Origin: an uncultured Algoriphagus sp.
GTDB lineage: Bacteria > Bacteroidota > Bacteroidia > Cytophagales > Cyclobacteriaceae
NCBI GenBank assembly: GCA_903952135.1
Contig: CAJBER010000026.1
Span: forward strand, 1 to 39,300
DNA length: 39,300 nucleotides
Direction of reading: 5' to 3'
The notes beneath the pieces were generated by a model. That model was not told the DNA's origin. It ran no database searches and saw only the letters and a program-made list of their open reading frames with translations. How positions within the stretch are numbered: position 1 is the first letter of the stretch; each line of letters opens with the position of its first letter. A program made the position numbers and the translations under genes. This document shows positions 1 to 39,300 of the stretch, piece by piece.

Positions 1-38
1 ACTACTCGAACGAATCTAAAACAGCATAGGGTACCCCA

Positions 39-1265
39 ATGAAAATCAATCCGAAATACCTAGTTCCACTGACCATCCTAGTCTCTGCCTTGGGCTACTT
101 TGTGGACATCTACGACATTCTACTTTTTAGCATAGTCCGACAAAGCAGTTTGGCCACGCTTGGAGTATCCCCCGAAGAATCCTTAGCAGTAGGTCTATCC
201 ATCTTAAACTGGCAGGTGGGTGGACTAATCCTGGGCGGGATACTGTGGGGAGCCATTGGAGACAAGAAAGGAAGACTTTCCGTGCTCTTTTTTTCCATCC
301 TACTCTATTCTGTAGCCAATTTTCTCAACGGATACATCGTCACCGTGGAGCAATACAAATGGTGCCGATTCATCGCAGGGATTGGACTCGCAGGAGAACT
401 GGGTGCAGGAATTACGATCGTATCCGAAATCATGTCCAAACAAAAACGGGGCTACGGAACCATGATCATCTCCTCAGTTGGCATGCTGGGCGCAGTCGTA
501 GCAGCCATCGTCGGGCTAAATCTCCCCTGGCAGACTGCCTATAAAATCGGGGGCATCCTCGGCTTTGCCTTGCTCGCTTTACGCTTCGGCGTAGCAGAAA
601 GTGGCATGTATCAGCAGATGAAACAGCAACCCAAGGTTTCCAAAGGGAATTTCTTTTACCTGTTTACCAACCATGCCCGATTTGTAAAGTATCTGAAATG
701 CATCCTAATCGGTTTGCCCACTTATTTTATTGTCGGACTGGTATTGACTGGGGCACCAGAATTGGTTAAAACTGTCTTTAAACTTGAGGTGGATCCTACC
801 TTGGTTGCCAAATTGGTGATTGTCACCTACACTGCGATTGCCATTGCCGATTTGGGCTGCAGTTGGCTGAGCCAAAAACTCCAATCCAGACGCATCCCCT
901 TACTCATCTTCTTGTGCATTTCCCTTACCGGCACACTTCTGATCCTTTTCTTCCCCATTACCGATCTCACCCAGGTGTACCTGATCTTTGCCATCCTAGG
1001 CACGGGAATTGGTTTCTGGGCGGTGATGATGTCCAATGCAACCGAGCAATTTGGAACGAACATCCGGGCAATGGTGACTACTACCGTTCCCAACTTTATT
1101 CGAGGGCTATTGATCCCAATGACTGTGTTTTTTCAAGCGCTCAAACCCGAGTTTGGGATTGCTTACAGTCTTGCACTAGTTGGGATCCCTGTTTTACTTC
1201 TGGCGATTTATGCGGCTTACAGTTCTGAGGAAACCTTCAACAAGGATCTGGATTATGTGGAATAG
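39..1265 (+). CDS. MFS family transporter
   Basis: Predicted inner-membrane secondary transporter of 408 residues with about 11-12 hydrophobic helices, the usual size for the major facilitator superfamily. The loop between helices 2 and 3 carries the diagnostic MFS motif as GDKKGR (residues 74-79). A second motif, RFIAGIGLAGELG (from R110), resembles the helix 4 region of metabolite:H+ symporters and sugar porters. Two acidic residues lie in helix 1 (DIYD, about residues 23-26). The ATG at 39 gives a complete N-terminus. The substrate cannot be told from sequence, and the neighbours give no pathway context. The next gene starts 69 bp downstream on the same strand. The MFS call is firm; symporter subtype and substrate are inference. 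Confidence 0.9.
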   Translation: MKINPKYLVPLTILVSALGYFVDIYDILLFSIVRQSSLATLGVSPEESLAVGLSILNWQVGGLILGGILWGAIGDKKGRLSVLFFSILLYSVANFLNGYIVTVEQYKWCRFIAGIGLAGELGAGITIVSEIMSKQKRGYGTMIISSVGMLGAVVAAIVGLNLPWQTAYKIGGILGFALLALRFGVAESGMYQQMKQQPKVSKGNFFYLFTNHARFVKYLKCILIGLPTYFIVGLVLTGAPELVKTVFKLEVDPTLVAKLVIVTYTAIAIADLGCSWLSQKLQSRRIPLLIFLCISLTGTLLILFFPITDLTQVYLIFAILGTGIGFWAVMMSNATEQFGTNIRAMVTTTVPNFIRGLLIPMTVFFQALKPEFGIAYSLALVGIPVLLLAIYAAYSSEETFNKDLDYVE

Positions 1266-1334
1266 GAATAAGATTAGGTCCTTGCAAAATGATTACCTTT
1301 CGGCCATTCACCAACTCATTTAAACTATAAAAAA

Positions 1335-2126
1335 GTGATCTCCTTTATCTCAGAACTCAAGTCCAGAAACGAAACTCTATTTTACTATGGGTTAGTCTGC
1401 TTGGGGTTTGGACTACTTTTTTTTATCCTTTCAAAAACCACGACCACTCAGGTATATGGAGTCAATGCCTGGTTAAAGCCCTTCAAGTTTGCCCTCTCCA
1501 CCTTCCTTTTTGCTTGGGCTATGGCTTGGTACTGCCATTACTTGGGAGGATTCAATCAGCCCTTGTTTAACTGGTCCATCATCCTTCTTCTGGGATTTGA
1601 AATCGTCTACATCGCCATCATGGCTGGAAAAGGAGAAACCTCCCACTACAATACCAGTTCACCCCTGTATGCCAGCTTATTTTCGATGATGGCTCTGGCC
1701 GCCACGCTGGTTACGCTTTACACCGCATTTGTTGGCTTCCAGTTTTTTACGCAATCATTTCCGCAACTCCCACCCTACTACCTCTGGGCCATACGCTTGA
1801 GTATTCTGATTTTTGTAGTCTTTTCTTTTGAAGGCTTTGCGATGGGTTCCCGATTCAGTCATACGGTTGGGGCCGTGAATGACAATTCCAATTTATGGAT
1901 CTTGGGTTGGAGCAAAACGGTAGGTGATCTGCGTGTGTCGCATTTCATCGGCATGCATGCCTTGCAGGTACTTCCGGTACTCTCATTCTATTTGATTAAA
2001 AATACCAAGGGCACGGTGATCGTTGCTCTCCTCTATGGGATTTTGGCCCTATTCACGCTAGTTCAAGCGCTTCAAGGAAAACCGTTTTTTGCAGCTAGCC
2101 CTAAAAAAATGGATTTGAAAAAGTAA
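1335..2126 (+). CDS. Conserved polytopic membrane protein, unknown function
   Basis: 263-residue integral membrane protein with about seven hydrophobic segments and a lysine-rich C-terminus. I do not recognise a characterised family. Visible conserved-looking features are NAWLKPFKFALS after the first helix, GETSHYN in the middle, and DLRVSHFIGMHALQVLP near the end, where two histidines lie in a hydrophobic helix and could bind a cofactor such as heme (speculative). The start is a GTG at 1335; no ATG lies near enough to replace it, and the first residues lead directly into helix 1. It follows the MFS gene by 69 bp and could be cotranscribed. About 180 bp without a clear gene follow. Confidence 0.75.
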   Translation: MISFISELKSRNETLFYYGLVCLGFGLLFFILSKTTTTQVYGVNAWLKPFKFALSTFLFAWAMAWYCHYLGGFNQPLFNWSIILLLGFEIVYIAIMAGKGETSHYNTSSPLYASLFSMMALAATLVTLYTAFVGFQFFTQSFPQLPPYYLWAIRLSILIFVVFSFEGFAMGSRFSHTVGAVNDNSNLWILGWSKTVGDLRVSHFIGMHALQVLPVLSFYLIKNTKGTVIVALLYGILALFTLVQALQGKPFFAASPKKMDLKK

Positions 2127-2307
2127 ACGAGGCTGTTTAGTTTAATTAAAGAAAACTGAAATTCTTTTCTCCCTTCTTGCAACCTTTACTTGTTCAGGCA
2201 CATCTACCTTAGTGAAAGTCAATCCACTAATCGTGAAGGAAAATCCAAGTTAACCAAGGACCTGAAATAGGCCCAAATCGATAAATGGGCACCAAATCCA
2301 CACAACC

Positions 2308-3408
2308 ATGACAAAAGTTTTTTCAATACTCCAGAGATTTAGTTTTTTACTCGTTTTACTCCATTGCATAGCTTGCAACGAGACTAGAAATACAGATGTG
2401 ATCCAAGAATTGGTACATCCAAAACTGATAAAAACCATCGGCGCACCCAATTATGGTAGTGTTGGATGTAGCCTGGAAGACAGAGCCGGCAACCTTTGGT
2501 TTGGAACCACAGAAAATGGCCTTTACAAGTACGATGGCAAAACATTTCAGCAGTTTTTAATTAAAGATGGGCTAAACAGCAATTATGTAACTAGCCTACT
2601 CGAAGATTCAACAGGGAAAATTTGGATCGGCACGGATATAGGGCTTTGCCTTTACGATGGAAAATCAATTACCCAAATCGAAATCCCTTTACCAAAAAAT
2701 CTTCCACGCAATGAAAATGAACTCTACCGCAATTCGAAGCGGGTATTTAGTATGATGCAAGCAAAAAATAGGGTGCTTTGGTTTGCAACCATAAATGGAG
2801 TCTTCACTTACGACGGAAAATCCTTTAGTCCTTTTCAAATTGAAACAAACTCAGCTGGCTTCCTCAGTTCAACCTACAACATGGAACAGATTTTAGAGGA
2901 TAAATCAGGCAACATTTGGTTTGGAGGGAGAGGCAATGAAGGGGTGTACCGATACGATGGAAAATCTGTAACTCGGCTTGAGCTAGAAGTCTTATTTCAA
3001 GATGGACCCACACCCAAACCTACTGAATGGGCATGGCCCCAACTGCAAGACAAAGACGGAAACATTTGGTTCAGCAATTGGGGAGGGGTCTACCGCTACG
3101 ATGGCAAATCGTTTACAAGTTTCACAAAGAAAGATGGCTTAGTCGGCGGTGTTGCTAAAATACTAGAGGACAAAAAAGGCAACCTTTGGTTTGGTGGGGA
3201 TGCCGGTGCTGGGCTTAGCCTTTACGATGGCACCTCTTTCACGCGTTTCACCACAGAAGATGGCCTGATTCAGAATCATATTTGGTCCATTCTTGAGGAC
3301 AAAGCTGGGAATCTATGGATAGGCACGCGAGAAACAGGCCTCTCTATGTATGACGGAAAAACATTTACTACCTATTCGGAATACAAGCCAGAAACCCCAA
3401 AGAACTAA
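2308..3408 (+). CDS. Two-component-regulator-propeller (Reg_prop) lipoprotein
   Basis: 366-residue exported protein. A short hydrophobic leader ends in a lipobox-like CIAC (Cys23), so it is probably a lipoprotein. The rest is about seven repeats of a pattern like GNLWFGTxxxGLYxYDGKxF, with copies beginning near residues 60, 107, 155, 205, 250, 290 and 335. This matches the Reg_prop repeat, so a single seven-bladed beta-propeller is expected. In hybrid two-component sensors of Bacteroidota such propellers form the periplasmic sensing part. Here no membrane anchor beyond the leader, no Y_Y_Y domain and no kinase follows, so it is a free-standing propeller. Ligand and partner are unknown. It is followed by a terminator-like hairpin near 3467-3504. 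Confidence 0.85.
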   Translation: MTKVFSILQRFSFLLVLLHCIACNETRNTDVIQELVHPKLIKTIGAPNYGSVGCSLEDRAGNLWFGTTENGLYKYDGKTFQQFLIKDGLNSNYVTSLLEDSTGKIWIGTDIGLCLYDGKSITQIEIPLPKNLPRNENELYRNSKRVFSMMQAKNRVLWFATINGVFTYDGKSFSPFQIETNSAGFLSSTYNMEQILEDKSGNIWFGGRGNEGVYRYDGKSVTRLELEVLFQDGPTPKPTEWAWPQLQDKDGNIWFSNWGGVYRYDGKSFTSFTKKDGLVGGVAKILEDKKGNLWFGGDAGAGLSLYDGTSFTRFTTEDGLIQNHIWSILEDKAGNLWIGTRETGLSMYDGKTFTTYSEYKPETPKN

Positions 3409-3466
3409 CTTAAAAACTTTGCAAAAACAGGAGATAATTGAAGCCTGACACTTCTTTTTAAGAAAC

Positions 3467-3504
3467 CTCTAGATTTAGTTTTGTCAAACTAGAGTATTTT
3501 TTTT
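3467..3504 (+). terminator. Terminator-like hairpin (alternatively parD promoter -7 box)
   Basis: TAGTTT (3476-3481) and AAACTA (3486-3491) form a 6-bp stem with a TGTC loop; an alternative outer pairing is CTCTAG (3467-3472) with CTAGAG (3489-3494). A run of eight T follows at 3497-3504. This would end transcription of the propeller gene. The same bases contain TAGTTTTG (3476-3483), a perfect match to the Bacteroidota -7 consensus TAnnTTTG, so the site could instead be the parDE promoter. I saw no convincing -33 box. Confidence 0.45.
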
Positions 3505-3509
3505 AGAGA

Positions 3510-3526
3510 TTACCAAAATTTGGTAA
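3510..3526. promoter_or_regulatory. Perfect 17-bp palindrome, candidate ParD operator
   Basis: TTACCAAA and TTTGGTAA are perfect inverted copies around one central A. The site ends 22 bp before the ATG of the antitoxin gene. Type II antitoxins of the ParD type usually repress their own operon by binding such palindromes. That role is inferred from position; the symmetry is seen directly. Confidence 0.6.
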
Positions 3527-3548
3527 CTTGAACGAAACTAAAAAAATC

Positions 3549-3797
3549 ATGGGAAGAAACACATCCATCTCGATAGGTGAACATTTCGAGAGTTTTATTG
3601 AATCAACAGTTTCAAATGGTCGTTTCAATAGCGCCTCTGAGGTAGTTCGTGCCGGACTTCGACTTTTAGAAGAAGAAGAAAACCGTATCCAAATTTTGCG
3701 TCAAGCCATCCATGAAGGTATCGAAAGCGGTCGCGCGGTAGATTTCGACCCAAAACACCATCTAGAAACCCTAAAGTCTACCAAAAGCAATGGCTAG
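3549..3797 (+). CDS. parD: ParD-family antitoxin
   Basis: 82-residue protein with the ribbon-helix-helix N-terminus of ParD antitoxins: GRNTSISIGEHFESFIES, then NGRFNSASEVVRAGLRLLEE, followed by an acidic/basic C-terminal tail that would wrap the toxin. It should neutralise the ParE-type toxin encoded next and repress the operon. I chose the ATG at 3549 over an in-frame TTG at 3528, because the family normally begins with a short segment before the ribbon and because the TTG nearly abuts the palindromic operator. The gene overlaps the toxin gene by 8 bp, typical of translational coupling in toxin-antitoxin pairs. Confidence 0.9.
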   Translation: MGRNTSISIGEHFESFIESTVSNGRFNSASEVVRAGLRLLEEEENRIQILRQAIHEGIESGRAVDFDPKHHLETLKSTKSNG

Positions 3798-4083
3798 GTT
3801 ATACTTCACAAACAAAGCCATTGAAGACTTGGAAGCTATTTGGACCTACACTGTTAAAACTTGGTCTGAGAATCAAGCGGAAATTTATTATTCGTTACTT
3901 ATCGATTCTTGTCAAAAATTAGCTACCGAACCAACACTTGGTAAATCCTATGAAGTTATTGAAAAAAATATCTTTGGCTTTAAAACTGGAGAACACCTCA
4001 TTTTTTATAGGATAATATCCTCACAAGAAATTGAAGTGATTCGGATTTTACACGGAATGATGAATTTGAAAACCCATTTGTGA
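3790..4083 (+). CDS. parE: ParE/RelE-superfamily toxin
   Basis: 97-residue toxin of the ParE branch of the RelE fold. The order of features fits the family: an N-terminal strand (ARLYFTNKAIEDLEAIW), two helices (YTVKTWSENQAEIYYSLL), a PTLGKSYE turn, and the C-terminal strand pair GEHLIFYRI and IEVIRILHGMMNL. ParE toxins usually poison DNA gyrase; whether this member does so or cleaves mRNA cannot be told from sequence. The reading frame is intact, so the pair could be active. Its 5' end lies within the last codons of parD. A long inverted repeat follows the stop codon. Confidence 0.9.
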   Translation: MARLYFTNKAIEDLEAIWTYTVKTWSENQAEIYYSLLIDSCQKLATEPTLGKSYEVIEKNIFGFKTGEHLIFYRIISSQEIEVIRILHGMMNLKTHL

Positions 4084-4088
4084 TTTTA

Positions 4089-4155
4089 TTGGGTACAAAT
4101 TGGGATAAGTCCCACCATCAAATTAGTTCAGAAGTCGATTTTTTCTTGTACCCAA
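4089..4155. repeat. Inverted repeat downstream of parE
   Basis: TTGGGTACAA (4089-4098) and TTGTACCCAA (4146-4155) are perfect 10-bp inverted copies 47 bp apart. Between them sits a smaller hairpin, GGGA-TAAG-TCCC (4101-4112). No T-run follows, so it is not a standard terminator. It could be the edge or remnant of a small mobile cassette carrying the toxin-antitoxin pair, or an mRNA-end structure. Confidence 0.55.
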
Positions 4156-4248
4156 CACAGGAGTTTTCTGGCTAACAACCGAAATTCCTAAGCACTTTTC
4201 TTGAGAAATTTCTTCCCCTTTTCCCCAAGCCCTTCCATACATTTTTTC
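4156..4248. other. Intergenic between toxin-antitoxin module and purH
   Basis: Apart from the inverted repeat on its left and the -7 box on its right, I see no gene or terminator here. It contains a pyrimidine-rich run (TTCTTCCCCTTTTCCCC). Confidence 0.4.
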
Positions 4249-4256
4249 TACCTTTG
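4249..4256 (+). promoter_or_regulatory. Candidate -7 promoter box of purH
   Basis: TACCTTTG matches the Bacteroidota -7 consensus TAnnTTTG exactly and lies 33 bp before the purH ATG, giving a leader of roughly 25 nt. No clear -33 TTTG partner is seen at the usual distance, so confidence is limited. Confidence 0.45.
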
Positions 4257-4288
4257 TGCCTTCCTAAAATTCATCCCATTTCCCTCCC

Positions 4289-5815
4289 ATGGCACTCAAA
4301 AAAATTCAGTCTGCCCTCATCTCCGTTTACTACAAGGACCACTTGGAACCCATCATCGCTTTGCTCAAGCAGCAGGGCGTGACCATCTATTCCACTGGCG
4401 GCACCCAAGAATTTATTGAAGCCCAAGGAGCACAAGTAGTGCCTGTAGAAGAACTCACCAGCTATCCTTCCATTTTTGGAGGACGCGTAAAAACCCTTCA
4501 CCCGAAGATTTTTGGAGGTATCCTCCACCGCAGAGACCACGAAGGCGATGTGGCTCAAGCGGCTACCTACGACATTCCGGCCATTGATTTGGTGATTGTG
4601 GATTTGTATCCCTTCGAAGAAACAGTGGCCTCCGGCGCATCGGAAGCAGACATCATCGAGAAAATTGACATCGGCGGCATCTCACTCATCCGTGCTGCAG
4701 CCAAAAATTTCAAGGACGTCACCATCATCGCTTCCAAAAACCAGTACGCGGAATTGGAAGCCAGACTTTCCGCTCAAGACGGAGCCACTACCCTAGAAGA
4801 CAGACGCTACTTTGCCGCCCAGGCCTTCCAGGTATCCTCCAACTACGACACGCATATCTTCAACTACTTCAATCAGCAAGAAGGAATACCTGCACTAAAA
4901 GTATCTGAAACTACCGCCAAGGCGCTTCGCTACGGAGAAAACCCGCACCAAGCCGCTCATTTCTATGGAAACTTGGAGGAGTTGTTTGAGCAACTTCACG
5001 GAAAGGAACTTTCTTACAACAACCTAGTCGATGTGGACGCAGCAGTAAACCTGATTGCTGAGTTTCCAGATCAAACGGCTTTTGCCATCCTCAAGCATAC
5101 AAATGCCTGCGGTTGCGCGACTGCCCCTACCGTGAAGGAAGCTTACCAAAAGGCTTTCGCGGCAGATACTACCTCCGCCTTTGGAGGTGTGCTGGTCACC
5201 AATAAACCGGTAGACCTAGCCGCTGCAGAAGAAATGAATTCACTCTTTTTTGAGGTATTGATTGCTCCTGCATTCAGCCCTGAGGCCTTGGCAGTGCTGA
5301 CGACCAAAAAGAATCGAATTCTGCTGCTCCAGAAAATGGCCGTCCCAGGAACGAAAATGATCAAAACCCTCTTGAATGGGGTCATCGAACAAGACAAGGA
5401 TCTGGCCACAGAAGGCAAGGGAGATTTCACCGTAGCCACTACCCTAGCTCCTAGCGAAAAGGAACTAGATGCCTTGGTATTCGCAGCGAAAGTGTGTAAG
5501 CATACCAAGTCCAACACCATCATTCTAAGTAATGATTCGCAACTATTCGCCTCTGGAGTGGGACAAACCTCCCGTGTGGATGCCCTCAGACAGGCCATTA
5601 CCAAAGCCAATGAGTTTGGCTTCAACTTGAAAGGTGCTGTCATGGCCTCCGATGCCTTCTTCCCATTCCCTGACTGTGTAGCCATTGCGCATGAAGCAGG
5701 CATCACCGCGGTGGTACAACCTGGGGGCTCGATCAAGGACCAAGACAGCATTGATTACTGCAATGCCCAAGGCATGAGCATGGTGCTGACAGGTGTCCGT
5801 CACTTTAAACATTAA
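4289..5815 (+). CDS. purH: Bifunctional AICAR formyltransferase / IMP cyclohydrolase
   Basis: 508-residue cytosolic enzyme for the last two steps of purine synthesis: formylation of AICAR with 10-formyl-THF, then ring closure to IMP. The N-terminal cyclohydrolase domain (about 1-190) shows STGGTQEF, SYPSIFGGRVKTLHPKI and IDIGGISLIRAAAKN. The C-terminal formyltransferase domain shows RYGENPHQ, KHTNACGCA with the catalytic Lys-His pair, SAFGGV, SDAFFPFPD and QPGGSIKDQDSI. Length and domain order are normal for the family. It has its own -7 box and is followed by a long hairpin, so it looks monocistronic. Base composition is somewhat richer in GC than the toxin-antitoxin genes upstream. Confidence 0.97.
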   Translation: MALKKIQSALISVYYKDHLEPIIALLKQQGVTIYSTGGTQEFIEAQGAQVVPVEELTSYPSIFGGRVKTLHPKIFGGILHRRDHEGDVAQAATYDIPAIDLVIVDLYPFEETVASGASEADIIEKIDIGGISLIRAAAKNFKDVTIIASKNQYAELEARLSAQDGATTLEDRRYFAAQAFQVSSNYDTHIFNYFNQQEGIPALKVSETTAKALRYGENPHQAAHFYGNLEELFEQLHGKELSYNNLVDVDAAVNLIAEFPDQTAFAILKHTNACGCATAPTVKEAYQKAFAADTTSAFGGVLVTNKPVDLAAAEEMNSLFFEVLIAPAFSPEALAVLTTKKNRILLLQKMAVPGTKMIKTLLNGVIEQDKDLATEGKGDFTVATTLAPSEKELDALVFAAKVCKHTKSNTIILSNDSQLFASGVGQTSRVDALRQAITKANEFGFNLKGAVMASDAFFPFPDCVAIAHEAGITAVVQPGGSIKDQDSIDYCNAQGMSMVLTGVRHFKH

Positions 5816-5822
5816 AAACCAA

Positions 5823-5859
5823 AAACCTCGAAGGTTTTTTTTCAAACCTTTGAGGTTTT
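5823..5859 (+). terminator. Long hairpin after purH, probable terminator
   Basis: AAACCTCGAAGGTTT (5823-5837) pairs over its full length with AAACCTTTGAGGTTT (about 5844-5858), with one G-U pair when read as + strand RNA and a T-rich loop. It starts 8 bp after the purH stop. A T-run is present in the loop and only a short one follows, so it may be a processing or stabilising structure rather than a strict terminator. It is built from the same repeat unit as the next feature. Confidence 0.55.
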
Positions 5860-5864
5860 AAAAT

Positions 5865-5928
5865 CAAGACCTTCGAGATTTTGAAAACAAAAACCAAGAC
5901 CTTCGAGGTTTTGAAAACCTCAAAGGTC
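5865..5928. repeat. Direct and palindromic CCTTCGAGG repeats
   Basis: A 24-nt sequence of the form CAAGACCTTCGAG(A/G)TTTTG plus AAAAC occurs at 5865-5888 and again at 5895-5918, exactly 30 bp apart with one base difference. The second copy continues into CTCAAAGGTC, so 5898-5928 forms a 31-bp palindrome with a single mismatched pair. Together with the hairpin at 5823-5859 there are five copies of the unit in both orientations. This looks like an intergenic REP-like family; genome-wide copy number is unknown. Confidence 0.7.
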
Positions 5929-5956
5929 AAGTTCGAATTCAAACTCAGAAAAATGT

Positions 5957-5991
5957 TGTACTTCGTACTTGGTACTTTGTACATTGTACTT
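5957..5991 (+). repeat. Five tandem nGTACTT heptamers ahead of cysS
   Basis: The 35 bp immediately before the cysS start consist of five 7-bp units: TGTACTT, CGTACTT, GGTACTT, TGTACAT, TGTACTT. The array ends 2 bp before the ATG, so it occupies the ribosome-binding region. Each unit holds the self-complementary GTAC. Unit number could vary by slippage and alter translation; that is inference. Confidence 0.75.
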
Positions 5992-5993
5992 CT

Positions 5994-7487
5994 ATGAAAG
6001 CACATCAACTCAAACTCTACAATACCCTTACCCGGCAGAAGGAAGATTTTGCACCCATCAGTCCTCCCTTTGTGGGCATGTATGTGTGTGGGCCGACAGT
6101 TTATGGAGATGCGCATTTGGGTCATGGTCGGCCGGCAATCACTTTTGATACGGTCAACCGCTACTTGACGCACCTGGGATACCGGGTGCGCTACGTCCGC
6201 AACATTACGGATGTGGGACACCTGACGGGAGATGCAGATGAGGGAGAGGATAAAATTGCTAAAAGAGCCAAACTCGAAAAGTTGGAACCCATGGAAGTGG
6301 CCCAACAATATACAGATACCTACCACCGAGACATGGCCTTGCTCAATACCTGGAAACCCAGCATTGAACCGAGAGCTACTGGACATATTCCCGAGCAAAT
6401 CGCCTTGGTAGAAGCCATCTTAAATGAGGGCCTCGCCTATGTAGTCAATGGATCGGTATATTTTGATGTACTCGCCTACAACAAGCGCTACACCTACGGT
6501 AAACTTTCGGGACGTGTCATTGAAGAATTGGTAAGCGGAAGTCGCGACTTAGATGGACAGGGAGAAAAGCGGAACTCCGTAGATTTTGCCTTGTGGAAAA
6601 ATGCTTCCCCTGAGCACCTCATGAAGTGGCCTTCCCCTTGGGGTATTGGTTTTCCAGGTTGGCACCTGGAATGTACGGCCATGAGTTCCAAGTATCTGGG
6701 CACCCAATTTGACATCCACGGTGGCGGCATGGATTTGCTTTTCCCCCACCACGAATGTGAAATCGCGCAAGGCAATGCTTGCAACCACCAGGATCCAGCC
6801 AAGTACTGGATGCACAATAATATGATCACCATCAACGGGCAAAAGATGGGCAAGTCCTTGGGGAATTTCATCACCCTTCAGGAACTCTTTACGGGTAGCC
6901 ATGCTTTGCTGGACCAAGCCTACAGCCCGATGACAATCCGATACTTCATCCTTACTGCCCAATACCGCTCCACCCTAGACTTCTCCAACGAAGCCTTGAA
7001 GGCGGCACAAAAAGGATACAAAAAAATAATCAACGGACTTCGCATCGCCAAGCAATTGCAGTACAGCCCGCAGGATGACATCGCCTTGGACACCGAGCAA
7101 ATCCAACAAGTGGAAACAAGCATCGTTTCGGCTTACCGCTCCATGGACGATGACTTCAATACGGCCATGGCGATTGGGCACCTCTTCAACCTGCTCAAAA
7201 AAATCAACTCGGTATACACTGGACAATTGGCACCTGCGGCGCTAGGAGAGCAAGTTTTCAATAACATGCTTGAAACCTACCACACCTTTGTAGTGGATAT
7301 TCTGGGTTTGGTCGAAGAAAAAGGTGAAGTGCAGGAAGGATTATTGAATCTCCTGCTCAACCAGTATACCGAAGCCAAGACCGCACGCAATTATGCCAAG
7401 GTGGATGAAATCCGTTCTGGATTAAAAGCTATGGGGATTCTTGTGAAGGACATGAAGGATCGAATCGACTGGGCATATGAAGAATAA
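5994..7487 (+). CDS. cysS: Cysteine-tRNA ligase
   Basis: 497-residue class I aminoacyl-tRNA synthetase that charges tRNA-Cys in the cytosol. The HIGH signature is present as HLGH in GPTVYGDAHLGHGRPA, and the KMSKS signature as KMGKS in NGQKMGKSLGNF. The zinc-binding set is visible: the Cys in YVCGPTVY, the Cys in WHLECTAMS, and His/Cys in PHHECEIAQ. The C-terminal part is the helical DALR-type domain and anticodon-binding tail. Length is normal. The ATG at 5994 begins MKAHQLKLYNTLTRQKE, the usual start for the family, directly after a tandem repeat. The 3' end overlaps the following peptidase gene by 11 bp, indicating an operon. Confidence 0.97.
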   Translation: MKAHQLKLYNTLTRQKEDFAPISPPFVGMYVCGPTVYGDAHLGHGRPAITFDTVNRYLTHLGYRVRYVRNITDVGHLTGDADEGEDKIAKRAKLEKLEPMEVAQQYTDTYHRDMALLNTWKPSIEPRATGHIPEQIALVEAILNEGLAYVVNGSVYFDVLAYNKRYTYGKLSGRVIEELVSGSRDLDGQGEKRNSVDFALWKNASPEHLMKWPSPWGIGFPGWHLECTAMSSKYLGTQFDIHGGGMDLLFPHHECEIAQGNACNHQDPAKYWMHNNMITINGQKMGKSLGNFITLQELFTGSHALLDQAYSPMTIRYFILTAQYRSTLDFSNEALKAAQKGYKKIINGLRIAKQLQYSPQDDIALDTEQIQQVETSIVSAYRSMDDDFNTAMAIGHLFNLLKKINSVYTGQLAPAALGEQVFNNMLETYHTFVVDILGLVEEKGEVQEGLLNLLLNQYTEAKTARNYAKVDEIRSGLKAMGILVKDMKDRIDWAYEE

Positions 7488-8460
7488 CCTACGCTGGGGC
7501 GTATTCGCACTGCTTCTACTCCTGGCTGCTTGTTCAGGGGAGAAAAGCACAGAAACCAAAACTGAAGCGGTTGCCCTAAAGTCCTATCCTAATTTTCAAG
7601 CAGACTCTGCCTTTGCTTTTGTCAAAAAGCAGGTAGATTTCGGCCCACGGGTACCCGGTACTCCAGGTCATGCGGCTACCAAAGCATGGATCCAAGAAAC
7701 CTTGGAAGGTTACGGATGGACCGTGCAGCAGCAAAATTTTCAAGCCAAAACCTACGATGGACTTACTTGGAATCTCACCAACCTAATCGCCTCCTACAAT
7801 CCACAAGCAACCAAGCGGATCCTATTGGCAGCGCATTGGGACACCAGACGCATTGCGGACAAGGATACTGAACGCACCTCGGAACCCATCGATGGCGCGA
7901 ATGACGGAGCCTCAGGGGTGGCCGTACTCTTGGAGATAGCGCGAAGCATTTCCAGTCAGCCCCTTTCGGCCGAGGTAGGGATTGATCTGATCTTCTTTGA
8001 TGGGGAGGACGACGGGGAACCCGAATACGCTGCCAGCAGAGACAATACCAAAATCTGGTGGTGCCACGGCTCCCAATATTGGTCCAAAAACAAGCACCTC
8101 CCCAACTACTCCGCCTACTATGGAATTTTGGTGGACTTGGTGGGTGCAAAAAATGCCCGTTTCTACCGAGAAGGTTATTCGAGAAAGTTTGCCAGCGGCA
8201 TTATTTCCAAGGTTTGGGGAAATGCATCCCAATTAGGCCATGGCTCCTATTTTATCCAGCAAGATGCTCCAGAAATCTTGGATGACCATGTTTTTGTGAA
8301 TGAATGGGCAGGTATCCCTATGATTGACATCATTGACTTCTCCCCAGACTTAGGCTTTGGCGCCTACCACCATACCCATCGAGATGGATTGGAAGGGATT
8401 GATCCTCGCACCTTGAAGGTGGTTGGTGAAACAGTTTTGGCTACTATTTATCAAGAATAG
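7477..8460 (+). CDS. M28-family lipoprotein (glutaminyl-peptide cyclotransferase-like)
   Basis: 327-residue secreted lipoprotein: a hydrophobic leader ends in LLAAC (Cys at about 19). The mature part is a zinc-dependent M28 alpha/beta fold. Metal ligands are seen in order as AAHWDTR (His), DGANDGASG (bridging Asp), FFDGEDDGE (the Glu/Glu or Glu/Asp pair) and a late His in AYHHTHRDGLEGID. The pattern DFGPRVPGTPGH near the N-terminus and the single-zinc style are those of bacterial glutaminyl-peptide cyclotransferase-like proteins, so it may be a cyclotransferase rather than an aminopeptidase. The start overlaps the end of cysS by 11 bp, so translation is probably coupled. The physiological substrate is unknown. 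Confidence 0.88.
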   Translation: MKNNLRWGVFALLLLLAACSGEKSTETKTEAVALKSYPNFQADSAFAFVKKQVDFGPRVPGTPGHAATKAWIQETLEGYGWTVQQQNFQAKTYDGLTWNLTNLIASYNPQATKRILLAAHWDTRRIADKDTERTSEPIDGANDGASGVAVLLEIARSISSQPLSAEVGIDLIFFDGEDDGEPEYAASRDNTKIWWCHGSQYWSKNKHLPNYSAYYGILVDLVGAKNARFYREGYSRKFASGIISKVWGNASQLGHGSYFIQQDAPEILDDHVFVNEWAGIPMIDIIDFSPDLGFGAYHHTHRDGLEGIDPRTLKVVGETVLATIYQE

Positions 8461-8535
8461 CAGTATTTGTAAAAATATTTGCTTTATTCGTAATTGCAGA
8501 GGATTGCAATTGATAAAAATTTAAAAAACATCCGA

Positions 8536-9570
8536 ATGAAAAAGGGGCGGCAGGTAACGATGAAGGAAATAGCCAAGAAATTGGGTGTATCTGTTTCTAC
8601 GGTATCCAGAGCCTTACAGGATTCTCCCGAGTTGCATCCGGAAACGAAGCGGAAAATTGCTGAGGCAGCCAAGGAGATGAATTACCGACCCAATCTCCTT
8701 GCCCAAAGCCTTCGGATAAGTCGATCCAAAACTCTAGGGGTCATTGTTCCCGAAATCACCTCCCATTTCTTTGCTTCCTGCATCTCCGGCATCCAAGACA
8801 CGGCGAATACCCGCGGATACAACGTGATGATTTGTCAAAGCAACGAGCGCATCGCCCAAGAAAAAGCAAATATTCAAACGCTAGTTTCCAGCCAGGTGGA
8901 TGGCTTATTGATTTCATTGAGCCGGGAAACCAACACCTTTGAGCACCTAAACGAACTCTATGAGCGAGAAATTAATTTCGTCTTATTTGACCGAGTAGAA
9001 GAAAATATTCCAGTTTCCAAAGTCACCTTCAATGATGCTGGCGGTGCCTATCAAGTAGTCAAGCACCTGCTTGAAAACGGATTTAGACGCATCGCTTACG
9101 TTTCTGGGCCGGAAGACCTCTACATTTCCAAAAAAAGAAAGGAAGGCTACCTTCGCGCCCTTACAGAATTTGGAGTTCCAGAAGATCCATCCCTCATTTT
9201 AATATCCGACCTTACCCTTGAGGGCAATCTTCAGGTAGCCCAACATATTCTACACATGGATCCCCGTCCAGAAGCAGTTTTTTGCATGATTGACCCGGTA
9301 GCAGTAGACGTATTGACCGAATGGAAAAAATCTGGTATTCGCGTTCCCGAAGACATCGCTCTTGCTGGATTTACCGATAACCCCACCGCAGCAGTGGTCG
9401 AACCTCCCCTGACCACCGTTGCCCAGCCAGGCTACGAAATGGGAAAGTTGGCTGTAAGCCATTTGCTCGATCAATTGGATGGACAGGCCTCAGAGGATCC
9501 AGTGTCTATTGTATTAGATACCACCCTAGTGATCCGCAAATCTTCCCAGCATTTACCCTCTAAAAACTGA
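8536..9570 (+). CDS. LacI-family transcriptional regulator
   Basis: 344-residue DNA-binding regulator. The N-terminus is a LacI helix-turn-helix with hinge (MKEIAKKLGVSVSTVSRAL, then NYRPNLLAQSLR). It is followed by a periplasmic-binding-protein-like sugar sensor domain beginning SKTLGVIVPEI and ending in LVIRKSS. I chose the ATG at 8536 (MKKGRQVTMKEI); an in-frame TTG at 8494 would add 14 residues, and the ATG at 8560 would leave almost nothing before helix 1. galK begins 39 bp downstream on the same strand, so the regulator probably senses galactose or a related sugar and controls this unit, possibly including itself. No palindromic operator was recognised with confidence. Confidence 0.92.
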   Translation: MKKGRQVTMKEIAKKLGVSVSTVSRALQDSPELHPETKRKIAEAAKEMNYRPNLLAQSLRISRSKTLGVIVPEITSHFFASCISGIQDTANTRGYNVMICQSNERIAQEKANIQTLVSSQVDGLLISLSRETNTFEHLNELYEREINFVLFDRVEENIPVSKVTFNDAGGAYQVVKHLLENGFRRIAYVSGPEDLYISKKRKEGYLRALTEFGVPEDPSLILISDLTLEGNLQVAQHILHMDPRPEAVFCMIDPVAVDVLTEWKKSGIRVPEDIALAGFTDNPTAAVVEPPLTTVAQPGYEMGKLAVSHLLDQLDGQASEDPVSIVLDTTLVIRKSSQHLPSKN

Positions 9571-9609
9571 TTCGCCGCTACTTTTTCACTGGACAGGCTA
9601 GCTTCACTC

Positions 9610-10755
9610 ATGAAATCAGCACTAATTCAATCTTTTCGCCATCATTTTGAAGCCGAACCACTTGTTGTCTTTGCTCCTGGCCGCATCAATCTGATCGGGG
9701 AACATACGGATTACCAAGAAGGATTTGTATTTCCTGCTGCAATCAGCCAAGGGATATGGGTAGCGATTGCCAAGAATAATCTTGAAGTCAGTAGGGCTTA
9801 TTCCCTGGATTTTGACCAAGAATTTAGTTTCGAACTTGGGAGCATGTCTCCCAAAAAAGGACACTGGGCCACCTATCTGATGGGGGTGTGTACCCTATTG
9901 CAACAGGCAGGCTATCCTCTAGAAAATTTTGACCTTGTCCTTGGAGGCGACATTCCCACGGGTGCAGGCGTTTCTTCCTCCGCCGCACTGTCGGTGGCGA
10001 TAGGAATGGGAATTTCCGAAGTGTTTTCATTTCAAATCCCCAAGAAAAATCTAGCACTGTATGCCCAAAAAGCCGAGCACCTTTACGCGGGGGTGAATTG
10101 CGGGATCATGGATCCTTATGCCTCCGCTTTTGGAGTTCAGAATCATGCCTTATTGCTGGATTGCAGATCGGTGACGCATCAAGAAATTCCAGTACACTTA
10201 GGCGAGTACAGCCTGTTACTCGTCAATTCTAAGGTTTCGCATTCTTTAGCCAATTCGGCTTACAACCAACGTCGCGATGCCTGTGAGGAAAGTGTGGTGA
10301 TTTTGCAAAAATCCTTTCCCGAAATCCGTACACTTCGAGACTTAGCGGAGAGCGATTTGCCTAAAATCAAACACCTATTACCCGAAGTACTTTTTCCAAA
10401 AGCCAAGCACGTGATCAGCGAATGTGCGCGAGTACAGCAGGCGGCTGAAGCCCTTCAAAGTGGAAATCTTTTGCAGATGGGAAAGTTACTGCAGGCTTCC
10501 CATGAAAGTTTGCGAGACGATTTTGAAGTGAGCTGTTCCGAACTTGATTTTCTTGAGCTGCAGGCAAAATCAACTGCAGGGGTTTTGGGTGCTCGAATGA
10601 TGGGCGGAGGATTTGGGGGATGCCTTTTGACGCTCCTGAAGACCAACGAAATTTCCAACTTCAAAACCACACTACAAGAGCGATATCAAAACGCATTTCA
10701 GTTGACACCTGATTTCATCGAAGTTTCGCTGGGTGAGGGTGCTAGAAAAGTATAA
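9610..10755 (+). CDS. galK: Galactokinase
   Basis: 381-residue GHMP kinase that phosphorylates galactose at C1, the first committed step of the Leloir pathway. Family motifs in order: PGRINLIGEHTDYQEGFVFP (residues 23-42, sugar-binding signature), GDIPTGAGVSSSAAL (about 113-127, phosphate-binding loop), CGIMDPYAS (164-172, catalytic Asp168) and MMGGGFGGC near the C-terminus. Length is normal. One oddity is Pro169 after the catalytic Asp, where the galactokinases I know have Gln. It sits 39 bp after a LacI-type regulator and is probably cotranscribed with it. No galT, galE or galM is in the window. Confidence 0.95.
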   Translation: MKSALIQSFRHHFEAEPLVVFAPGRINLIGEHTDYQEGFVFPAAISQGIWVAIAKNNLEVSRAYSLDFDQEFSFELGSMSPKKGHWATYLMGVCTLLQQAGYPLENFDLVLGGDIPTGAGVSSSAALSVAIGMGISEVFSFQIPKKNLALYAQKAEHLYAGVNCGIMDPYASAFGVQNHALLLDCRSVTHQEIPVHLGEYSLLLVNSKVSHSLANSAYNQRRDACEESVVILQKSFPEIRTLRDLAESDLPKIKHLLPEVLFPKAKHVISECARVQQAAEALQSGNLLQMGKLLQASHESLRDDFEVSCSELDFLELQAKSTAGVLGARMMGGGFGGCLLTLLKTNEISNFKTTLQERYQNAFQLTPDFIEVSLGEGARKV

Positions 10756-10871
10756 AATCCCCACTTTCATCGACAAAATCTACCGCTTGATCCATTATCT
10801 GCTCGGAAATGAGCGACTTAAGTAAACAACTCCTTCTTTTTTGTTATTTTCGAAAAAATAAATTCACACCT

Positions 10872-13800
10872 ATGAAGTACCCAAAAAACCTACGTAGCCT
10901 TTTAGTGCTGTTTCTCCTTGTAGGAGCGTTGCTATCTTCTTGTTCCAAGAAGCGGGAAGGCAAACCAAAAGTACTTGTTTTTAGCAAAACAGCCGGTTAT
11001 TACCACGAATCAATCCCACAAGGTATTGCTGCCATCCAAAAGTTAGGCGCTGAAAATGGCTTTGATGTGGATACCACCAAAAATGCAGAGCTCATCAACG
11101 AGGAAAACCTAGCGCAGTATGCCACTGTGGTCTTTTTGAGCACTACGGGTGACGTACTCAATGCAGCGCAAGAGGCTGATTTTGAACGATACATCCAGTC
11201 AGGCGGAGGATATTTGGGTATTCACGCGGCTGCCGACACCGAATACGATTGGGGTTGGTATGGCCGTCTTGTAGGTGGATACTTTGCAGATCACCCGGGA
11301 ATCAAAGATCCACATCCAAATGTGCAACCTGGAAAGGTGACTAAAACAGGTGAAAAACACCCTTCAGTAGACTTCCTTCCTGAAAGTTGGACCCGTACAG
11401 ACGAGTGGTACAGCTACAAAAAAATCAATCCCAATACCAAGAAATTATTGCTCTTAGACGAAGCGTCTTATCAAGGTGGAATGGATATGGGTGAACACCC
11501 AATCGCTTGGTACCATGATTTTGATGGAGGTAGAGCTTATTATACCGGAGGTGGTCATACCAACGAATCCTACGAAGAAGCTGAATTTCTGAAGCATCTT
11601 TTGGCCGGTCTCCAATACACCATTGGTGAAAATTTGGAACTAGACTACGATGCCGCTAAATCCGAGCGTACTCCAGAAGAAAACCGATTTACGAAAACTA
11701 CACTTTCCATGGGTCAGTTTACCGAGCCTACGGAAATGACCATTCTTCCCAACTTAGACATTCTTGTAGCACAGCGAAGAGGAGAACTGCTTCTTTACAA
11801 TCAGGCAACTGGTGAACTTAAAGAAATCGCCAAGTTTGATGTGTATTGGAAAACCGATGTACAAGGCGTGAATGCAGAAGAAGGGTTGATGGGAATTCAA
11901 AAAGATCCGAATTACGCCACCAACAACTGGGTATATGCCTTTTATGCTCCGACTGGAGATAAGGAAATCAATCGACTTTCCCGATTCAAGTACAAGGACG
12001 GCAAGTGGGACATGGCTTCCGAGCAAATCATTTTGGAACTTTATTCTCAGCGCAATATTTGCTGCCATACCGGTGGATCTATTGCATTTGACAAGGACGG
12101 AAACCTGTTCCTTTCCACTGGAGACAACTCCACACCATTCAATCAGCAGGGTTCCAAATACACTCTCAATGGGTATGCACCTGTAGATGGACGTGAAGGC
12201 AATAAGCAGTGGGATGCACGAAGAAGTTCGGGTAACTCGAATGACTTGAGAGGAAAAATCCTTCGTATCAAAGTTGCTGAGGATGGAACCTACACTATTC
12301 CAGAAGGCAACTTATACCCTAAGGGTACGGAAGGTACTCGCCCTGAAATCTATGCACAAGGTCTTCGAAACCCGTATAGAATCTCAGTGGATCAGAAAAA
12401 CGGATTCCTCTACTGGGGTGAAGTTGGTCCAGATGCAAACAACGATTCTTTGGACATCAAGGGCCCTAGAGGCTACGATGAAGTCAACCAAGCCAGAAAG
12501 GCAGGCAACTTTGGTTGGCCTTACATTATTGGAAATAATTTTGCCTACAAAGAATTTAATTACGAAACTGGTGAGTCTGGAGCCGCTTTTGATCCAGCTG
12601 GCCCAGCCAATAATTCACCAAACAATACCGGTTTGAAAAAGCTTCCAGCAACGGAACCTGCATTCATCTGGTATCCTTATGGCGCCTCACCTGACTTCCC
12701 TCAGTTAGGTACTGGAGGCAGAAATGCCATGGCTGGCCCAGTGTTCTATTCGGACATGTATCCTGAAGCTACCCGCATGCCTGACTATTACAATGGCAAG
12801 CTCTTCATCTACGATTGGATCAGAGGCTGGATCAAGGTGGTGACCATGCAAGAAAATGGAGATTTCGACAAGATGGAAGCCTTCATGCCTGGTACTAAAT
12901 TCAACGCCATGATGGATATGGAGATGGGTCCTGATGGAAAAATCTACATTCTAGAATATGGCAATGGCTGGTTCTCGAAGAACCCAGATGCAGGCTTATT
13001 CCGAATTGATTACAACGGTGGCAACCGTGCCCCAGTGGTTTCTGAAGTCAAGGTAGACAAGACCTCCGGAAAAAATCCACTTCAAGTAACCCTTACCGCT
13101 ACTGCTTCAGATCCTGAAAATGATGCGCTAACCTATACTTGGGACTTAGGTGGAGGGGTAACCAAAACCACTACTGAACCTACTTTGACGCATTCCTTCA
13201 CCACAGTAGGTGAGTTTGAAATCACAATGACTGCAGCCGATCCAGCTGGATTGAAGGGTCAAGGACCTTTGGTGGCCGTATACTCAGGAAATGTGGCTCC
13301 AGTAGTAAGCGTTGCCGTCCAAGGCAACCAATCCTTCTATTTCCCAGGCAAAAAAGTAAGTTATTCCGTTTCTGTTTCAGATGAAGACCATCCTGATGCA
13401 GCAAACGATGTGGCTAGCTTGTACGTAGCCGCAGATTACCTCCAAGGTATTGATCAAGCGGAAGCGGACCAAGGCCACAAGGTGATGAGTGAAGCGATGA
13501 CTGGAAAATCCTTGGTTCAATCACTTACTTGTAAAACTTGCCACAAGGAAAATGAACAATCCATTGGACCTGCATACACAGATGTAGCTAAAAAATACAG
13601 AGAGCGTAACCGAGATTATTTGGTCAATAAGATCAAGAATGGTGGAGGTGGAGTCTGGGGAGAAACAGCCATGCCGGCCAATCCAGATTTGAAAAATTCT
13701 GAGGTGAATGCCTTGGTAACTTACATCCTTTCCCTTAGAGAAGAAAGCAAGCCTAGCTTGGGTGCAAAAGGAAGCCTTGACCCTACTTTGGGCAAGCCTG

Positions 13801-14315
13801 CCTCTCCTACTGGCTCCTTGGTGATTTCTGCTTCCTATACGGATAAGGGTGGAGCAAACATCAAACCGCTCACGGGTTCAAGTTCTTTGGTACTTAGTCC
13901 AAACTCAGTGGATTTGGCTCAGGCAGGAACTTTCACAGGCTATGCCAAGATGGCATTTGATGGAAAGACCTTGTTGACTATTCCAAACACGAAGGGATCC
14001 TTCGCGTTGCAAGGAATTGACATCACCGGAATCGGATCGATTACCTTCATGACTGCTTCACAGGAACCTATTAAATCCCCAATTGACTTTGAGATCCGTT
14101 TGGATAGTCCAACTGGTGAAGTGGTAGGTCGCGGCACACATGCTCCTAGTGCAGGAATGAAGTTGCCAAACATGCCGATCTTGATGCATCAAGGAAATGT
14201 GGTTCTTACAGCTGCTGGAGATGGTAAAAAGCACACCTTATACATCGTCAGCGATGCCAAGGGAGCCGAACTAGGTACCTTCATTATGATGGGCATCACT
14301 TTCAACGCGAAGTAA
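10872..14315 (+). CDS. ThuA / sorbosone dehydrogenase / PKD / cytochrome c lipoprotein
   Basis: 1147-residue multidomain envelope protein. Leader with lipobox LLSSC (Cys24). Residues about 30-255 are a ThuA-like domain (VLVFSKTAGYYHESI, GGYLGIHAAADTEYDW). About 265-710 is a glucose/sorbosone dehydrogenase-type six-bladed propeller (CCHTGGSIAFDKDGNLFLS, GLRNPYRISVD, DEVNQARKAGNFGWPYI). About 720-800 is a PKD domain. About 870-960 is a class I cytochrome c with CKTCH (Cys887, Cys890, His891) and a candidate distal Met in ETAMPANPDL. The last 170 residues form a beta-rich, carbohydrate-binding-like domain. It probably oxidises a sugar and passes electrons to the built-in heme; the substrate is unknown. 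I chose the ATG at 10872, since the upstream ATG at 10809 would bury the leader. A terminator follows. Confidence 0.92.
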   Translation: MKYPKNLRSLLVLFLLVGALLSSCSKKREGKPKVLVFSKTAGYYHESIPQGIAAIQKLGAENGFDVDTTKNAELINEENLAQYATVVFLSTTGDVLNAAQEADFERYIQSGGGYLGIHAAADTEYDWGWYGRLVGGYFADHPGIKDPHPNVQPGKVTKTGEKHPSVDFLPESWTRTDEWYSYKKINPNTKKLLLLDEASYQGGMDMGEHPIAWYHDFDGGRAYYTGGGHTNESYEEAEFLKHLLAGLQYTIGENLELDYDAAKSERTPEENRFTKTTLSMGQFTEPTEMTILPNLDILVAQRRGELLLYNQATGELKEIAKFDVYWKTDVQGVNAEEGLMGIQKDPNYATNNWVYAFYAPTGDKEINRLSRFKYKDGKWDMASEQIILELYSQRNICCHTGGSIAFDKDGNLFLSTGDNSTPFNQQGSKYTLNGYAPVDGREGNKQWDARRSSGNSNDLRGKILRIKVAEDGTYTIPEGNLYPKGTEGTRPEIYAQGLRNPYRISVDQKNGFLYWGEVGPDANNDSLDIKGPRGYDEVNQARKAGNFGWPYIIGNNFAYKEFNYETGESGAAFDPAGPANNSPNNTGLKKLPATEPAFIWYPYGASPDFPQLGTGGRNAMAGPVFYSDMYPEATRMPDYYNGKLFIYDWIRGWIKVVTMQENGDFDKMEAFMPGTKFNAMMDMEMGPDGKIYILEYGNGWFSKNPDAGLFRIDYNGGNRAPVVSEVKVDKTSGKNPLQVTLTATASDPENDALTYTWDLGGGVTKTTTEPTLTHSFTTVGEFEITMTAADPAGLKGQGPLVAVYSGNVAPVVSVAVQGNQSFYFPGKKVSYSVSVSDEDHPDAANDVASLYVAADYLQGIDQAEADQGHKVMSEAMTGKSLVQSLTCKTCHKENEQSIGPAYTDVAKKYRERNRDYLVNKIKNGGGGVWGETAMPANPDLKNSEVNALVTYILSLREESKPSLGAKGSLDPTLGKPASPTGSLVISASYTDKGGANIKPLTGSSSLVLSPNSVDLAQAGTFTGYAKMAFDGKTLLTIPNTKGSFALQGIDITGIGSITFMTASQEPIKSPIDFEIRLDSPTGEVVGRGTHAPSAGMKLPNMPILMHQGNVVLTAAGDGKKHTLYIVSDAKGAELGTFIMMGITFNAK

Positions 14316-14340
14316 GCAATAGACTAACCTCATTAAACTA

Positions 14341-14375
14341 AAAAAACCACTGCGGAAATTCGGAGTGGTTTTTTT
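14341..14375. terminator. Bidirectional intrinsic terminator
   Basis: AAAAAACCACT (14341-14351) and AGTGGTTTTTT (14364-14374) form an 11-bp stem around a 12-nt loop, and the T-run continues past the stem. It lies 25 bp after the stop of the large dehydrogenase gene and 24 bp from the convergent minus-strand gene end. The A-run on the other side lets it work in both directions. Confidence 0.85.
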
Positions 14376-14397
14376 TATAAGCAATGGAAAATAGAAA

Positions 14398-14736
14398 CTA
14401 GGTGCAAACAGATTGTGTAGGGCGCCAGATTACTTTTTGATTCGATACATCATTGATCGATGCATTGGTGATCACATTTCCCTCGCAATCCAGGATTTGG
14501 GGTACAAATCTGCAAAAAGGACAACAGTTTAGAAAAGTAAAGACGGTTGCTCCTTTGTATGCTCCTTGAACGAGGTAAAAGTACTCAGCCAAATTCGTGT
14601 CCGCAGATGTTTTGATGGATTCCTTGAGCCAAGACAGATCTTCTACTGGATTCGCCACAGCACAATTCTTGGGACCTTCCGGTTCCTGACAGGAAAAGAG
14701 GATTACTAGAATTAGGACAGTGGAAATTCGAATCAT
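14398..14736 (-). CDS. Small Cys-rich lipoprotein, unknown function
   Basis: 112-residue predicted lipoprotein: a hydrophobic leader ends at ILFSC (Cys16). The mature part has the pattern CAVANPVEDLSWLKESI, then YKGATVF, FLNCCPFC and DCEGNVI. Small Bacteroidota lipoproteins with an N-P-[VIL]-E-[DE]-L-x-W-L-K segment and a DCxGNV segment recur, but I know no assigned function. The cysteines of NCCPFC could form disulfides or bind metal. It shares a bidirectional terminator with the convergent dehydrogenase gene. The 156-bp gap to the NIPSNAP gene upstream holds no clear terminator. Confidence 0.75.
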   Translation of the reverse strand: MIRISTVLILVILFSCQEPEGPKNCAVANPVEDLSWLKESIKTSADTNLAEYFYLVQGAYKGATVFTFLNCCPFCRFVPQILDCEGNVITNASINDVSNQKVIWRPTQSVCT

Positions 14737-14892
14737 GGTTTTGCGAAGTCTATTGACAAAGCAACGAAACCAGAATAGGAATCGCTACAGCAGCACCTGG
14801 AAAATTTTAAGTTTGGACACTCAAATGCACCTGAGGTGTATACACTACATCTTCTGGAACGAAACAAATACACCTGCCGATTTGAAATTCGT

Positions 14893-15636
14893 TTACCTCA
14901 TCGGAGAAAAAGGCAGTGCAGTGTAAAACAGCGCATCGATTTTCTCAACAATCTTTCCTGGAGCCTCAGAAGCATCACGCACACGAATCCATTCTGGATC
15001 GGCTACGAATCGCCCAAATGCAGCATTAAATTCTTCTTTGTTTTGATGTCCCAGAAAGTAAACCAATTTGGATTGCACCCCATCTTTTTCTACCGTAATC
15101 CAATAGGGATAGTTGGAGAGGCCTTGCTTTTCGAATAAGGCCTGCGTGTGGTCTCGGAATCGAGTTTGGATAGCATCCAATTTTCCAGGAAGAAGGTGGT
15201 AGGTGCGCAATTGAAAAATCCCACTTGGACGGGAAACTTTTCTTGAATTAAGACCCTTGGCCCATACCATAAATACTTGATCTACTTTTTGGACTATCTT
15301 CCCATTCGCTTCAGAGGCAGCAGCTACCGCCTTCCATTCGGGATCATTCGCGAAATTATTCCAACGGATATCCCGCTCTTCAGCTGAAGGATATCCAATA
15401 ATAAAGGTGAGCTGCTTTTCAGGTTGATCTGCTGAAAGGAAGTAAGAAACACTTTCAATCCCATGCTTGGCAAATAGGGTTCGGGTATGGTTTTGAAAAC
15501 GTTGAATAAGATCCGGCATCTTGCCATCGTTTACCGTGTAGGTACGCATTTCAAAGTAGGAACTCGTGATTGTTTGCTGTGCTTTTACCAAAATAGTACT
15601 GGAAATAAAGAGTAAGAGAAAGAAGAGAATACGCAT
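14893..15636 (-). CDS. Exported NIPSNAP-family protein (tandem domains)
   Basis: 247-residue protein with an N-terminal signal peptide ending near VKAQQ, so it is exported. Two consecutive NIPSNAP-type ferredoxin-like domains follow. The first begins FEMRTYTVNDGKMPDLIQRF and contains HTRTLFAKHGIES; the second begins FQLRTYHLLPGKLDAIQTRF and contains HTQALFEKQGLSN. Each ends with a DPEW segment followed by VRDASEAPGKIVEKID or similar. NIPSNAP proteins are dimeric alpha-beta barrel proteins with no firmly established catalytic role. In Bacteroidota secreted double-domain forms are common, often near sugar-oxidation genes. It sits 39 bp downstream of the TMEM220-like gene and is probably cotranscribed with it. 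Confidence 0.88.
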   Translation of the reverse strand: MRILFFLLLFISSTILVKAQQTITSSYFEMRTYTVNDGKMPDLIQRFQNHTRTLFAKHGIESVSYFLSADQPEKQLTFIIGYPSAEERDIRWNNFANDPEWKAVAAASEANGKIVQKVDQVFMVWAKGLNSRKVSRPSGIFQLRTYHLLPGKLDAIQTRFRDHTQALFEKQGLSNYPYWITVEKDGVQSKLVYFLGHQNKEEFNAAFGRFVADPEWIRVRDASEAPGKIVEKIDALFYTALPFSPMR

Positions 15637-15675
15637 GGGTTTAGTGTTAAGTGTGGAAATTTTGAAGGGTTTGTA

Positions 15676-16041
15676 TCAGTTTTTTTTCCAGGCTCGGTAA
15701 AGTGCTGGACTTAGGACGAGTGCAATGGTGAGCAAACCGAAGGTTTCGCGGTTTTCTTCCATCTGGGGAGTTTTCATAGTGAGATCTTTTTGTGCCCATT
15801 CGGCAGCAATCCATTCCCCTACTCCTCCTGGAAAGAAGTAGATCGCTCCTAGTAAACATAAAATCACGACTAGGGTCAAGGGAATTTTTGGGAAAATCCC
15901 TCGAATGGCAAATAAGGAGAAAATCACCGCTACGGCATAGATGCTCACCCAAACTTCTGGGTCAGGGTCATTGAGCTGCCAGTAGGCAAATAAGGAAAAA
16001 AGAACTACCCAAAGGCCGTAGAAATAAGAGATTGGTTTCAT
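15676..16041 (-). CDS. TMEM220-like membrane protein
   Basis: 121-residue integral membrane protein with about four hydrophobic helices. The N-terminal segment WVVLFSLFAYWQLNDPDPEVW is the hallmark of the transmembrane family 220 (TMEM220) proteins, especially the QLNDPDP motif after helix 1. A second recognisable segment is GEWIAAEWAQKDLTMKTPQMEE, followed by ENRETFGLLTIAL. Function is unknown in bacteria and eukaryotes. It is the first gene of a probable minus-strand pair with the NIPSNAP gene. The divergent acetyltransferase gene begins 133 bp away, so the promoter must lie between them. Confidence 0.85.
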   Translation of the reverse strand: MKPISYFYGLWVVLFSLFAYWQLNDPDPEVWVSIYAVAVIFSLFAIRGIFPKIPLTLVVILCLLGAIYFFPGGVGEWIAAEWAQKDLTMKTPQMEENRETFGLLTIALVLSPALYRAWKKN

Positions 16042-16174
16042 ACCTGTTGCTTATTCAAGGAGATAGAAATCTACGGAAAATCTAAGATTAATCCATCTTT
16101 ACAAGGTTGGGTGGAACCCTTCTTTTTTTAGTACTATAAATTGCCCTTATTTGAAATAGCATTCAACTAACCAC

Positions 16175-16744
16175 ATGGTACAACTCAGCCTTTCCCAATC
16201 CACTGCAGACCTAGAGGGGATTTTAGCCCTCCAACTCGAAAATCTATCTACCAGACTTTCACAGGAAGAGAAAAACGAACAAGGATTTGTAACGATTCAG
16301 CACAACCTAGAGCAATTGCAGGCCATGCATGCAATCGCCCCCCATGTGCTTGCGAAGGAGAATGATCAGGTGGTAGGTTATGTATTGGCGATGACTTTGG
16401 CTTCTCGAGAGCTGGTTCCTTTGTTGATTCCACTTTTTGAAAATTTTGACCAATCCGAAATTGGTGGCAAAAAAGTAACTGATTACAATCCCATGTCCAT
16501 AGGTCAAGTATGTGTGGGCAAATCTCAGCGTGGAACAGGATTGTTTGACAAACTGTATACCGCGTATCGGGAGCAGTATGCTGCTAACTATGATTTTGCG
16601 ATTACTTCCGTTGCCTTAAGCAATTATCGGTCTTTGGCAGCCCATCAACGGATAGGATTTAAAATCCTACATACTTTTCAGGATAGCTTGAATCCTTGGG
16701 CGGTTGTGTGTTGGGACTGGAATAATCGATTTTCATTGCCCTAA
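16175..16744 (+). CDS. GNAT-family N-acetyltransferase
   Basis: 189-residue cytosolic protein with the GNAT fold. The central strand VVGYVLAMTLAS leads to the acetyl-CoA-binding motif A, IGQVCVGKSQRGTGLFDKLY, whose Q-R-G-T-G-L is the pyrophosphate-binding loop. Motif B follows as FAITSVALSNYRSLAAHQRIGFKILHTF. The N-terminal helix region (DLEGILALQLENLSTRLSQEEK) is typical of small Bacteroidota GNAT proteins. The acceptor substrate cannot be predicted. It stands alone on the + strand, divergent from the TMEM220-like gene. A small CCTCT/AGAGG hairpin without a T-run lies at 16773-16784. Confidence 0.85.
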   Translation: MVQLSLSQSTADLEGILALQLENLSTRLSQEEKNEQGFVTIQHNLEQLQAMHAIAPHVLAKENDQVVGYVLAMTLASRELVPLLIPLFENFDQSEIGGKKVTDYNPMSIGQVCVGKSQRGTGLFDKLYTAYREQYAANYDFAITSVALSNYRSLAAHQRIGFKILHTFQDSLNPWAVVCWDWNNRFSLP

Positions 16745-16787
16745 AAAATTATTCGAACCCAAATTCTGTACTCCTCTAAAGAGGGCT

Positions 16788-16830
16788 AAAAACAGAAACG
16801 GGAAGCATTTCTTGCGAAAGCTTCCCGTTT
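16788..16830 (-). terminator. Strong intrinsic terminator, minus strand
   Basis: AAACGGGAAGC (16796-16806) and GCTTCCCGTTT (16820-16830) form a perfect 11-bp stem. Inside it TTTC/GAAA add four more pairs around a TTGC loop. Read on the minus strand it is followed by CTGTTTTTAG, a U-rich tail. No protein gene lies upstream of it on that strand for more than 800 bp, which implies that something else is transcribed into it. Confidence 0.7.
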
Positions 16831-17400
16831 GGTCGACAGATCCCCGTGGTTCACTGACTCCCTCAAGCTACAGTTAATGACTTTTCCCAGTTACCCAGGT
16901 CCAAATCGTCGAATGAAGCCGCCCTTACGGACTTGTCCTGTTTTGTTAGATTTCCATTCCATTTCTGTGGTTACCCCTTTCAAACACTTGTAGGCAAGTG
17001 TTCCTTCATGGCGGAACTCCCGAAGCTATCTTGACGATAGGCTCCCAGGCCGATCTAGTAGCACTTCTGCGGTTGCCCGTTGCAAACCACCCCAATTAAG
17101 GGACAGTTCCTTTGTGCCCGATGTTTGTACAAACTTTCCCGAAAGAAAATCTGTGCTGATTAATCCGTTTTTTGCAATTCTGGGGTTGCCCCTCTCAATC
17201 AAAAAATTTCTTTCTTGATCCTTCTTGCCTGGAACTTTGATTCTTTCCGAAGAAATCCTCAAATTCAAGCCCATCGTTTTTTGGCATTTCTGCAGTTTCC
17301 TGTCTCAGAGACTTACCCTAAGGTAGGCCCCCCTTTGTGCCCGATCTCAAACTTTCAAACTACGATCCGAAATCTTACTTTCGGTCTTTTTTTCTCTTAC
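16788..17400 (-). ncRNA. Candidate large structured non-coding RNA
   Basis: About 600 nt without a credible protein gene, more GC-rich than its AT-rich flank and full of hairpins. On the minus strand: CCGAAA/TTTCGG near 17366-17383, a CAG-GAAA-CTG tetraloop, a TTTC-TTCG-GAAA stem with the stable UUCG loop, GGGG-CAA-CCCC (about 17182-17192), CTATC/GATAG (about 17026-17040), and AACACTTG/CAAGTGTT with a 4-nt loop (16983-17002). A motif GGGnAACCnCAGAAnTG recurs four times, at about 17284-17300, 17174-17192, 17061-17079 and 16959-16977. A 14-nt ATCGGGCACAAAGG occurs twice, 223 nt apart (17332-17345, 17109-17122). It ends in a strong terminator. I looked for RNase P, tmRNA and SRP RNA signatures and found none. 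The 5' end is a guess. Confidence 0.45.
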
Positions 17401-17420
17401 ATGATGAATTAAAGTTGGCC

Positions 17421-17530
17421 TTTAAAAAAAATAAATCCAATTAATTCTTCAAAAATTTATCCACAATTTTTACCACGAAATTGCCTGTAAACGAACAAGT
17501 TATCCACCTATTTTTGGGGAATTATCCACC
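17421..17530. other. DnaA-box cluster with AT-rich tract, candidate origin or DnaA locus
   Basis: Three same-facing boxes lie within 74 bp: TTATCCACA (17457-17465, a perfect DnaA box), TTATCCACC (17500-17508) and TTATCCACC (17522-17530). Start-to-start distances are 43 and 22 bp, close to four and two helical turns, so they would lie on one face of the DNA. Directly left of the first box, 17421-17460 is 36/40 A+T and could unwind. These are bacterial origin hallmarks. Against this, dnaA is absent and genes on both sides are mostly transcribed toward the site, unlike most origins. A DnaA-titrating or DnaA-reactivating locus, or DnaA control of the adjacent RNA, are alternatives. Confidence 0.4.
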
Positions 17531-17675
17531 GAAATACTGGATTAGAACCGCTAACCCCCTGCAGATACTTATTTCCTTCCTCCTATTTGTCTTGAAGCCG
17601 ATTTAAACTAATCGAACCTTGGTACCCAAATCGATTCAATTACCTTAATCCTAATCCAATCTTAAAAATTAAGGA
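17531..17675. other. AT-rich spacer, no gene seen
   Basis: This stretch lies between the DnaA boxes and the terminator of the propeller gene. I see no open frame with coding character, no further full DnaA box on either strand and no clear promoter. It contains only simple runs such as CCTTAATCCTAATCC. Confidence 0.5.
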
Positions 17676-17706
17676 TAAAAAAAAGGAGCAATCTTTCGAA
17701 TGCTCC
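17676..17706 (-). terminator. Intrinsic terminator of the NHL propeller gene
   Basis: GGAGCA (17685-17690) and TGCTCC (17701-17706) form a 6-bp stem. On the minus strand it is followed by eight T (17677-17684). It begins about 20 bp after the stop codon of the minus-strand gene. Confidence 0.8.
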
Positions 17707-17725
17707 CCTCTTTGTTATTGAAAAC

Positions 17726-18766
17726 TCAAACCCGGGTCAACTTGATCGGATACGATTTCCCAGCATTCCACTGGCACACGTAGATATTCTCATCCTGGTC
17801 AATGCAAACATCGTGGCAATGCTGAAAAACAGGTTCGTCCTGCAGCATAACTTGCAAGATGCCCTCTCGGTAATAGGGTTCTGTACCACCAGGGTTAGAA
17901 ACCACCCGATTGTCTTTATTTAAAATGGTCACAAAACCCGAATTATCCGTTTGCTCCAAGTATCGCAGTCTTGACCAGCATACCCCTGCATACAGATTTT
18001 CTCCACGAATCACAGGCCGACAAACATAGGCCCCTGGCAGAAAAATCGTTTCCAGATAGTTGCCATCCATCGTAAATCGCTTAAATGAATTATGCCCCCT
18101 AGAGGTGCAAATCAAGGTAGGTTCGCCACCCGCTCGCTGATCCACAGCAATTCCATGCGCAGTACTAAACTGCCCATCTTGATTTCCTGCTCCTCCAAAT
18201 TTCCGAATAAAGGTTCCTTTGCTATCGTACTGTAAAAAAAACTGGGAACCATAACCATCTGCCACATACAAGTCCCCATTGGGAGCCACAGTTGTTTCGG
18301 TAGGCACCCAGCGCATTTTTTCGCTATAAATCCCCTCAGTTACCGGTGAAGCAATTTCAGCAACTACTTTCCCATCCAGGGTTGTTTTGAGCACTCTACC
18401 CCCATTGTCTACTATCCACAGGTATTCGGCATCCCCCTCATCCACTAAGCTCAAGCCATGGGCAGCAGGGAGTCCCAGGGTCCAGGTATCGAGTAACTTC
18501 CCCGATTGGCTGTAAATGATCACATTATTCTTGGGTTCGTCCGTCAATAGAATCATTCGCCCCTTTCGATCCATCACCATCTCGTGACAGTTGACCACCG
18601 GTACTTTGGCAGGATCTAGATTTCCCCAATTGGGATCTAAGGTATACTTGAACTCCCCATGGCCCAGCACTTTTTTCTGGGAGGCAAGTAGGGATAAATT
18701 GGGTTGTACAGTCATAGCCAAACCTATAATGCTCGTGTTTTGTATAAATCTTCTTCGTGAATGCAT
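17726..18766 (-). CDS. Tat-exported NHL-repeat / six-bladed propeller protein
   Basis: 346-residue protein with a twin-arginine leader: SRRRFI at residues 3-8, then a hydrophobic stretch through LAMTVQPNLSLLA. It is therefore probably exported folded through Tat, perhaps with a bound cofactor or metal. The mature part has NHL-type propeller repeats: HEMVMDRKGRMILLTD, AHGLSLVDEGDAEYLWIVD, ETTVAPNGDLYVADGYGS, AHGIAVD and HCHDVCIDQDENIYVCQWN. Recurring His-rich repeat starts suggest metal-binding or catalytic positions, as in the lyase domain of peptidyl-amidating enzymes, but no enzymatic role is established. A terminator follows. The divergent LVIVD gene begins 217 bp away. A near-match to a -7 box (TCACTTTG, 18784-18791) lies 18 bp before its start. 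Confidence 0.85.
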   Translation of the reverse strand: MHSRRRFIQNTSIIGLAMTVQPNLSLLASQKKVLGHGEFKYTLDPNWGNLDPAKVPVVNCHEMVMDRKGRMILLTDEPKNNVIIYSQSGKLLDTWTLGLPAAHGLSLVDEGDAEYLWIVDNGGRVLKTTLDGKVVAEIASPVTEGIYSEKMRWVPTETTVAPNGDLYVADGYGSQFFLQYDSKGTFIRKFGGAGNQDGQFSTAHGIAVDQRAGGEPTLICTSRGHNSFKRFTMDGNYLETIFLPGAYVCRPVIRGENLYAGVCWSRLRYLEQTDNSGFVTILNKDNRVVSNPGGTEPYYREGILQVMLQDEPVFQHCHDVCIDQDENIYVCQWNAGKSYPIKLTRV

Positions 18767-18952
18767 CTAACTGAGCGCTAAATCAAAGTGAAGTTGAATT
18801 GACCCTTCCTCCCCTCATCCGAAGAAGAGAAATTCGATTCTTTCTATTTCTATAAGGAAGCTAAAAAAAAAAATCGAAGGCCCCCTAAAAAATAAATAAA
18901 ATGTTTTCACTGGCTGTAGCGAATCCTCAGGTAAGCGCGTTTAGAAAACAAT

Positions 18953-18964
18953 TAACTTTGTTAA
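18953..18964 (+). promoter_or_regulatory. Candidate -7 box within a small palindrome
   Basis: TAACTTTG (18953-18960) matches TAnnTTTG exactly, 22 bp before the ATG of the LVIVD gene. The same bases form the palindrome TTAAC-TTT-GTTAA (18952-18964), so a repressor could cover the box. No clear -33 element was found. Confidence 0.4.
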
Positions 18965-18982
18965 CCATAAATCAACTACCCT

Positions 18983-20230
18983 ATGAAACTTTTCCATCTT
19001 AAAATCGCGCTAGTCCTCTTGGCAAGCACTTTGCTTTTTTCATGTACCGACGAGGTAAATGCTACCTATACGTTTCGAACCATGATGCCTGTTTATTTAG
19101 AAATGAAGGATGTTCGAGGCAAGTCTATAGCTCCAATTCCTGCTCAGGAAATAGAGAATCCTGGAAAAATTTACATATACAAGGATTTTTTACTGATCAA
19201 TGAGCCTAGCAAGGGGATTCACATCTACGATAATAAAAACCCAGCCAACCCAATCAATCTGAGTTTTATACCAATTGAAGGCAATGTGGACTTGGCAATC
19301 AATAGCAACATCCTCTATGCGGACAATTACGTGGATTTGCTCGCCTTTGACCTAACTAACATTCAAAATATCCGCCTAGTCAAACGGGTGGAAGATGTGT
19401 TTACTCACCTCTACCAGCACAGCACAGGGAAAATCATTACGTTCAAAGACACCGTGCTCACCAGTGATTCTCCACGCTGGGAATTCGATGGCATGTGGAC
19501 CGTGCGACCTGGCATGAGCCTTCTCTCGAACATGGCCAAGGCGTCCCAAAGCTATGGCACTGGCGGATCCATGGCCCGTTTTACACTGATGGATGGACAC
19601 CTGTTTGCCGTAGATCAAAACACCCTACGTGTATTTGATGTCGAAAGCCCAGGAGAGCCTAAGTTTCTCAAGCCCATTGATCTGGGCTGGGGCATCGAAA
19701 CCATCTTTCCCTTTGATCAGAAGTTATTTATAGGGTCCAACCGAGGCTTGCACATCTACGATGCCTCCAATCCCGCTGCCCCTAAACGCATGGCTGTTTA
19801 CGAACATGTTCTCTCCTGTGATCCAGTAGTAGTGAATGAGGAACATGCATTTGTGACACTGCGCAGTGGAAATTTTTGTGTCAATGGGGTAAATGAACTT
19901 CATGTCTTGGATATCAAAGATCCTTATCAACCCAAACTCAAAAAAGCATACCCTATGCTCAACCCACACGGACTGGGATTGGCAGAAAACTTTCTCTACG
20001 TAGCAGAAGGAAAGCATGGACTCAAAAGTTTTAACGCTTCCGATGTCCTCAACATCGATAAAAATCAATTGGAATTTCTTCAATCCATGAAGTCAGTAGA
20101 CCTGATCCCTGGACCTAAATCGTTAATCGTCATCGGCCCAGATGGGGTATGTCAATACGACTACAGCAACCCAGCCAAACTTAGGAAGCTAAGCTGCATC
20201 CAAGTAAGCAATCCCATTGAAGTAAGCTAA
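18983..20230 (+). CDS. LVIVD-repeat lipoprotein
   Basis: 415-residue surface or periplasmic lipoprotein: leader ending at LLFSC (Cys21). The body has repeats of the LVIVD type, seen as GIHIYDNKNPANPINLSFI, TLRVFDVESPGEPKFLKPI, GLHIYDASNPAAPKRMAVY, ELHVLDIKDPYQPKLKKAY and GLKSFNASD. These fold into a beta-propeller. Such proteins are common in Bacteroidota outer membranes; the function is unknown. Its stop codon is separated from the ATG of the following gene by one base, so the two products are very probably made together. Confidence 0.88.
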   Translation: MKLFHLKIALVLLASTLLFSCTDEVNATYTFRTMMPVYLEMKDVRGKSIAPIPAQEIENPGKIYIYKDFLLINEPSKGIHIYDNKNPANPINLSFIPIEGNVDLAINSNILYADNYVDLLAFDLTNIQNIRLVKRVEDVFTHLYQHSTGKIITFKDTVLTSDSPRWEFDGMWTVRPGMSLLSNMAKASQSYGTGGSMARFTLMDGHLFAVDQNTLRVFDVESPGEPKFLKPIDLGWGIETIFPFDQKLFIGSNRGLHIYDASNPAAPKRMAVYEHVLSCDPVVVNEEHAFVTLRSGNFCVNGVNELHVLDIKDPYQPKLKKAYPMLNPHGLGLAENFLYVAEGKHGLKSFNASDVLNIDKNQLEFLQSMKSVDLIPGPKSLIVIGPDGVCQYDYSNPAKLRKLSCIQVSNPIEVS

Positions 20231-20231
20231 G

Positions 20232-20873
20232 ATGAGGTACAGCAAATTGATTTTTATGTTTCTTTTCTCTTGGTGCAGCGTGCAACTCGCAGCTGCCCAA
20301 GAGAAAGCTACACTCACGCAATTGGAATTGGGTTTACTGAGTGGAAAATCGAAAATCTTGTGGTCAGAAGAGATTGAAAACCGACTCGATTTTTCCTTTT
20401 CTGCCTTCCATGGGAAGGAAATCAAACCCAATCACTACTTAGGAATCCATCTGGGTTTTGACAACTACCCCGATGTACAGATTCTACCCATAGGATTAGG
20501 TTGGAGAGGTTTTATTGGCGACGACATCGGCTCAAAGTGGATGGGAGGACTCAATGCAGGTTTCGGAACCACTTTTCTGGAAAAACGAGAACGTACAGAC
20601 TGGTCCAGCTCATGGCAAGAGGGTGGGGTTTACTTCCACCCGTTTTTGGGTGTTAGCATGCCCGCAAAAAAAGGAAATTGGGCACTGACAACGAGTATAG
20701 GATACAAATGGCAACCCAGCAGTTATTTGGAAGGGACACATAGCCAATCAGATATTCGACCAAAAATCCACCCCTTCTGGACCAGAGCCACCCTACCTGA
20801 GGGATTTAACTCCTTAAATAAGGTAAGCACACAGTACCATAGCCTCATCTTTCAGATCGGTATTCTATTCTAG
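20232..20873 (+). CDS. Predicted outer-membrane beta-barrel protein
   Basis: 213-residue protein with a signal peptide cleaved near QLAAAQ (about residue 22). The mature part alternates polar and aromatic or hydrophobic residues in short strands (LELGLLSGKSKILWS, YLGIHLGFDNYPDVQILPIG, WMGGLNAGFGTTF, ALTTSIGYKWQPSSY) and ends HSLIFQIGILF. A terminal aromatic residue in a strand is the usual C-terminal signature of barrel proteins. No named family was recognised. It follows the LVIVD lipoprotein gene with a 1-bp gap, suggesting a surface complex of a barrel with a propeller lipoprotein. Confidence 0.72.
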   Translation: MRYSKLIFMFLFSWCSVQLAAAQEKATLTQLELGLLSGKSKILWSEEIENRLDFSFSAFHGKEIKPNHYLGIHLGFDNYPDVQILPIGLGWRGFIGDDIGSKWMGGLNAGFGTTFLEKRERTDWSSSWQEGGVYFHPFLGVSMPAKKGNWALTTSIGYKWQPSSYLEGTHSQSDIRPKIHPFWTRATLPEGFNSLNKVSTQYHSLIFQIGILF

Positions 20874-20919
20874 GTTTGTCCTCTTGTTTTCGAAGTAGGA
20901 CGCAATTAGAAAATACTTT

Positions 20920-21114
20920 TTAGATAAATCTTTTGACCACCCAAAAGATCATGGCAAACAAGAAGATAAGAATGGAAATCTTGTTGATGCCATGCATCAT
21001 CCGTAGATTGATGTTGCTAGGTGCATTGGGGTCAGGCTTTCGGAATACGCGGAGAAAATAATTTCCTACCTCACCCAACTTAAAGAACTCCTTTACTTGA
21101 TTTTTTTCTTCCAT
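20920..21114 (-). CDS. Small single-helix membrane protein (DUF6728-like)
   Basis: 64-residue protein with a charged N-terminus and one C-terminal membrane helix (ISILIFLFAMIFWVVKRFI). The segment EFFKLGEVGNYFLRVFRKPDP, followed by NLRMMHGINKISI, is a pattern I associate with a short conserved protein of Bacteroidota, DUF6728; the family number is from memory and should be checked. Function is unknown. It lies between the beta-barrel gene (convergent, 46 bp) and ispG (101 bp), apparently as its own short transcription unit. Confidence 0.7.
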   Translation of the reverse strand: MEEKNQVKEFFKLGEVGNYFLRVFRKPDPNAPSNINLRMMHGINKISILIFLFAMIFWVVKRFI

Positions 21115-21215
21115 GACAAAAGCGGTTTATCCATTAACCCGAAGGCACAAAGATAAGTTTAGTTTCTTCAGCAAATCGAACGAATATTGACAATAGGAAA
21201 TCAACTCGAGAAAAT

Positions 21216-23198
21216 TTAAATCGCCTCTGGCTCCAGCCACTTGCCGTCCTCACGGATAATGTTGATCAATTCATCTACCGCTTTTTCGGAGGCTACAGAG
21301 CGCTTAACTACCTCTTTGCCCTTGTACAAGGTGATTTTACCTTTACCCGAACCTACATAGCCGTAATCTGCATCGGCCATCTCTCCTGGTCCGTTGACAA
21401 TGCAGCCCATGATGCCAATCTTCACCCCTTTCAAGTGATCCGTACGCTTACGGATCATGGCGGTGGTTTCCTGCAGGTCAAAAAGCGTTCGCCCACAAGA
21501 AGGACAAGAAATGTATTCTGTCTTGGACATGCGGGTACGTGCCGCTTGCAACACGCCAAAACTAACCGAATTATGGAGCTTGATTTGCTCCAATACCTGC
21601 TTCCGATCTTGAGATGGATCTGGATTCAAGGAAATCACAATCCCATCCCCTAGCCCATCGACCAACAAGCCTCCTACGTCAGTAGCGGCATACAGCATGG
21701 TTTGATCTGCAGTATGGGCCGGATAACTCACTTGCACCACCACTGGAGCAGTACAGTTCGCCTCCATTAACGCCACAAATGCCCTGCGCAAGTCGGGCAT
21801 GCCATGGGCATTGCTACTCGACAAAAGCAGGACGGTACCTTTCCTAACGCCTACCAAAGAAATGGCTTGATCGATATCGGCAGTGCTTACAGCTAGAAAA
21901 TTAAGTTCTTGGTGAACTTCAGGCGCATCTTGGTATTCAGAAAGTTGGAATAGCGGAAATTTATTTAATTGATCGCCTACCACTTTCCATACCGAATAGT
22001 TCTGGATTTCCTTCATCCCATTCGGCAGCATGAAGGGAATGGGATTTACCCCTGAATAAATAAAATCACAACCCAGGTCATTCATCTTCCACTTGTCCAA
22101 TTCCGGCAAGTAAAAGTGTCCCACAGCCTTCATTTCACGATCGGTAACTTGCGAAAGCGCAGAAATATCCGCAATCACACGGGGTACATTTTGACCTCCA
22201 AAATTGTATACTTCCCTTACTTGTCGCTTGGTATATTCGAAGGGATGAATGGGATAGGATACTAAAGGCGCTATCGGCGCATGCGCACCTCTCGACGTGT
22301 AGCGATCAATCAAGGCACGTGCTACGGGTGCTTCAAACTCGGGGTCTTCGGTCAGGGAAACGCGCACGGTATCCCCCAGGCCGTCTTCCAAAAGCGTACC
22401 AATTCCCACGGCAGATTTGATTCTACCATCCTCTGCCTCTCCAGCCTCGGTTACGCCCAGGTGCAAAGGATAGGGTTTAAACCCTCCTTCATCGAGTTTC
22501 TGAACCAGCAAGCGGTAAGCCTGAACCATTACTTGCGTGTTGGAGGACTTCATGGAAATGACGATCTCGTGGTACTTTTCGTCTTCGCAAATTCTGAGAA
22601 ACTCCAAGGCTGACTCCACCATTCCTAGCGGAGTATCCCCGTAACGACTCATGATTCGGTCTGACAAGGAACCGTGATTGGTGCCGATACGCATGGCGGT
22701 ACCGTGTTCCTTACATATTTTGATCAAGGGCAAAAAACGCTCCCGAATCCGCTCCAGCTCCTCCGCATAGGAAGCGTCGGTATAGTCGATGACCTCAAAT
22801 TTCTTTTTATCGGCATAGTTGCCCGGATTGATCCGAACTTTCTCCACGATTTTGGCTGCCAATTCAGCTGCATTCGGTGTGAAGTGAATGTCTGCTACCA
22901 AAGGGGTATTGTATCCCCGCTTTCGCAATTCCTCCTTGATGTTACGCAAGTTCTCCGCCTCTTTGAGTGATGGAGCGGTGATTCGAATTAGCTGACATCC
23001 CGATTCAATCATACGGATACACTGCTCCACAGAGCCTTGCGTATCCATCGTATCAACCGTAGTCATGGACTGCACGACAATGGGGTGATCCCCACCAATC
23101 CAAACATCACCGACCCGTACCGGAATAGTCACTCTTCGGGAATACTGGGTCAAACTGTTGCAATAACCGCCATCAAGGGGCATGATTTGAGATTTCAT
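21216..23198 (-). CDS. ispG: 4-hydroxy-3-methylbut-2-enyl diphosphate synthase, long form
   Basis: 660-residue [4Fe-4S] enzyme of the MEP isoprenoid pathway; it converts MEcPP to HMBPP. The N-terminal TIM barrel shows RVGDVWIGGDHPIVVQSMTT, ADIHFTPNAAELAA, VRINPGNYAD and MRIGTNHGSLSDRI. The C-terminal domain has the cluster ligands CPSCGRTLFDLQ and GIMGCIVNGPGEMADADYGY. Between them lie about 270 extra residues (roughly 300-570), so this is the three-domain form known from Bacteroidota, Chlamydia and plants, not the 370-residue form of E. coli. It supplies precursors for menaquinone and for the farnesyl tail of hemes O and A made by the cluster to the right. It follows the SDR gene by 3 bp. 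Confidence 0.96.
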   Translation of the reverse strand: MKSQIMPLDGGYCNSLTQYSRRVTIPVRVGDVWIGGDHPIVVQSMTTVDTMDTQGSVEQCIRMIESGCQLIRITAPSLKEAENLRNIKEELRKRGYNTPLVADIHFTPNAAELAAKIVEKVRINPGNYADKKKFEVIDYTDASYAEELERIRERFLPLIKICKEHGTAMRIGTNHGSLSDRIMSRYGDTPLGMVESALEFLRICEDEKYHEIVISMKSSNTQVMVQAYRLLVQKLDEGGFKPYPLHLGVTEAGEAEDGRIKSAVGIGTLLEDGLGDTVRVSLTEDPEFEAPVARALIDRYTSRGAHAPIAPLVSYPIHPFEYTKRQVREVYNFGGQNVPRVIADISALSQVTDREMKAVGHFYLPELDKWKMNDLGCDFIYSGVNPIPFMLPNGMKEIQNYSVWKVVGDQLNKFPLFQLSEYQDAPEVHQELNFLAVSTADIDQAISLVGVRKGTVLLLSSSNAHGMPDLRRAFVALMEANCTAPVVVQVSYPAHTADQTMLYAATDVGGLLVDGLGDGIVISLNPDPSQDRKQVLEQIKLHNSVSFGVLQAARTRMSKTEYISCPSCGRTLFDLQETTAMIRKRTDHLKGVKIGIMGCIVNGPGEMADADYGYVGSGKGKITLYKGKEVVKRSVASEKAVDELINIIREDGKWLEPEAI

Positions 23199-23201
23199 AG
23201 G

Positions 23202-23906
23202 TTATATATCTCCTAATTGGGGACGAATAATTAGTTCTTCAACTACAGCACCTGGGGAAAGGTTATAGGCTCCCCATACCGAATCAGCCACATCTTCTGC
23301 ATTCACAAAACGTGTAGCGGGCAAATCCACTCCTGCCCAAGCATCGGTCAGGGTAGCTCCCGGTAAAATCGAGGTCACTTTGATTTGATGGGGTTTGAAT
23401 TCTTCACGAAAGCACTTGGTCATGCCCAGCATCGCCCATTTGGAAACGGAGTAGCTCCCCCCATTGGCATAAGCGGTGATACCTGCAATAGACCCAATAC
23501 TAAAAATATGCCCAGATTTGCGTTCCATCAGTGCTGCAGCAAAGGCACGAGTCAGGTAGTAGGCTGAATACAAATTGGTCTGTATCAAAAATTCCAAATT
23601 CCCATCGGGCTCCGCATGCAAGGAACCAGGAAGAAAAAGGCCCGTATTGTGTACGATCACATCGGGAATACCAATAGCCTTGACACCAGTTGCAAATGCC
23701 ATCACCTCCTCTTTTTTGGAAAGGTCTGCTACAAAGGTATGAACGCTGCAGCTTGGGTATTTTGAAGCAAGAGAAGCTCGCAAGGCGGTTAAATCACCTT
23801 CATTCCTGGAACAGGTGAAGATGTCAAATCCTTCCTGGGCAAATCGCTCGATAATCGCTCGACCGATTCCCTTGGTACCCCCACTCACTAGGATGCTTTT
23901 TCTCAT
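23202..23906 (-). CDS. Short-chain dehydrogenase/reductase
   Basis: 234-residue classical SDR oxidoreductase with a Rossmann fold. The cofactor loop is SGGTKGIGRAI (residues about 8-18). An acidic residue is followed by a serine/arginine pattern CSRNEG after beta-2, suggesting NADP(H). The active-site set is present: HNTG in place of NNAG, SIGSIAG with the catalytic Ser, and YSVSKWA with the Tyr-x3-Lys pair. Late motif SILPGATLTDAW. The substrate is unknown. It is cotranscribed with ispG, whose ATG lies 3 bp after its stop. A -7 box and an inverted repeat lie upstream. Confidence 0.9.
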   Translation of the reverse strand: MRKSILVSGGTKGIGRAIIERFAQEGFDIFTCSRNEGDLTALRASLASKYPSCSVHTFVADLSKKEEVMAFATGVKAIGIPDVIVHNTGLFLPGSLHAEPDGNLEFLIQTNLYSAYYLTRAFAAALMERKSGHIFSIGSIAGITAYANGGSYSVSKWAMLGMTKCFREEFKPHQIKVTSILPGATLTDAWAGVDLPATRFVNAEDVADSVWGAYNLSPGAVVEELIIRPQLGDI

Positions 23907-23921
23907 TTGTTTCGTTGCTTA

Positions 23922-23959
23922 ATAGTTAGTGTAACAACTATTTACTTCAGACAAAGTTA
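23922..23959 (-). promoter_or_regulatory. Candidate promoter and operator of the SDR-ispG operon
   Basis: On the minus strand TAACTTTG (23952-23959) matches the -7 consensus exactly. Just downstream, 23922-23941 is an inverted repeat, ATAGTT ... AACTAT, with a nested GTTA-GTG-TAAC. A repressor bound there would lie near the transcription start. No clear -33 box was found. Confidence 0.4.
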
Positions 23960-24049
23960 CATTTTTTTATGAATTGATTCGTAGGCTTTGTGTGGTTGAG
24001 GTAGCGCGCATTTTTGGTTGATTTTTTTCAAAAAAAATCTTTCCACCAC

Positions 24050-27000
24050 TTAAACCTTATCCGTCAGCAAGGGAAAAGTCAGAAAAAAAGTACTACCCTT
24101 GCCCACTTCTGTTTCAAACCAGATTTTACCTCCCGCAGTTTCTACCCCGCTTTTGGCGATAGCCAAACCAAGACCTGAACCCTGACTCTTGGTACTGAAG
24201 TTGGGAATGAAGATCTTGTCTCGGAGCTCCTCAGGGATCCCCTTTCCATTGTCAGAGATTTCTAAAAATACAGCACGATCCGAGAGCCAAAGCCACACCC
24301 GGATTTGTGGCTTTTTACCTGGCTCCACCGCCTGCATACCATTGATAATCAGGTTGGAAATCACTCGCCCAAAAAGTTTGTCATCTCCCAAAATTGGGAT
24401 TTGCTCATTATAGGAATCATCCTGAAACTCCAGTTCCATCCGCTTATCGGTTTTGAAGAGTTCCAATACCTTAGACAACACCTCCTTGAAATTCATGGGC
24501 TCATTGTTGGGGAGAGGCATCTTGGCAAAGGTGGAAAAGGAAGAAGCAATGCCACTCAAGGCATCTACCTGATGAATGAGGGTTTCCAAGGACTTTTTTA
24601 ACTTATCCGCATCTTCCAATTTTCCTTCTCGCTCCAAGCGCAACAAATGCTGCAAGGTGAGTTTCATGGGTGTGAGTGGATTCTTAATCTCGTGGGCTAC
24701 TTGCTTGGCCATCTCTCGCCAGGCGGTTTCTTTCTCATTGGAAGCAAGTACCTTTTTACTTGCTTCAAGTTTGTAGAGCATCTGATTGTATTCGTTGACC
24801 AACAGTCCAATCTCATCCTTTGAAGCCCAAACCATGGGTTCATTGTCCTCCAAATTGGTAGCCTTCAGTTTTTGAGTCAATAAGCGGAAAGGAAGCGTTA
24901 GGTTTTTGGTTACCAAAAAGGAGATGACCAAAAACAGAATAAAAATCACTACAAACGCATTGAACACACTCCCCAACACATCTGAAATGAGCGCATTCAA
25001 TTCCTCTTCAGACTCAAAAAAAGGCACGGCAACCACTGCATTACTTCCCAATGTTACCTGCGAAGGAATGGCCAAATACACGGCCTGATACTTAAGCTTT
25101 CCGACTTGCTCTTCCAAAAGCACTTCGGCACCCTTATTCTCCACCAAAGCGGCCATCGCACCGGGATGCATTAAATTAGACAATAGTTTTTTGTCAAAAA
25201 TGGGCGCTCTACTCGAAGTGAGCAACAAACCCTCCCTGTCGTACAGGTGAATATCGGTACCTACAGTAGTGGCAAGTGTATTGATCTCTTCCGTAAGCAC
25301 ATCTCGATCCAAATCTTCTAAATTTTGATCTCCAAGGAAGCGAACGAGATTCCCCTTGATTAACAAAGCCTTTTGAAGGTATTGTTCATTCAGATCTTCC
25401 TTATAACTCTGGGAAAGCAATCCCGTGGTGATCAAGGAAATGATTAAGATGGGAAAGAAAAATGCAAAATTCAGGTAAAGTTGAAGTTTTGTGGAATAGT
25501 TAAACTCAAACTTTCGATACCTCTGGAAAAGAACAGAAATCAAAATTGCGAAAAAGGTGAATGCAACAAAGACCACAAAAAATAGGGAGAGCGTTCCGAA
25601 AAACTGTTTGATCGAAATTGAAGGCGAGGATATTACCCAGAGGTCTTCCCCATTTTTAATCCCCAAATGCTGGTAACCTAAGGCCTCTACTCCTCCTTCC
25701 ATCAAGGCTGAATTTTCAGGTAGGGAGCGTACCTCCTCCTGCTGATAATTGAAGTTTCCTGAACTGCGAATCAACTCTCCCGCTCTGAACACCGCAAAAT
25801 CAAAAGGATCCTCTTGCAATTTCTCAGCATACTGTTGATCCACGAGCAAGCGAGGATACGCATTATCAGGCTGAATCCGAAGTTGATCCAATTCTAAATA
25901 AATCGTTCCAAGGGCAAGATTCCCTTTGACCAAGGGAATAAAGGCGACAAAAGCATTTCCAGCAGTTTGCTCCTTACCTGGAACAAAATATAGATTGGGA
26001 ACCTGAGTCGCAAAATCACTCTTGACATATTCTTCCTGCAACTCCTTAAAGGATTTCCCTTCTAGCGTGCCTCCAATCTGTACTCCTGTCGGAGAAAAAA
26101 TACGAATGGCTACTTCAAATTGGTCAAAGTAATTATCTAGGTAAATTTTTCGGATTTTACTGATTACCGGATCCTTTGATAATAAGGGGTCTGCTAACCT
26201 ATTTTGAATGAACAGATCATTCTTTAGCCTTGCAAAAATGTCAGCCAAAAACAAGGTCGTTTGGACATCCGTTGCGAGAAGTTCTTGATTTGCAAAGGCG
26301 ACTTTTGCTTGCACCAATCGTTCGGCAGCTGCTTGGTAACTACTTGCCGCTACTATACTTGCGGCAATAAGACTAGCATAAAACAAGGTCAAGAATGTTT
26401 CTAATCCTAAGCGGTAGACATTCGCCACTAAATCAAATCGAAGTATCGAAAAAAGAAAAAGGAAGTGGATCAATCCGGCAATTCCCAGCCAGAAGTCCCA
26501 AACGAAGAAACCCACTAAGCAAAGACCTGCTACCAAAAACAGTAAACGGTAAACTTTGCGTCTGTCTGAACCTCCTCGAGTAACTAAATGGATCAAACTA
26601 AGACTCAGAAAAACATAAGCAGCAGCCCATAAAAACAGGATAAAAAAACTTGTCCCTACCCAACTATCAAAACTAGGAATAGCAGTAATATCCAGGCTCC
26701 AACTTGCATGAAGGACTAAATCACGTGTCAATGCCCACAGCCCAGCAAAGAAAAAGGTGGAAATCAGAAAAGTACCTACAAGCAAAATCTCTTCCCGAAT
26801 TCGCTGTCTCCAATTAGTAAACTTCTCCGCAATTTCCTTTGAAGAAAGCTGAAACACCAAGAGACCAATAATGAACACGATACAAAGCGTATGGGCAAAC
26901 AAATCGCCTAAACTGGGCACTATCCAGGAAGGTTTATATCCGCTGGAATCAAATAATGAAAGATTTAGATAAGCTTGAGGAAAATTGAAAAGCAACATGC

Positions 27001-27763
27001 TTGCCCTCACCATTAATAGAATTAGAAAGCCATAGCCTATTGCCTGCCAAACCTGTCCCTTTTTCCATTTCTTTCTCAGAAAATTAAAACTGAGAAAAAC
27101 ATAAAGAAGAAAGATGGAACAACTAAAAATAAGCAAGGGGGTATTCCAAGCTTTTCCTACGGACACAAAACCCGGCTGAAAGTCAATTCCAAAAAGCGGC
27201 TGTCCAAGCGTGGACTTCACTTGCAAGGACCCTTCCTCTGATTTGGGATAAAGCGTAAACAGCGCATTTCCAAAAACGTCTGGATTAGGCCCCATCACGA
27301 CATAGTCATTTTTTATGGTGCCAGACCATACTAAACGGAAGGCTTGTACTAAATATTCGTTTTCACCTCTAGTAGATATTTTTTGTTGCTTCACTAAAAA
27401 AGTACCGGAAGAAGAGCTGAGGACTTGAAAATCCTTTTTAAAATCCAAAGCTGAAAAATCCAGCGTAAACTCATTAGTAGACCAATAAAGGGGCTCCTTT
27501 TCTGAATTAACAATAAAAATAGGATAAGTATAGGCACCCGTACTTACTCGTTCAAAACTCAAGGAATCAAATCTAGCCCCTTGCGTCTGAAACACTTCAA
27601 AATCCTGGTTAAAAACCTCCTCTACCTCATGAATCTTCTTTTCGATAGCCTCTATGTATTCCTCCTCTTGACTTTTTTGATAAACAAAAAAATTCAAAAT
27701 CAGGGTAAGGAGCAGAAGAAGTACACTTCCTATAAGAAGGAGGCGGCGGATCGAGCGTTTCAT
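24050..27763 (-). CDS. Large membrane sensor histidine kinase
   Basis: 1237-residue inner-membrane kinase. The N-terminus is one helix, a roughly 180-residue extracytoplasmic part, then a block of about nine helices (about 210-500), a second extracytoplasmic part, more helices, a HAMP linker (LTLPFRLLTQKLKATN onward), the H-box QVAHEIKNPLTPMKL with phospho-acceptor His at about 1024, the N-box NLIINGMQAVEPG (Asn about 1137), and G-boxes DNGKGIPEELRDKIF and GSGLGLAIAKS. The HEIKNPLTP H-box resembles NtrY-type kinases. No response regulator is nearby. I chose the ATG at 27763 (MKRSIRRLLLIG); the frame is open to 27880, but that start lies inside the upstream gene and adds no sensible sequence. 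The start codon lies 7 bp after a terminator-like hairpin and its T-tract. Confidence 0.9.
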   Translation of the reverse strand: MKRSIRRLLLIGSVLLLLLTLILNFFVYQKSQEEEYIEAIEKKIHEVEEVFNQDFEVFQTQGARFDSLSFERVSTGAYTYPIFIVNSEKEPLYWSTNEFTLDFSALDFKKDFQVLSSSSGTFLVKQQKISTRGENEYLVQAFRLVWSGTIKNDYVVMGPNPDVFGNALFTLYPKSEEGSLQVKSTLGQPLFGIDFQPGFVSVGKAWNTPLLIFSCSIFLLYVFLSFNFLRKKWKKGQVWQAIGYGFLILLMVRASMLLFNFPQAYLNLSLFDSSGYKPSWIVPSLGDLFAHTLCIVFIIGLLVFQLSSKEIAEKFTNWRQRIREEILLVGTFLISTFFFAGLWALTRDLVLHASWSLDITAIPSFDSWVGTSFFILFLWAAAYVFLSLSLIHLVTRGGSDRRKVYRLLFLVAGLCLVGFFVWDFWLGIAGLIHFLFLFSILRFDLVANVYRLGLETFLTLFYASLIAASIVAASSYQAAAERLVQAKVAFANQELLATDVQTTLFLADIFARLKNDLFIQNRLADPLLSKDPVISKIRKIYLDNYFDQFEVAIRIFSPTGVQIGGTLEGKSFKELQEEYVKSDFATQVPNLYFVPGKEQTAGNAFVAFIPLVKGNLALGTIYLELDQLRIQPDNAYPRLLVDQQYAEKLQEDPFDFAVFRAGELIRSSGNFNYQQEEVRSLPENSALMEGGVEALGYQHLGIKNGEDLWVISSPSISIKQFFGTLSLFFVVFVAFTFFAILISVLFQRYRKFEFNYSTKLQLYLNFAFFFPILIISLITTGLLSQSYKEDLNEQYLQKALLIKGNLVRFLGDQNLEDLDRDVLTEEINTLATTVGTDIHLYDREGLLLTSSRAPIFDKKLLSNLMHPGAMAALVENKGAEVLLEEQVGKLKYQAVYLAIPSQVTLGSNAVVAVPFFESEEELNALISDVLGSVFNAFVVIFILFLVISFLVTKNLTLPFRLLTQKLKATNLEDNEPMVWASKDEIGLLVNEYNQMLYKLEASKKVLASNEKETAWREMAKQVAHEIKNPLTPMKLTLQHLLRLEREGKLEDADKLKKSLETLIHQVDALSGIASSFSTFAKMPLPNNEPMNFKEVLSKVLELFKTDKRMELEFQDDSYNEQIPILGDDKLFGRVISNLIINGMQAVEPGKKPQIRVWLWLSDRAVFLEISDNGKGIPEELRDKIFIPNFSTKSQGSGLGLAIAKSGVETAGGKIWFETEVGKGSTFFLTFPLLTDKV

Positions 27764-27769
27764 GAAGAC

Positions 27770-27806
27770 TAAAAATAAAAAAGCAAAGTCTGGTATCAAA
27801 CTTTGC
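27770..27806 (-). terminator. Intrinsic terminator between small membrane gene and kinase gene
   Basis: GCAAAGT (27783-27789) and ACTTTGC (27800-27806) form a 7-bp stem. On the minus strand it is followed by six T, an A and five T. It lies 10 bp after the stop of the 81-residue gene and only 7 bp before the kinase ATG, so kinase expression would depend on read-through or on a promoter hidden in the upstream gene. Confidence 0.75.
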
Positions 27807-27815
27807 CGGTTAGTA

Positions 27816-28061
27816 TTAGTGCGATTGGAGTTTCGCTTTCTTCTTTTTGGAAGCCCGATACCACAAATAGCCGATGACACCAGCCATCAGGTAAGGCATC
27901 ACTACCAAATACAAAATTCCATTGTTAAGCCCTGCGCCAATGGAAGTTTCTCCATTACTTACATTGTTTTCTACCGAAGCACGGCACATGGCACATTGGG
28001 CCTGTGCACCAAAGCGAATAAAGAAACTAGCTAGAACTAGGAATAAGATTTTGAATTTCAT
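27816..28061 (-). CDS. Small Cys-containing membrane protein of the oxidase cluster
   Basis: 81-residue protein with a signal peptide ending near FGAQA, followed at once by QCAMCRASVENN, a C-x2-C pair on the outer face. One membrane helix (about 47-68) and a lysine-rich tail (RASKKKKAKL) follow. I know of no assigned function. Its place after sco and DUF420 suggests a part in oxidase copper or heme assembly, with the cysteine pair as a metal or redox site; this is inference. It ends directly before a terminator. Confidence 0.75.
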   Translation of the reverse strand: MKFKILFLVLASFFIRFGAQAQCAMCRASVENNVSNGETSIGAGLNNGILYLVVMPYLMAGVIGYLWYRASKKKKAKLQSH

Positions 28062-28097
28062 TTGTTCCTCCGAAAATCTAAGTTAACCGAGCAGAAT

Positions 28098-28658
28098 TTA
28101 AAAGGTCTGGGTATAGTAGGGAGAGATCATCAAATAGACAATTACTCCGGTAACAGATACATACAACCAAATCGGATAGGCATACTTCACCACTTTTCGG
28201 TGTTTTTCCCGCTGGTTGGTATACCCATAGTAATAGGCGAATAAAATTGGGAAGAGCGCAATGGCTGCGAACAAAATGTGTGTAATCAATAAGAAATAGT
28301 ACACAATTCGAATTGCCCCTTCACCGCCGAAAGAAGTACTTTCTGCTGCTCCATGGTAGATTACATAAGACACCAAAAAGATCGCTCCCAAAATAAAGGC
28401 TACCGTCATGGTAGCACCGTGCTGAGAATACTTCTTCTGCTTAACAAACACCAAGGCAACAACCAAAGCAATGGATGCTGCAGAATTAATCACTGCATTG
28501 AGGTGCGGGAGAAAATACACCCAGCCTCCCAGAGAGGTGAGTTTGGCAGGCATAAACAAAAGTACTGCTACTGCCAATGGTATGGCTATGGAAATGCCAA
28601 TAATCCAGTTTTTAACTTTTGCCTCCTGCGAAGCTGCGGGGGTGTTATTCTTTGCCAT
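28098..28658 (-). CDS. DUF420 membrane protein
   Basis: 186-residue protein with about five helices, matching DUF420 (YozB-like). Recognisable segments are WVYFLPHLNAVINSAA, a conserved YHGAAEST after helix 3, and ITHILFAAIALFPILF. Histidines sit at membrane boundaries, as in the family. DUF420 proteins are found next to sco and cytochrome oxidase genes and are thought to help oxidase assembly, although the biochemical role is not settled. The gene overlaps the end of sco by 14 bp, so translation is probably coupled. Confidence 0.9.
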   Translation of the reverse strand: MAKNNTPAASQEAKVKNWIIGISIAIPLAVAVLLFMPAKLTSLGGWVYFLPHLNAVINSAASIALVVALVFVKQKKYSQHGATMTVAFILGAIFLVSYVIYHGAAESTSFGGEGAIRIVYYFLLITHILFAAIALFPILFAYYYGYTNQREKHRKVVKYAYPIWLYVSVTGVIVYLMISPYYTQTF

Positions 28659-29322
28659 GAAGTAAAATTTTGGTTTCTAACATCAACAGATCCACTTCCT
28701 CACGGGTGGTCCCGCTGTAATAGCCACGGATCCGTCCTTGGTCATCTATCAATATAAACTTATCACTATGTACAAAATCATCCGGCACTCCATTACCATC
28801 TAATGCTGGAAGTACAAATCCACAGCGGGCTAATTGGAAGGTCTCTTCCTTTGAACCTGAGAGAAAATGCCATTTACCTTGAATTGCATGATGCTCTTCG
28901 GCATAGGCTTTCAAAATTTGAGGAGTATCGTAAGTAGGGTCAATGCTGATGGAGAAAATCTGTACATTCGGATCGTCTCGAAAATGATCATTTACCCGTT
29001 CCATCTCCTTAGACATCACGGGACAAATACTCGGGCAGGAAGTAAAAAAGAAATCCACGATGGTGATCTTGCCTTCCATCTCTTTCCTACCCATCAACTT
29101 CCCGTCTTGATTGGTAAACTTAAATTCCGGGATGTAATGTTGCGAACTATCTGAAGGGGGACATTCCTGAAACGGATTATCCACTCCTGTTTGAAAGAAA
29201 ATAGGCAAGTCGTACTCGTTTTTCCCGAAGCCCTTCAAAAACAAGAAGATCAACACAGGAATCATTAAAATACAAACAAGGACAAAGCCCTGGAGAATTC
29301 GTAAACTTCGCATACTAGACAT
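28645..29322 (-). CDS. SCO-family copper chaperone
   Basis: 225-residue protein anchored by one N-terminal helix (about 8-30) with a thioredoxin-like domain facing outward. The copper-binding motif SCPSICPVM (Cys96 and Cys100) and a later His in VHSDKFILIDDQGRI (about residue 186) form the usual three-ligand copper site. SCO proteins deliver copper to, or reduce, the CuA site of oxidase subunit II, which is encoded upstream in this cluster. A second ATG four codons in is an equally possible start. The gene begins 3 bp after a terminator-like hairpin and T-tract, and overlaps the DUF420 gene. Confidence 0.93.
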   Translation of the reverse strand: MSSMRSLRILQGFVLVCILMIPVLIFLFLKGFGKNEYDLPIFFQTGVDNPFQECPPSDSSQHYIPEFKFTNQDGKLMGRKEMEGKITIVDFFFTSCPSICPVMSKEMERVNDHFRDDPNVQIFSISIDPTYDTPQILKAYAEEHHAIQGKWHFLSGSKEETFQLARCGFVLPALDGNGVPDDFVHSDKFILIDDQGRIRGYYSGTTREEVDLLMLETKILLHGKE

Positions 29323-29325
29323 AAC

Positions 29326-29358
29326 AAAAAATAAGGTTGAAGTGATTCACCTCAACCT
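29326..29358 (-). terminator. Intrinsic terminator after oxidase subunit IV
   Basis: AGGTTGA (29334-29340) and TCAACCT (29352-29358) form a 7-bp stem. A nested GTGA/TCAC extends it past one mismatched pair. On the minus strand it is followed by TATTTTTTG. The T-run on the other side makes it bidirectional in form. It would end the main oxidase transcript and reduce reading into sco, whose ATG lies 3 bp beyond. Confidence 0.75.
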
Positions 29359-29382
29359 ATTTTTTTTTGATAAATATTTTTT

Positions 29383-29712
29383 TTACCAACGCATCAGGAA
29401 GATATCCGAACCTTCCTTAATTAACGCGATGTCCAACCAGACCAAGAAGATCAATGGAACAATGATGGAATAGAAAAGAGGCTTGGCTTCATCACCCAAG
29501 TGCATGAATTCCATCATGATATACTTAGCCTTCCAAATTGTCAATATAATGAACAAGGAATACAACAAAATTCCTCTGTCCATGGTAAATGCCATGATAA
29601 ATTCCGCTACCGTAATGGCAAGAAGAATAAAGGCAGTCTTCCAGATTTTTTTGATTTTTTCTTCGTTTCGAGGTGCAACCTCAAGCGTAGATTTAGTGTC
29701 TTGAACTTCCAT
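29383..29712 (-). CDS. Cytochrome c oxidase subunit IV family protein
   Basis: 109-residue membrane protein with three helices, typical of the prokaryotic cytochrome c oxidase subunit IV (COX4_pro) family. Visible segments are KKIWKTAFILLAITVAEF, the middle helix LLYSLFIILTIWKAKYIMME and the last helix LFYSIIVPLIFLVWLDIALI. A charged N-terminal tail precedes helix 1. The subunit is a small, non-catalytic part of the aa3-type oxidase and helps stability. It lies 19 bp after the subunit III gene and ends just before a terminator, so it closes the core operon. Confidence 0.88.
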   Translation of the reverse strand: MEVQDTKSTLEVAPRNEEKIKKIWKTAFILLAITVAEFIMAFTMDRGILLYSLFIILTIWKAKYIMMEFMHLGDEAKPLFYSIIVPLIFLVWLDIALIKEGSDIFLMRW

Positions 29713-29731
29713 AGTGAGCGAATTGAAATGC

Positions 29732-30508
29732 TTAGATCAAATAAAATAAGGTAAATACGAATACCCAAACCAAATCTACAAAGTGCCAGTAAAGACCAAT
29801 TTTCTCCACCATTTCGTAATGACCACGCTTGTCGTAAACACCTACTGCCGCTTGGTAGAAGCAAAGAAACAGTAAGAATACCCCGATGGTCACGTGGAAT
29901 CCGTGGAATCCTGTGATGAAGAAAAAGAGTTGAGCAAACGCAGCAGGCCCATATTCATTGACCATCAGATTGGCACCAAAAACAGTTTCAGTTACATTCT
30001 GTCCCAAACCATTTACATAAGTCAGCAATGATCCACCGTCTGTTCCATGGATAAAGTGAGACCACTCCCAAGCCTGACAGCTCAAGAAGGTAATACCTCC
30101 AAGAAGTGTCCAAAGCATCCATTTTACAACATCATTTCGGTCATTTCTGTGTCCAGCCTCAACAGCCAAAACCATCGTCACCGAACTAGCAATCAAAATG
30201 AAAGTCATGATTCCTACAAATATCAAAGGAGCATGAACACCATGAAGGAAAGGTAAGGCCTCAAAAACCAATTCAGGCACTGGCCAATATTCATTGGAAC
30301 CTGTAAAGGTCTCTGCAGCACCCGCATAGGCAGGATAACTTACACGAATGGCCAAATAGGTGATCAAAAAGGCAGCAAAGGTGAAGATGTCAGAGAGTAG
30401 GAAAAACCACATCATGAGTTTTCCGTAGCTGGCTTTTAGGGGTTCATTTCCTCCTCCCCAAATGCCTCTTTTCGTGCTTACTTCGATAGCAGTAGAATGC
30501 GCAGACAT
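29732..30508 (-). CDS. Cytochrome c oxidase subunit III (second copy in operon)
   Basis: 258-residue heme-copper oxidase subunit III with about five or six membrane helices. Recognisable segments are GKLMMWFFLLSDIFTFAAFL at the first helix, FLSCQAWEWSHFIHG in the centre, FFFITGFHGFHVTIGVFLLF, and the C-terminal GLYWHFVDLVWVFVFTLFYL. These match the COX3 signature, including the Glu-associated helix region and the final W-H-F-V-D-x-V-W motif. It is longer than the preceding subunit III gene and keeps an extra loop of about 60 residues. The two probably form a split or paired subunit III, as known in related Bacteroidota. Proton-path stabilisation is the family role. Confidence 0.93.
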   Translation of the reverse strand: MSAHSTAIEVSTKRGIWGGGNEPLKASYGKLMMWFFLLSDIFTFAAFLITYLAIRVSYPAYAGAAETFTGSNEYWPVPELVFEALPFLHGVHAPLIFVGIMTFILIASSVTMVLAVEAGHRNDRNDVVKWMLWTLLGGITFLSCQAWEWSHFIHGTDGGSLLTYVNGLGQNVTETVFGANLMVNEYGPAAFAQLFFFITGFHGFHVTIGVFLLFLCFYQAAVGVYDKRGHYEMVEKIGLYWHFVDLVWVFVFTLFYLI

Positions 30509-30536
30509 AGGTAAAATTTATGGTACTGGGTTAATT

Positions 30537-31118
30537 TTAATGATTCAAAAGCAAAAATAGAAACAAATACAGCCACAAACCACCTAAAAAATGCCAATAC
30601 GTAGTGGCCATTTCTAAGGTATTTAGTGCTTGGGAGTGCACCTTATCTCTAAAGGTCGAAATTAATACAATAATCAGAAATATCACACCGCTGATCAAAT
30701 GAACCGCGTGTAATCCAGTGAAAACATACAAAAAAGATCCAGCAGGATTTCCAACAAAAAACACCTCTCTATCCACTAACGCCACCCAGCTGTACCATTG
30801 CCCTACTAGAAAACCTATTCCTAGTAAAACTGTAGCCACCATTCCTATTCGTAAACCTATAAAATTATCTTTTTTGGCGGCAAAGTAGGCAAACTGCATG
30901 GCAATGGAACTTAGAACCACAATGCCAGAAGTTACCCAGAAAATTTCAGGCAATTCATACTCCAACCAATTGCCCTCCGCTTGACGAACAATGTAGGCAC
31001 TAGTCAATGCCGCAAAAATCATCAGCACAGTAACCAGGAACAACCAAAGCGCAAACTTCTTAGGATGCATACTAATTGGCTGCTCGACAATATCGATATA
31101 CTTCAACTCACTTTCCAT
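30537..31118 (-). CDS. Cytochrome c oxidase subunit III (first copy in operon)
   Basis: 193-residue heme-copper oxidase subunit III-like protein with five helices. Segments seen are MHPKKFALWLFLVTVLMIFA, SAYIVRQAEGNWLEYELP, YVFTGLHAVHLISGVIFLI and TYWHFLGGLWLYLFLFLLL. The last matches the C-terminal W-H-F motif of COX3, with Gly-Gly in place of the usual Val-Asp. The start is the ATG at 31118; a GTG one codon earlier, adjacent to the cyoE stop, is possible. It directly follows cyoE, with a few bases between, and precedes the longer subunit III gene by 28 bp. Confidence 0.9.
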   Translation of the reverse strand: MESELKYIDIVEQPISMHPKKFALWLFLVTVLMIFAALTSAYIVRQAEGNWLEYELPEIFWVTSGIVVLSSIAMQFAYFAAKKDNFIGLRIGMVATVLLGIGFLVGQWYSWVALVDREVFFVGNPAGSFLYVFTGLHAVHLISGVIFLIIVLISTFRDKVHSQALNTLEMATTYWHFLGGLWLYLFLFLLLNH

Positions 31119-31121
31119 CAC

Positions 31122-32027
31122 TTAAGGCATTTTGTCTAACAAATACGCAATCTGTACTACAGGCAAATAAATAAAGGACCCAAACATGATTTTCAAAGCC
31201 GACTTTCGCGAACAATCACGCATCAATGAAAAGGTCTGAGCCAAAAACAATACGCCACATACCGTGGCCACAATTCCAGAATTCAATCCCACCAAACCAA
31301 AATAGCTTGGCAAAAGACCTAATGGAAGTAGAAAAAGCGTATAAATCATGATTTGAATGGCCGTATTCAAATCTTGTCCTCCTCCACTTGGAAGCAACTT
31401 AAATCCAGCACGCTTGTAGTCTTCATCACTTACCCAGGCAATCGCCCAAAAATGCGGGAACTGCCAGATAAATTGAATACCGAAAATAATTAAAGCCTGA
31501 TGGGTAATCGCTCCCGTGGCAGCGGTCCATCCCAATAACGGAGGCATTGCACCAGGAATAGCACCCACAAATACAGCAATTGGTCCCACACGCTTGAGCG
31601 GAGTATAAGCAAATACATAGAGTAACATACTCAATACTCCTAATCCAGTAGTCAAAGGATTGGTGAAAATCCAAAGCAAACTAATTCCCATTAGCGCAAC
31701 AATTCCCGTAAACCAATAGGCCTCTTGCAAAGAAATAAGTTGCAAAGGAAGTGGGCGATTCTGAGTACGCTTCATCAACTTATCCAGATCACGCTCCATA
31801 ATTTCATTGGCTGCTCCAGAGGCTCCAGAAATAAAAAATCCACCCAAGACTAAACCAACAAAGCCTGACCAACCAAAGTCTATCCCGCGGTCACCCAAGA
31901 TATAGCCAAATACCGCAGAGAAAGTAACCAATGCGGAAAGTCTAAACTTAATCAAGTCATAATAGGCACTCACCCTACTTTTCAGTAGACTGACAATACT
32001 GTTCGACGTTATCCCAACGGCATTCAT
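31122..32027 (-). CDS. cyoE: Protoheme IX farnesyltransferase (heme O synthase)
   Basis: 301-residue UbiA-family prenyltransferase with about nine helices. It adds a farnesyl group to heme b to make heme O. The prenyl-diphosphate motif is NEIMERDLDKLMKRTQNRPL (about 77-96), with the Asp/Asn residues that hold magnesium. Further family segments are YTPLKRVGPIAVFVGAIPGA, PPLLGWTAATGA, and QFPHFWAIAWVSDEDYKRAG. It feeds the heme A synthase encoded just upstream, and its start codon overlaps that gene by 4 bp (ATGA), indicating coupled translation. The product is needed for the heme a and a3 of the oxidase in the same operon. Also called ctaB. Confidence 0.95.
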   Translation of the reverse strand: MNAVGITSNSIVSLLKSRVSAYYDLIKFRLSALVTFSAVFGYILGDRGIDFGWSGFVGLVLGGFFISGASGAANEIMERDLDKLMKRTQNRPLPLQLISLQEAYWFTGIVALMGISLLWIFTNPLTTGLGVLSMLLYVFAYTPLKRVGPIAVFVGAIPGAMPPLLGWTAATGAITHQALIIFGIQFIWQFPHFWAIAWVSDEDYKRAGFKLLPSGGGQDLNTAIQIMIYTLFLLPLGLLPSYFGLVGLNSGIVATVCGVLFLAQTFSLMRDCSRKSALKIMFGSFIYLPVVQIAYLLDKMP

Positions 32028-33103
32028 ACCTGCAGATTAGTTTTAAAGTTAGTCTGATCCTTCAACTGAAGTATCAAAATAAATTGCACTCCCAAAATAA
32101 GAGAACCAAAAAGCAAATGTATAGGTTGCAAATAGGCAGGTAGACCAAAATAGGCCATCCCAATTCCTGAAGCAATCTCTATCACAAGCAATGCCAAAAG
32201 GGCTTGATTCCAATTGTTAAATGAGGTGCTTCGCGTAGAAAACTTAAATGCCCAGATAAAGTAGAGCACATGCACCCCCAAAAGCACCAAAGAAAAGGAA
32301 CGGTGAATTAAAAACACCATACCCACCTTGCTTACCCACTCCTCACGAAGCAAGTTGCCCATAGCAAAGGAAACACGATCTATTCCTTCTCGAACTTGGG
32401 TACCGAGCACCACTTGAATCAACATCAAGAAACTAACAGAAAGCAGCAACCAAAGAATTTTTTTAGGCATCGGATGGGTACTATTTTTTTCAGCAAGTAA
32501 TCGAGTGGCTCTGCGATGGCTATACAACAATACCGCTACCAATGCAAGAGCTAGCAACATGTGGAAAGTAATCATCCAAGCCAAAAGGTTGGTCGAAACC
32601 ACAATTGAACCAATCCAACCCGTAAATGAAACAAGAACAAGTGCTAGAAAGGCAGTTCCAGGTATCCATTTGTCTTGTGACCAAAGCGAAAAGGATTTGA
32701 TTAACGTAGCCAAGATAAGGAGGCCGATCACCACACCAATAAGACGATTGATGTACTCAATCCAAGTTTTGGTGGCATTGAACTCTTCTTCAACTTGAAT
32801 GGACTTGTCGTTTGCGAGCTGCTCGGCAGTTTCTGCAAACCCCAACTTTGAAAGCGTAGCTACAAAGCGGTCATTCTTGGCAAGCCTTTTTTCTAGGTAA
32901 ATTTCCTGATAGTTTGCAGGGAGTTGCTCCACGCTTGTAGGAGGCACGACTGAACCAAAGCATTTTGGCCAATCTGGACAACCCATCCCGGAACCCGTGC
33001 TACGCACAATTCCCCCTACCAGAATAAGAAAATAAACAGCTACCACGGTGATGCCTGAAAGGCGGCGGTAGCTGTTTATCGATTTTTTAGTGCTTGGACT
33101 CAT
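32024..33103 (-). CDS. ctaA: Heme A synthase (COX15/CtaA family)
   Basis: 359-residue membrane enzyme with eight helices that oxidises heme O to heme A. Segments seen are the first helix with RRLSGITVVAVYFLILVGGI, the loop STGSGMGCPDWPKCFG with its two cysteines, IEYINRLIGVVIGLLIL with heme-ligand region, TFHMLLALALVAVLL, QVVLGTQVREGID, and FLIHRSFSLVLLGVHVLYF. Paired histidines occur in both halves, as in the family. An insertion of about 60 residues lies in the first extracytoplasmic loop. It overlaps the 3' end of ctaD by 17 bp and the start of cyoE by 4 bp, a tight assembly block. Confidence 0.94.
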   Translation of the reverse strand: MSPSTKKSINSYRRLSGITVVAVYFLILVGGIVRSTGSGMGCPDWPKCFGSVVPPTSVEQLPANYQEIYLEKRLAKNDRFVATLSKLGFAETAEQLANDKSIQVEEEFNATKTWIEYINRLIGVVIGLLILATLIKSFSLWSQDKWIPGTAFLALVLVSFTGWIGSIVVSTNLLAWMITFHMLLALALVAVLLYSHRRATRLLAEKNSTHPMPKKILWLLLSVSFLMLIQVVLGTQVREGIDRVSFAMGNLLREEWVSKVGMVFLIHRSFSLVLLGVHVLYFIWAFKFSTRSTSFNNWNQALLALLVIEIASGIGMAYFGLPAYLQPIHLLFGSLILGVQFILILQLKDQTNFKTNLQV

Positions 33104-34979
33104 TTGCTACCAAATCGGCTTCCTCTTTCATGATCTCCAACTCAAGTTTAACGAGTTCTTGCTCATGAGGCAAATTAGATTCTGGTGTTTGAGACAATGG
33201 AATATGCTGTGGAATAAAATCTTCAGCAGCTCCAGGCTTAGAGTAGTCATAAGGCCAACGGTATACGGTTGGAATTTCACCAGGCCAGTTACCATGTCCA
33301 GGGTGCAATGGAGTAGTCCATTCCAAGGTATTTGAGTTCCAAGGGTTCAAGGAAGCCTTTCTACCACGATACATACTGTAGAAGAAGTTGAAAATGAAGA
33401 TAAACTGGGCAGCAAAAGTGATGATTGCGGCAACAGACACAAACATGTTCAAATCAGTATACAAGTTGGTAAACTCAAAGTTGGTCCAGGAATAGTATCT
33501 TCTTGGGAAACCAGCAATACCGATGTAGTGCATTGGGAAGAATACCATGTACACGCCAACGAAAGTTAACCAGAAGTGAATGTATCCCAACTTAGCATCC
33601 ATCATTCGTCCAAACATCTTAGGGAACCAGTGGTACACACCAGCCATCATGCCGAAGAATGAAGCAGAACCCATTACCAAGTGGAAGTGAGCAACTACGA
33701 AGTACGTATCGTGCAATTGAATGTCAATGGCAGAGTTACCTAAGAAAATACCTGTCAAACCACCAGAGATGAAGAAGGATACCAATCCAATGGAAAACAA
33801 CATGCCTGGAGTGAAAATCAAATTACCTCTCCAAAGCGTAGTCAAGTAGTTAAATACTTTTACTGCAGAAGGTACTGCAATGATCAAAGTCAAGAACATG
33901 AAGATCGATCCTAAGAAAGGATTCATACCAGACACAAACATGTGGTGAGCCCATACGATAAAGGAAAGAACGGTAATACCCAATAGGGAAATAATCATCG
34001 CCTTGTAACCGAAAATAGGCTTACGCGAATTGGTAGCAATCACCTCAGAGGTGATACCCAATGCAGGCAACAATACAATGTATACTTCTGGGTGACCCAA
34101 GAACCAGAATAAGTGCTGGTACAATACTGGACTACCTCCTGTATTCGGAAGTGCTTCACCCGCTACATAGATGTCTGCTAGGTAGAAAGAAGTACCAAAG
34201 CTTCTGTCAAACACCAACAATAAAGCAGCTGCAAACAATACAGGGAAAGACAAAATACCAATGACAGCAGTCAAGAAAAACGCCCAGATGGTCAAGGGAA
34301 GTCTAGAGAAAGACATTCCTTTGGTACGTAGGTTGATTACCGTAGTTACGTAGTTGATACCGCCCAACAAGGAAGAAGCAATGAAGAATACCATTGAAAT
34401 CAACCATAGGGTCATTCCCATACCTGAACCTGGAATAGCTTGCTCCAAGGCTGATAAAGGTGGATAAACCACCCATCCCCCACCAGCAGGGCCAGTTTTA
34501 AGGAAAAGGGAAATAAACATGATCACACCTGAAACAAAGAAGAACCAGTAGGAAAGCATGTTCATAAAACCAGAGGCCATGTCTCTAGCACCAATTTGAA
34601 GCGGAATCAAGAAGTTGGAAAAAGTACCGCTCAAGCCGGCTGTCAATACAAAGAATACCATGATGGTACCGTGCATCGTAACCAAAGCCAGGTAGAAGGT
34701 AGGATCCAATTTGCCTGCCTCGTCTATCCAGCCTCCCAAAATAGGGCGAAGAACTTCCAAATTCATGTCTGGGAATCCAAGCTGTAAACGGAATAATGTT
34801 GAAAGTAAACCACCAATAAGTGCCCAGAACATACCAGTTACCAAGAACTGCTTGGCAATCATTTTATGGTCTGTAGTGAAAAGATATTTGGTGATGAAAT
34901 TATCATGGTGCTCGTGATCGTGGTGATCCTGGTGCCCATGAACTTCGGTGTCGTGATGTGCAACTGTCGCTGTAGCCAT
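33087..34979 (-). CDS. ctaD: Cytochrome c oxidase subunit I
   Basis: 630-residue catalytic subunit of an aa3-type heme-copper oxidase, with 12 core helices. Landmarks are TMHGTIMVFFVL with the low-spin heme His, WFLGHPEVYIVLLPALG with the CuB His and the crosslinked Tyr, AHHMFVSGM with two further CuB His, and HDTYFVVAHFHLVMG with the ligands of hemes a3 and a. The E of GHPEVY type, with a Glu-containing D-channel region, suggests an A-family oxidase. The N-terminus is unusually His-rich (AHHDTEVHGHQDHHDHEHHD), which could bind copper or simply be acidic linker. Length exceeds the usual 520-560 residues because of both tails. It lies 26 bp after subunit II. Confidence 0.97.
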   Translation of the reverse strand: MATATVAHHDTEVHGHQDHHDHEHHDNFITKYLFTTDHKMIAKQFLVTGMFWALIGGLLSTLFRLQLGFPDMNLEVLRPILGGWIDEAGKLDPTFYLALVTMHGTIMVFFVLTAGLSGTFSNFLIPLQIGARDMASGFMNMLSYWFFFVSGVIMFISLFLKTGPAGGGWVVYPPLSALEQAIPGSGMGMTLWLISMVFFIASSLLGGINYVTTVINLRTKGMSFSRLPLTIWAFFLTAVIGILSFPVLFAAALLLVFDRSFGTSFYLADIYVAGEALPNTGGSPVLYQHLFWFLGHPEVYIVLLPALGITSEVIATNSRKPIFGYKAMIISLLGITVLSFIVWAHHMFVSGMNPFLGSIFMFLTLIIAVPSAVKVFNYLTTLWRGNLIFTPGMLFSIGLVSFFISGGLTGIFLGNSAIDIQLHDTYFVVAHFHLVMGSASFFGMMAGVYHWFPKMFGRMMDAKLGYIHFWLTFVGVYMVFFPMHYIGIAGFPRRYYSWTNFEFTNLYTDLNMFVSVAAIITFAAQFIFIFNFFYSMYRGRKASLNPWNSNTLEWTTPLHPGHGNWPGEIPTVYRWPYDYSKPGAAEDFIPQHIPLSQTPESNLPHEQELVKLELEIMKEEADLVANESKH

Positions 34980-35005
34980 AACTTTGTTAATTTTAATTCT
35001 CTCCC

Positions 35006-36025
35006 TTAATTAATCCCTGCAATTTCTTTTTTCTCAGTCTTTAACCCTTCAGCTAAAGAAGGGTTTTGCTGAAGGAACGATTTTTGTTCCGCCAACCACT
35101 TCTGGTATTCAGCTGGTTCTACTACCTCAATTATTTTCTTCATGGAGAAGTGACCGCGTCCACAGATTTCAGTACAAGCAATCTCGTATTCAAATTCCGG
35201 ATTTTTCAACTCAGCACGCATTTCAGCAGTAGTCTTAGTAGGTACAAACCAGAATCGAGTAGGCATGCCAGGTACAGCATCCATTTTCAAACGCATGTGA
35301 GGTGCAAACACAGAGTGCAAGACATCACGAGCTCTGATTTTGAAAAGCACCGGCTCTCCTTTTGGAATTACCACTCTTGGAGAAGGAAAATCATCAATCG
35401 AATTTTTATCAGTGAAGTCAATTCCATGCGAATTAGAGGCATTGATCAAACGGTAATCGTAATCACCCAAAACATTGTCTTTGCCTGGATAACGAACATC
35501 CCATGCAAACTGGTAACCCATGATTTCCACCACATGCGCCTTTTCTGGTGCAGGAGCAGTAATATCGGACCAAGCCATCCAACCTGAAATCACAAGACCT
35601 GCCATCACCACACCTGGTACAGCAGTCCAAATCAATTCAAGTTTGTGGTTATCCGGATAAAAGGCAGCCTTTCGACCTTCTTTGTACTGGTACTTGTAAG
35701 GAAAAATAAACAGCAATACGTGTGTAATCAAAAACACAATTCCTGTTACTGCCATCGTGATCCAAAACAATTCGTCAGTGATGACGCCATGCTCAGAAGC
35801 TACTGGCATTTGGTAATTATCAAATTCCTTGATGGAATACCAGAACATCAAAGCACCAGATCCAACTAAGAATACTAGAAATAAGATTGCATTCACTTTG
35901 TTGCTTCCAGAAGCGATCTTTCGATCGGATCCTTTGACAACTGACACCAACGTCTGAATTCTGTATACCATCCAAACTAAGGATAGTAACAAAAGAGCTC
36001 CAACTGCAATTAGAAATGTGTACAT
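35006..36025 (-). CDS. ctaC: Cytochrome c oxidase subunit II (CuA)
   Basis: 339-residue subunit II. Three helices are predicted: one at the extreme N-terminus, one near 48-66, and one near 85-110, followed by another at about 135-150; the periplasmic cupredoxin domain follows. The CuA site is intact: LHSVFAPHMRLKMDAVPGM supplies the first His, and CTEICGRGHFSM the two Cys (284, 288), His292 and Met295. The segment GYQFAWDVRYPGKDN carries the aromatic residue thought to pass electrons from the donor. It has no fused cytochrome c domain, so an external or ACIII heme must reduce CuA. It follows actF by 26 bp, tying the oxidase to complex III. Confidence 0.96.
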   Translation of the reverse strand: MYTFLIAVGALLLLSLVWMVYRIQTLVSVVKGSDRKIASGSNKVNAILFLVFLVGSGALMFWYSIKEFDNYQMPVASEHGVITDELFWITMAVTGIVFLITHVLLFIFPYKYQYKEGRKAAFYPDNHKLELIWTAVPGVVMAGLVISGWMAWSDITAPAPEKAHVVEIMGYQFAWDVRYPGKDNVLGDYDYRLINASNSHGIDFTDKNSIDDFPSPRVVIPKGEPVLFKIRARDVLHSVFAPHMRLKMDAVPGMPTRFWFVPTKTTAEMRAELKNPEFEYEIACTEICGRGHFSMKKIIEVVEPAEYQKWLAEQKSFLQQNPSLAEGLKTEKKEIAGIN

Positions 36026-36051
36026 ATCTTAATTTTTTTTCAGCTATATAA

Positions 36052-37347
36052 TTAAATGTGATGATTGTAACTCTCCTGAAGCATGGGGTGATTTTTTGCA
36101 ATCAGGTTTCTCTTCGCTAGGGCATTTAGCACCACAAAAGTAGCTGCAGAGCCATAGACCAAGAACATACCTACTTCCAACAACCCAATTCCACCATTAT
36201 GTCCAAGTGTACCTGGCTGAACCATCAAGGTGAAGTCAATCCAGTGACCTACAATAAGAATGGTACACACCAATTTCAAGAAAACTCCATGTCTTTTTGC
36301 ATCTCTAGTCATCAAAACCAGAAACGGAAGGAAGAAGTTCAACCCTAAATTCACAAAAACAAAAGGTCCATAAATATCACTCTCCAAACGCTCAACGAAG
36401 TAAACGGTCTCTTCAGGAATGTTGGCATAGTAAATCAAAAGGAACTGGGAAAACCAGAGGTAGGTCCAGAAAATTGAGAAACCAAATACGAACTTACCCA
36501 AATCGTGTACGTGGTTTTCATTCACCATTTCCAAGTAACCTTTGCCTTTCAAGAAAAGAACAATCAAGGTAATCGTAGAAAGACCAGATACAAACCAAGA
36601 AGCAAACATATACCAGCCAAACAAGGTAGAGAACCAGTGCGTGTCAATCGACATAACCCAATCCCAAGCAGACATCGAAGAAGAAACAGCAAAAAACACA
36701 AGGAAGAAAGCTGACCAGCTTCTCATTTTGTACCAATGACTTGAACCTCCCAATTGATCTTCCTGAGCAGAAATCTGCTTGAACTTGGTAAAGAAGAATA
36801 CCCAGAAACTAAAGAAGATTACCATTCGTGCAATGTAGAACACAGGGAAAGTTCCCTTTTCCATTGGCCAGTAGAAGAATGCTCCCTTACCGTCAATGAT
36901 TTTGTCGTATTGCGGATCGTTTTTGTCAAACAAGTAGGAATGAGTCCAGTGAAATAAATCGTGGTTAGCAACAAAGAAAGTTGCAAGCATCAACACACCT
37001 GCGATTGGCAACCAGTTACCTAGGGAAAGCATAACACGCAGAATTGGAGCAGACCAGCCTGCTTGCGCTGCAAATTGAATGGCAAAGAAGAAAACGCCAA
37101 TAATTGAAATACCCGTAAAGAATACGTTATTCACCCATAAACTCGCATACAAGCGCTCGTACCAGTGGAAGGCATGGCCTCCAGCTGCAGCACCCTCTTC
37201 ATGGTGACCACCAGTCATGGCCATTACAATGCCAATTCCTAGAAGTACAGCACCGATGACCAAAACGGTCAAAATTGATTTTTTGATGGATGCAGTGAAA
37301 TCAAATCGCTGATCCAAATTGTAGTGATGTTCGCCGTGATGAGCCAT
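36052..37347 (-). CDS. actF: Alternative complex III subunit ActF
   Basis: 431-residue integral membrane protein with about ten helices, corresponding to the quinol:cytochrome c oxidoreductase membrane subunit ActF. Segments include FDFTASIKKSILTVLVIGAVLLG, HAFHWYERLYASLWVNNVFF, DLFHWTHSYLFDKNDPQYDK, MSAWDWVMSIDTHWFSTLFG, WTYLWFSQFLLIYYANIPEE and FTLMVQPGTLGHNGGIGLLE. ActF lacks bound metal centres in known structures but helps form the membrane core and possibly a proton path. The N-terminus is His-rich (AHHGEHHYN). It follows actE by 2 bp and precedes the oxidase subunit II gene by 26 bp. Confidence 0.93.
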   Translation of the reverse strand: MAHHGEHHYNLDQRFDFTASIKKSILTVLVIGAVLLGIGIVMAMTGGHHEEGAAAGGHAFHWYERLYASLWVNNVFFTGISIIGVFFFAIQFAAQAGWSAPILRVMLSLGNWLPIAGVLMLATFFVANHDLFHWTHSYLFDKNDPQYDKIIDGKGAFFYWPMEKGTFPVFYIARMVIFFSFWVFFFTKFKQISAQEDQLGGSSHWYKMRSWSAFFLVFFAVSSSMSAWDWVMSIDTHWFSTLFGWYMFASWFVSGLSTITLIVLFLKGKGYLEMVNENHVHDLGKFVFGFSIFWTYLWFSQFLLIYYANIPEETVYFVERLESDIYGPFVFVNLGLNFFLPFLVLMTRDAKRHGVFLKLVCTILIVGHWIDFTLMVQPGTLGHNGGIGLLEVGMFLVYGSAATFVVLNALAKRNLIAKNHPMLQESYNHHI

Positions 37348-37349
37348 GA

Positions 37350-38042
37350 TTACTTCGCTGGATTTACTGTTGCTACCGCGGTAGAATCTGCTGCAGGAAT
37401 TGAATCAGCAGCTGCAGACTGACCTTGGATAACTTGTTTAACATAGTGCACAATTTTCCATCTGCTTTCGGCAGGAATTTGAGAACCATGAGCTCCCATT
37501 CTTCCTTTACCTTTGGTGATGACATGGAAAATATGTCCTTCAGGTAAGCCCACATAAGCTCCACCTTTCAAATTGGCTACACCGCCGATTACTGCACCTG
37601 CTTTTCCATCTCCTTCACCACCTTTACCATGACAGGCGTTGCAATACTGAAGATAGAGTTTCTCTCCATCCTTAAGCGCTTGCTCAGACTTCTCAATCGG
37701 GCTGGTAATGAGTGCAGCCTTATCCAATTCAAATTGTTGCAATCGGTGAGGAAGGTATCCCTGCTTGTTTCTAGGAACAGTGTTTGCCACAGGCTCTCTC
37801 ATGTTCATGCCATGAGGATTGTTCACGTTGGAATTGAAATACTCACCTTTTCCATCTTCTCTGGTGGAAAGCCAAGAACCTTGAGCCTCGTCTTTAATTT
37901 GAGTCAATGGTTCATAAGCTACAGAGTGATACATCTGAGGCGCATATTCCAGCCCCTGATTTTCACCTCCAGCTTTGCATCCAGCCAACAAACTGAGGGC
38001 TAGTACAGAACCTGCGAATAGTGATGCGTTCGTAATTTTCAT
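37350..38042 (-). CDS. actE: Alternative complex III monoheme cytochrome ActE
   Basis: 230-residue lipoprotein cytochrome c. The leader ends in LLAGC (Cys22), so it is lipid-anchored on the periplasmic side. The heme site is YCNACHGKGGEGDG (Cys134, Cys137, His138), and the likely distal ligand is the Met in GKGRMGAHGSQIP. ActE takes electrons from the ActA/ActB side of ACIII and passes them toward the oxidase. I chose the ATG at 38042; a TTG at 38063 would add seven residues, overlap actD and weaken the leader. An Ala/Val-rich C-terminal tail of about 20 residues follows. The following gene, actF, is 2 bp away. Confidence 0.94.
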   Translation of the reverse strand: MKITNASLFAGSVLALSLLAGCKAGGENQGLEYAPQMYHSVAYEPLTQIKDEAQGSWLSTREDGKGEYFNSNVNNPHGMNMREPVANTVPRNKQGYLPHRLQQFELDKAALITSPIEKSEQALKDGEKLYLQYCNACHGKGGEGDGKAGAVIGGVANLKGGAYVGLPEGHIFHVITKGKGRMGAHGSQIPAESRWKIVHYVKQVIQGQSAAADSIPAADSTAVATVNPAK

Positions 38043-38055
38043 AGCTACGGTTATT

Positions 38056-38586
38056 CTATTCAAAACTTTTGTTATTCACCTCAGTAGCTCCAGATGCAGA
38101 CAAAATCTCTTTGATTTTTTCTTGCTCAAGGCTGCTGTTGCTTGCAATATCAATGGCCATGATGTGCTTGTCATCAGTGCTTCTCAAATCAAAGATTCGA
38201 GGTTGTGCCCAAGGCTTCAAATTGGAAGTGATCAAGAATACACCCACCATACCAAAAGCGGCCAACAAAACGGTCATTTCAAAGGATACTGGAACGAAGT
38301 CAGGAAAAGCGGCATAGTCTTTACCACCAATGATCATCGGCCAGTCAAATTTCATCATGTAAAACTGCATGGTCAAGGCCAAGCTAGTGCCCAACATACC
38401 GAAAAGAAATGCAGCAATTGGAAGTTTACTTCGCTTGTAACCCAACACGTGCTCCAACCCGTGAACTGGGTAAGGAGAATACACTTCGTGAATCTTCACT
38501 CCGCTACCTCTAACCTTTTCTACTGCATGGAGCAATACGTCCTCATCGTCGTAGACTCCTAAAATAAAATGAGTATCTCTTTCCAT
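38056..38586 (-). CDS. actD: Alternative complex III subunit ActD (DUF3341)
   Basis: 176-residue membrane protein of the DUF3341 family. The N-terminal soluble part is ferredoxin-like: HFILGVYDDEDVLLHAVEKV, then IHEVYSPYPVHGLEHVLGYK. Two helices follow (LPIAAFLFGMLGTSLALTMQ and SFEMTVLLAAFGMVGVFLI), joined by a loop with NGGKD-like GGKDYAAFPDFVP. It is a structural part of ACIII without cofactors. The distance to actC is 2 bp and to the actE ATG 13 bp. Confidence 0.94.
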   Translation of the reverse strand: MERDTHFILGVYDDEDVLLHAVEKVRGSGVKIHEVYSPYPVHGLEHVLGYKRSKLPIAAFLFGMLGTSLALTMQFYMMKFDWPMIIGGKDYAAFPDFVPVSFEMTVLLAAFGMVGVFLITSNLKPWAQPRIFDLRSTDDKHIMAIDIASNSSLEQEKIKEILSASGATEVNNKSFE

Positions 38587-38588
38587 GA

Positions 38589-39300
38589 TTATTTGTGTGC
38601 TTTTTCAGAGGATGACTTCAATACAGACTTCACTTCGGCCATGTTGATCACAGGGAAGAACTTGGCAAACAAGAAGAATGCAGTGAAGAACAAACCAAAG
38701 GTGAACAAGTAAACCCCAACGTCAGCCCAAGATGGGTAGAACATCGCCCAAGAAGAAGGCAAGTAATCTCGGTGCAAGGAGGTCACGATAATTACAAATC
38801 GTTCAAACCACATCCCGATGTTCACGACAATCGACAAGGCAAAAGTTGCTACAATAGAAGTTCTGATCTTTTTAATCCAGAAAAGTTGTGGTGAGATCAC
38901 GTTACAGGTCATCATGGACCAGTAAGCCCACCAGTAAGGCCCTGTTGCTCTGTTGATGAAGGCATATTGCTCAGCCTCAACTCCAGAATACCAAGCGATG
39001 AAGAATTCAGTGATGTAGGCGATACCTACAATAGAACCTGTGATGATGATTACGATATTCATCAACTCGATGTGTCCAATAGTGATGTAGTCTTCTAGTT
39101 TGTATACTTTACGGGTAATGATCATCAAGGTCAAAACCATCGCAAAACCAGAGAAAATCGCTCCTGCTACGAAGTAAGGAGGGAAAATGGTGGTGTGCCA
39201 TCCTGGAATCACCGAAGTAGCAAAGTCAAAGGATACAATCGTGTGTACAGAAAGTACAAGAGGTGTTGCAAGACCAGCAAGGATCAAGGATACAGATTCG
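38589..39300 (-). CDS. actC: Alternative complex III subunit ActC (partial, NrfD-like)
   Basis: C-terminal 236 or so residues of a polytopic NrfD/PsrC-family subunit; the gene continues past the window edge, since the frame stays open to the last base and the family is about 450-480 residues. Helical segments seen are [80 protein letters not shown] and [21 protein letters not shown]. ActC carries the menaquinol-binding site together with ActB's iron-sulfur part. actA and actB are expected outside the window. A TTG at 39287 is only an internal leucine codon. Confidence 0.93.

Follow-up and report, generated by a model that had tools for sequence, protein, structure and literature searches.

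Locus and boundaries

The stretch of DNA analysed, called the window below, is 39,300 nucleotides long and belongs to an uncultured Algoriphagus sp. Between a minus-strand NHL-repeat gene (17726-18766), which lies upstream, and a convergent GNAT gene (16175-16744), which lies downstream, it holds a block conserved in relatives and flanked by a promoter-like element and a terminator hairpin. The parts of this block and of its upstream region are as follows.

17457..17530, minus strand: upstream conserved region with three DnaA-box-like sites
17457-17465, plus strand: DnaA-box-like site 1, exact TTATCCACA
17500-17508 and 17522-17530: DnaA-box-like sites 2 and 3, one mismatch each
17410..17440, minus strand: promoter-like element, composed of TTGG (17440-17437), 19 nt and CAACTTTA (17417-17410)
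16788..17404, minus strand: structured RNA of about 617 nt
17399..17404, minus strand: 5' arm of the closing end helix, UCAUGU (UCAAGU in most relatives)
17283..17342, minus strand: module A, a three-way junction of P1, P2 and P3
17174..17231, minus strand: module B
17061..17119, minus strand: module C
16959..17013, minus strand: module D
16863..16868, minus strand: 3' arm of the closing end helix, GCUUGA
16824..16907, minus strand: 3' domain (model R3), with the hairpin CUGGGUAACUGG, the segment AACUGUAGCUUGA and the next stem-loop
16788..16830, minus strand: terminator hairpin with 14-nt arms, followed by CUGUUUUU
U-run at 16788, minus strand: 3' end of the RNA

The 5' end of the RNA would lie near 17404, as placed from the promoter-like element, and the closing end helix of the window genome carries one mismatch. 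The minus-strand terminator described in the original prediction is present, its arms (16796-16809 and 16817-16830) being 93% complementary. A simple scan of 16700-17800, whose rules cover neither a loop such as that of this hairpin nor promoters of the Bacteroidetes type, listed no minus-strand terminator and no sigma-70 promoter. The sole match of the scan was a plus-strand terminator-like hairpin at 17367-17384, which is the RNA's first hairpin read from the opposite strand. Another terminator-like hairpin, absent from the list of the scan, was seen by eye after the NHL gene, near 17677-17706.

The repeated module

The 17-nt motif first noticed at this locus occurs four times on the minus strand, at 16960, 17062 and 17175 without mismatch and at 17285 with two mismatches, the copies being 110, 113 and 102 nt apart; the accompanying 14-nt element is found at 17109 and 17332, at a distance of 223 nt. 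When up to three mismatches are allowed, the motif is present eight times in the window against 4.05 expected, and 4 of 100 shuffles reach eight. The repeat claim is therefore carried by clustering and conservation rather than by this count. The proposed arrangement of two modules of about 223 nt, each with two sub-modules, was only partly upheld: similarity is much the same among units A, C and D (0.60-0.61) and lower for B (0.50-0.57), and the consensus fold places A to C within one helix and D within another.

The fourfold motif represents the 3' half of a module of 55-60 nt which forms a three-way junction. Its elements follow in the order P1 (about 4 bp), RAAG, hairpin P2 of variable length, GARA, P3 (3 bp) and CAGAA. 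The P3 loop is GNAA in 49 of 74 modules and GNRA in 52 of 74, and the unpaired AAG, GARA and CAGAA are invariant or nearly so. The module model was built from 74 of 103 distinct modules. Among the 29 excluded, 27 were near-copies (similarity at least 0.89 to one that was kept), and the other two were the B modules of loci L021 and L070 (0.61 and 0.64), which do not fit the module; profile R1, derived from the module, finds no more than three modules in the RNAs of these two loci. In the window R1 recovers all four copies, which bears out the repeat-built character proposed for the RNA. A pseudoknot of CUGUAG with a CUACGG loop looked plausible by eye and was rejected, as natural variants break it.

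Of the 13 pairs of the module, 12 show change on both sides among the 74 copies; the paired cells amount to 96.2%, and 218 double-change cells were counted against 65.6 in shuffles. The module pairs of the long form were also transferred to 30 one-module RNAs (24 from other genera and 6 from Algoriphagus), drawn from 40 short RNAs; the ten left out of this alignment include forms without a module. In the transferred structure 87.8% of the cells were paired (79.2% for P1 alone), with 58 double-change cells against 16.8 in shuffles. The weaker measure of this test was the number of further pair types, which was reached by 35 of 500 shuffles.

Fold, covariation and strand

An alignment over the whole RNA was made from 28 sequences, the window and its homologs from the Algoriphagus clade, one of them truncated at the 3' end. 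The consensus is a closed, many-branched fold with 134 pairs in 28 helices, in which 96.2% of 3,726 cells pair; as the structure was derived from the same alignment that was used to score it, this figure is biased in its favour. Changes on both sides were found for 75 of the 134 pairs, and the covariation check proposed for homologs yielded 502 double-change cells against a shuffle mean of 148.8. Sliding the partners by one base lowered the pairing from 96.2% to 46.5-50%. The consensus contains 591 G-U cells against 35 A-C cells, an excess which assigns the RNA to the minus strand.

A phylogeny-aware test, the null of which keeps the tree and the change counts of branches and sites and so has little power for a single pair, gave no pair with E below 0.05 in the long form and one in the short form. 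Four long-form pairs had E below 1, one of them lying outside the structure. Taken together, the 50 strongest covarying pairs of the long form comprised 13 in the structure and 16 that were at least 90% paired (null mean 5.9, maximum 13 in 60 simulations); the same measures for the short form were 11 and 7 (null mean 2.4, maximum 5). Folding of the single sequence gave z-scores of -1.20 for the minus and -1.75 for the plus strand (20 shuffles each). These values are weak, and the case is therefore made by the comparison of relatives.

The conserved ends of the RNA pair with each other, YCAAGY with GCUUGR. Pairing extends over all six positions in 11 of 11 class-level copies and in 7 of 7 copies from a family of small genomes. 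At the outer position pairing was found in 36 of 38 short Cyclobacteriaceae RNAs (38 of 40 had the 3' element by the search expression used) and in 24 of 28 long rows; four of the long rows begin one base late and are misregistered in this count. The outer pairs are UA, CG, AU and UG and the inner pairs UG, UA and CG. Four variants of the small-genome family are perfectly complementary: UCAAGC/GCUUGA, CUAAAC/GUUUAG, UCAAAC/GUUUGA and CUGAAC/GUUCAG. Among 11 copies of this family the 5' search expression missed four, three of which were read when these variants were compared. The end helix is followed on its inner side by two strands of very high conservation, GAGAGAUAAAAG and AUAAUAACUGUA, and the body between them is variable, with 0, 1, 2 or 4 modules. 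The compensating end helices, together with the excess of covariation, the loss of pairing on the register slide and the strand polarity, bear out the view that this is a structured RNA.

Protein genes and known RNA families

The only sizeable open reading frame of the region, of 82 amino acids (17026-17274, minus strand), is intact in 1 of the 28 sequences, that of the window itself. Its variable columns number 69, 66 and 68 at codon positions 1, 2 and 3 (83 columns each), so that no bias is seen, and a Pfam search gave no hit for it. A few relatives contain other, unshared frames of up to 163 amino acids, on either strand. The statement that no credible protein gene is present thus stands.

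A comparison with the 4227 models of Rfam 15 gave no match in the window at the gathering threshold; ten weak matches appeared up to E 10, the best with E 0.063. At curated thresholds the RNA was also without a match in five long-form and eight distant loci, only three tRNAs were found in 20 loci from other genera, and in five Algoriphagus short-form loci, searched up to E 1, there was one chance-like hit below its own threshold. The exclusion of the housekeeping RNAs held as well: RNase P RNA has its canonical match elsewhere in 7 of 7 genomes, the window contains no tRNA or tmRNA, and no SRP model of Rfam matches in it. Thus the conclusion first drawn from the sequence, of a structured, repeat-built RNA outside Rfam 15 at curated thresholds, was sustained. 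Among the matches listed in the open-access literature, no such RNA is described for Algoriphagus, Cyclobacteriaceae or Cytophagales.

Distribution and module number in Algoriphagus

BLAST of the region against 58 genomes, including its own, gave matches in 27, of which 25 were counted. The matches in G013 and in contig C6 of G042 were false, being loci without the RNA, and G042 has the RNA elsewhere. A scan of 84,980 species, with one genome each, for a 27-base pattern from the 5' part gave 32 matching stretches, and 31 of these were labelled as Algoriphagus, Cyclobacteriaceae, Cytophagales, Bacteroidetes or Spirosoma fluviale metagenome-assembled genomes. The remaining stretch (L065), from another phylum, was rejected as a chance match without the motif.

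Three models were built, R1 for the module, R2 for the 5' domain and R3 for the 3' domain. R3 matched 53 of 72 Algoriphagus genomes; the 3' domain was undetected in 19 of 72, including 12 of the 50 more complete ones, which suggests that the RNA is dispensable or diverging. The distance from the 5' to the 3' domain in 47 Algoriphagus loci (46 genomes) falls into three classes with none between them: 253-270 nt (15 loci), 358-362 nt (3 loci) and 569-583 nt (29 loci). These classes fit one, two and four modules, in agreement with the module hits where loci were read. In a subclade of the long class no module B is recognisable, and the three modules found by R1 in L021 and L070 imply that in some of the 29 long spans three modules can be recognised.

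The genes around the long form follow the order ThuA-like, NIPSNAP, TMEM220, GNAT, RNA, NHL, ispG, which L054 and L069 keep in full or almost in full. The one-module forms of four genomes (G017, G028, G360 and G398) adjoin TMEM220 and NIPSNAP, and that of G398 also GNAT. Since four- and one-module forms stand beside the same genes, modules were probably gained or lost in place. Module likeness across genomes (0.66-0.77) exceeds that among modules of the same RNA (0.50-0.61), and the expansion of modules is therefore old.

Two Algoriphagus genomes with the long form also contain copies of about 216 nt, measured to the end of the 3' domain, which have the same ends and no module hit (L183 in G390 and L184 in G025); in G390 two such module-less copies lie 437 nt apart.

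Relatives in Bacteroidia

The search for homologs in Cyclobacteriaceae, suggested with the original prediction, showed R2 matches in 76 of 390 genomes of the family, from 15 of 84 genera. The copies from other genera mostly have a single module and measure about 255-270 nt up to the terminator. They are often paired or placed around a gene cluster and their neighbourhoods vary; some lie near ThuA-like genes (L133, L134, L171) or ispG (L143), as in Algoriphagus. Across genera the RNA is conserved independently of any one neighbour gene. The presence of several copies per genome at varied neighbourhoods fits a trans-acting RNA rather than a cis element.

At L133, L134, L135 and L152 a single gene lies between two copies of the RNA; the genes so enclosed include, as judged by eye, a 454-amino-acid protein with a signal-peptide-like start and a peroxiredoxin-like protein. 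Four further loci (L137, L138, L139 and L182) contain a second short type, which lacks the GNAA module and shares a GGTAATGCTGAAATTC segment, and three of them adjoin gene clusters that look catabolic by eye.

Within the order, R3 matched 43 of 390 genomes, nine of them from another Cytophagales family with genomes of 1.2-1.6 Mb. Copies from six of these nine gave no module hit at E below 0.5; they have about 195 nt before the terminator, and one of them folds with a z-score of -4.16. At the class level R3 matched 9 of 395 genomes, four of which belong to Algoriphagus, and in all five non-Algoriphagus loci a hairpin and a T-run come after the 3' element. The exact 5' pattern CAAGYRAGRGATAAAAG was found at 17 sites in 15 of 395 class-level genomes, against one for the reversed control. 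At 12 of the 17 sites, one of them from Algoriphagus, the 3' element lies 201-540 nt downstream and is followed by a hairpin and a T-run; the other five had no 3' partner by the search expression used. Copies with matching ends thus occur in a few more families of the class; beyond the order either the RNA family is patchy or the search models are too narrow.

Five loci from one family (L208-L211 and L217) have 467-540 nt between the conserved ends, which is perhaps an independent enlargement of the body.

As to scope, the family is wider than first supposed: what had been missed were the relatives with 0, 1 or 2 modules and the range past Cyclobacteriaceae.

Upstream region

PMC9723704 gives the Bacteroidetes -7 box as TAnnTTTG. 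The promoter-like element resembles this box and is aligned in 33 long-form sequences, two of which come from the same genome. Exact TAnnTTTG is present in 16 of 40 short-form upstream regions, and the promoter-like element also occurs in class-level copies; the RNA is presumably transcribed from it.

The sequence TTWTNCACA is found in 43 of 73 upstream regions, a density of 6.0 per kb, compared with 0.26 per kb when 40 whole loci are counted. Upstream of the RNA, all 29 occurrences of TGTGGATAA have the same orientation; they stand for one conserved element and not for 29 independent events, since the upstream sequences are related. These oriented DnaA-box-like sites adjoin the promoter-like element and recur in Cyclobacteriaceae copies; in some copies of the small-genome family the site takes the form TGTTGATAA. 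Over the whole window the DnaA box is not enriched (11 seen, 10.07 expected), and the sites are unusual only by their place upstream of the RNA. A replication origin, suggested by the three sites, was rejected from the GC skew of G033, a relative assembled in one contig: its sign changes near 0.7 and 2.4 Mb (20 sampled pieces), and the RNA lies at 3.46 Mb.

Interpretation and alternatives

The minus-strand RNA most probably represents a new family of standalone structured RNA with its own promoter-like element and terminator hairpin, a reading to which we assign a probability of about 95%. As regards its function, a trans-acting, multivalent ribonucleoprotein scaffold or sponge is put forward tentatively, with somewhat less than an even chance of being right. 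The end domain would provide a common platform for binding or stability and each module would offer one binding site for the same presumed partner, most likely a protein; the four-module form would bind more of it per transcript and might act by titration. This function is preferred because the bases left unpaired at the junctions are conserved more than any other part of the module, because the number of modules varies in a fixed frame, and because no gene is consistently linked to the RNA across genera. The existence of module-less copies implies that the module is not the core function, and the retention of the end domain where the module is absent implies that this domain carries a shared, older function.

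A regulator of RNA polymerase of the 6S type, in which the conserved strands inside the closing helix would form a promoter-mimicking bubble holding the sigma-A polymerase, is unlikely, though some features speak for it. Like 6S and 6S-Flavo RNA, the present RNA is standalone, its short forms (about 195-270 nt before the terminator) are similar in size, and a large conserved internal loop adjoins the closing helix. Moreover, the Rfam 6S model (RF00013) was unmatched in 7 of 7 genomes, though it matched 5 of 14 controls, and 6S-Flavo (RF01685) was unmatched in 18 of 18 genomes. In a larger set 6S-Flavo matched 3 of 73 genomes, none over the cut-off; none of the three was among the 21 genomes bearing the RNA and all were among the 52 others. 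As the control genomes for 6S-Flavo remained unmatched, its absence carries little weight. However, 6S RNA is laid out as a long rod with two stems around the bubble, whereas here a closing helix of 6 bp is followed by one of 3 bp, and such a rod is missing. The branched fold, the several copies per genome and the lack of a match to RF00013 set the RNA further apart from 6S, and two 6S-Flavo-like loci bore no resemblance to it by eye.

Self-assembly into an ordered RNA particle, as for OLE, ROOL and GOLLD, is equally improbable; in such a particle the GNAA loops of the modules would dock within one molecule or from one molecule to another. The size, the ornate fold and the repeated P3 loops would suit it, and with those RNAs the present one shares a large, many-branched bacterial structure with a job that is unknown or partly known. 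In PMC12286853 three large ornate RNAs are described as forming homo-oligomers, OLE, ROOL and GOLLD are counted among the families included in Rfam, and GOLLD is encoded by phages and prophages. Against a particle stand the 22 of 74 module loops that are not GNRA and the small size of the one-module form. Unlike GOLLD, the RNA lies between chromosomal genes; the phage and plasmid records searched contained no match to the long form, and the exact module pattern was absent from the viral contigs scanned. It also differs from OLE, ROOL and GOLLD in giving no Rfam match to these families, in the window or in five long-form loci, in being built of counted copies of one module and in having small members.

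A little less probable still is a regulatory RNA acting by base pairing, with the purine-rich 5' strand GUGAGAGAUAAAAG as the seed for target mRNAs. This strand is strongly conserved in all groups read and is unpaired in the consensus, but the fold is long and closed, and the opposite strand AUAAUAACUGUA is strongly conserved too, so that the two look like one structured internal loop. It is quite improbable that the RNA is a non-autonomous mobile repeat which is merely transcribed: paired copies separated by about 0.3-8 kb and enclosing varied genes might suggest it, and against it are the one recurrent locus in the genus, the compensatory changes, the conserved upstream element and terminator, the lack of any phage or plasmid match and the single BLAST copy in the window genome, which is 89.9% complete. 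The readings as a small or decayed protein gene, or as RNase P RNA, tmRNA or SRP RNA in divergent form, can practically be dismissed, because the 82-amino-acid frame and the unshared longer ones of a few relatives are outweighed by the intactness of the former in a single sequence, without codon-position bias or Pfam hit, and by the canonical RNase P RNA elsewhere and the absence of tmRNA from the window.

Relation to known systems and significance

The RNAs of the CsrB/RsmZ type carry several copies of one protein-binding hairpin, the number of which varies between species, and sequester the protein. The proposed scaffold or sponge resembles them in having a repeated unit in one standalone RNA, here with four modules; where those RNAs have a GGA loop, the present unit forms a three-way junction in which about a dozen unpaired bases are fixed. 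Tandem riboswitches also contain repeated aptamer folds, to which the modules are similar, but in the present case a terminator ends the RNA, the next gene in the window is convergent and no gene in cis is apparent.

One may go further, at rather long odds, and imagine a conserved end clamp that presents an exchangeable body across several Bacteroidia families; in Algoriphagus this body would have been changed in place, with one, two or four binding modules, and in Cyclobacteriaceae the DnaA-box-like array at the promoter would tie a protein-sequestering RNA to the replication cycle.

The novelty lies in this particular RNA family; orphan structured RNAs in general are of an already known kind. 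The RNA may have a bearing on a sequestering or 6S-like RNA in Cytophagales, a group in which the few genomes tested gave no match to the Rfam 6S models. Unnamed large conserved bacterial RNAs are uncommon, and the known ones have opened new lines of work. The counted, evolving modules at one locus, together with the short natural variants, make the role of the module directly testable in culturable Algoriphagus.
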